Below are positions 1 to 34,885 of a DNA stretch of 34,885 bases, in pieces. Numbering within the stretch: position 1 is the first letter of the stretch; each line of letters begins with the position of its first letter. This stretch comes from Lachnospiraceae bacterium (GTDB lineage Bacteria > Bacillota > Clostridia > Lachnospirales > Lachnospiraceae), in assembly GCA_022776305.1 (NCBI GenBank), contig JALFIB010000160.1, forward strand, positions 1 through 34,885, in the 5' to 3' direction. Made by a program: the position numbers and the translations under genes. The notes under the pieces are model-generated. The model was given only the letters and a program-made list of their open reading frames with translations, made no database searches and was not told where the DNA came from.

Positions 1-1167
1 GAGGGGGTTTTTCATATTACCAGCATGTTGTTTGAGATACCGAGCGGAATGTTTGCCGATTTGTTCGGTCGAAAAAAGACTTTGTTGTTGTCAGGGACGG
101 CAGGGATTCTCTCCAGTTTCTTTATGGCTCTGGATGGATGGTCGGGCTGGATATATTTTGGAATGATATGCTCAGCGCTTGCCTTTAACCTGGCATCCGG
201 TACGCAGGAGGCTATTGTGTATGACAGCCTTTTGGAGGGAAAGTGTGAGGATCGTTATAAAAAAGTCTGGGCAAATATGAGCGTAATCGGGCGGGTAGCA
301 CAGGCTGCGGCCTGCGCCGCAAGCCCCATCGCTATTGCTATGGGATACCGGTATACATATCTGGTCATGGGGATTTTGGGCTGTGGTACTGTTCTGTCAG
401 CAGCAGGAATGAAAGAGCCGGTTTTGAATTCAGAAAAATGTCCGGAATCTTTAAAGAGCAGGGAAACCGAAGGGGAAGCTATTGAGAAAACCACTGGAAA
501 AGTTGCCGGGAAAATCAGCAGGGCGGATCATAGGGATATCAGGGTAAATGATCTTTGGGATATCATAAAAAAAGTCAGGCAGCATATCATTGACACAGCT
601 ATTTTTATCCGGGAACATCCCAGAACTATGTGCAAACTTCTTGCTGATGCGGCGGTCGCTTGTCCATGTTATCTGTTGATGATGTATCTTCAGAACCATC
701 TGGTGGAATGTGGGTGGCCGAAAGCATGGATTGGAATGCCCATCTTGCTGATCCCCCTTGCCGGAGCCATTGGGGCTTGGATCGCTGCAAAGAATAAATC
801 AAGCCTCTTTCGGGCCATGCTGGTCTGCGGCATTGCAGGCGGGATCGGAACTTGCCTCGCCGGAAGTAAAATCCTGCTGGTAACACTGTCAGGGGCGTGC
901 ATTGCCCGCATGTGTGAAGGCTTTTCAGAAATTATAGTCAGTGAAAACACAAATAGGGAGTTTACCAGTGAACAAAGGGCTACTCTGGTCAGTATCGACA
1001 GTATGTTTTACTCCGTGCTGATGGTGGTGGCAAGCCCGCTGACCGGTGTAATCGGCAATCAATACTCCACTTCGGCAGTGTTCTTCGTTTTAGGGGGAAC
1101 ACTTCTGGGTGCTACTGTTTTACTAGGGCTGGTCTTTGGAAGAAATGGTAAAAAAAATTGCCGGTAA
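1..1167 (+). CDS. MFS transporter, 5' end outside window
   Basis: Probable major facilitator superfamily efflux protein in the cytoplasmic membrane; substrate unknown. The frame is open from base 1 (reading EGVFHITS before the first Met at 25), so the N-terminus lies outside the window. The conserved MFS loop 2-3 motif is visible as GMFADLFGRKK, a form of GxxxDRxGRKK. Hydrophobic segments follow on both sides of a charged central loop (about residues 130-195 of the visible part), as expected between the two six-helix halves. It ends 40 bases before the repeat element and converges with the minus-strand pseudouridine synthase gene. The MFS class is fairly certain; drug efflux is only a guess from resemblance to tetracycline/multidrug-type members. 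Confidence 0.82.
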   Translation, partial: EGVFHITSMLFEIPSGMFADLFGRKKTLLLSGTAGILSSFFMALDGWSGWIYFGMICSALAFNLASGTQEAIVYDSLLEGKCEDRYKKVWANMSVIGRVAQAAACAASPIAIAMGYRYTYLVMGILGCGTVLSAAGMKEPVLNSEKCPESLKSRETEGEAIEKTTGKVAGKISRADHRDIRVNDLWDIIKKVRQHIIDTAIFIREHPRTMCKLLADAAVACPCYLLMMYLQNHLVECGWPKAWIGMPILLIPLAGAIGAWIAAKNKSSLFRAMLVCGIAGGIGTCLAGSKILLVTLSGACIARMCEGFSEIIVSENTNREFTSEQRATLVSIDSMFYSVLMVVASPLTGVIGNQYSTSAVFFVLGGTLLGATVLLGLVFGRNGKKNCR

Positions 1168-1342
1168 AAATATTCAAAAACATTTTGAATGGTTTGTGAA
1201 GATTCAGAATGTCACAAAATAACTGACTAGCCAATTGAAATGCGAGTCTCCCGCGCTTTTGGTTAAAGAAGAGAAGTGCTGTGTTTGTTGAAGAGAGATT
1301 TTACACAGTGATTACGTGGCGAAACCTTATTTTTATCATTTA

Positions 1343-1731
1343 CATACAGAAAAAAACTGAACTACGTGTGGAAGAGATAGAAGATGGGGGATTCCATGCA
1401 GAAACTGCTGGCAATTACGTGTCAGCTTGGAGAAGAAGTAATTATCCATGTACAGAATGGTGGGTATTACATGTCATCTGGAAGAGGTAGTGATTTATCA
1501 TGTATAGGATGACGGGAATTACATGTCAGTTGGATAAGGTAGTGATTTACCATGTATAGGATGGTGGGAATTACATGTCAGCTGGAAGAAGTAGTGATTT
1601 ACCATGTATAGGATGGTGGGAATTACATGTCAGCTGGAAGTAGAAATTATTCTCCATGTAAAAGATGCCGAAAACTACGTGTCAGCTAGGAGAAGAAGGA
1701 ATTGTTCATGTACGGAGCTCCCCAATATATG
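1343..1731. repeat. Array of ~52-nt hairpin units, copy 1
   Basis: Each unit is a left arm CAYGTA, a loop of about 15 nt (typically with GGATGGTGGGAA), a right arm TACRTG, then about 26 nt resembling TCAGCTGGAAGAAGTAGTG plus ATTTAC. Left arms start at 1395, 1447, 1499, 1550, 1603, 1655 and 1707 (steps 52, 52, 51, 53, 52, 52). A decayed unit sits at 1343. Arms pair in units 2-7: CATGTA/TACATG four times, CATGTA/TACGTG once and CATGTA/TATATG once, the last two using G-U pairs. The unit at 1395 has one mismatch. The middle units are nearly identical, pointing to recent tandem duplication; the outer ones have drifted. Confidence 0.8.
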
Positions 1732-1769
1732 TACTAAATGTAAGAGAAGTAATTATTACAAGAAAAAGA

Positions 1770-1823
1770 GGGCGTTATAAAATAGGGGAGCATTCAGAAA
1801 TCCTCTATAGAATAACGCTCCAT
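1770..1823. terminator. Terminal hairpin of element copy 1, bidirectional terminator
   Basis: GCGTTAT (1772-1778) pairs with ATAACGC (1812-1818), and ATAGGGGA (1782-1789) pairs with TCCTCTAT (1801-1808) using one G-U. A T-rich stretch follows on the minus strand (CCCTCTTTTTC) and on the plus strand (CATGTTTTCTC), so it can end transcripts from both converging genes. The stop codon of the minus-strand pseudouridine synthase gene (1805-1807) lies inside the stem. The equivalent hairpin in copy 2 has different bases but the same pairing. Confidence 0.65.
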
Positions 1824-3040
1824 GTTTTCTCTCGCAAAAGCTTTTCTCCATCCAGATTTATCCGCTCACCGGTAAAAGGCTGGAAAAACTCAGTTTTCCA
1901 TGCACAAAGACAAAGACCATGTGAAGCTGAGGAGCCATAGATGGGATCTCCTACAATGGGATGCCCTGTATATGCCATATGAACCCGGATTTGATGGGTC
2001 CTCCCCGTCTCAATCCTCACCCGAAGCAGGGTCTTATGATCACCTTTCTTCCATATTTTGTAATGAGTGACAGCGCGTTTTCCGCCTTCTGCCACACACA
2101 TTTTCATCTTTTCGTCCGGAACTGGTGCGATCGGTGCAGAAATTGTCTGCCACATTTCCCGCCATTTTTCTCTATCTCCCTTAGCCGCGACGGGGGTTTG
2201 TTGGCGCTCCTTGGTTCCGTCGCCTTTTTGCCGGCGTTCCTTGGTTTCGTCGCCTTTTTGTTGGCGCTCCTTGGTTCCGTCGCCTTTTTGCCGGCGTTCC
2301 TTGATTTCGTCGCCTTTTTGCTGGCGCTCCTCGGCTCCTCTGCTTTTTGACCGGTTTTCCTCGGCTCCTCTGCTTTTTGACCGGTATTCTTCGGCTCCTT
2401 TGCTTTTTGACCGGTTTTCCTCAGTTCCTCCGTCTTTTGGCCGGTTTTCCATGGCCGCGATGGCTTTTTGCTGGTTTTCCTGTAAAGGCTCTTTCTCTTC
2501 TATCTCCCCTTCACAGAGGGCCAGATATTCTTTCCAAAAAAGTCCTTTTTCTTTTTGATCCCAGAGCCTTGATGAGGCAATTTGGTTTTTGGCAAAAACC
2601 ACAATACCGCAGGTATCCTTGTCCAATCGACCAATACTTCTGACCTGTACCTGCTGGCCTTTTCTCTTAAAGTAACCATATACCCGATTGGATAAAGTAT
2701 CACGAAAATGTCCATGGGAAGGATGAATCACAACCCCTGATTCTTTCCAAACTGCCAGTACATCCTTATCTTCGTACAAAATTTCCAAAGGATCTTCTGA
2801 TATTTCCAGATGGGAAGATCCTGCCTCTTCGTTTTCCAGCAGGATCTTTACTTCATCTCCCATCTTCAACAACCGGTTCACCCGTGCACGCTCTCCGTTT
2901 ACCATCAGCCCTTCATTCCTGAATTTCATGGAACTGATTTGGTTCTTCGTGAAATGCATCTCTTGTTTCAAGTACTGCCCAAGGGTCATACCATTTTCCT
3001 GTTTCCTTATGCGACATAAAATAATCTTTTCATTATTCAT
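1805..3040 (-). CDS. RluA-family pseudouridine synthase with repeat insertion
   Basis: Predicted to convert a uridine in rRNA or tRNA to pseudouridine. An S4-like RNA-binding domain spans about residues 17-70 (TLGQYLKQEMHFTKNQIS, VNGERARVN). The catalytic domain starts near residue 85. The signature GRLDKDTCG places the catalytic Asp at 140, and the C-terminal motif RIETGRTHQIRVH is at 342-354. At 411 residues it is about 100 longer than usual RluA/RluD proteins. The excess is a charged insertion at about 182-298, between YLALCEG and SAPI, containing eight 10-residue repeats. The last residues (WSVIL) and the stop are encoded in the repeat-element hairpin. The start at 3040 has only a weak ribosome binding site. 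The exact RNA target is unknown. Confidence 0.9.
   Translation of the reverse strand: MNNEKIILCRIRKQENGMTLGQYLKQEMHFTKNQISSMKFRNEGLMVNGERARVNRLLKMGDEVKILLENEEAGSSHLEISEDPLEILYEDKDVLAVWKESGVVIHPSHGHFRDTLSNRVYGYFKRKGQQVQVRSIGRLDKDTCGIVVFAKNQIASSRLWDQKEKGLFWKEYLALCEGEIEEKEPLQENQQKAIAAMENRPKDGGTEENRSKSKGAEEYRSKSRGAEENRSKSRGAEERQQKGDEIKERRQKGDGTKERQQKGDETKERRQKGDGTKERQQTPVAAKGDREKWREMWQTISAPIAPVPDEKMKMCVAEGGKRAVTHYKIWKKGDHKTLLRVRIETGRTHQIRVHMAYTGHPIVGDPIYGSSASHGLCLCAWKTEFFQPFTGERINLDGEKLLREKTWSVIL
2207..2446 (-). repeat. 30-bp coding minisatellite in pseudouridine synthase
   Basis: Eight tandem 30-bp units encode 10-residue repeats at residues 199-278. The first four follow NRSKSRGAEE; the last four alternate RQQKGDETKE and RRQKGDGTKE, making a 60-bp higher-order unit. 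All are in frame, so copy number can change without breaking the gene. The product is highly charged and probably disordered. It interrupts the catalytic domain at a point where family members normally have only a short loop. Confidence 0.9.
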
Positions 3041-3090
3041 CCTGATTGCCCCATGGCTTAATTTATGAGTTGTCTAATGAATGAGCCTAA

Positions 3091-3126
3091 CGTCGATTTT
3101 TCGTGCTCTGCATCTCAAAATCGACG
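3091..3126. other. Inverted repeat in leader of pseudouridine synthase gene
   Basis: CGTCGATTTT (3091-3100) and AAAATCGACG (3117-3126) form a perfect 10-bp stem with a 16-nt loop. It lies between the minus-strand promoter near 3245-3273 and the start codon at 3040, so it would be part of the mRNA leader. Function unknown; no T-run follows it on the minus strand. Confidence 0.55.
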
Positions 3127-3131
3127 AAAAC

Positions 3132-3176
3132 ATTCGCAATCCGCTCATTTTTTACGAAAAATGGCTACTTGCTCAT
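3132..3176. repeat. Short dispersed repeat, copy A (ATTCGCAATCCGCT tag)
   Basis: ATTCGCAATCCGCT (3132-3145) and TACTTGCTCAT (3166-3176) recur in the same order at 4018-4046. Here 20 nt lie between them, including a CATTTTTT/AAAAATG-type palindrome; in the other copy only 4 nt do. Both copies lie upstream of minus-strand genes. Confidence 0.6.
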
Positions 3177-3193
3177 GTTTAGCGGGTCCCATA

Positions 3194-3227
3194 GACATAA
3201 AATACATGCAAGCATGTATTTTATGTC
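3194..3227. other. 34-nt near-perfect palindrome
   Basis: GACATAAAATACATGC (3194-3209), AA, then GCATGTATTTTATGTC (3212-3227): a 16-bp perfect stem with a 2-nt centre. It falls just downstream of the predicted minus-strand promoter, so it would be a very stable hairpin at the 5' end of the pseudouridine synthase mRNA, or a dyad bound by a regulator. No T-run follows on either strand, which argues against a simple terminator. Confidence 0.7.
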
Positions 3228-3244
3228 CATTTGCCCCTTGGCTC

Positions 3245-3273
3245 ATTTTATTGCCCTGTGGTTTTTTTGACAA
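3245..3273 (-). promoter_or_regulatory. Promoter for pseudouridine synthase gene
   Basis: Read on the minus strand: TTGTCA (3268-3273), a 17-nt spacer, then TAAAAT (3245-3250), a good sigma-A pattern. It gives a leader of roughly 200 nt before the start codon at 3040, containing the 34-nt palindrome and the 10-bp inverted repeat. Confidence 0.5.
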
Positions 3274-3310
3274 GTTCTTTTCGTGACTCTCCTGATTTTT
3301 TATACACTGC

Positions 3311-3832
3311 TCAGGCTAAAAGTCCTGTTCTTTGCAGTGTTTGCTTCAGTTTCATGCCATAACAAAGCACTACAGAAAGGACTGCTCCGACTGCAGCCTG
3401 AAGGATCTGGAACGGAAGCTTCATAATGGCATATTCCGGTGTGCTGTACAAAAATGCACGGCCTAAGGAATATCCCACAACCATGATCACTGCACCAAGG
3501 ACCACGCCGATGATAGCTCCCATCGGCTGTTTCTTTGCAAAAAAGCGATGGACGCAGAGGGAAATGATAACAGCCTGCAGACCATGTGTGACAAGAGACA
3601 CAAACATTGGTGTGGGGTAAAAGAAAAAGTCACCTAAAAAAGCTCCGATTCCGCCCACCACAAATGCCGGAAAAGGCGGAAGCAGTATTGCCGCTGTGCA
3701 GATCACAATATCATTCAGGTACATATGTCCTCCGGGCACCGGTACCCCGAATGAACTGAGTACTACGTTTAAAGCTGTGAGCATGGCTGTGATTGCCACA
3801 AGTTTTGCAGAAAGTGGTTTTTGACTCATCAT
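3311..3832 (-). CDS. ECF transporter S component
   Basis: Predicted substrate-binding membrane subunit (S component) of an energy-coupling factor vitamin importer; it would work with an EcfAA'T module encoded elsewhere. The protein has 173 residues and about five or six hydrophobic segments. An N-terminal patch, SAKLVAITAMLTALNVVLS, resembles the start of S components, where an A-x-x-x-A motif contacts EcfT. GHMYLNDI and GGIGAFLGD resemble the PF07155 group (riboflavin/HmpT-like). The start at 3832 was chosen because GGAGGAAAC stands just before it; an upstream in-frame Met lacks such a site. No ATPase or T subunit is adjacent. The vitamin cannot be told from sequence by eye. Confidence 0.8.
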   Translation of the reverse strand: MMSQKPLSAKLVAITAMLTALNVVLSSFGVPVPGGHMYLNDIVICTAAILLPPFPAFVVGGIGAFLGDFFFYPTPMFVSLVTHGLQAVIISLCVHRFFAKKQPMGAIIGVVLGAVIMVVGYSLGRAFLYSTPEYAIMKLPFQILQAAVGAVLSVVLCYGMKLKQTLQRTGLLA

Positions 3833-3858
3833 GTTTCCTCCTCGTATGTAATGGCGAT

Positions 3859-3902
3859 CCATACGGATTTTGGAAATGCGAAGCACGAAACAATCCGTAT
3901 GG
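3859..3902 (-). promoter_or_regulatory. Leader hairpin before ECF S-component gene
   Basis: CCATACGGATT (3859-3869) and AATCCGTATGG (3892-3902) form a perfect 11-bp stem with a 22-nt loop. It ends about 13 nt upstream of the ribosome binding site of the S-component gene. S-component genes are often riboswitch-controlled, but I cannot match this leader to a known vitamin riboswitch. Confidence 0.5.
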
Positions 3903-3925
3903 CATCTTTTGACTCTAGCATCATT

Positions 3926-3953
3926 ATTATATGATTATCTGGCTTTCGTTAAA
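3926..3953 (-). promoter_or_regulatory. Promoter for ECF S-component gene
   Basis: Minus strand: TTTAAC (3948-3953), 16-nt spacer, TATAAT (3926-3931). The -10 box is perfect and the -35 weak. It would give a leader of about 85 nt holding the 11-bp hairpin. Confidence 0.5.
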
Positions 3954-3982
3954 GCTCCAGTTTTATCATTTTTAACCAGACC

Positions 3983-4011
3983 ACTATGCGCAAATCTGCT
4001 TGAAAAGTCAA
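3983..4011 (-). promoter_or_regulatory. Possible second, upstream promoter for ECF S-component gene
   Basis: Minus strand: TTGACT (4006-4011), 17-nt spacer, CATAGT (3983-3988). It lies next to the short dispersed repeat copy B, so it may belong to that repeat rather than to the gene. Confidence 0.35.
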
Positions 4012-4017
4012 GTGGAT

Positions 4018-4046
4018 ATTCGCAATCCGCTTTGTTACTTGCTCAT
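4018..4046. repeat. Short dispersed repeat, copy B
   Basis: ATTCGCAATCCGCT (4018-4031) followed by TACTTGCTCAT (4036-4046), matching 3132-3176 in the same order and orientation. Likely a small repeat family of this genome. Confidence 0.6.
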
Positions 4047-4081
4047 AACCAAATAGCTGCTTCGCAGTTTACCAGATGGGA

Positions 4082-4157
4082 CTTGTATCCCACCTGATAC
4101 AAGCAAGTTCCCCCTGCCGCTTAATCTTCTGCGTATTTGAAGTGGGGGACTTGCTTG
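4082..4157. other. Two overlapping, mutually exclusive hairpins
   Basis: CTTGTATC (4082-4089) pairs with GATACAAG (4096-4103). CAAGCAAGT plus a C-run (4100-4115) pairs with GGGGGACTTGCTTG (4144-4157), a ~14-bp stem with one bulge. The two stems share CAAG at 4100-4103 and cannot form fully together. They lie upstream of the marR promoter and downstream of no plus-strand gene. Together with the features at 3859-4046 they fill most of the 468-nt gap between the ECF and MarR genes. Confidence 0.5.
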
Positions 4158-4226
4158 ATTCGGTTAAAGAGTGAGGGTTTGGAGCTTGAAAATCAGATAC
4201 TGTTTGGAACATAAAAAATAGGATAC

Positions 4227-4266
4227 TTGACAAACACAGCACATTTTATTAGCATAGTTAATAAAA
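4227..4266 (+). promoter_or_regulatory. marR operon promoter with MarR-type operator
   Basis: TTGACA (4227-4232), 17-nt spacer, TAGCAT (4250-4255). The -10 box sits inside a perfect inverted repeat, TTTTATTA (4244-4251), 7 nt, TAATAAAA (4259-4266). Its size and position fit a MarR-family operator, and repression of the operon by its own first gene product is the natural inference. GTTAAT recurs at 4257 and 4273. Confidence 0.65.
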
Positions 4267-4300
4267 TAAATGGTTAATGAAATGAACTATTGGAGGCTGT

Positions 4301-4789
4301 ATGACGGAAAACGGAAATTTAAGTGAAGAATTGCTGGATGGGTGGCTGTCCATGTCCATGTCTATCTGGAACGAACGGCTTGTCACGGTGATGACATACA
4401 ATGAATCTATGGTATGCAACTTACTCTATAAGCAAAAAAACAGATCGGGTTCCCCCCTTACCGCTACTGACCTTTGCTCCAAACTTCAGATCCGCAAACC
4501 ACAGATGAATGTGATCCTGAACCGTTTGGAAAAAGATGGGATGATCCTTCGAAAACGTTCGGTAGAAGATAAAAGAAAGGTGTTTATTTTGCTCACGGAA
4601 AAAGGTGTTCCCATTTATGAGGCTGCCCACAGGGAGATCCTCAGACTTCCCCAAGCACTGATCAGCCGGTTGGGAGAAGAAAAGTGCAGAGTTTTTGCAG
4701 GGATGATGAAAGAAGTGTCAGATTGTTTTTGTGAACTGATGCAGGCAGTGAATACACAGCGAGGGCAGATGGCAGAGGAGAGAATATGA
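4301..4789 (+). CDS. MarR-family transcriptional regulator
   Basis: Predicted dimeric winged-helix repressor of its own operon. It has 162 residues. The helix-turn-helix region is at about residues 45-95 (LTATDLCSKLQIRKPQMNVILNRLEKDGMI), followed by the wing LRKRSVEDKRKVFILLTEKG, typical of MarR. The start has TTGGAGG at a proper distance. The stop overlaps the next start (ATGA at 4786-4789), so it is translationally coupled to the SCP2-like gene. The operator-like dyad over the promoter supports autoregulation. The effector is unknown; the aldehyde/alcohol dehydrogenases downstream suggest an aldehyde or a lipophilic compound. Confidence 0.9.
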   Translation: MTENGNLSEELLDGWLSMSMSIWNERLVTVMTYNESMVCNLLYKQKNRSGSPLTATDLCSKLQIRKPQMNVILNRLEKDGMILRKRSVEDKRKVFILLTEKGVPIYEAAHREILRLPQALISRLGEEKCRVFAGMMKEVSDCFCELMQAVNTQRGQMAEERI

Positions 4790-5271
4790 AAAAAGAAATA
4801 TTTAATGAAATCAATGCATTGGTATTGCAAGTATTGTTCCGGGGATTCCGGGTACTTTATAAAAATGATGAGAGAGTCAGAGCGGAGATTGACAGCTGGA
4901 ATCCTGATCTGACTTTAAAATTGGTCTGCGGTCCGGGCGGAGCAGTTTTGGCGATGCGGAAAAGCGAAAGAAACGGTGTGGCTAAACTGCCTAGAGCGCA
5001 GCGGACAGCTATCACCATGCGTTTTAAATCTGTGGAAGAGGCTTTTCAAGTATTGTCAGGGCAGGTCAGCGTTTCTGAGGCATATGCAGAACACTTCTTC
5101 ACCTTGGAAGGAGACATTTACCAGACCATGAGTTTTGTGCGATGTGTCGAATACGCAGAATCCTATTTGTTTCCGCGATTTTGGTCAAAACGTATTCTAA
5201 AAGAAGTGCCGGAAAAGAAAATGAGTTCTGTTAAAGTATATGCTTTGGCACTTCTGGAAAACAGGCCATAG
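4786..5271 (+). CDS. SCP2-like (sterol carrier) domain protein
   Basis: A 161-residue soluble protein without signal peptide. The stretch from about residue 45 (LKLVCGPGGAVLAM) through MRFKSVEEAFQVLSG and AYAEHFFTLEGDI resembles the SCP2 fold: a small beta sheet, a segment where a helix follows 'xxAxxVLSG', then a G-D turn. SCP2-like domains bind fatty acyl or other lipophilic ligands. It lies between the regulator and the two dehydrogenases and overlaps the MarR stop by 4 nt. A role in presenting or sequestering a hydrophobic aldehyde or alcohol is inference. The family call is made by eye and may be wrong. Confidence 0.5.
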   Translation: MKKEIFNEINALVLQVLFRGFRVLYKNDERVRAEIDSWNPDLTLKLVCGPGGAVLAMRKSERNGVAKLPRAQRTAITMRFKSVEEAFQVLSGQVSVSEAYAEHFFTLEGDIYQTMSFVRCVEYAESYLFPRFWSKRILKEVPEKKMSSVKVYALALLENRP

Positions 5272-5348
5272 AGAATAGAGAAGAGTTGCACGGCAAATGA
5301 GGTTGTATGAAAAAATAAAAATCGAATGAAAAAAATCAGGAGGAATTT

Positions 5349-6527
5349 ATGACGTATTTTGAATTTTCCAATCCCACAAAACTTTGTTCGGGAAGCGGCG
5401 CTATAGAACATCTGGCATATGAACTGGAAATTTTAGGCGCTTCCCATCCCATGGTGCTCAGCGACGCAATGCTGGCGAAGATCGGAACCTTGAAAAGGGT
5501 GTTGGAGGCACTGGCCGATGTGAAGATCGGACGGATTTTTACGGATATCCCGCGTGACAGCAGCGTAGAAACGGTCAATCAGATCGCAAAAGAATACAGA
5601 GAATTTGGATGTGACGCATTGATCGCTGTGGGCGGGGGAAGCGTTCTGGATACAGCAAAAGGGGTTCGTTTGTTGATCGGACAGGATGCGGACAATCTAC
5701 TGGACTTGATGGGGAGCGAGTGTGTTCCAAAGGGAAAACATATCCCCTTTCTCGCAGTCCCGACTACTGCAGGTACAGGCAGTGAGGCAACGGCTGTCGC
5801 AGTGATCAAAAATCCTGCTCTTAACATAAAGATGGAATATATCTCGCAGCAGCTTATGCCGGATACGGCCATTCTGGATCCCAGAATGACGGTTACATTG
5901 CCGCCGCGGATCACGGCATCTACGGGAATGGACACCCTGTGCCATGCGATTGAAGCATACAGTTGTCTTCAGAAGAATCCGGTCAGCGATGCCTATGCTG
6001 CAGAGGCGATCCGTATTGTGAGGGAAAACCTGCTGCGGGCTGTGCGTTTCGGAAACTCAAAAGATGCACGTCTTGCCATGGCAAATGCGAGCTTTTTGGC
6101 GGGGGCTGCATTCAGCAACAGCATGGTAGGCGTGGTACATGCCATAGGCCATGCCTTAGGAGGTGTCTGCCATGTACCCCATGGGGATGCTATGAACATC
6201 CTGTTGCCCACGGGAATGAAATTCAATTATAAGGTTTGCCGGGAGTCCTATGGGGAGCTCTTGCTGTATCTTGCGGGACCGGAAGTGTATGAAAAAACAC
6301 CGAAACAAAAGCGGGCGGCAAGAGCCATTGCGGAAGTAGTGCATATGAGGGAAAAACTCCATCGTCTGACGGGGCTTCCTGTCACATTAAAAGAAGCCGG
6401 AGTAGATCCCGCAAAGTTCCCGGAAGTGGCAAAAGTGGCCCTGAATGACGGCGCAGTGATTGTAAATCCACGCCAGGTCACATATGAGGCTGTGATTCGG
6501 ATCTTGGAGGTAAGTTATGGAGATTGA
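5349..6527 (+). CDS. Iron-containing alcohol dehydrogenase
   Basis: NAD(P)-dependent group III alcohol dehydrogenase, 392 residues, the usual length. GGGSVLDTAKG (95-105) and PTTAGTGSEAT (138-148) form the nucleotide-binding part. The iron ligands can be placed at Asp195 and His199 (MDTLCHAIEAY), His264 and His278 (VVHAIGHALGGVCHVPHGD), with the 14-residue spacing between the two late histidines known from FucO. AGGAGGAATTT precedes the start. Its 3' end overlaps the aldehyde dehydrogenase gene by 11 nt, so the pair is coupled and probably interconverts an alcohol, its aldehyde and the acid. The substrate is not evident. Confidence 0.93.
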   Translation: MTYFEFSNPTKLCSGSGAIEHLAYELEILGASHPMVLSDAMLAKIGTLKRVLEALADVKIGRIFTDIPRDSSVETVNQIAKEYREFGCDALIAVGGGSVLDTAKGVRLLIGQDADNLLDLMGSECVPKGKHIPFLAVPTTAGTGSEATAVAVIKNPALNIKMEYISQQLMPDTAILDPRMTVTLPPRITASTGMDTLCHAIEAYSCLQKNPVSDAYAAEAIRIVRENLLRAVRFGNSKDARLAMANASFLAGAAFSNSMVGVVHAIGHALGGVCHVPHGDAMNILLPTGMKFNYKVCRESYGELLLYLAGPEVYEKTPKQKRAARAIAEVVHMREKLHRLTGLPVTLKEAGVDPAKFPEVAKVALNDGAVIVNPRQVTYEAVIRILEVSYGD

Positions 6528-7887
6528 AATGCTGATCAAAAAGCAGCGGGCATATTTTGAAAAAGGAAAAACAAAGGATGTCTCATGGCGCATTGCTGCC
6601 CTTAAGACTCTTCGGAAAACGATCCTGAAATACGAAGATGACATTAACCGCGCATTGTATCAAGATCTTGGAAAATCATCCACAGAGACATACATGTGTG
6701 AGACAGGGATGGTGCTGTCAGAGCTTTCTTTTATGATACGTCATTTAAAGGGATACGCAAAAGAGAAAATTGTCCCTACGCCTCTTGCACAGTTTCACGC
6801 GAAAAGCTTTACATCCCCGGAACCGTACGGCGTAGTGCTCATCATGTCGCCGTGGAATTATCCGTTCATGCTTTCCTTAGAGCCTTTGATCGGTGCCATC
6901 GCCGCAGGAAACTGTGCGGTGGTAAAGCCCAGCGCATACGCGCCGGCCACGGCGGATGTGATAGAAAAAATAGTAAAAGACTGCTTTTCTCCTCATTTCG
7001 TGGCTGTGGTCAAAGGGGGAAGAGCGGAGAATACGGCGCTTTTAGAGCAGCGTTTTGATTTCATCTTTTTTACGGGAAGCGTAAAAGTGGGGCATCTTGT
7101 CATGGAAAAGGCATCCCGCTATCTCACACAGGTCTGTCTGGAATTAGGCGGAAAAAGCCCGTGTATCGTGGACAAAACGGCAAACCTCAAGCTTGCCGCA
7201 AAAAGGATCGTGTTTGGAAAGTATTTAAATCTGGGACAGACTTGCGTGGCGCCGGATTATCTTCTGGTACATGAAGATGTGAAAGAAAAACTTCTTGAGG
7301 AGATTGAAAAATGCATCCGCAGACAGTTTGGCGTTCATCCTCTGGAAAACCCCGATTACGGAAAAATCGTGAATAAAAAGCATTTTGACCGCCTGCAAGG
7401 GCTTATGAAAGGAGAAGCGATCCGGATCGGCGGGGAGAGCCGGGAAGAGACACTCCAGATTGCGCCTACCGTATTGACTGACGTTACGCCCTCAAGCCCG
7501 GTGATGCAGGAAGAGATCTTCGGTCCGCTGCTTCCGGTCATGACCTTCCGGGAGATCTCGGAGGTGATCTCATTCGTGACACGGCGGGAAAAACCACTTG
7601 CTCTTTACCTGTTTTCAGAAAGCAGAAAAGTACAAAAGCAGGTATTGAAATACTGCAGCTTCGGCGGAGGATGCATCAATGACACCATCATCCATCTTGC
7701 CACCAGCCAGATGGGCTTTGGAGGAGTGGGTGCAAGCGGAATGGGAAACTATCATGGAAAAGACAGCTTTGAGCTGTTCAGCCATAGAAGAAGCATCGTA
7801 AAGAAATATACGTGGATGGATCTGCCCATCCGCTACCAGCGTTACAGCAGCTGGAAAAATGTGTTGTTGAAAATATTTTTAAGATAA
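6517..7887 (+). CDS. Aldehyde dehydrogenase (class 3-like)
   Basis: NAD(P)-dependent oxidation of an aldehyde to a carboxylate. 456 residues, the short form typical of class 3/fatty-aldehyde-type enzymes (YwdH/AldX-like). MSPWNYPF carries the catalytic Asn114; LELGGKSP has Glu209; NLGQTC has the nucleophile Cys243; FFTGS is the NAD-binding loop. The end (SSWKNVLLKIFLR) is hydrophobic and basic, recalling the membrane-associating tails of fatty aldehyde dehydrogenases, but it is short. Translationally coupled to the alcohol dehydrogenase. Class 3 type plus an SCP2-like neighbour favours a lipophilic substrate; this is inference. Confidence 0.92.
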   Translation: MEIEMLIKKQRAYFEKGKTKDVSWRIAALKTLRKTILKYEDDINRALYQDLGKSSTETYMCETGMVLSELSFMIRHLKGYAKEKIVPTPLAQFHAKSFTSPEPYGVVLIMSPWNYPFMLSLEPLIGAIAAGNCAVVKPSAYAPATADVIEKIVKDCFSPHFVAVVKGGRAENTALLEQRFDFIFFTGSVKVGHLVMEKASRYLTQVCLELGGKSPCIVDKTANLKLAAKRIVFGKYLNLGQTCVAPDYLLVHEDVKEKLLEEIEKCIRRQFGVHPLENPDYGKIVNKKHFDRLQGLMKGEAIRIGGESREETLQIAPTVLTDVTPSSPVMQEEIFGPLLPVMTFREISEVISFVTRREKPLALYLFSESRKVQKQVLKYCSFGGGCINDTIIHLATSQMGFGGVGASGMGNYHGKDSFELFSHRRSIVKKYTWMDLPIRYQRYSSWKNVLLKIFLR

Positions 7888-7945
7888 AAGACGGAAGAAA
7901 CAGCCATAATAGAAATAAGAAACAACCATTATAAATAAGAAAGTG

Positions 7946-7974
7946 TTGGACATTTTAAAAAGAAGTGCTATGAT
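7946..7974 (+). promoter_or_regulatory. Promoter for HD-domain gene
   Basis: TTGGAC (7946-7951), 17-nt spacer, TATGAT (7969-7974). It lies in the 301-nt gap after the aldehyde dehydrogenase gene and would produce a leader of about 205 nt. Confidence 0.55.
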
Positions 7975-7995
7975 GTTACATGGATATCTAGCATG

Positions 7996-8159
7996 GTGAA
8001 AGGGGAGCGATGTCGTTGATATCACTTCCCTTTTTCACGTTATAGGATTAGGACGTCAAAATGTGATTACGGATTGTTTCGCTGCAAGCAGCTTCCACGA
8101 TCCGGCCCACAATTCGGATCTTCATGGAGTTTCGCCCCATTTCATTCTCATTGTGGGGC
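7996..8159 (+). promoter_or_regulatory. Structured leader of HD-domain gene
   Basis: Four stems can be read. GTGAAAGGGGAG (7996-8007) pairs with CTTCCC plus TTTCAC (8025-8038), with a T-run inside the 3' side. GCTGCAAGCAGC is at 8081-8092. GATCCG (8099-8104) pairs with CGGATC (8115-8120), exposing the loop GCCCACAATT. GCCCCA (8134-8139) pairs with TGGGGC (8154-8159). The loop GCCCACAAT can also pair with ATTGTGGGGC (8150-8159), which would open the last stem or form a pseudoknot. Suggests RNA-based control; no known riboswitch recognised. Confidence 0.45.
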
Positions 8160-8188
8160 AGCTCATGATATTAGCTGAGGAGAGAAGG

Positions 8189-8758
8189 ATGGAATACAGG
8201 ACATTTCTTGATTTTATGGATCTAGCGGAAAAATTGAAATGCCGAACACGTCACTCGCTGACAAGTTCAGGTCGGACAGAAAGCGTGGCGGAGCATTGCT
8301 GGCGGATGACATTGATGGCGTTCCTGCTGAAGGATGAATTCCCGGACATTCATATAGAAAAGGTGATGTCTATGGCCCTCATCCACGATCTGGGTGAAGC
8401 CGTAACCGGGGATATCCCTGCTTTTTCCAAAACAGAAGAGGATGAAAAAGTAGAAGACAAGGCAGTGGAGCACATTTTGGAACAGCTGCCGGACACGCAG
8501 CGCTGTGAGATGTCTGCTCTTTTTGATGAGATGAAGGCAATGGAGACAGATGAGGCAAAGCTGTATAAATCCCTTGATAAATTAGAGGCTTTGATCCAGC
8601 ATAATGAAGCCGACCTGTCGACCTGGCTTCCTCTTGAATATGACCTTCAGATGACATACGGGACGCAGGAGTGCGGTTTTTCAAGTTATATGAAAGGGCT
8701 ACGGGATACGGTGCGTGAGGATTCCGTAAGGAAAATCGAGGCGGCCAAGGAAGACTGA
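8189..8758 (+). CDS. HD-domain phosphohydrolase, YfbR-like
   Basis: Predicted metal-dependent phosphohydrolase; YfbR-type members remove phosphate from 5'-deoxynucleotides. 189 residues with the HD motif set: SVAEHCWRM (His36), LIHDLGEAVTGDIP (His66-Asp67 with the following Glu), and a later Asp in a helix rich in charged residues. The longer open frame begins at 8063, but I place the start at 8189, where GAGGAGAGAAGG stands directly upstream and the conserved protein begins (MEYRTFLDFM). It follows a structured leader and precedes aspartokinase by 175 nt. The exact nucleotide substrate is not visible. Confidence 0.85.
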   Translation: MEYRTFLDFMDLAEKLKCRTRHSLTSSGRTESVAEHCWRMTLMAFLLKDEFPDIHIEKVMSMALIHDLGEAVTGDIPAFSKTEEDEKVEDKAVEHILEQLPDTQRCEMSALFDEMKAMETDEAKLYKSLDKLEALIQHNEADLSTWLPLEYDLQMTYGTQECGFSSYMKGLRDTVREDSVRKIEAAKED

Positions 8759-8933
8759 GGCAGCAGAGTAAGAAAGATAATAAAGAAGAAAATGGCATAG
8801 GAAAAGAGACTCAGGCAACAAAGGGAAAAGTATAGATTTAAGAAGGTAATAGAGAAAAGCAAAAAGAAAGACAAAAGAAAGCATAAAAAGAAAACATAAA
8901 AAGAGAAAGAAGCGAAAGAGAGACTGGGAAAGT
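8759..8933 (+). other. Purine-rich intergenic stretch
   Basis: The plus strand is dominated by A and G in runs of AAGAAAG and AAAAGAG type over about 170 nt between the HD-domain and aspartokinase genes. No gene and no clear terminator or promoter was found. On the minus strand it reads as a long pyrimidine tract, giving spurious Phe/Leu/Ser-rich frames. Confidence 0.6.
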
Positions 8934-10256
8934 ATGGGAAGAGAGCAAGTTGTGGTGGCAAAATTCGGTGGAAGCTCGCTGGCGGATGCGCAGCAGTTCC
9001 GGAAAGTAAAGGAAATCCTGAAAAGCAATCCTGCGAGAAGATACGTTGTGCCCTCTGCGCCGGGAAAGCGCAGCAGTGACGACGAAAAAGTGACGGATCT
9101 ATTGTACCAATGTTATGGAAGAGCCAGTGAGGGAAAAGGATATCTTTCCATTTTTAAAAAGATTAAAGCAAGATACCAACAGATTATCGATGAATTGGGG
9201 ATACCTGTATCGCTGGAAAAGGAATTTGAGGTGATAGAACAGGCTTTTCTCTCCCATGCAGGTGAGGAGTATGCGGCATCCAGAGGGGAATACTTGAACG
9301 GTATCCTGCTGGCAGCTTATCTGGGATATGAGTTTGTGGATTCCGCAGAGGTTGTCCGTTTCAGCAAAGACGGGGAGTTTGAACCGGAAAGGACCAACTT
9401 TTTTTTAAGCGACAGGCTGCTGAAAACAAAAAGCGCTGTCATTCCCGGATTTTACGGGGCAGATGATGCCGGAAATATCCACACCTTTACCAGAGGAGGA
9501 TCGGATGTCACAGGAGCTATCGTCGCACGTGCTGTGAAAGCAGATCTTTATGAGAACTGGACGGATGTGTCCGGATTTTTATTGACAGATCCAAGCATAG
9601 TGGAGAACCCGAAAAAAATTGATGTGATGACCTACGCAGAGCTTCGGGAACTGTCTTACCGCGGGGCCACGGTGCTTCATGAGGAGGCGGTGTACCCGGT
9701 GCGCCGGGAAGGGATCTCCATCCATATCCGGAATACAAACCAGCCGGAGGAGCGCGGTACGCTGATCTGCCGGAAGATCAATCCGGAAGATGAAGTCCCT
9801 ATTACGGGAATTGCAGGTAAAAAGAATTTTGCTGCGATCAGTATCGCAAAAAACTGTATGAATGCCCAGATAGGTTTTTGCAAGAAGCTGCTGGAAGCAT
9901 TTGAGGAAAATGACATTGCTTTTGAACATATGCCTTCCGGCATCGACACCATCAGCGTTATTCTTCCCCATGAAGAGTATTTGATGAAAGAAAATGAGAT
10001 CATGGGGTCGCTGCAGCGTCTTTTGCAGCCCGATAAGATCGAAGTGGATGAGGATATGGCCCTTGTCACTGTGGTTGGGAAGGGAATGCGTTCCGTCAGC
10101 GGGATCGCTGCAAGGTTTTTCTCTTCTTTGGGAGAAGCAAATGTCAACATAAAAATGATCGATATGGGATCCAATGAGATCAACTGTACGATTGGTGTTT
10201 CAAACAAGGATTTTGAGCGGGCTATCCAAGCATTGTATGGCGCGTTGGTAGAGTAG
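8934..10256 (+). CDS. Aspartokinase
   Basis: Phosphorylates L-aspartate, the first step towards lysine, threonine, methionine and diaminopimelate. 440 residues, monofunctional. The N-terminal kinase motif is VAKFGGSSLAD (8-18); TRGGSDVTGA (about 187-196) is the substrate-binding loop. Two ACT domains occupy the C-terminal third, with typical patches TVVGKGMRSVSGIAARFFSSLGEANVN and INCTIGVSN, which normally bind lysine or threonine for feedback control. The start is preceded only by a weak GGGAAAG site; a GTG a few codons downstream is a possible alternative. No lysine riboswitch was seen upstream. It precedes the Mrp operon by 75 nt, a gap with a short CAGATG/CATCTG hairpin but no clear promoter. 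Confidence 0.94.
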   Translation: MGREQVVVAKFGGSSLADAQQFRKVKEILKSNPARRYVVPSAPGKRSSDDEKVTDLLYQCYGRASEGKGYLSIFKKIKARYQQIIDELGIPVSLEKEFEVIEQAFLSHAGEEYAASRGEYLNGILLAAYLGYEFVDSAEVVRFSKDGEFEPERTNFFLSDRLLKTKSAVIPGFYGADDAGNIHTFTRGGSDVTGAIVARAVKADLYENWTDVSGFLLTDPSIVENPKKIDVMTYAELRELSYRGATVLHEEAVYPVRREGISIHIRNTNQPEERGTLICRKINPEDEVPITGIAGKKNFAAISIAKNCMNAQIGFCKKLLEAFEENDIAFEHMPSGIDTISVILPHEEYLMKENEIMGSLQRLLQPDKIEVDEDMALVTVVGKGMRSVSGIAARFFSSLGEANVNIKMIDMGSNEINCTIGVSNKDFERAIQALYGALVE

Positions 10257-10331
10257 CATGGGGCAGGCAGATGTCCTTTTGGCATCTGTCGGTTTGCGCC
10301 TCGCTTCTGCTTTGAAAGGAATGGGAAGCTT

Positions 10332-10793
10332 ATGTATCTGGTGTATTTTATTTTATGGATTATTTTTAATGGAAAGATCACGCTGGAGATCTGTATTTTC
10401 GGCCTCGTGATCGCAGCGCTTGTATTTGCATTTACCTGCAAATTCATGGATTACAGCATAGCAAAAGAAAAAAAGGTGGTCCAGCGATACTTGCGGTTCT
10501 TAAAATATGTGGTTGTGCTGGTAAAAGAGATCATGAAAGCAAACTTTTCCGTTATCCATATGATCCTGTCAGAGCGGGAAGAACTGGAGCCTGCGCTGGT
10601 CAGCTTCAGATCGGATATGAAAAGTCCTACAGGCAGGGCCTTTCTTGCCAATGCCATTACGCTGACTCCGGGTACCATTACAGTAACTTTAGAGGATTCG
10701 GAGTATTTGGTACATTGTCTGGATAAAAGCCTTGCAGTGGGCATGGATGATTCTGTGTTTGTGGAAATGCTCTCAGAACTGGAGCAGGATTAG
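10332..10793 (+). CDS. mrpE: Mrp antiporter subunit MrpE/MnhE
   Basis: Small membrane subunit of a multi-subunit cation/proton antiporter. 153 residues: two hydrophobic segments at the N-terminus (YLVYFILWIIF; ICIFGLVIAALVFAF), then a cytoplasmic domain. The conserved block GRAFLANAITLTPGTITVTLEDSEYLVHCLD is the hallmark of MnhE. First gene of a tight ten-gene operon; the next gene begins 10 nt after its stop, behind AGGAGG. Confidence 0.93.
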   Translation: MYLVYFILWIIFNGKITLEICIFGLVIAALVFAFTCKFMDYSIAKEKKVVQRYLRFLKYVVVLVKEIMKANFSVIHMILSEREELEPALVSFRSDMKSPTGRAFLANAITLTPGTITVTLEDSEYLVHCLDKSLAVGMDDSVFVEMLSELEQD

Positions 10794-10803
10794 GAGGTAA
10801 AAC

Positions 10804-11136
10804 ATGGGAAGTGGTATATCAGGATTGGAACAGGCATACCATGTGCTGTTTACGGCGGCCCTTATTTTTCTGGCACTTATGGTGGTGCTATGCCTGATCC
10901 GGGCAATTATCGGGCCGAGGATCGCAGACAGGATCGTGGCAGTCAATATGATGGGCACTATGGTCATGGTCATGATCGCCATACTGGCACTTATGCTTCA
11001 GGAAGGCTATCTGGCTGATATTTGCCTGATCTACGCAATGATCAGTTTTCTGGCTGTGATCGTGCTGACGAAGGTTTATATGGGCGTCTATCTGGAAAAA
11101 AAGGAAAAGGAGGAAAAAAAGCATGACAGCAATTGA
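10804..11136 (+). CDS. mrpF: Mrp antiporter subunit MrpF/MnhF
   Basis: Three-helix membrane subunit, 110 residues. The conserved stretch CLIRAIIGPRIADRIVAVNMMG is typical of MnhF/MrpF, followed by hydrophobic helices and a Lys/Glu-rich tail. The last 14 nt overlap the start of mrpG, so the two are coupled. AGGAGG precedes the start. Confidence 0.93.
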   Translation: MGSGISGLEQAYHVLFTAALIFLALMVVLCLIRAIIGPRIADRIVAVNMMGTMVMVMIAILALMLQEGYLADICLIYAMISFLAVIVLTKVYMGVYLEKKEKEEKKHDSN

Positions 11137-11470
11137 ATGGATCCGCTTTTTTATCGGGGCTTTTTTGCTCCTGTTCGGATTGGGGATCTTCGCAATCGAG
11201 ATGATAGGTGTATTCCGCTTTAAGTATGTGCTCAACAGGATGCACGCGGCAGCTATGGGAGATACACTTGGAATCGGTTTTTCCCTGATCGGTCTGATCG
11301 TGATGAACGGCCTTGACTTTACATCGCTGAAATTGTTTTTGGTGATCGTCTTCTTGTGGTTCTCCTCACCAACTTCCTCACATCTGATCGCACGTCTGGA
11401 GGTGACTACAGATGAGGAGCCGGAAAAGCATTACCGCCGTATGACCATTGATGAGGTGGAGGAGGAATAG
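11123..11470 (+). CDS. mrpG: Mrp antiporter subunit MrpG/MnhG
   Basis: Three-helix membrane subunit, 115 residues. IGVFRFKYVLNRMHAAAMGDTLGIGF matches the MnhG/PhaG core (FPDxYTRMHAATKxxTLG in many relatives). A charged C-terminal tail (DEEPEKHYRRMTIDEVEEE) follows the last helix. Start within the end of mrpF, with AAAGGAGG upstream. Confidence 0.93.
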   Translation: MTAIEWIRFFIGAFLLLFGLGIFAIEMIGVFRFKYVLNRMHAAAMGDTLGIGFSLIGLIVMNGLDFTSLKLFLVIVFLWFSSPTSSHLIARLEVTTDEEPEKHYRRMTIDEVEEE

Positions 11471-11471
11471 C

Positions 11472-11744
11472 ATGCAGGTCTTTACGTGTATCTTACTTGG
11501 TTTTCTTGTAGTCTGCGCTGTTTCTGTCAGTCTGTCAAAAAACCTGTTGAATTCAATTTTGATCTATATGTCATACAGTTTGATCATGTCCATCATCTGG
11601 ATCCTGCTGGAATCGCCGGACTTAGCCATCACGGAGGCTGCGGTAGGCGCCGGCATTACCAGCGTCCTGTTTTTCCTGACGTTGAAAAAGATCCACGCCA
11701 TGATGAACAATGAGGAAGAAGAAGGGGAGGAGAAGGATGAGTAG
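11472..11744 (+). CDS. MbhD/DUF4040-like subunit (MrpA C-terminal part)
   Basis: 90-residue three-helix protein with the core LNSILIYMSYSLIMSIIWILLESPDLAITEAAVGAGI shortened here to its key piece, SPDLAITEAAVGAGI, which is the MbhD (DUF4040) signature, equivalent to a piece of the C-terminus of long MrpA proteins. The start at 11472 was chosen because GGAGGAATAG directly precedes it; the open frame extends slightly upstream into mrpG. It overlaps the next gene by 8 nt. MrpA being split into pieces is typical of Mbh/Mbx-like and of some clostridial Mrp clusters. Confidence 0.87.
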   Translation: MQVFTCILLGFLVVCAVSVSLSKNLLNSILIYMSYSLIMSIIWILLESPDLAITEAAVGAGITSVLFFLTLKKIHAMMNNEEEEGEEKDE

Positions 11745-12708
11745 GAAATTACCGGAAGAACAATACGAAAAAACACGTTCCTATCGTCTGAAACAGTGGC
11801 TGGATGGCTCAAAAGACCCTTATCTCGGGGAAGTGGAGATGAAGCCTCAAAAAGCATTTCATGAGGACCGTGTACAAAAGGAGCAGAGAAAGGAAGAAAA
11901 GGCCCGCCTTTTTGCCCGCGTTTATGATGTGGAGCACAATGCAGAGGTGCGTATTTTCCGAAGGATCTACCACGTTTTCAGTGCTCTATTCTGTGTATTC
12001 CTTGTCTTGATGCTGCTTACGGCAGTTTCCCATCTGCCCACAGTGGGCCATGCGGAGAATCCCGCCAACAACGAAGTGGCGGCTCGCTACATTGAGGACG
12101 GGCTGCAGGAGACGGGAGCTGTCAATATCGTAACGGGAATGATCCTGGATTACCGTGCTTTTGATACGCTTGGAGAATCTCACGTATTGTTTATCGCAAC
12201 GTGTACGGTACTGATCCTGCTGCGCGCAGATGGGAAAAAAGGAAAAAATGCGGTGGCCATGCCGGTGCAAAATGACCGTACTTATGAGCCGAAAAATGAT
12301 GTGATCCTCCAGACTGTGGCAAATATCCTTGTGCCGCTGATCGTGATCTTCGGAATTTACGTGATCTTGGGAGGCCACTTAGGGCCGGGAGGCGGATTTT
12401 CAGGAGGAGCCATCATCGGAGCTGGATTGATTTTATATCTGAATGCCTTTGGTTTTGCAAAAACGGAACGTTTTTTTAAGGCGAGTACTTACAAAAAGCT
12501 CAGCTTTACTGCCCTTGCCTGCTATACCTTTTCAAAGTGTTACTCCTTTTACACAGGAGCAAACCACATAGAAAGTGTGATCCCGCTGGGAACACCGGGG
12601 GCGATCCTGAGCAGCGGACTGATCTTAGTGCTGAATATTTGTGTAGGTATCGTGGTGGCAGGTACCATGTACACCTTTTACGTTATGTTCCGGAAGGGAG
12701 GGTACTAA
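11737..12708 (+). CDS. mrpB: Fused MbhE-MrpB subunit
   Basis: 323 residues in three parts. About the first 75 residues are soluble and strongly charged (EQRKEEKARLFARV). Residues ~75-165 hold two helices with AVSHLPTVGH and a GAVNIVTGMILDYRAFDTLGE block, the MbhE-like piece that forms the very end of long MrpA proteins. From ~185 comes MnhB proper, with ILVPLIVIFGIYVILGGH and the signature GPGGGFSGGAI. So two pieces usually on separate polypeptides (or on MrpA and MrpB) are joined here. The start follows GGGGAGGAGAAGG. The charged N-terminal extension has no counterpart that I know in the family. Confidence 0.88.
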   Translation: MSRKLPEEQYEKTRSYRLKQWLDGSKDPYLGEVEMKPQKAFHEDRVQKEQRKEEKARLFARVYDVEHNAEVRIFRRIYHVFSALFCVFLVLMLLTAVSHLPTVGHAENPANNEVAARYIEDGLQETGAVNIVTGMILDYRAFDTLGESHVLFIATCTVLILLRADGKKGKNAVAMPVQNDRTYEPKNDVILQTVANILVPLIVIFGIYVILGGHLGPGGGFSGGAIIGAGLILYLNAFGFAKTERFFKASTYKKLSFTALACYTFSKCYSFYTGANHIESVIPLGTPGAILSSGLILVLNICVGIVVAGTMYTFYVMFRKGGY

Positions 12709-12709
12709 A

Positions 12710-13087
12710 ATGGATATAACCAACTTGCTGAACAATTATGAAGAAGCTGTTGCCATGATTCTTTTCGGGATCGGATTTTCCAACCTTCTGCTGCAGAGAA
12801 ACCTGATCAAAAAAATTATCGGTTTGAATATTATGGATACGGCAATGTACCTTTTCCTTGCGTTAAAGGGATATGTAGAAGGACGCAAAGCACCTATTGT
12901 GGTAAATGGGGTACAGAGCGTGGAAGCATACATAAATCCCATCCCCAGCGGGCTTGTACTGACCGGTATCGTTGTTTCTGTTTCCGTGACGGCGCTGATG
13001 CTGTCTCTGACCATCAGGCTTTACCGCAGGTACCATACGCTGGATCTGGATGCGATCACGACACAGCTGAAAAAGGAGGGACTGTGA
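12710..13087 (+). CDS. mrpC: Mrp antiporter subunit MrpC/MnhC (NuoK-like)
   Basis: 125-residue three-helix protein homologous to NuoK. FGIGFSNLLLQRNLIKKIIGLNIMDTA is the conserved start; PIPSGLVLTGIVVSVSVTALMLSLTIRLY is the typical last helix with the PxPxALVLTxIVV motif. One nucleotide separates it from the previous stop, and its stop overlaps the next start (TGATG at 13085-13089). Confidence 0.94.
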   Translation: MDITNLLNNYEEAVAMILFGIGFSNLLLQRNLIKKIIGLNIMDTAMYLFLALKGYVEGRKAPIVVNGVQSVEAYINPIPSGLVLTGIVVSVSVTALMLSLTIRLYRRYHTLDLDAITTQLKKEGL

Positions 13088-14595
13088 TGGCTTTTGTACA
13101 AAACCTTCCTTTTATTTCAATCCTGCTGTCCCTTTTTGCAGGTCCCTTGTCATCGATCCTTGGCGGAAAAACGGCGAAACGCCTGAATCTGGCTGTGATC
13201 TCTGTGATCGGCGTGATGTCATCACTGGTGCTTGCTTTTGTGATACAGAGCGGCGAACCTTACGTGTATATGATGGGACATTTTCCGGCACCCTGGGGCA
13301 ATGAGATCCGGGTGGGTATTCTGGAAGCTTCTATGGCAGTATTTTTCTGTATTATCATGCTCTTGTGCATGATAGGAGGGAGTCTGGAGCGGGAAAATGA
13401 GCTGGAGGAGTCAAAATCAAACCTTTATTACGTAATGGTAAACCTTCTGCTGTGTTCCTTGCTTGCCTTGATCTATACGAATGATTTGTTTACTGCCTAC
13501 GTTTTTGTGGAGATCAATACCATCTCAGCTTGTGGGCTGATCATGATCCGGCAAAACGGGCGGACCATTGAGGCTGCTACACGTTATATGATCATGAGCC
13601 TGCTTGGATCCGGTCTGTTTCTGTTGGGAATCTGCTTCTTATATGACTTGACAGGACATCTTCTTATGAGCAACATACAAGAACAGGTTCAGCTGCTTCA
13701 CAAGACTGGGGAATACCACATTCCTCTTCTTGTATCAGTCAGCTTGATGTCTGTGGGTCTTGCCATTAAAAGTGCACTTTTCCCATTCCATGCATGGCTG
13801 CCGGATGCATATGGTTATTCCACCTTATCTTCCGCAGCAATCCTGTCCTCCCTTGTCTCTAAGGGTTACATATTTTTGCTGGTAAAGATTTTCTACCGTG
13901 TGATCGGGTTTGATATTGTACGGGACAGTAAAGTTATCAACGTCCTGTTCGTATTTGGAATCATCGGTATGATCATGGGATCGGTGGATGCCATCAAGGA
14001 AAGCAACATACGGAGGATGATCGCATATTCTTCTGTAGCACAGATCGGATATATTTATATGGGCTTCGGTCTGGGAACCACCGCAGGAGTGATCGCAAGT
14101 ATTTACCACATTGTATCCCACGCTGCAACGAAATCCCTGCTGTTTGTGGCGGCATCGGGACTGACGGATGCTTCAGGAGACAGCACGGATTTCTTCGACC
14201 TGACCGGAGCGGGGTACCGCAATAAACTGGCTGGTGTGGCATTCACAGTGGGATCCTTGTCCATGGTAGGTTTCCCTATGTTTGCTGGTTTTATCTCTAA
14301 GCTGCTGTTTGCACAGGCGGGCGTAGAAAGTGAGCATAAAATGTTTTTGACGTTGGTTGCTCTGGCTATCAGTACCATCTTGAATGCAGTTTATTTCATG
14401 AAGACGGTGATCCGGATCTATACACCAGATCGGAAGGGAATGGCTGTCCAAAAGAATTTTGTGAAGATTAAGGCCAAAGACCAGATGGCGAAATCTGTGG
14501 CACTTGTATGTTTTATCATTTTGAACCTTGTACTGGGCCTTGGATCGGAACCGATCATAAAGCTGTTTGAAGACGGATTGAAGATGTTTGCATAG
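13087..14595 (+). CDS. mrpD: Mrp antiporter-like subunit MrpD (first of four)
   Basis: Ion-translocating subunit of the NuoM/N/MrpD family, 502 residues and about 14 helices. The TM5 glutamate is in TAYVFVEINTISACG, and the TM7 lysine in GLAIKSALFPFHAWLPDAYG; another conserved lysine follows in SSLVSKGYIF. By position after mrpC it corresponds to MrpD. A GTG one codon upstream is an alternative start; AAGGAGGG stands before both. Twelve nt separate it from the next gene. Confidence 0.92.
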   Translation: MAFVQNLPFISILLSLFAGPLSSILGGKTAKRLNLAVISVIGVMSSLVLAFVIQSGEPYVYMMGHFPAPWGNEIRVGILEASMAVFFCIIMLLCMIGGSLERENELEESKSNLYYVMVNLLLCSLLALIYTNDLFTAYVFVEINTISACGLIMIRQNGRTIEAATRYMIMSLLGSGLFLLGICFLYDLTGHLLMSNIQEQVQLLHKTGEYHIPLLVSVSLMSVGLAIKSALFPFHAWLPDAYGYSTLSSAAILSSLVSKGYIFLLVKIFYRVIGFDIVRDSKVINVLFVFGIIGMIMGSVDAIKESNIRRMIAYSSVAQIGYIYMGFGLGTTAGVIASIYHIVSHAATKSLLFVAASGLTDASGDSTDFFDLTGAGYRNKLAGVAFTVGSLSMVGFPMFAGFISKLLFAQAGVESEHKMFLTLVALAISTILNAVYFMKTVIRIYTPDRKGMAVQKNFVKIKAKDQMAKSVALVCFIILNLVLGLGSEPIIKLFEDGLKMFA

Positions 14596-14607
14596 GAGGA
14601 GAGAAAG

Positions 14608-16113
14608 ATGAGTAGTTTAATTTTACTGCCGATTTTTTTGCCGGTCATCTCCGGAGCCGGCATGCTGATATCTTCGGCTGTATCAAAATGGAAAGAACGT
14701 CCCGAGCTGGGAACTTCAGGATTGAAAAAACTCCATATTCTTACGGTAGCCGTATTGCTGGTATCAGCCATTGTTGCTGTGTGTACGGCATGGAGCGGTG
14801 ATAGGAGCCTTACCTTGTTTTACTTGATGAAAGATATCCCAATCTATTTCCATATTGATGATATCGGACGTCTTTTTGTGACCCTCATCAGTATTATCTG
14901 GGTGGCGATCAGTATTTATTCCTTTGTGTATATGAAGCATGAAGGGGAAGAACGCCGGTTTTTCGGATTTTATCTTGTGGTGTACGGTGTTTTAGTCGCA
15001 CTTGTTTTTTCCGGAAATCTGGTGACCATGTATTTGTTTTATGAAATGATGACGCTGACTTCCATGCCTTTGGTCCTCCACAACGGATCGAAAGAGGCAA
15101 TCATGGCAGCTCTGAAATACCTATTCTATTCCATGTGTGGTGCCTACCTTGGATTGTTTGGGATCTTTTTTCTGTATAAGTACTGTGATACTCTGGCCTT
15201 TGTCCCGGGTGGATCCTTAAATCTTACCCTTTTAGCTGATCATCAGGGGATCGTCATGGTGGCTGTCTTTGCTATGTTGATCGGTTTTGGAGTAAAAGCC
15301 GGTATGCTGCCTCTGCATGCATGGCTGCCTACGGCACATCCGGTGGCACCCTCACCGGCATCTGCAGCTCTTTCCGGTATTATTGTAAAGTGCGGTGTCT
15401 TAGCTATCATCCGTACGGTATATTATGTGGTTGGGGCAGATTTTATCCGTGGGACATGGATCCAGACAGCATGGATGGTATTGACGCTTATGACAATATT
15501 TATGGGATCGATGCTGGCTTTCCGCGAACCTGTCTTTAAAAAGAGGCTGGCTTATTCTACAGTCAGTCAGGTTTCTTATATTTTGTTCGGTCTCTCAGCC
15601 CTTACGCCCACTGCCATGACGGGAGCACTGCTCCATGTGGTTTTCCACGCATTTATCAAGTGTACCCTTTTCCTTACTGCCGGAATCTTTATTTTCCAAT
15701 GTGGAAAGACGAGAGTGGAGGAATTGTACGGGATCGGCAAACAGATGCCAAAGACGCTGTGGTGTTATACCTTCGCTTCCCTTGCTTTGATCGGAATCCC
15801 GCCCACAAGCGGTTTTGTGAGTAAATGGTATCTGGCGCAGGGCGCTCTTGAAGCCAATATCGGTATTTTCAGCTGGCTTGGTCCGGTTGTGCTGCTGATC
15901 AGTGCACTTTTGACGGCCGGCTATCTGCTGCCGGTGACCACCAACGGATTTTTCCCGGGGAAAAACTGCGCCCAGACAGAGTGGAGAAAGCAGGAGCCGC
16001 CGTACAGGATGCTGATTCCCCTTGGGTTTCTTGCACTGATGTCTGTAATTCTCGGCGTATTCCCGAATCCGTTGATCCGCTTTTTCTCACAGATCGCTTC
16101 ATCAGTCATGTAA
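14608..16113 (+). CDS. Antiporter-like subunit 2 (NuoL/M/MrpD family)
   Basis: 501-residue membrane protein of the proton-pumping PF00361 family. The TM5 glutamate is in TMYLFYEMMTLTSMPL; the TM7 lysine in GFGVKAGMLPLHAWLPTAHPVAPSPASA; the next lysine in GIIVKCG. All key charges are kept, so it should be an active channel half. It is clearly related to, but not a recent copy of, the gene before and the gene after. AGGAGG precedes the start; 12 nt to the next gene. Confidence 0.92.
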   Translation: MSSLILLPIFLPVISGAGMLISSAVSKWKERPELGTSGLKKLHILTVAVLLVSAIVAVCTAWSGDRSLTLFYLMKDIPIYFHIDDIGRLFVTLISIIWVAISIYSFVYMKHEGEERRFFGFYLVVYGVLVALVFSGNLVTMYLFYEMMTLTSMPLVLHNGSKEAIMAALKYLFYSMCGAYLGLFGIFFLYKYCDTLAFVPGGSLNLTLLADHQGIVMVAVFAMLIGFGVKAGMLPLHAWLPTAHPVAPSPASAALSGIIVKCGVLAIIRTVYYVVGADFIRGTWIQTAWMVLTLMTIFMGSMLAFREPVFKKRLAYSTVSQVSYILFGLSALTPTAMTGALLHVVFHAFIKCTLFLTAGIFIFQCGKTRVEELYGIGKQMPKTLWCYTFASLALIGIPPTSGFVSKWYLAQGALEANIGIFSWLGPVVLLISALLTAGYLLPVTTNGFFPGKNCAQTEWRKQEPPYRMLIPLGFLALMSVILGVFPNPLIRFFSQIASSVM

Positions 16114-16125
16114 GGAGGATAGACA

Positions 16126-17598
16126 ATGAATGCAGCTATCTTTGCAGTTGTTGTACTGCTTCCTATGTTTGCAGGGGCACTGATCCCGCTGCTTCCCTTT
16201 AAAAACAGGGTACAGATGATGGTTTATACGGAGACAGCAGTGCTGCTTACCTCGGTGTTGGTCTTTCTGACGCTGATCAATAGGCCGGAGGAATCTTTCG
16301 TACTGTTCCGCTTTACGGGTAACCTGTCCATCAGTTTTCGTCTGGACGGATTGGGAACGGTGTTTGCAGGTATTGTCTCTGCGCTATGGCCACTTGCTAC
16401 CTTGTATGCTTTTGAATACATGAAGCATGAAGGACATGAAAAGATCTTTTTTATGTTTTATACCGTCACTTATGGTGTTACGCTGGGAATCGCCTTGGCA
16501 GAAGATATTGTCACCATGTATTGTTTTTATGAAATGCTTACACTGGTGACACTTCCCTTGATCCTGCACACGCTCACAAGGGAGGCCATCCTAGCCAGCC
16601 GTACGTACTTGTATTATATGCTGGGCGGTGCTGCTTTTGCTTTCATCGGAATGGTATTTATTTTAAGTTACGGAACCACTTCCAACTTTGTGCCGGGTGG
16701 GGTACTGGATATGGCGAAGCTGGGGGATGATACCACAAGGCTTTTAGTGGTTTATGTGCTATGTTTCTGCGGATTCAGCGTGAAAGCTGCCATGTTTCCG
16801 TTTTCCAGCTGGCTGCCTAAGGCCGGAGTGGCACCCACCCCTGTCACGGCCCTTCTTCATGCGGTGGCAGTGGTAAAAGCGGGGGCGTTTACGGTGATGA
16901 GAGTCACTTACTATAGCTTTGGAACGGATTTCCTGCGAGGAACCTGGGCCCAGTATGTGGTGATGGCCCTTGTGGTCTTTACCATTGTATACGGCTGCAG
17001 CCGTGCCTTAAAAGAAACACATTTGAAACGGCGGCTGGCCTGGTCCACAGTCAGCAACCTTTCTTATATTTTATTTGGCGTTGTGATGATGACGCCGCTG
17101 GGCCTTGTAGGAGCCCTTTCACACATGGTCTTCCATGCAGTGATGAAGATCAGCTCCTTTTTCTGTGCCGGGGCAGTCATTTATAAAACAGGGAAAAATT
17201 ATATCCATGAGTTAGACGGGTTAGGGCGGAAAATGCCAAAGGTATTTACAATCTTTACCATTTCGGCTTTTGCCCTTATGGGAGTTCCCGGGCTTTGCGG
17301 CTTTATTAGTAAATGGAATCTGGTGAAGGCAGCGGTATCAAGTGGAAATCCCCTTGCTTATGTGGGAATCGCGGCTTTGCTGGTTTCTGCACTGCTCACA
17401 GCGATCTATATGCTGTCTATCTCAGTACGGGCATTTTTCCCGGGAAAAAATTTTGATTACAGCAAGCTTCAGGGAGTGGAGGATCCCAATTGGATGATGA
17501 TGCTCCCTCTGGTGATTTTTGTAATAGCCATGTTTTATTTCGGCCTGCATTCGGCTCCGCTTGTGAAAGCATTGGAGTCTATTGCAGCCTTGATGTAG
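16126..17598 (+). CDS. Antiporter-like subunit 3 (NuoM/MrpD family)
   Basis: 490-residue member of the same family. The TM5 glutamate is in TMYCFYEMLTLVTLPLILH; the TM7 lysine in GFSVKAAMFPFSSWLPKAGVAPTPVTALLH; the next lysine in AVAVVKAG. It is closest in style to subunit 2 (shared EYMKHEG and FFPGKN patches near the middle and end), suggesting an old duplication. AAGGAGG precedes the start. The gene's end is 18 nt from the last gene. Confidence 0.92.
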   Translation: MNAAIFAVVVLLPMFAGALIPLLPFKNRVQMMVYTETAVLLTSVLVFLTLINRPEESFVLFRFTGNLSISFRLDGLGTVFAGIVSALWPLATLYAFEYMKHEGHEKIFFMFYTVTYGVTLGIALAEDIVTMYCFYEMLTLVTLPLILHTLTREAILASRTYLYYMLGGAAFAFIGMVFILSYGTTSNFVPGGVLDMAKLGDDTTRLLVVYVLCFCGFSVKAAMFPFSSWLPKAGVAPTPVTALLHAVAVVKAGAFTVMRVTYYSFGTDFLRGTWAQYVVMALVVFTIVYGCSRALKETHLKRRLAWSTVSNLSYILFGVVMMTPLGLVGALSHMVFHAVMKISSFFCAGAVIYKTGKNYIHELDGLGRKMPKVFTIFTISAFALMGVPGLCGFISKWNLVKAAVSSGNPLAYVGIAALLVSALLTAIYMLSISVRAFFPGKNFDYSKLQGVEDPNWMMMLPLVIFVIAMFYFGLHSAPLVKALESIAALM

Positions 17599-17616
17599 CG
17601 GAAGGGAGGAAAGACG

Positions 17617-19749
17617 ATGAATGGGATTTTATTAGCCATACTTGTATTTTACCCTTTCCTTGGGGGCCTGTTATCTTATGTTGTGGGCCTGAAAAATGAA
17701 ACCTACCGTGATTATCTGGCAGATTTTGTGACTGCAAGTGAATTTGTTCTGGCTTTGGCACTCCTTTTTGTATACGGAGGACGCGCGGGAGAGGCAGCTG
17801 TACTGGAATGCCATGTTCCGGAAATCTGCGGATTCGGCCTGAATTTTACGCTGGACGGATTCCGGCTGCTCTATGGGGCCATCGCTGCGCTGATGTGGAT
17901 GATGACTACCATTTTGTCACGGGAATACTTTAAGCACCATGGCAACAGGAACCGCTTTTATTTATTTCTCCTACTGACCCTCGGTGCTACCATGGGCGTG
18001 TTTTTGTCTGCTGACCTGTACACCACATTTATATTCTTTGAAATTATGTCCTTTACTTCATATGTATGGGTTGCGCAGGAGGAAAATGAGCCCTCATTGA
18101 AAGCTGCGATCACGTACCTTGCGGTGGCAGTCATCGGCGGCCTTGTGATGCTGATGGGGATTTTCCTTGTTTATCATGCCCTTGGGACAGTGGCCATGGA
18201 TGAACTTCTGGCTGCGGCAGCCCAATACCCGGATAAGAAACTGCTGTATATAGCAGGCAGCTGTATGCTCTTTGGATTTGGGGCGAAAGCGGGAGCTTTT
18301 CCGCTGCATATCTGGCTGCCAAAGGCGCATCCGGTGGCCCCGGCTCCGGCATCGGCCCTTCTCTCTGGCATTCTGACGAAGACGGGTGTGTTTGGCATTT
18401 TAGTGATCAGCTGCGGAATGTTCCTTCACGACAGTGCATGGGGCAGATTGATCCTGCTCATCGGAGTGCTCACCATGTTTGGAGGAGCGCTGCTGGCTGT
18501 ATTTGCCATTGATTTAAAACGGACCCTTGCCTGCTCTTCTATGTCCCAGATTGGATTCATCATGGTAGGTATCGGAATGCAGGGACTGCTGGGAGAGGAA
18601 AATGCCCTTGCGGTACACGGTACACTGCTCCACATGATGAACCATTCCCTGATCAAACTGGTTCTTTTTATGGCTGCAGGTGTGATCTATATGAACACCC
18701 ATGCGTTGGATCTCAATAAGATCCGGGGCTTTGGGCGGAAAAAGCCTCTTTTGAAAGCCATCTTTCTCACAGGCGCTCTGGCTATCGGTGGTATCCCGCT
18801 CTTCGGCGGTTATATCAGCAAGACTCTGCTCCATGAGAGCATCGTGGAATTCGGCGGCGGTTTTGTGATGCGGGCTGTAGAATACATCTTCCTGTTCAGC
18901 GGCGGCTTGACGGTAGCTTATATGACAAAACTGTTTGTGGCTGTCTTTGTAGAAAAAAATGAAGATGCGGCTGTACAGAAAAAATTCGATGAGATGAAAG
19001 CATATATGAATCCGGAAAGCACCTTTGCTCTTGCCGGAAGTGCGCTGATCCTGCTTCTCTGGGGCTTATTCCCCCACAAGCTTATGGACAGGGCGGCAGC
19101 TCTGGGACAAAGCTTTATGCATCTGGAAGAGTTTGGACATGTGGTATCCTATTTTAGCTGGAAAAATTTGTCCGGTGCATGCATCTCCATTGCCATCGGT
19201 GCTTTGGTATACTTATTGGTGATCCGCAAATTGCTTATGAAAAAGGAGCAGGGCGGAAAAACTGCTTATATCAATTGCTGGCCTGCATGGCTTGATCTGG
19301 AGAACCTGCTTTACCGGCCGGTACTTCTGGAACTGCTTCCGGCTGTCTGTGGAGCAGCCTGCATGGTTCTCGACCGTTTTGTGGACATGGCAGTCAAATG
19401 TGTGATTCCGGTCTGCCACGTAACCTGCCGTGTATTTGACAGCCTGCCGGATCTTCTTGTGGTGGGGCTTAGGAAGACGGTTTACCGTGACAGTCCGCTG
19501 CCCCATGAATTGCCGGAAGGAAATGCATTTACGCTGGCAGCCGGAAAAATATTAAACGGATGGCAGAAATTTGCAAACGCCACATGGCGCCGTAAAAACA
19601 AGACAGACAAAGATTATGTTCATATTTTAGCCGTTAAGAATGCGGAACTGAAAGAAAACAACATGATCATCGGGCGAAGCCTTTCCTTCGGGCTTTTGCT
19701 GGTGTGTATCGGGCTCTGCCTGACGCTGGTCTATATCCTGTGGTTGTAA
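17617..19749 (+). CDS. Large antiporter-like subunit 4 (MrpA/NuoL/HyfB-like)
   Basis: 710-residue membrane protein. The first ~480 residues are a PF00361 antiporter module: TM5 glutamate in TTFIFFEIMSFTSYVW, TM7 lysine in GFGAKAGAFPLHIWLPKAHPVAPAPASA, and a lysine in GILTKTG. The remaining ~230 residues hold a few further hydrophobic segments and a basic stretch (ATWRRKNKTDK) before a final helix, a longer C-terminus than MrpD. It may supply the role of the N-terminal half of MrpA, which is otherwise missing. Last gene of the operon; the stop is only about 5 nt from the repeat element copy 2, whose terminal hairpin is the first visible terminator. Confidence 0.9.
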   Translation: MNGILLAILVFYPFLGGLLSYVVGLKNETYRDYLADFVTASEFVLALALLFVYGGRAGEAAVLECHVPEICGFGLNFTLDGFRLLYGAIAALMWMMTTILSREYFKHHGNRNRFYLFLLLTLGATMGVFLSADLYTTFIFFEIMSFTSYVWVAQEENEPSLKAAITYLAVAVIGGLVMLMGIFLVYHALGTVAMDELLAAAAQYPDKKLLYIAGSCMLFGFGAKAGAFPLHIWLPKAHPVAPAPASALLSGILTKTGVFGILVISCGMFLHDSAWGRLILLIGVLTMFGGALLAVFAIDLKRTLACSSMSQIGFIMVGIGMQGLLGEENALAVHGTLLHMMNHSLIKLVLFMAAGVIYMNTHALDLNKIRGFGRKKPLLKAIFLTGALAIGGIPLFGGYISKTLLHESIVEFGGGFVMRAVEYIFLFSGGLTVAYMTKLFVAVFVEKNEDAAVQKKFDEMKAYMNPESTFALAGSALILLLWGLFPHKLMDRAAALGQSFMHLEEFGHVVSYFSWKNLSGACISIAIGALVYLLVIRKLLMKKEQGGKTAYINCWPAWLDLENLLYRPVLLELLPAVCGAACMVLDRFVDMAVKCVIPVCHVTCRVFDSLPDLLVVGLRKTVYRDSPLPHELPEGNAFTLAAGKILNGWQKFANATWRRKNKTDKDYVHILAVKNAELKENNMIIGRSLSFGLLLVCIGLCLTLVYILWL

Positions 19750-19863
19750 AAGGGAATGTCCTGAGATAACTGATCAAAAGGGAATGTTCCGAAATAACTG
19801 ATCAGCCGGCTGTGGCGCGAGATTCTAAATAAGAAGTGGTACTCTGGTTGAGGCGGGATTTTC

Positions 19864-20100
19864 CACGTAGAGACTGCTATGGTATATACGTGTTGGATAG
19901 AAGAAAATGTGAGTTGCCACGTAATGAATGTGGAAATTTACGTGTCAGACAGAAGAAAATGTGAGTTGCCATGTATGAATGGCTGAAAACTACATGTCTG
20001 ATAGAGGTAACAGTAATTTTCCATGTCGGGAATGTCAAAAACTACGTGTCGGATAGAGAAAAATGGGGTTTTTCGTGTAAGTAATTCTAAAATATACGTG
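19864..20100. repeat. Array of ~52-nt hairpin units, copy 2
   Basis: Five units with left arms at 19864, 19918, 19970, 20022 and 20074 (steps 54, 52, 52, 52). Arms: CACGTA/TACGTG (19864/19887); CACGTAA/TTACGTG (19918/19938); CATGTA/TACATG (19970/19991); CATGT/ACGTG (20022/20044, with a T-G pair); CGTGTA/TACGTG (20074/20095, with G-T and T-G pairs). Loops are 15-17 nt and often contain GAATG followed by a run of A. Spacers resemble GACAGAAGAAAATGTGAG plus TTGCC. Confidence 0.78.
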
Positions 20101-20364
20101 TGAAAAATGACTATCCCTCGTAAAAAAGGGAAGAGCGTTGCAAAATAGATGAGCAGTCTGATATCTCAATCTATGGAACAACGCTCCATTTTTCTTCAAC
20201 CCAAATGTATCACTGATTGCGATCAGATTGGCAACATCAGGAATACCCTTGCCTGTTTCCCATTTTGTGATTGCCTGTCGGGATACATTTAACCTTGCTG
20301 CAAGCTGTTCCTGTGAAAGGCTTGCTTTTTTTCGTTGTTCTCTTATTTTTTCTCCTAAACTCAC
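20035..20364 (-). pseudogene. XRE-family regulator truncated by repeat element
   Basis: The first ~58 residues are a complete Cro/CI helix-turn-helix: SLGEKIREQRKKASLSQEQLAARLNVS with RQAITKWETGKGIPDVANLIAISDTFG. From GLKKNGAL onward the reading frame runs through the terminal hairpin and array of the repeat element and encodes nothing recognisable, whereas relatives continue into a C-terminal domain at this point. A GTG at 20364 is the likely start: GGAGG lies 8 nt upstream and the family usually begins with (M)SLGEK; the frame also has an earlier ATG at 20379. The promoter is intact, so a short DNA-binding protein could still be made. Confidence 0.65.
20133..20186. terminator. Terminal hairpin of element copy 2, bidirectional terminator
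   Basis: GAGCGTTG (20133-20140) pairs with CAACGCTC (20179-20186), ATAGAT (20145-20150) with ATCTAT (20169-20174), and GAG (20151-20153) with CTC (20165-20167). T-rich stretches follow on plus (CATTTTTCTTC) and minus (CTTCCCTTTTTT). It would end the Mrp operon transcript and the truncated XRE transcript. Confidence 0.65.
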
Positions 20365-20396
20365 TTTTGGGTCCTCCAATCTTGTTTTGCAAGCTT

Positions 20397-20425
20397 ATCA
20401 TAGTTGTTTTTCAAAAATTTCACAA
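20397..20425 (-). promoter_or_regulatory. Promoter for truncated XRE gene
   Basis: Minus strand: TTGTGA (20420-20425), 17-nt spacer, TATGAT (20397-20402). A 15-nt dyad, GCTACT-TAG-AGTAGC (20447-20461), lies upstream and could be a regulatory site. Confidence 0.5.
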
Positions 20426-20544
20426 GAAATAACCGATTACATTTATGCTACTTAGAGTAGCGGGTATTAGAATTTTCTGCTTTTTCCACTGCTGAACAGA
20501 AATAATGGAAATGCAAGGAAGAGACAAGAGAGAAAATAATACTC

Positions 20545-20573
20545 TTGACATACTATATATTATATAATATAGT
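20545..20573 (+). promoter_or_regulatory. padR promoter with overlapping dyad operator
   Basis: TTGACA (20545-20550), 17-nt spacer, TATAGT (20568-20573). ACTATAT (20552-20558) and ATATAGT (20567-20573) form a dyad lying between the -35 and -10 boxes and covering the -10. PadR-type repressors commonly bind such A/T dyads in their own promoters. Confidence 0.65.
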
Positions 20574-20624
20574 GAATTAAACAATATTATAATAATTATC
20601 ACATATTTGCAAGGAGATGAGGCA

Positions 20625-20951
20625 ATGGTATTCAACACTGGTGCTGCGCTTCTGGATGCAATTGTTCTGTCAGTCGTCTCCAGAGAACCGGAAGGAACGT
20701 ATGGGTACAAGATCACGCAGGAAGTGCGTGAGGTACTGGATGTTTCGGAATCTACATTGTACCCTGTGCTGCGCAGGCTTCAAAAGGATGACTGCCTAAG
20801 CGTATATGACAGAGAATTTGGAGGAAGAAACAGGAGATATTATAAATTGACGGAGCAGGGTGCTCTGCAGCTGAATTTATATCGGGCGGAGTGGCAGAGT
20901 TATTCATCGAAGATAACGATGATACTTCAGGGAGGAGAGGAGTATGAATAA
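20625..20951 (+). CDS. PadR-family transcriptional regulator
   Basis: 108-residue winged-helix repressor. DAIVLSVVSREPEGTYGYKITQEV is the typical PadR start, followed by ESTLYPVLRRLQKDDCL (recognition region) and a wing, GGRNRRYYKLTEQG. The start at 20625 was chosen because AAGGAG stands 8 nt upstream; the frame extends to a TTG at 20607 without a site. Its end overlaps the next gene by 8 nt. PadR, HAAS-domain protein and DUF4097 protein form a widespread Firmicutes module linked to cell-envelope stress; the signal here is unknown. Confidence 0.92.
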   Translation: MVFNTGAALLDAIVLSVVSREPEGTYGYKITQEVREVLDVSESTLYPVLRRLQKDDCLSVYDREFGGRNRRYYKLTEQGALQLNLYRAEWQSYSSKITMILQGGEEYE

Positions 20952-21918
20952 GGAATCGTTTTTGAAGGAGCTATCTTTTTTACTGTCTGATCTGGAAGAA
21001 GACGAGAAAAAAGAAGCGCTGCAATATTATCAGGATTATTTTGATGAGGCAGGGCCGGAGCGGGAACAGGAGATACTGGCGCATATTGGCAGTCCTGAAA
21101 AAGTAGCAAGTGAAATTAAAAACGGGTTATTTGGGGATCCAGACAGAGGAGAATATACGGAGCGGGGTTATTATGATGAACGCTTTGACGAATATCACTG
21201 TGTACCGGACCGGTACACAAAGATTGTAAAAAGAAAAACATCAGGCGGCAGCTGGGAGGAGCAGGCTGGGTACGAAAAAAATAAGGCGCAAGACGGATCC
21301 GGAGAAAACAGGGCGCAAGACGGATCCGGAGAAAACAGGGCGCAGGCTGGATTCAGAGAAAGCAGGTCGCAAGACGAACCCGGGAAAAATAAGGCACAGG
21401 ATAGCACAGAAGACAATAGAACACAATACGGACCCGGAGAGAAGAAAACATATGCTGTGAAAACTACAGAAAAAGAAGATGAAAGGCAGCGGAACCGGAA
21501 AAATGGATTGCTGTTGCTTTTGCTGTTCTTGTTTTTCGGACTGCCCCTTGCCGGTTCGATCATTTCAGCGGGATTTTCTGTTTTGACTGCAGTCTTCGGA
21601 TGTGTGTTTGGAATTTTTGCAGGCCTTCTTTCTCTTATTGTGGGCGGTTTTGCTGCAGTGATTGGTCTGGTATGCGGAGGGGTTATGGTGATCCTGTCAG
21701 GTCTGGCAAATCTGGCTGCATTACCTATTGCTCTTATGACTGTTTGTATCGGATTTTTTATGCTCGGTGCCGCGGTGCTGGTAGGAATTGTGACAAAATG
21801 GGGATGTACTGCCGTAATTCCTGGTTTGTTCCGCTTTTGTATTGATCTTGTGGGTAAATGTGTAAGGTGGATCATCGGCCTTGTGGGAAGAGTGACCGGC
21901 AAAGGAGGTGCCAACTGA
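20944..21918 (+). CDS. HAAS-domain (DUF1700-like) membrane protein with repeats
   Basis: 324 residues in three parts. Residues 1-65 are the HAAS/DUF1700 domain (FLKELSFLLSDLEEDEKKEA, YQDYFDEAGPERE, IGSPEKVASEI), normally found next to PadR. Residues ~66-185 are a charged linker containing six 9-residue repeats (113-166). Residues ~187-300 are four hydrophobic segments rich in Gly and Ala, and the end is short and basic. It overlaps padR by 8 nt, and its stop overlaps the next start (TGATG at 21916-21920). It probably senses or relays an envelope signal to PadR; that is inference from the conserved gene pairing. Confidence 0.85.
   Translation: MNKESFLKELSFLLSDLEEDEKKEALQYYQDYFDEAGPEREQEILAHIGSPEKVASEIKNGLFGDPDRGEYTERGYYDERFDEYHCVPDRYTKIVKRKTSGGSWEEQAGYEKNKAQDGSGENRAQDGSGENRAQAGFRESRSQDEPGKNKAQDSTEDNRTQYGPGEKKTYAVKTTEKEDERQRNRKNGLLLLLLFLFFGLPLAGSIISAGFSVLTAVFGCVFGIFAGLLSLIVGGFAAVIGLVCGGVMVILSGLANLAALPIALMTVCIGFFMLGAAVLVGIVTKWGCTAVIPGLFRFCIDLVGKCVRWIIGLVGRVTGKGGAN
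21280..21441 (+). repeat. 27-bp coding minisatellite in HAAS protein linker
   Basis: Six tandem 27-bp units encode NKAQDGSGE, NRAQDGSGE, NRAQAGFRE, SRSQDEPGK, NKAQDSTED and NRTQYGPGE. The first two differ at only a few bases, the later ones have diverged. The period keeps frame. The encoded stretch is hydrophilic and likely disordered, between the HAAS domain and the membrane segments. Confidence 0.9.
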
Positions 21919-22712
21919 TGAAAAAATCAACGAAAAGGATGCTTATTTTCGCCTTGATCCTTTTTATGATGGGAGGCGCTTTTGGTATTGCCAGTATCTG
22001 CATGGGATTTCGATCCGATGATTTTCATGCTGTCATGGAAGACGGGCGGTTTGATTTCTCAAAAGCTTCAAAATGGGGCAAACAGATAAGTTCATTTTTC
22101 GGCGGAGCAGCAGCGGGAAAGACGGAATTTGATGAAAGGTATTCAGAAATAGAATCCCTTGATCTGGAGATCGGAGCTGCAGACTGTACCATCATACCAT
22201 CGGATACAGAGGAATGGCGGGTAAGCGGAAATAAGCTTCCTGATGGTTTTCAGTGTGTACAACAGGGAGATAAACTGGTCATAAACTGTAACAGTAGTTT
22301 CATAAATTTCTTTGGGGTTGGCACATCAAATGCAGAGCTTACTATAGAAATCCCAGATTCACAGCTATTAAAAGAAGTGCGCATCGACATGGGAGTGGGA
22401 GACTTGAGCGGTGATGCAGGAATGATCCGGTGCGAAAAAATGGACATTGATTCCGGTGTGGGAGATTGTGAACTCTGGGCAGATGTTACGGAAACGATCA
22501 CCATCGACGGTGGTATCGGTGATATTTCCATGAAGCTTTATGGGGAGGAAGAGGATTTTAACTATGACATTGATTGCGGTATCGGTTCAATTGACATTGG
22601 TGAGAAACGGTATGACAGCTTGGGTGCCGAGGCAAAGACCGACCATGGGGCAGAGAAAAAAGTGAAGATCGACAGCGGCATCGGCTCAGTCAAAGTCTGG
22701 TTTGAAAAATGA
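21918..22712 (+). CDS. DUF4097-family membrane-anchored beta protein
   Basis: 264 residues. One N-terminal membrane segment (about residues 7-28, after a KKSTKR basic start) anchors a domain outside the membrane. From about residue 80 the sequence is a string of short beta repeats with recurring GVGD, GIGD and GIGS turns (SGVGDCELWADV, DGGIGDISMKLYG, IDCGIGSIDIG, IDSGIGSVKVW), the pattern of DUF4097 right-handed beta structures. The start at 21918 was chosen from the strong AAAGGAGGTG and the overlap with the previous stop; an earlier in-frame Met at 21858 lies inside the HAAS gene. Partner of PadR/HAAS; molecular role unknown. Confidence 0.87.
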   Translation: MKKSTKRMLIFALILFMMGGAFGIASICMGFRSDDFHAVMEDGRFDFSKASKWGKQISSFFGGAAAGKTEFDERYSEIESLDLEIGAADCTIIPSDTEEWRVSGNKLPDGFQCVQQGDKLVINCNSSFINFFGVGTSNAELTIEIPDSQLLKEVRIDMGVGDLSGDAGMIRCEKMDIDSGVGDCELWADVTETITIDGGIGDISMKLYGEEEDFNYDIDCGIGSIDIGEKRYDSLGAEAKTDHGAEKKVKIDSGIGSVKVWFEK

Positions 22713-22729
22713 TTTTGTACGGCATTTTT

Positions 22730-22758
22730 GAATATTCTGGTCAGAACAGGTCATACTC
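22730..22758 (+). promoter_or_regulatory. Possible sigma-G-type promoter for spore protein gene
   Basis: GAATA (22730-22734), 17 nt, CATACTC (22752-22758). This resembles the forespore sigma-G pattern (GHATR, about 18 nt, CATnnTA) with one mismatch in the -10. Its place upstream of a spore-protein gene makes it plausible. Confidence 0.4.
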
Positions 22759-22804
22759 TAGAGGAAAATGAAAAGTAAGACAGGGAAAGGAGTATGGTCT
22801 GTTC

Positions 22805-22996
22805 ATGTCAGAAAAAAGAGAAAATGTAAAATGGGAAGAACTGAGCCCGGATGACAGGATGAAATATGAGATCGCAGAGGAGCTGGGCCTGCTGGAAAAA
22901 GTCAGGGAGCAGGGATGGAAGTCCCTGTCGGCAAAAGAAACAGGGCGGATCGGCGGACTGATGACAAAGCGGAAAAGGGAGCGAAAGGATTCCTGA
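22805..22996 (+). CDS. Alpha/beta-type small acid-soluble spore protein
   Basis: 63-residue protein that would coat and protect DNA in the dormant spore. KYEIAEELGLLEKV corresponds to the conserved first block (KxExAxELG) and TGRIGGLMTKR to the second (G-x-x-GG-x-x-TK-R), including the site where germination protease would cut after the E-L/E-I region. Highly charged, without Cys or signal. AAAGGAG lies rather far (12 nt) upstream of the ATG. Its stop is 2 nt before the holA start. Its presence indicates a spore-former. Confidence 0.78.
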   Translation: MSEKRENVKWEELSPDDRMKYEIAEELGLLEKVREQGWKSLSAKETGRIGGLMTKRKRERKDS

Positions 22997-22998
22997 TT

Positions 22999-23985
22999 AT
23001 GAAAAACTTAAACGAAGATATTAAAACCGGAAATTTTAAACAAATCTACCTCTTATACGGAGAGGAAGAATATTTGAAGAACCAATATAAAAACAGGCTG
23101 AAGCATGGTATTCTTCCAGAGGGGGATACCATGAATTTCTCCTGTTATGCGGGGAAAGGGATTGACGTACACCAGATTATTGATCAGGCAGAAACGCTGC
23201 CTTTTTTTGCTGACCATCGTCTGATCCTCATAGAAAAAAGCGGATTTTTTAAAAATGCATGCCCGCAGCTTTCCGATTACTTGCCCAAGATGCCTTCGGA
23301 GACCATTTTGGTTTTTGTGGAGGATGAGGTGGACAAGCGGGGAAAACTGTTCAAAGCCGTAAAACAAATAGGCAGGGTAGTGGAGATGGCCCGGCAGGAT
23401 GAGAGGACACTCCAGTCCTGGATCCTTGGGATGCTGAAAAAAGAAAAGAAAAACATAACAGGGGATGCATTAAGGCTGTTCATGGAGAAGGCTGGGGACG
23501 ATATGGAGAATATCGCCAATGAATTAGAAAAATTGCTGTCATTTACATATGGAAGGGATGCAGTTACAGCAGAAGACGTGCAGGAGATCTGTACCGTGAC
23601 CACAGAAAGCCGTGTCTTTGAGATGATACGTGCCGTTGCAGAAAAACGCCAAAAGGAAGCGCTGGATCTTTATTATGATCTGCTGTCACTGAAAGAACCG
23701 CCTATGCGGATCCTTTTTTTGATCGCCCGCCAGTTTAACCAGATGCTGCAGCTTCAGGACCTGAGGGATCAGGGCCTTGATTCCCAGACCATCGCATCGC
23801 GGGCGGGGGTTGCGCCTTTCATTGCAAAAAGGAGTCTGGCACAGGCGGGGCACTTTAAGAAAGAAGAACTCCGTCAGGCGGTGGAAGACTGTGTGGACGC
23901 CGAGGAGGCTGTGAAGACAGGGCGTCTTTCCGACAGCCTTGCGGTGGAAATGTTGATTGTCCGTTACAGCCAAAATCACGGTTAA
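22999..23985 (+). CDS. holA: DNA polymerase III delta subunit
   Basis: Clamp-loader subunit that opens the beta ring, 328 residues, near the usual length. FKQIYLLYGEEEYLKNQYKNRL is the typical HolA start; later landmarks are LPFFADHRLILIEKSGFFK, ILVFVEDEVDKRGKLFK, and NELEKLLSFTYGRDAVTAEDVQEI followed by the C-terminal domain (MRILFLIARQFNQMLQLQDL). The start at 22999 was chosen because the domain begins there and AAAGGA lies 9 nt upstream; the open frame extends back into the spore-protein gene. Confidence 0.93.
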   Translation: MKNLNEDIKTGNFKQIYLLYGEEEYLKNQYKNRLKHGILPEGDTMNFSCYAGKGIDVHQIIDQAETLPFFADHRLILIEKSGFFKNACPQLSDYLPKMPSETILVFVEDEVDKRGKLFKAVKQIGRVVEMARQDERTLQSWILGMLKKEKKNITGDALRLFMEKAGDDMENIANELEKLLSFTYGRDAVTAEDVQEICTVTTESRVFEMIRAVAEKRQKEALDLYYDLLSLKEPPMRILFLIARQFNQMLQLQDLRDQGLDSQTIASRAGVAPFIAKRSLAQAGHFKKEELRQAVEDCVDAEEAVKTGRLSDSLAVEMLIVRYSQNHG

Positions 23986-23999
23986 AACGACATAAATGA

Positions 24000-24070
24000 T
24001 TACGAAAAGAATGGATTTGTGGTATAGTATAGAAAAAAGAAGGGATGCTGCCAATGAAAATTGGCAGCAT
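24000..24070 (+). promoter_or_regulatory. Possible promoter and 11-bp hairpin after holA
   Basis: TTACGA (24000-24005), 17 nt, TATAGT (24023-24028), followed by ATGCTGCCAAT (24045-24055), GAAA, ATTGGCAGCAT (24060-24070), a perfect 11-bp stem with a GNRA-type tetraloop. No T-run follows on plus; on minus the flank is T-rich. The hairpin would sit about 10 nt into any transcript from this promoter. Confidence 0.45.
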
Positions 24071-24113
24071 TCTGCACAAAAAAAGAAAAAACCGGCAGAA
24101 AATAGTGTCCAGA

Positions 24114-24185
24114 TTGACAATGAGGGCATTCTATGGTATGATAACAACATAGTTCCATATATGAGATTAACATTTCCATATATGA
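24114..24185 (+). promoter_or_regulatory. Main promoter and paired operator of sugar operon
   Basis: TTGACA (24114-24119), 17-nt spacer, TATGAT (24137-24142). Just downstream the 12-mer TTCCATATATGA occurs twice, at 24153-24164 and 24174-24185, exactly 21 bp (two helical turns) apart. Each contains the palindrome CATATATG. The position over and after the start site suggests a repressor binding as a pair of dimers. Confidence 0.6.
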
Positions 24186-24221
24186 AATAAACGGATTCAT
24201 TTAAGAAAATAAGGAGGAATA

Positions 24222-25643
24222 ATGATGGACAAACCGGTACTTGGTATTTTGGGATTTTCAGATGGTGATCCTGCTGCACATGAGATGCTGAAAGGAGTCG
24301 TTCAGAAACAGATCGATGCGATCGCAGACGCACTCAGAGCAGACGGACGTGTGGAAGTAGTTGTTGCAGATGATATGGTACATAGTGATAAAACTGCAAA
24401 AGCGTATGCAGAAGAATTAAAGGCAAAGGGCGTAGACGGAACGATATTTGCTTACGGTGTATTTGCATTCCCGGTATTCAGCGTGATCGCTGCCAGACAT
24501 GGCAAAGGCCCGTTCCTCCTTGCTGCACCTCTCAATCCGGATTGGCCGGGTATGGTATCTATGCTGGCAGCCGGCGGCGGACTTGACCATGAGGGAATCG
24601 ACCATTTCCGTGTGGCCGGAGATGTAAAGGAAAAAGACGTTCTTGAGAAGATCGTTACATTTGCAAAATGTGCAAAGGTAGTGAGCCGCTTAAACGGACA
24701 GAAATACGGCCTGATTGGCGGAAGAAGCCTTGGTATGTACAGCTCCACAGTTTCCATGCAGGATTGGCAGGATCAGTTCGGTGTTGACGTAGAGCACATC
24801 GACCAGCTGGAGATCGTGCGTAAGGCTGAAGAAGTTGATGAGGCACAGGTTGAAAAGGCATTCAACTGGCTGACAGAGAACGTAGGAAAGATTGAGTACA
24901 ACGGCACTTCTTTCACACCGGAAAAACTGAAGACACAGATCCGCCACTACGAAGCTACAAAGAAGATCATCGAAGAAAACGAACTGGACTTTGTAGGAGT
25001 AAAATGCCACTATGAGATGAGCGCACATTATTGTACACAGTGTCTGAGTGCAGCATTCCTGAACGACCCGTACGATTGGGACGGCCCGAAGAAACCATTT
25101 GTCTGTGCATGTGAGGCAGACTCCGATGCAGCACTGACCATGCAGATCCTGAATCTTCTCACCGGCGATCCCGTTATCTTTATGGATGTTCGCCATTGGG
25201 ATCAGGAGAACGGCGTTATGGAATTCTGTAACTGTGGTTCCCAGTCTACTTATTATGCAGAAGCAAGCGACGACTTTAAAGAGAATCTTGCAAAGGTTAC
25301 TCTGTATCCGGCACTTGACCTGTATCCGGGCGGAGGCTGCCATGTAAACCTGCAGACAAAGCCGGGTCAGGCTACCATCGCAAGACTTTGCAGAAGAAAG
25401 ACAGAGAAAGGTGAGAGATACTACATGACCATTATTCCGTGTGAGTTTGTGGAACTTCCGAAAGAGAGAGAAAAACTCACTACGATGGAATGGCCGCATG
25501 TATTTGCAAAACTTCCGTTCGACCACAACATTTTCCTGGAGCGTTTCGGTGCGAACCACTGCCATGCAGTTTACGGCGACCATGTAGAAGAATTAAAGAC
25601 GATCTGCAGAATGCTCGATGTTGATGTGGAGATGTACAGCTAA
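24222..25643 (+). CDS. FucI/AraA-family sugar isomerase
   Basis: Predicted metal-dependent aldose-ketose isomerase of the L-fucose/L-arabinose isomerase superfamily (COG2407 type), cytoplasmic. 473 residues, shorter than E. coli FucI (591). CEADSDAALTMQIL places a metal-binding Glu at 298, and FMDVRHWD an Asp at 322; their spacing of 24 equals that of the E337/D361 pair in E. coli FucI. A late His (446 or 448, in GANHCHAVYGDH) can be the third ligand. Strong AAGGAGG upstream. It heads an operon with DhaK, DhaL and an RpiB-like isomerase, so the substrate is more likely a tetrose or other short sugar than fucose. Substrate not proven. Confidence 0.85.
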   Translation: MMDKPVLGILGFSDGDPAAHEMLKGVVQKQIDAIADALRADGRVEVVVADDMVHSDKTAKAYAEELKAKGVDGTIFAYGVFAFPVFSVIAARHGKGPFLLAAPLNPDWPGMVSMLAAGGGLDHEGIDHFRVAGDVKEKDVLEKIVTFAKCAKVVSRLNGQKYGLIGGRSLGMYSSTVSMQDWQDQFGVDVEHIDQLEIVRKAEEVDEAQVEKAFNWLTENVGKIEYNGTSFTPEKLKTQIRHYEATKKIIEENELDFVGVKCHYEMSAHYCTQCLSAAFLNDPYDWDGPKKPFVCACEADSDAALTMQILNLLTGDPVIFMDVRHWDQENGVMEFCNCGSQSTYYAEASDDFKENLAKVTLYPALDLYPGGGCHVNLQTKPGQATIARLCRRKTEKGERYYMTIIPCEFVELPKEREKLTTMEWPHVFAKLPFDHNIFLERFGANHCHAVYGDHVEELKTICRMLDVDVEMYS

Positions 25644-25734
25644 GATATGATGGCGCGCTGCATAGGCGGAAAGCAGCGAAGATCGCAGGAATATCCGGCA
25701 AAATCATAAGAATACGTATTGACCAGCAGCCGTT

Positions 25735-25779
25735 CAGAGCCGGACACCGTAAGGTGGTGGGCTCTGGGCGTTTGCCCAG
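25735..25779 (+). other. Overlapping hairpins between isomerase and dhaK
   Basis: CAGAGCC (25735-25741) pairs with GGCTCTG (25760-25766), with an inner CACC/GGTG stem on a GTAA loop. CTGGGC (25764-25769) pairs with GCCCAG (25774-25779). The two share three bases. They stand in a 160-nt gap inside an otherwise tight operon, just before the dhaK ribosome binding site, and could set mRNA ends or dhaK translation. Confidence 0.5.
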
Positions 25780-25803
25780 TTTATAAAAAAGGAGAAACCA
25801 GTT

Positions 25804-26799
25804 ATGCAGAGAATTTTAAATGATCCGGATAATATCGTTGACGAGATGCTTAAAGGCTTTTTAAAAGCACATAGTGATATTGTAGAAGCAACAGATAACC
25901 CGCGCGTAGCAAAAGCAAAAAATATTCCGGAAGGAAAAGTAGGTGTGGTTACAGGTGGCGGTTCAGGCCATAAGCCGGCATTTATCGGATACGTTGGACA
26001 GAACATGTGTGATGCTGTAGCAGTAGGTGAGATCTGTTCATCCCCTACAGCAGCTGCATTTCTTGATGCATTCAAAGCAGCAGATCAGGGTAACGGTGTT
26101 GCTTGTTTGTACGGAAACTATTCCGGTGACAATATGAATGTTAAGATGGCAGTGAAGATGGCAAAGAGAGAAGGCATCACAGTTAAGACTGTAGTGGCAA
26201 ACGATGACGTTGCATCTGCTCCGAAGGACCAGAGAGAAAAACGTCGTGGTGTGGCAGGCGAAGTCCTGATGTGGAAAGTAGGCGGAGCAAAAGCTGCAAA
26301 AGGCGGTACACTTGATGAAGTAATCGCTGCTGCACAGAAAGCCATTGACAATACACGAAGCGTAGGTATCGGCTTGACACCGTGTACACTTCCCGCAGTA
26401 GGACATCCGAACTTTGAGATCAAAGACGGCACCATGGAAGTTGGTATCGGACATCATGGCGAGCCGGGTATCGAAGTATGCCCGCTGGAAGATGCGCACC
26501 ATATGGCAAAGAGAATGGTAGACATCGTTCTTCCGGATTACCCGTTTGAAGCTGGGGATGAAGTTGTAGTACTTGTTTCTGGACTTGGCGCTACACCGGT
26601 TATGGAGCTTTACGTTCTTTACGATGAGATCGACCAGCTCCTTCAGGAAAAAGGTATTAAGACACATAAAGCATACGTAGGAAATTATTTCACATCTCTT
26701 GAGATGATGGGTGCTACATTGACAATCATGAAGCTGGATGATGAGCTGAAAGAGCTGATCGATATGCCGGCAAACTGCATGGGATTACATCAGAACTAA
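25804..26799 (+). CDS. dhaK: Dihydroxyacetone kinase-type subunit DhaK
   Basis: Substrate-binding subunit of a DhaK/DhaL two-part kinase, 331 residues. GGGSGHKP (51-58, His56) and GNYSGDNMN (104-112, Asp109) are the active-site motifs. The His that binds the ketose covalently is His218 in GIGHHGEPG; the residue before it is His, where E. coli DhaK has Ile as far as I remember. DhaK proteins phosphorylate dihydroxyacetone, and relatives act on erythrulose. AAAAAGGAG precedes the start. No DhaM phosphotransfer gene is adjacent, so the phosphoryl donor (ATP or PEP-derived) is open. Confidence 0.93.
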   Translation: MQRILNDPDNIVDEMLKGFLKAHSDIVEATDNPRVAKAKNIPEGKVGVVTGGGSGHKPAFIGYVGQNMCDAVAVGEICSSPTAAAFLDAFKAADQGNGVACLYGNYSGDNMNVKMAVKMAKREGITVKTVVANDDVASAPKDQREKRRGVAGEVLMWKVGGAKAAKGGTLDEVIAAAQKAIDNTRSVGIGLTPCTLPAVGHPNFEIKDGTMEVGIGHHGEPGIEVCPLEDAHHMAKRMVDIVLPDYPFEAGDEVVVLVSGLGATPVMELYVLYDEIDQLLQEKGIKTHKAYVGNYFTSLEMMGATLTIMKLDDELKELIDMPANCMGLHQN

Positions 26800-26813
26800 G
26801 CGGGAGGATCACA

Positions 26814-27452
26814 ATGAGTACATTTAAAAATGAAAAGGGCAGCCCTGTCCTGATGAAAATGGTAAAAGCAATTCAGGATAACAAGGCTTATCTTGGTGAA
26901 GTAGATGGCCTGATCGGCGACGGCGACCACGGAATGAACATGAACAAAGGCTTCACTCTGTTTGAAAAAGAGTATGAAGGTCAGGAGTTCACATTTGCAG
27001 ACGGCCTTGACAATCTTGGAAATATTCTGTTCACACAGATCGGCGGTTCCATGGGACCGATCTACGGAACGATTTTTATGGACATGGCAGAAGCAGGTTC
27101 TGAGCTTGATGAGATCTCAGTAAAGGATCTTGGCGATATGCTTGCAGCAGGCCTTGCAGGTCTTCAGGAGATCGTAGAAGCACAGGTTGGGGACAAGACA
27201 TTGGTTGATACCCTTTCACCGGCAGTGGATGCACTGAAAGCAGCAGCAGAGGCAGGAACAGATATGCCGCAGGCCCTCGAAGAGATGAAAGCTGCAGCCC
27301 AGAAGGGTATGGAATCTACAAAAGACCTTGTAGCAAAATTCGGACGTTCCAGCCGTCTCGGCGAGCGTTCCAGAGGTGTTCTTGACGCAGGAAGTGTTTC
27401 CTGCTGCATCATCCTGCAGGCTATGGCAGACGGAATTGCAGAGAACCTGTAA
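26814..27452 (+). CDS. dhaL: Dihydroxyacetone kinase-type subunit DhaL
   Basis: Nucleotide-binding subunit of the kinase, 212 residues, all-helical. GDGDHGMNMNKGF (35-47) holds the aspartates that bind magnesium and the nucleotide; GGSMGPIYG is the next conserved loop; RSSRLGERSRGVLDAGS is the C-terminal family motif. It follows dhaK by 14 nt behind GGGAGG. Confidence 0.93.
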   Translation: MSTFKNEKGSPVLMKMVKAIQDNKAYLGEVDGLIGDGDHGMNMNKGFTLFEKEYEGQEFTFADGLDNLGNILFTQIGGSMGPIYGTIFMDMAEAGSELDEISVKDLGDMLAAGLAGLQEIVEAQVGDKTLVDTLSPAVDALKAAAEAGTDMPQALEEMKAAAQKGMESTKDLVAKFGRSSRLGERSRGVLDAGSVSCCIILQAMADGIAENL

Positions 27453-27459
27453 TCATATT

Positions 27460-27492
27460 TTTGGAAGTGCCCTGTAAGCGGGTTCTTCCAAA
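27460..27492 (+). other. Hairpin between dhaL and rpiB-like gene
   Basis: TTTGGAAG (27460-27467) pairs with CTTCCAAA (27485-27492), with an inner CCC/GGG. No T-run follows, so it is more likely a processing or stability element than a terminator. The ribosome binding site of the next gene follows within 20 nt. Confidence 0.5.
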
Positions 27493-27522
27493 TATTCAGA
27501 ACTGATCAAGGAGGAGATCCAT

Positions 27523-27960
27523 ATGAAAATCGCAATTGGATGTGATCCGAATGCAACGGAATATAAAAAGATGCTGATTCCTTTCGTAGAAAGCCTTGGC
27601 CATGAAGTGACAGACTTTGGAAGCGATGACCCCATCTACGCAAATGTGGCAATTGAAGTTGCAGAGGCAGTAGCAGCAAAGAAATTTGACAGAGGTATCC
27701 TTTTCTGCGGCACAGGTATCGGCGTGATGCTGGCCGCAAATAAGGTAAAAGGCGCTTATGCAGCAGTTGTCAGTGATGTTTACTCGGCACAGCGGGCTTG
27801 CCTGAGCAACAACTGCAATATCATCACACTGGGTGCACAGGTGACAGGATACAAGCTGGCAGAAGAAGTGATCCGTGCATATCTTGCAGAGACATACGTA
27901 TACAATGAGCGTTCCGGAAAGAAAGTGGACCGTATCGTAGAGTACGAGAGAGAGCACTGA
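27523..27960 (+). CDS. RpiB/LacAB-family phosphosugar isomerase (tetrose type?)
   Basis: Aldose-ketose phosphosugar isomerase, 145 residues, the usual length. The active-site thiol is Cys62 in FCGTGIGVMLAANKV. Two motifs I expect in ribose-5-phosphate isomerase B are absent: the N-terminal DHxG is CDPNATEYK here, and the EHND region is LSNNCNIITLG. From memory, LSNN-x-QIIT-like sequences mark erythrose/erythrulose-4-phosphate isomerases (EryI/DerI). With DhaKL upstream this suggests conversion of erythrulose 4-phosphate to erythrose 4-phosphate. A database label of RpiB would be right for the family but may be wrong for the substrate. Strong AAGGAGGAG before the start. Confidence 0.85.
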   Translation: MKIAIGCDPNATEYKKMLIPFVESLGHEVTDFGSDDPIYANVAIEVAEAVAAKKFDRGILFCGTGIGVMLAANKVKGAYAAVVSDVYSAQRACLSNNCNIITLGAQVTGYKLAEEVIRAYLAETYVYNERSGKKVDRIVEYEREH

Positions 27961-28030
27961 TAGAAAGAAAAGGGTGCCATGGTATAAGACCATGGGCCAT
28001 ATCTGAATCAAGAAAATAAGAAACGAAGAA

Positions 28031-28087
28031 AATACCCTGAACATTTGGGACAGACGAAAGAAAGTTCCGATGCTCAGGGTATTTTTT
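28031..28087. terminator. Bidirectional terminator between rpiB-like and hemolysin III genes
   Basis: AATACCCTGA (28031-28040) pairs perfectly with TCAGGGTATT (28074-28083), followed by a run of T on plus. On minus the stem is followed by TTTTCTTC. The 3' side overlaps the stop codon of the hemolysin III gene. A smaller CCATGGT/ACCATGG hairpin stands at 27977-27995. Confidence 0.75.
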
Positions 28088-28736
28088 AGATGATGAACTG
28101 ATACATACAAATGAAATGGCAGATACTTCCGGCCATTACAAACAGATGGAAGATCTCATGGGAACCGAAATTTTTGTGAAGCTGGTTAAACAGGGGAAGC
28201 TTCAGTGCGTAAATAACGCCTCCCACGGTGTAGAAGATCCCTCCTGCTAAAAGCCAGAGGAAAGCCGGTGTGGAAAGCTGTGTCAGCAGCTGGCCAAATA
28301 CAGAGAGGCAGGCCCATCCCATGGCAATATATATAATAGAAGAAAACCATTTCGGACATGTGACCCAGAGAGCCTTAATGATCATACCGGCTGCGGCGAT
28401 GGCCCATACTGTGACAAGGAGGGTATGCCCGGAGTGGGGCTCAAGTACCAGCAGGCATACGGGAGTGTAGGAACCGGCGATCAATACGAAGATCATCATA
28501 TGGTCGATCTTGCGGAAAAACTTTAATTTCCGGCCGCTTAAATTAACAGAATGGTACAGTGTACTAGCGCCGTATAAAAGGATCATACTGGTCATAAAGA
28601 CAGCCATAGCCAGGACTCCCATGCGCCCTGCTCCAATGGCTGCTTTTAAAAGCAGCGGTACCGAAGCGAAAAGGGCGAGCATCATGCCAATAAAATGTGT
28701 GATGGCACTGCCCGGTTCGCGGATTGTGATTGTCAT
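28086..28736 (-). CDS. Hemolysin III / PAQR-family membrane protein
   Basis: Seven-helix membrane protein, 216 residues. Family motifs: EPGSAITHFIG at the start; SMILLYGASTLYHSVN; FRKIDHMMIFVLIAGSYTP; and at the end HEIFHLFVMAGSICH, giving the Ser, Asp and His residues thought to bind a metal ion in PAQR proteins. Despite the name, bacterial members are housekeeping membrane proteins with uncertain hydrolase or lipid-homeostasis roles. ACGGAGGTG precedes the start. It separates the sugar operon from the ABC importer and faces away from the importer. Confidence 0.9.
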   Translation of the reverse strand: MTITIREPGSAITHFIGMMLALFASVPLLLKAAIGAGRMGVLAMAVFMTSMILLYGASTLYHSVNLSGRKLKFFRKIDHMMIFVLIAGSYTPVCLLVLEPHSGHTLLVTVWAIAAAGMIIKALWVTCPKWFSSIIYIAMGWACLSVFGQLLTQLSTPAFLWLLAGGIFYTVGGVIYALKLPLFNQLHKNFGSHEIFHLFVMAGSICHFICMYQFII

Positions 28737-28803
28737 AAGAACACCTCCGTATCATAAATGAAACACATCATGTAGTTATTAAAACTATATTAAATATATT
28801 CAA

Positions 28804-28832
28804 ATACTATCACTTATATTCGAACGTGTCAA
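28804..28832 (-). promoter_or_regulatory. Promoter for hemolysin III gene
   Basis: Minus strand: TTGACA (28827-28832), 17-nt spacer, TAGTAT (28804-28809). Confidence 0.65.
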
Positions 28833-28887
28833 TGGAAAAAATATGAAGTTTTTTTGTGTTTTTGGTAAAAAAGGGGTAAAGAATGAA

Positions 28888-28916
28888 TTGACACTCATAG
28901 AAAAATATTATACAGT
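28888..28916 (+). promoter_or_regulatory. Promoter for BMP-type ABC importer
   Basis: TTGACA (28888-28893), 17-nt spacer, TACAGT (28911-28916). Downstream the 9-mer GATTACCAT is repeated in tandem (28939-28956), directly before AGGAGG, and may be a regulatory site. Confidence 0.65.
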
Positions 28917-28973
28917 AGAAAGGTAGTTTTAATGTTCTGATTACCATGATTACCATTATGAGGAGGAAAAGAA

Positions 28974-30155
28974 ATGAAGATCAGGAAATTACTTGCATTA
29001 TCAATGACTGCTGTGATGACAGCTTCTTTTGCAGTTTGCGGTGTCAATGCAGAAGAGGGCGGTGTGGCAAAAGAGGACGTGAAAGTCGGCGTTATCTACA
29101 TCGGCGATGAGAATGAAGGCTACACAGCAGCTCATATGGCTGGTATTGATGAAATGCAGGAAGCTCTCGGCTTAGAGGATTCACAGATTATCGAAAAAAC
29201 ATTGATTGGTGAAGACGAAGGTTGTGCAGATGCTGCATATGACCTGGCTGATCAGGGATGCCAGATCGTATTTGCGAACAGCTTTGGACATGAGACTTAT
29301 ATGCTGGAAGCAGCAGCAGAGTATCCGGATGTACAGTTCTGCCACGCTACAGGATATCAGGCAGCAATGAGCGGACTTTCCAACATGCATAACTACTTTA
29401 CATCTGTATATGAATCACGTTACGTATCCGGTGTCGTTGCAGGTATGAAGCTGAATGAGATGGTAGAAGACGGAACCATCACAGCAGACCAGCTGAAGAT
29501 CGGTTATGTAGGCGCTTATCCGTATGCTGAGGTTATTTCCGGTTATACATCATTCTTCCTCGGTGCCAGAAGCGTTTGCCCGGATGCCACAATGGAAGTA
29601 AAATACACAAATAGCTGGGCAAGCTTTGACCTTGAAAAAGAATGTGCAGAAGCACTGATCGCAGATGGCTGCGTACTGATCAGCCAGCATGCAGATACCA
29701 CAGGTGCTCCGACAGCTTGTGAGGCTGCAGGCGTTCCGGTCGTTGGATACAACATTTCTATGATCGAGACTGCTCCCACACAGGCACTGACATCTGCATC
29801 CATCAACTGGGGCCCGTACTACACATATGCAGTACAGAGCGTTATGGATGGTACACCGATCGACACAGACTGGTGTAAAGGATATGCAGACGGCGCTGAC
29901 AAGATCACAGAGCTGAATACAGCTGCTATTGCAGAAGGTACAGAAGAAAAGGTTGCAGAGGTTGAGGCAGCGATCATCGACGGTTCCTTGAAAGTATTTG
30001 ATACATCTACATTCACAGTAGATGGTGAGACAGTTGAGACATATGAGAAGAACGGTATTGAGTACATTTCTGACGGATATTTCCATGAGTCAGAATTCGG
30101 TTCAGCACCGGCATTCGACCTTGCAATTGATGGAATCACATCTATCACTGAGTAA
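28974..30155 (+). CDS. BMP-family ABC substrate-binding protein
   Basis: Extracytoplasmic binding protein of the BMP/PnrA/Med family, 393 residues. A signal peptide covers about residues 1-26 (KIRKLLALSMTAVMTASF, cleavage probably after VNA). The only Cys near it, in FAVCG, does not make a good lipobox, which is odd since most Gram-positive members are lipoproteins. The fold shows KVGVIYIGDENEGYT, QIVFANSFGHE, NYFTSVYESRYVSGVVAGM, CVLISQHADTTGAP and the C-terminal block of the family. Known BMP proteins bind nucleosides, but some systems carry other ligands. The ligand here is unknown; the nearby sugar operon suggests a short sugar. Confidence 0.9.
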   Translation: MKIRKLLALSMTAVMTASFAVCGVNAEEGGVAKEDVKVGVIYIGDENEGYTAAHMAGIDEMQEALGLEDSQIIEKTLIGEDEGCADAAYDLADQGCQIVFANSFGHETYMLEAAAEYPDVQFCHATGYQAAMSGLSNMHNYFTSVYESRYVSGVVAGMKLNEMVEDGTITADQLKIGYVGAYPYAEVISGYTSFFLGARSVCPDATMEVKYTNSWASFDLEKECAEALIADGCVLISQHADTTGAPTACEAAGVPVVGYNISMIETAPTQALTSASINWGPYYTYAVQSVMDGTPIDTDWCKGYADGADKITELNTAAIAEGTEEKVAEVEAAIIDGSLKVFDTSTFTVDGETVETYEKNGIEYISDGYFHESEFGSAPAFDLAIDGITSITE

Positions 30156-30195
30156 GGAAGAAACCATCGACAAAAGAAGAATTAGAAAATGAAAT

Positions 30196-30229
30196 CAAGG
30201 GTGCTGTGAAGCTGTTTCCAGCACCCTTG
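30196..30229 (+). terminator. Hairpin between binding-protein and ATPase genes
   Basis: CAAGGGTGCTG (30196-30206) pairs perfectly with CAGCACCCTTG (30219-30229), with a 12-nt loop. Only a weak T stretch follows, so it probably acts as a partial terminator or 3' stabiliser, allowing more binding protein than ATPase, as is common in ABC importer operons. Confidence 0.6.
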
Positions 30230-30269
30230 CGTTTGCATAGCAGAAAAAAACAGCGGAAGGAGCACTCAC

Positions 30270-31808
30270 ATGGAGCAGAGTTATGCAATTGAGTTGCAGA
30301 ATATTACGAAGCGTTTCGGAAGTGTTGTGGCAAATGATAAAGTAAACCTGACAGTGCGCAAGGGAGAGATCCTCTGCGTTCTGGGGGAAAACGGAAGCGG
30401 AAAGACCACATTGGTAAACATGCTTTCCGGCATTTACTATCCGGAGGAAGGGACGATCTCTGTTAATGGAAAAGAAGTAAAGATCCGTTCCCCGAAAGAT
30501 TCCTTTGAACTTGGAATCGGAATGGTCCATCAGCATTTTAAGCTGGTAGATATCCTTACTGCCGCAGAAAACATCATTCTTGGTCTTCCGGGAAAGCAGA
30601 TGCTTGACATGAAGCAGGTAGTGTCAGAAATCAATGAACTCACTGCAAAGTATGGTTTTGATCTGGATCCACGGCAAAAGATCTACAAGATGTCCGTTTC
30701 TCAAAAACAGACGGTAGAGATCGTAAAAATGCTGTATCGCGGGGCCAGAATCCTGATCTTGGACGAGCCTACTGCCGTTCTGACTCCACAAGAGTCGGAT
30801 CGTTTGTTTGAAGTTTTGAGGAATATGAAAAAAGACGGGTGCTCGATCATTTTGATCACTCACAAATTACATGAGGTTTTAGCCGTTTCAGACCGGGTGT
30901 CTATTTTGCGAAAAGGCCATTATATTGATACGGTCAATACAGCAGATGCTACCGTACAGTCCTTGACGGAGATGATGGTAGGAGCGAAGGTGGAGCTGAA
31001 TATTGAGAGACCGGAGCCCACCATGCGTCAGAAACGTCTCGAACTGCGGGGGGTGACTTGCACCACAAAAGACGGCATCAAATCTCTTGACAATGCGTCC
31101 CTGACCGTATACGGAGGAGAGATCCTCGGTATTGCAGGTATTGCAGGAAGCGGACAGAAGGAACTGCTGGAGGCAATCGCCGGCTTGCAGCCGGTAAGTC
31201 AGGGAAGTATCACTTTCTTCCCGGAGGGAGAGGAAGCAAAGCGCATTGATAACCTTGATGTGGCAAAGATCCGGAAGCTTGGGGTGCGTCTGGCATTCGT
31301 TCCGGAGGATCGTCTGGGTATGGGCCTTGTGGGGTCCATGGATATGACGGACAACATGATGCTGAGAAGCTACCGCCGTGGAAAGTCCGAATTTCTCGAC
31401 AGGAAAACACCGGGGAAATTGGCTGCAAAAGTAAAGAACCAGCTTGAGATCGTTACTCCGAGTATCTCTGCTCCGGTAGGACGGATGTCAGGAGGAAACG
31501 TGCAGAAGGTTCTTGTGGGCCGCGAGATCGCCCAAAAACCCAAGGTGCTCATGGTGGCATATCCTACCAGGGGTATTGATATCAATTCTTCTTATACGAT
31601 CTATCATCTGTTGAATGAACAGAAGAAAAAAGGAATCGCAGTGATCTGTGTTATCGAAGACCTTGATGTATTGATGGAACTGTGTGACAGGATCGCAGTC
31701 CTCTGCGGAGGAAAGATTACCGGTATCGTAGACGGACGTACAGCCAAAAAAGATGAGCTGGGTGTCCTGATGACGAAACATGAGAGAGGAGGCGCCGACA
31801 ATGAATAA
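30270..31808 (+). CDS. BMP-type ABC importer ATPase (two ABC domains)
   Basis: 512-residue energy-coupling subunit with two fused ABC domains, like NupA/YufO and sugar ATPases such as RbsA. Domain 1: Walker A GENGSGKTT (~38-46), signature region MSVSQKQTVEI (a degenerate LSGGQ), Walker B ILILDEPTA. Domain 2: a Walker-A-like GIAGSGQKELLEA lacking the GKT/S core, signature MSGGNVQK, Walker-B-like VLMVAYPTRGID. The weakened second site is usual for this family. It overlaps the first permease gene by 8 nt. Confidence 0.93.
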   Translation: MEQSYAIELQNITKRFGSVVANDKVNLTVRKGEILCVLGENGSGKTTLVNMLSGIYYPEEGTISVNGKEVKIRSPKDSFELGIGMVHQHFKLVDILTAAENIILGLPGKQMLDMKQVVSEINELTAKYGFDLDPRQKIYKMSVSQKQTVEIVKMLYRGARILILDEPTAVLTPQESDRLFEVLRNMKKDGCSIILITHKLHEVLAVSDRVSILRKGHYIDTVNTADATVQSLTEMMVGAKVELNIERPEPTMRQKRLELRGVTCTTKDGIKSLDNASLTVYGGEILGIAGIAGSGQKELLEAIAGLQPVSQGSITFFPEGEEAKRIDNLDVAKIRKLGVRLAFVPEDRLGMGLVGSMDMTDNMMLRSYRRGKSEFLDRKTPGKLAAKVKNQLEIVTPSISAPVGRMSGGNVQKVLVGREIAQKPKVLMVAYPTRGIDINSSYTIYHLLNEQKKKGIAVICVIEDLDVLMELCDRIAVLCGGKITGIVDGRTAKKDELGVLMTKHERGGADNE

Positions 31809-32877
31809 AGAGCCATTTTTGCGCATGTCAAAACGCGAGTCTATCAGTATTGGCAAATCGATTTTCATCTATGCTATGGCGTTGATCCTTGCATTGGTAG
31901 CCTGTTCAGGCGTGATCTTCCTGCTGGTGAGGATGAATCCCATCGATGTTTATAAAGCAATCTTTGACGGAGCTCTCGGCAGCAAGAGAAGAATCTGGAT
32001 CACAGTGCGGGACATGCTGGTATTGCTGTGTATTGCCGTAGGACTTGCCCCCGCTTTTAAAATGAGGTTCTGGAACATCGGTGCAGAAGGCCAGATCTTG
32101 ATCGGCGGCCTTGTATCTGCAGCGCTGATGATCAATATTAATACAAGTATCCCAAATGTGCTGCTCCTCATCTTGATGTTTGCAGGAAGTGCATTGGGCG
32201 GCATGATCTGGGGACTGATTCCTACAATCTTTAAGGCAAAATGGAAAACAAACGAGACGTTGTTTACGCTGATGCTGAATTACGTGGCTATGCAGATCGT
32301 TACGTTCTGTATTGTATTCTGGGAAAACCCTAAGGGATCCAATACGGTCGGCATTATCAACCAGCAGACACGTGCAGGATGGCTTCCGAAGACCTTCGGC
32401 AGTGAATACTTTTGGAACATTGTGATTGTCGCAGCCTTTACGGTGCTCATGTTTATCTATCTGAAATACAGCAAACGTGGCTATGAAGTGGCTGTTGTGG
32501 GAGAGAGTGAGCGGACAGCGCGTTACGCGGGAATCAGCGTGAAAAAAGTACTGCTCCGTACCATGGCAGTTTCCGGAGCCATTTGTGGCGTGGCAGGATT
32601 TATTCTGGTCAGCGGATCCGGACATACGATCTCTACCTCCACAGCAGGAGGACGGGGCTTTACCGCTATCATTGTGGCTTGGCTGTCCAGATTCAATACT
32701 TTTGTGATGGTGCTGGTGGCTTTCGGAATTGTGTTTATGGAGAAGGGAGCCATCCAGATTGCATCCCAGTACGGATTGAATGAAAATGCATCCGATGTCC
32801 TTTTGGGAATCATCTTATTTTTCATCATCGGGGCGGAATTCTTCACGAAATATAAAGTTGAGCGGAACCATAAATAG
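31801..32877 (+). CDS. BMP-type ABC importer permease 1
   Basis: 358-residue membrane subunit of the PF02653 family. About ten hydrophobic segments. KMRFWNIGAEGQILIGGL and the late cytoplasmic EAA-like loop GESERTARYAGISVKKVLLRTMAVSGAI are typical; the motif GGRGFTAIIVAWLSR follows. The start at 31801 was chosen because GAGAGAGGAGG stands upstream and the protein begins MNKEPFL; an earlier in-frame Met at 31780 lies in the ATPase gene. 12 nt to the next gene. Confidence 0.92.
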   Translation: MNKEPFLRMSKRESISIGKSIFIYAMALILALVACSGVIFLLVRMNPIDVYKAIFDGALGSKRRIWITVRDMLVLLCIAVGLAPAFKMRFWNIGAEGQILIGGLVSAALMININTSIPNVLLLILMFAGSALGGMIWGLIPTIFKAKWKTNETLFTLMLNYVAMQIVTFCIVFWENPKGSNTVGIINQQTRAGWLPKTFGSEYFWNIVIVAAFTVLMFIYLKYSKRGYEVAVVGESERTARYAGISVKKVLLRTMAVSGAICGVAGFILVSGSGHTISTSTAGGRGFTAIIVAWLSRFNTFVMVLVAFGIVFMEKGAIQIASQYGLNENASDVLLGIILFFIIGAEFFTKYKVERNHK

Positions 32878-32889
32878 GAGGAACGTGCA

Positions 32890-33870
32890 ATGAGCGTAAT
32901 TATTATCTTTATCCAAAAAGCAATTGTTCAGGGCATGGGAATTCTCTTTGGTGCGCTGGGCGAAATATTAACAGAAAAATCAGGAAATTTAAACCTTGGG
33001 ATCCCGGGTATCATGTACATGGGAGGTATAGCCGGGCTGATGGGAGCGTTTTTCTATGAAAAAGCAGCGGCAACACCCAGTCCCATCGTGGGCATGCTGA
33101 TCTCTCTTCTATGTGCTTTTGCCTGCGCAGTGGTCGGCGGCTTGATCTACAGTGTATTGACCATTACGCTGCGTGCAAACCAGAATGTGACAGGTCTTGC
33201 CCTGACTATCTTCGGAACGGGCTTTGGAAACTTTTTCGGAGGTTCCATCTCAAAACTGGCAGGAGGCGTGGGACAGATTTCCGTAGCCACCACCGCAAGT
33301 GCGTATCAGGCAAAGATCCCGGTGCTTTCAAAGATCCCGGTGATCGGCGGGGTGTTGTTCAGCTATGGATTCTTGACGTATGCTGCCATCATCACTGCCA
33401 TCGTGATGTCCATCTTCCTGTTTCGGACCAGAAGGGGACTGAACCTGCGTGCAGTGGGTGAAAATCCCGGTACGGCAGATGCAGCTGGAATCAATGTGAC
33501 CAAGTACAAATATCTGGCTACCTGTATCGGAGCCGGTGTTGCAGGGCTTGGTGGACTTTATTTTGTCATGGAATATTCGGGAGGTACATGGACGGACAAT
33601 GGATTCGGTGACAGAGGATGGCTGGCAGTTGCCCTGGTAATCTTTGCTATGTGGAAACCTCTTAATGCGATCTGGGGAGCGATCCTCTTCGGAGCATTAT
33701 ATATCTTGTATCTTTATATTCCGGGATTGGGCAGAAGTATGCAGGAAGTATTTAAGGCCCTTCCTTACGTTGTTACCATCATTGTGCTTGTGATCACAAG
33801 CTTCCGGAAGAAGAAGGAAAACCAGCCTCCGGAGGGTCTGGGGATCCCGTATTTCAGGGAAGAACGGTAA
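32890..33870 (+). CDS. BMP-type ABC importer permease 2
   Basis: 326-residue partner permease of the same family. ILTEKSGNLNLGIPGIMYMGG is the family start; the EAA-like loop reads GENPGTADAAGINVTKYKYLATCIGAG; DRGWLAVALVIFAMW follows. AGGAGG precedes the start. Last gene of the importer operon, ending just before a strong terminator. Confidence 0.92.
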   Translation: MSVIIIFIQKAIVQGMGILFGALGEILTEKSGNLNLGIPGIMYMGGIAGLMGAFFYEKAAATPSPIVGMLISLLCAFACAVVGGLIYSVLTITLRANQNVTGLALTIFGTGFGNFFGGSISKLAGGVGQISVATTASAYQAKIPVLSKIPVIGGVLFSYGFLTYAAIITAIVMSIFLFRTRRGLNLRAVGENPGTADAAGINVTKYKYLATCIGAGVAGLGGLYFVMEYSGGTWTDNGFGDRGWLAVALVIFAMWKPLNAIWGAILFGALYILYLYIPGLGRSMQEVFKALPYVVTIIVLVITSFRKKKENQPPEGLGIPYFREER

Positions 33871-33883
33871 TCTTAAATAGACT

Positions 33884-33929
33884 GCTGGCGGATTTTGCGG
33901 TGCAATCTGCAAAGCCCGCCAGCTTTTTT
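33884..33929 (+). terminator. Terminator of the ABC importer operon
   Basis: GCTGGCGG (33884-33891) pairs with CCGCCAGC (33916-33923), followed by six T (33924-33929). A standard rho-independent terminator, 13 nt after the last stop codon. Confidence 0.85.
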
Positions 33930-33935
33930 CCTGCC

Positions 33936-33964
33936 TTGCCAGAACAAGGAGAATCTGTTAGGAT
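33936..33964 (+). promoter_or_regulatory. Possible promoter for pepF
   Basis: TTGCCA (33936-33941), 17-nt spacer, TAGGAT (33959-33964). It would start transcription near 33971, giving a leader of about 170 nt before pepF. Confidence 0.4.
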
Positions 33965-33969
33965 AATCA

Positions 33970-34087
33970 TACTTGCCGACACCGCGCAGCGGTCCTGACA
34001 AAGGGATCGCAAGAGAATCAAGCGCCGCGCAGATGAAAGCTCCTTCAGAGCGTACGCCTCGCGGCAAGTACGCCGGTAGCGTACTTG
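33970..34087 (+). promoter_or_regulatory. Switch-like structured leader before pepF
   Basis: TACTTGCCG (33970-33978) can pair with CGGCAAGTA (34062-34070), enclosing a small ACCGC-GCA-GCGGT hairpin (33981-33993). Alternatively CAAGTACGC (34065-34073) pairs with GCGTACTTG (34079-34087). Both are perfect 9-bp stems and both need CAAGTA (34065-34070), so only one can form. The region is more GC-rich than its flanks. It could be a regulatory RNA, or a palindromic repeat of the genome. Not recognised as a known riboswitch. Confidence 0.5.
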
Positions 34088-34141
34088 AAAAAATATTCGG
34101 CATATATATGTCATCAGGATAAATGAAACAGGAGGCATCAT

Positions 34142-34885
34142 ATGGACCAGAATAGTGTGATCAACAGAGAACAGCAAAAAACAGAAGATACATGGAACAT
34201 GCAGGATCTTTATGCCACAGAAGAACTCTTTCAGGAAGATGCGGAAAAATTATCATGTATGATGGAAGAATTTTCGTCTATGAAAGGAAGCCTTGGAAAA
34301 GGAGAACCGGAACTGTTAAAAACACTTCAGTTGTATGAGCAGATGAACGAGGTCTTTGAATCTTTGTATGTGTATGCGTTCCAAAAGTACCATGAAGATA
34401 CCACAAACCCAAAATACCAGCAGATGAGCGGTGAGATGCAGATTATTGCGTCAAATTTGTCTCAGGCTGTTTCGTGGATGGAGCCGGAGCTTTTGTCTCT
34501 TCCGGAAAATGCTTTCGAAAGGGAAAAAATGGCAAAATACAAGCGTTTCATTTTGCAGATCGTAAGACAGAAGGCACATGTGCTGGATGATGAAAAAGAA
34601 GCTCTTCTTGCCAGAGCGGGAGAATTGGGACAATCTCCGTCCAACATTTTTTCCATGTTTAACAATGCAGATATCCGTTTTCCGGAAGTAGAAGATACAG
34701 AGGGAACAAAAAGAGTACTGACTGTGGGAAATTATATTTCCTTCATGCAGAGTAAGGACCGGGTTTTGCGTAGAAATGCTTTTGAGGCTCTTTACTCTGT
34801 GTATGGCCAGTTTATCAATACGCTGGCTGCGACTTTTTATGCAAATCTAAAGCAGGCTGATTTTTTTGCAAAAGAACATCGGTAC
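34142..34885 (+). CDS. pepF: Oligoendopeptidase F, 3' end outside window
   Basis: Start of a cytoplasmic M3-family zinc peptidase that cuts short peptides. 248 codons are visible without a stop. TWNMQDLYATEELF is the characteristic PepF start; LQLYEQMNEVFESLYVYAFQKYHEDTTNPKYQ, cut here to the key piece ESLYVYAFQKYHEDT, and later SKDRVLRRNAFEALYSVYGQF belong to the helical N-terminal domain. The HEXXH zinc site lies beyond the window. AGGAGG precedes the ATG at 34142. Nothing suggests that the gene is broken. Confidence 0.92.
   Translation, partial: MDQNSVINREQQKTEDTWNMQDLYATEELFQEDAEKLSCMMEEFSSMKGSLGKGEPELLKTLQLYEQMNEVFESLYVYAFQKYHEDTTNPKYQQMSGEMQIIASNLSQAVSWMEPELLSLPENAFEREKMAKYKRFILQIVRQKAHVLDDEKEALLARAGELGQSPSNIFSMFNNADIRFPEVEDTEGTKRVLTVGNYISFMQSKDRVLRRNAFEALYSVYGQFINTLAATFYANLKQADFFAKEHRY

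What the first reader, a model, noticed from the sequence alone, without database searches (positions are those of the whole stretch)
1207..1823. Undescribed non-coding element with an array of covarying hairpins, two copies in the window
The loci 1207-1823 and 19754-20190 share a left end, an array of ~52-nt units and a terminal long hairpin, in the same order and orientation, though their sequences have diverged. Each unit has arms CAYGTA and TACRTG around a ~15-nt loop. Across units the third pair switches between T-A (CATGTA/TACATG) and C-G (CACGTA/TACGTG), with T-G intermediates; copy 2 also extends to CACGTAA/TTACGTG. Such compensatory change indicates selected RNA (or single-stranded DNA) folding. 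The 52-nt period excludes coding. Both lie between converging genes. It could be a structured RNA, a 3'-end element protecting mRNAs, or a non-autonomous mobile element whose array expands. Caution: ACATGT is itself palindromic, so protein-binding DNA sites would also give part of this pattern.
Basis: partly seen in the sequence, partly recalled or inferred. Interest (0 to 1): 0.88.

Follow-up and report, generated by a model that had tools for sequence, protein, structure and literature searches.

The report
Phased DNA-site arrays with partner nuclease
The two repeat arrays in this window look like scattered copies of a DNA site pattern whose sites all face one side of the double helix, a kind of pattern that in many related bacteria lies beside a gene for an unstudied, probably DNA-cutting enzyme; what the pair does for or to the cell is not yet known.

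Summary
The inverted half-sites (TACRTG...CAYGTA; at least 21 own loci) belong to a wider class of arrays. The one copy found in the own genome of an unnamed ~270-aa protein family (predicted C-terminal PD-(D/E)XK nuclease) lies beside such an array, and its motif is the nearest of 50 gene-linked motifs to window array 1. Of 60 further gene copies from 47 other genomes, 37 have at least 3 convergent inverted pairs within 800 bp, with widely differing motifs; controls 4 of 518 tiles, 0 of 190 regions upstream of other ORFs, 0 of 360 shuffles. Array periods fall at 51-54, 61-65, 71-75, 83-85 bp and nowhere between (175 intervals under 100 bp): whole helical turns, hence sites on one face of duplex DNA. 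I read this as a REPtron-like pairing of enzyme gene and repeats, run by an unrelated nuclease; the window holds two dispersed, gene-less arrays. Binding, cutting and spread are inferred. The flanking hairpins are a separate, covarying terminator-like repeat.

The parts
1363..1712 (+). Array 1: alternating half-sites TACRTG(T) pointing right and CAYGTA pointing left; right-to-left start distance 31 bp (first pair 32, by eye), left-to-next-right 21 bp, period 52 bp
   Evidence: sequence; spacing; unit model hits; nearest of 50 gene-linked motifs is that of the own genome's nuclease gene
19864..20100 (+). Array 2: same geometry, 4-5 units, mostly TACGTG/CACGTA
   Evidence: only 2 pairs usable for motif comparison, the same-genome gene then ranks 5th of 50
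1200..1259 (+). Left end of element 1: degenerate member of the hairpin repeat, followed by a non-array left module
   Evidence: alignment A1; R2 hit E 3.3e-8 (this sequence was among those R2 was built from)
19775..19834 (+). Left end of element 2 (with a 28-bp tandem duplication, 19748-19804)
   Evidence: R2 hit E 8.8e-8 (also in the model); TRF period 28
1763..1829 (+). Right end hairpin of element 1 (terminator-like, inner loop AAA/AGA by eye)
   Evidence: R2 hit E 3.9e-6 (also in the model); family covariation
20126..20195 (+). Right end hairpin of element 2, followed by a T run
   Evidence: R2 hit E 7.6e-8 (also in the model); family covariation
20035..20379 (-). Short HTH_3 ORF whose 3' part runs into element 2: possibly truncated by the insertion
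   Evidence: ORF, HTH_3 at residues 12-61; no intact allele was looked for, so truncation is inferred

Best explanation
The two loci are dispersed, gene-less arrays of cognate sites of a nuclease system. Shown: a family of ~260-270-aa proteins (N-terminal coiled-coil hairpin plus beta strands, C-terminal PD-(D/E)XK-like nuclease domain, both by predicted fold) is often encoded beside arrays of convergent inverted half-sites (sought at pair spans of 30-42 bp); motifs differ widely between copies; successive pairs lie 5, 6, 7 or 8 helical turns apart; dispersed arrays in four genomes, the own one included, resemble the motif linked to a nuclease gene of the same genome. Inferred: the protein binds the half-site pairs on double-stranded DNA, neighbouring pairs co-operating on one face; nuclease action and the recombination it provokes at the arrays lengthen, shorten and spread them, so that array and gene behave like a REPtron (enzyme gene plus its own dispersed palindromic repeats) built on an unrelated enzyme. 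In the window the arrays lie between terminator-like hairpins in intergenic DNA, where such insertions may do little harm.
Confidence: 0.6

Rival explanations
1. Operator and titration arrays of a defence nuclease: the protein is an antiphage effector, the array beside the gene represses it, and the dispersed arrays hold the rest of the protein bound and harmless until it is needed. No selfish spread is required.
For: 35 of 37 best arrays lie upstream of the gene; helical phasing suits co-operative repressor binding; all 21 proteins of A4 match PADLOC candidate defence models PDC-S68 (best 5.5e-32), in the member shown with residues 139-268 against the C-terminal part of the profile.
Against: Arrays lie downstream of the gene, or on both sides, in several copies (L192, L199, L202, L205, L207, L212, L214, L245, L278); ten to twenty dispersed arrays per genome are a costly way to repress one gene; the PADLOC match covers a part of a much larger profile.
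Confidence: 0.22
2. Ordinary composite mobile repeat like pneumococcal BOX, moved by some IS transposase; the nuclease link is incidental.
For: Left module, variable tandem units, right module; mixed intergenic positions.
Against: Nuclease link in 37 of 60 further copies; in the 11 own loci with matching ends that I viewed I saw no transposase, by eye only; no TSD seen; the end hairpins belong to a separate repeat of the genus.
Confidence: 0.08
3. Folded RNA arrays: a structured RNA, an RNA antitoxin array like type III toxin-antitoxin systems, or a TIGR stem-loop guide array.
For: Array beside a nuclease gene; palindromic units; one array (L116) changes both arms together, TACGTG/CACGTA to TGCGTG/CACGCA.
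Against: No covariation in own units; the array is no more foldable than shuffles; quantised ~10.5-bp spacing has no evident meaning for RNA; units of one array are near identical and lack the variable spacers of TIGR arrays.
Confidence: 0.05

Closest known systems
REP/BIME repeats with TnpA_REP (RAYT), i.e. REPtrons
   Same: An enzyme gene beside its cognate palindromic repeats, repeats dispersed in intergenic DNA, inverted pairs in tandem (BIME), more than one system in a genome (Marinomonas); passages of PMC8266576
   Different: Enzyme is a PD-(D/E)XK-type nuclease by predicted fold, not an HUH tyrosine transposase; the sites are separated half-sites phased on the helix, not ssDNA hairpins with a GTAG tag
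Pneumococcal BOX elements
   Same: Composite: end modules around a variable number of tandem units, dispersed, 67-637 bp (PMC3049150, sections 3, 5 and 10 read)
   Different: BOX has TIR and gives TSDs, and boxA and boxC fold together; here each end is its own terminator-like hairpin and a nuclease gene is linked to the array
TIGR-Tas arrays, including the stem-loop type
   Same: Tandem palindromic units beside a gene (PMC12045711, section 9 and passages read)
   Different: TIGR units carry two variable spacers and box C/D motifs; here units of an array are near identical and the geometry follows the helix
IS621/IS110 and REP elements as IS targets
   Same: An IS110-family element sits inside array units at one fixed position in 3 of 3 junctions of that end (L003, L012, L014), with an uninterrupted allele (L013); compare IS621, 144 of 173 insertion sites in REP (PMC11208160, passages read)
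   Different: The IS uses the array as a target; it is not the partner of the array

Membership tests
REPtron (TnpA_REP + REP) | HUH/Y1 tyrosine transposase beside the repeats | tested here: not met
   Partner protein: no Y1 transposase among Pfam rows of 21 members and a predicted PD-(D/E)XK-like fold
REPtron (TnpA_REP + REP) | Enzyme gene flanked by its cognate repeat, repeats dispersed elsewhere in the genome | tested here: met
   by position and motif: 37 of 60 copies; same-genome motif match in four genomes. That the repeat is cognate in the sense of being bound is untested
REPtron (TnpA_REP + REP) | GTAG-type tetranucleotide tag at the hairpin foot, cleavage of single strands | tested here: inconclusive
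   Motif consensuses vary freely, no common tag seen by eye; cleavage not testable here
BOX element | end module - n tandem units - end module architecture | tested here: met
   architecture only; no sequence comparison with BOX was run
BOX element | terminal inverted repeats and target-site duplication | tested here: inconclusive
   the end hairpins are direct copies of a hairpin of the genus; one haplotype pair showed no TSD
Structured RNA family (array) | covariation of the array hairpin | tested here: not met
Structured RNA family (terminal hairpin only) | covariation | tested here: met
   12 of 18 pairs with double changes, covariation score and three other measures 0 of 500 shuffles, number of further pair types 11 of 500 (15 related sequences); no Rfam match at gathering score
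TIGR array | two variable spacers per unit | tested here: not met
   units of one array near identical in the own genome and relatives
TIGR array | Nop-domain (Tas) gene | tested here: inconclusive
   the array-linked proteins show no Nop family in Pfam; a Nop gene elsewhere was not searched for
PD-(D/E)XK nuclease fold | core fold and acidic active-site residues | tested here: met
Type III toxin-antitoxin (RNA array + toxin) | array RNA binds the toxin | not testable with these tools
   features recalled; phasing argues against

The most novel reading that the evidence does not exclude
The motif is not written in the protein: proteins up to 71% identical (L192/L245) lie beside arrays of dissimilar motif, and protein similarity does not predict motif similarity. 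The array itself may tell the nuclease what to recognise (through an array-derived nucleic acid or a learned site), which would make this a self-specifying, possibly reprogrammable, nuclease system.
Probability: 0.1. Interest if true: 0.97.

Novelty: categorically new. Interest (0 to 1): 0.87.

Why it matters
A common protein family (124 of 397 sampled genomes of the taxonomic family at E 1e-20), for which Pfam gave no credible match (21 members) and NCBIfam none (2 members), turns out to have a partner in the DNA: arrays of helically phased sites whose motif differs from copy to copy. That gives dispersed repeat arrays in these bacteria a candidate owner, offers a natural series of nucleases with readable candidate target sites, and poses a clear question: does the enzyme choose the array, or the array the enzyme? 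It also shows why such arrays can look like covarying hairpins to the eye.

Tried and rejected
Covariation of array arms: two registers, not found. Array as structured RNA: z -0.88. Array on plasmids or phages: distant blastn of element 1, no match; the 3 viral-contig pattern hits (L097-L099) and Halopiger (L102) are, by eye, low-complexity or single hits, not arrays. IS6-like ends with a transposase: a pattern search of the own genome gave 17 places, of which I viewed 11 by eye and saw arrays, solo hairpins and some likely chance matches, no transposase; the IS6 resemblance was recalled and not pursued. DNA similarity in relatives: 0 of 97 other genomes, 46 of them same genus, 5 candidates scored in each at most. 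Unit model in 39 other genomes of the genus: one weak hit, L075, no array by eye. TIGR and type III TA: see rivals. Family searches of the protein: Pfam, NCBIfam and PHROGs gave only weak rows for two members (best PHROGs endonuclease 0.0013, best NCBIfam 0.0038 far below its cut-off for one member, none for the other); no PDB sequence relative at E 0.1. Foldseek has no row at E 0.001 or better. Papers: six term searches aimed at such a system and one for PDC-S68 listed no paper that describes it; searches returned no paper at all, the first three under strict terms, so this is weak evidence of absence; the library holds only open-licence PMC papers.

Rows left out: L016 (overlaps L015) from own-locus counts; A2 used 39 of 55 units (full arms, no indel); L209 (one stop inside) and L208 (partial match) are not in A4, which holds 21 of the 23 matches; one search tested 22. 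Of one search's matches I fetched 60 copies from 47 genomes, chosen from the top of the printed (cut) list, mostly away from contig starts and outside the discovery genomes; 2 of the 60 carry an in-frame stop. One of the 37 arrays (L253) gave no interval under 100 bp and is not in the n of 36. Pair spans were limited to 30-42 bp by the search, so the span is not a finding; the periods were free up to 100 bp.

Full report
What is in the window. Both loci hold an array of alternating half-sites, TACRTG pointing right and CAYGTA (its inverse) pointing left. In array 1 (1363-1712) the steps are 31 and 21 bp and the period 52 bp; array 2 (19864-20100) has the same geometry. Each array lies between hairpin-like ends (1200-1259, 1763-1829, 19775-19834, 20126-20195; the model R2 contains these sequences). 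Rfam has no match there at gathering score; its only match in the window is Clostridiales-1 at 3082-3245.

Copies in the own genome. The first element matches 17 places; the unit model gives 70 hits at E 0.1 on 20 contigs, 21 loci counting both in the window, a lower bound. Some contigs are haplotypes of one locus (C12/C75/C86, C272/C107), which shows array turnover: L015 and L013 differ by one 52-bp unit, and L155 and L156 differ in unit number by eye. In L012, against L013, an IS110-family element (Pfam Transposase_20 and DEDD_Tnp_IS110 in L012) sits inside a unit; the same junction occurs in L003 and L014, 3 of 3 ends seen of that side. Gene context is mixed.

Over 55 hairpins the switching pair is T-A 27, T-G 18, C-A 7, C-G 3, p 0.83; on 39 full units neither pairing register exceeds shuffles; the array alone folds no better than shuffles. 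The end hairpins are different. A ~48-nt hairpin with a conserved 3x3 inner loop (AAA/GGA), often with a T run after it, is matched in 13 of 39 other genomes of the genus; the 11 loci viewed are solo, several just after a stop codon. It covaries: 94.3% of cells paired, 12 of 18 pairs with double changes, 0 of 500 shuffles on four measures and 11 of 500 on the fifth. It is a separate terminator-like repeat.

Relatives of the array. By DNA nothing is found in 97 relatives. The unit model gave weak hits in three other genera; two proved to be arrays (L072, L074), one not (L073). A scan of one genome for each of 84,980 species for ACACGTA/TACGTGT arrays found 27 stretches, 24 of them in Lachnospiraceae MAGs (RUG170, RUG12922, STE_209, Tb.RUG.515), one array each in a Tissierellia and a PVC MAG, and one chance hit. 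A pattern leaving both gaps free from 10 to 40 gave, among the hits listed for 8 genomes (the list was cut), only spacings near 2 or 3 helical turns, by eye. Two arrays of otherwise unrelated units (L110, L079) keep such spacings, the first sign that the helix, not an RNA, sets the geometry.

The partner gene. Arrays in four genomes have the same gene family next to them (L103, L110, L112 and, in the own genome, L157 on contig C42). A search of the 8 array genomes found 23 matches in 7, one in the own genome, none in the PVC genome. Of 22 copies whose flanks I scanned, 10 have an inverted 7-mer count that none of 100 shuffles reaches; the own (L193) and STE_209 (L196) copies have evident arrays that this exact-word test misses; 8 are borderline (2 to 6 of 100) and 2 (L203, L209) are not supported. 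The motifs differ: TTGACTAA, CTAGGACG, CCCTAAGA, CCGTACCA, TACATCAG and so on, while most share the same regular alternation.

Independent test. I then searched 397 genomes of the family (124 with the gene at E 1e-20) and fetched 60 copies from 47 genomes outside the discovery set with up to 6 kb on each side. At least 3 convergent pairs lie within 800 bp of 37 of 60 copies (best side upstream in 35, downstream in 2); 4 of 518 control tiles, 0 of 360 shuffles, 0 of 190 regions upstream of other ORFs in the same loci. Distances under 100 bp between successive pairs are 51-54 (99), 61-65 (24), 71-75 (40), 83-85 (12), nothing else. Taking one value per array (n 36) the best-fitting period is 10.45 bp, R 0.87; none of 20000 uniform or jittered sets reaches it; the 16 arrays longer than 55 bp alone give R 0.80. 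Arrays of unrelated sequence that step by whole helical turns are hard to explain except by protein bound to one face of duplex DNA.

The window arrays and the own gene. Among 50 gene-linked motifs the own gene's is the nearest to window array 1 (6 pairs, 0.73) and to the pooled other own arrays (31 pairs, 0.78); STE_209 and RUG170 arrays are likewise nearest to a gene of their own genome, RUG12922 second in a tie; window array 2 has only 2 usable pairs and ranks the own gene fifth; the Tissierellia array matches none of the 4 gene motifs of its genome that were tested. The seeds were typed by hand and the TACGTG class was selected by my pattern, so part of this agreement is by choice; the STE_209 gene (L196) was found by protein search, not by its array. 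Contig C42 is not a stray by composition, although its end with gene and array is AT-rich (GC 0.36 against 0.45).

How it may work. I favour a REPtron-like pairing: enzyme gene, repeats beside it, gene-less arrays dispersed. Binding is suggested by phasing and linkage; cutting and spread are inferred from the fold and from array turnover. Against a simple reading, protein similarity does not predict motif similarity (rho -0.001), 23 of 60 copies lack a detected array, and upstream placement also fits autoregulation or titration. It is not a member of the REPtron family, since the enzyme is of another kind; at most it works like one.

Noticed in passing
window 1763-1829, 20126-20195; L144-L154: Terminator-like hairpin repeat of the genus with a conserved AAA/GGA inner loop and strong covariation, without an Rfam match in the window; deserves its own description.
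   Followed up: partly
L003, L012, L013, L014: IS110-family element inserted at one fixed position of array units, with an uninterrupted allele in L013: a natural target-site series for such an element.
   Followed up: partly
L005 against L064 (1340-1620): Homologous haplotypes: one with array and two hairpins, the other with inverted hairpin modules and no array; not a clean empty site.
   Followed up: partly
window 3082-3245 (-): Clostridiales-1 RNA (RF01699).
   Followed up: no
window 2197-2450: 30- and 60-bp tandem repeats inside the RluA-type gene, coding a repeated charged insert.
   Followed up: no
L111 6650-7090; L124 1570-1750: Arrays of similar geometry (periods 55 and 56 bp) in a Tissierellia and a PVC MAG, without a matching partner gene found.
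   Followed up: partly
L285 3246; L302 11495: Inverted-pair arrays in control tiles, of a motif other than that of the nearby nuclease gene: perhaps dispersed arrays of a second system.
   Followed up: no
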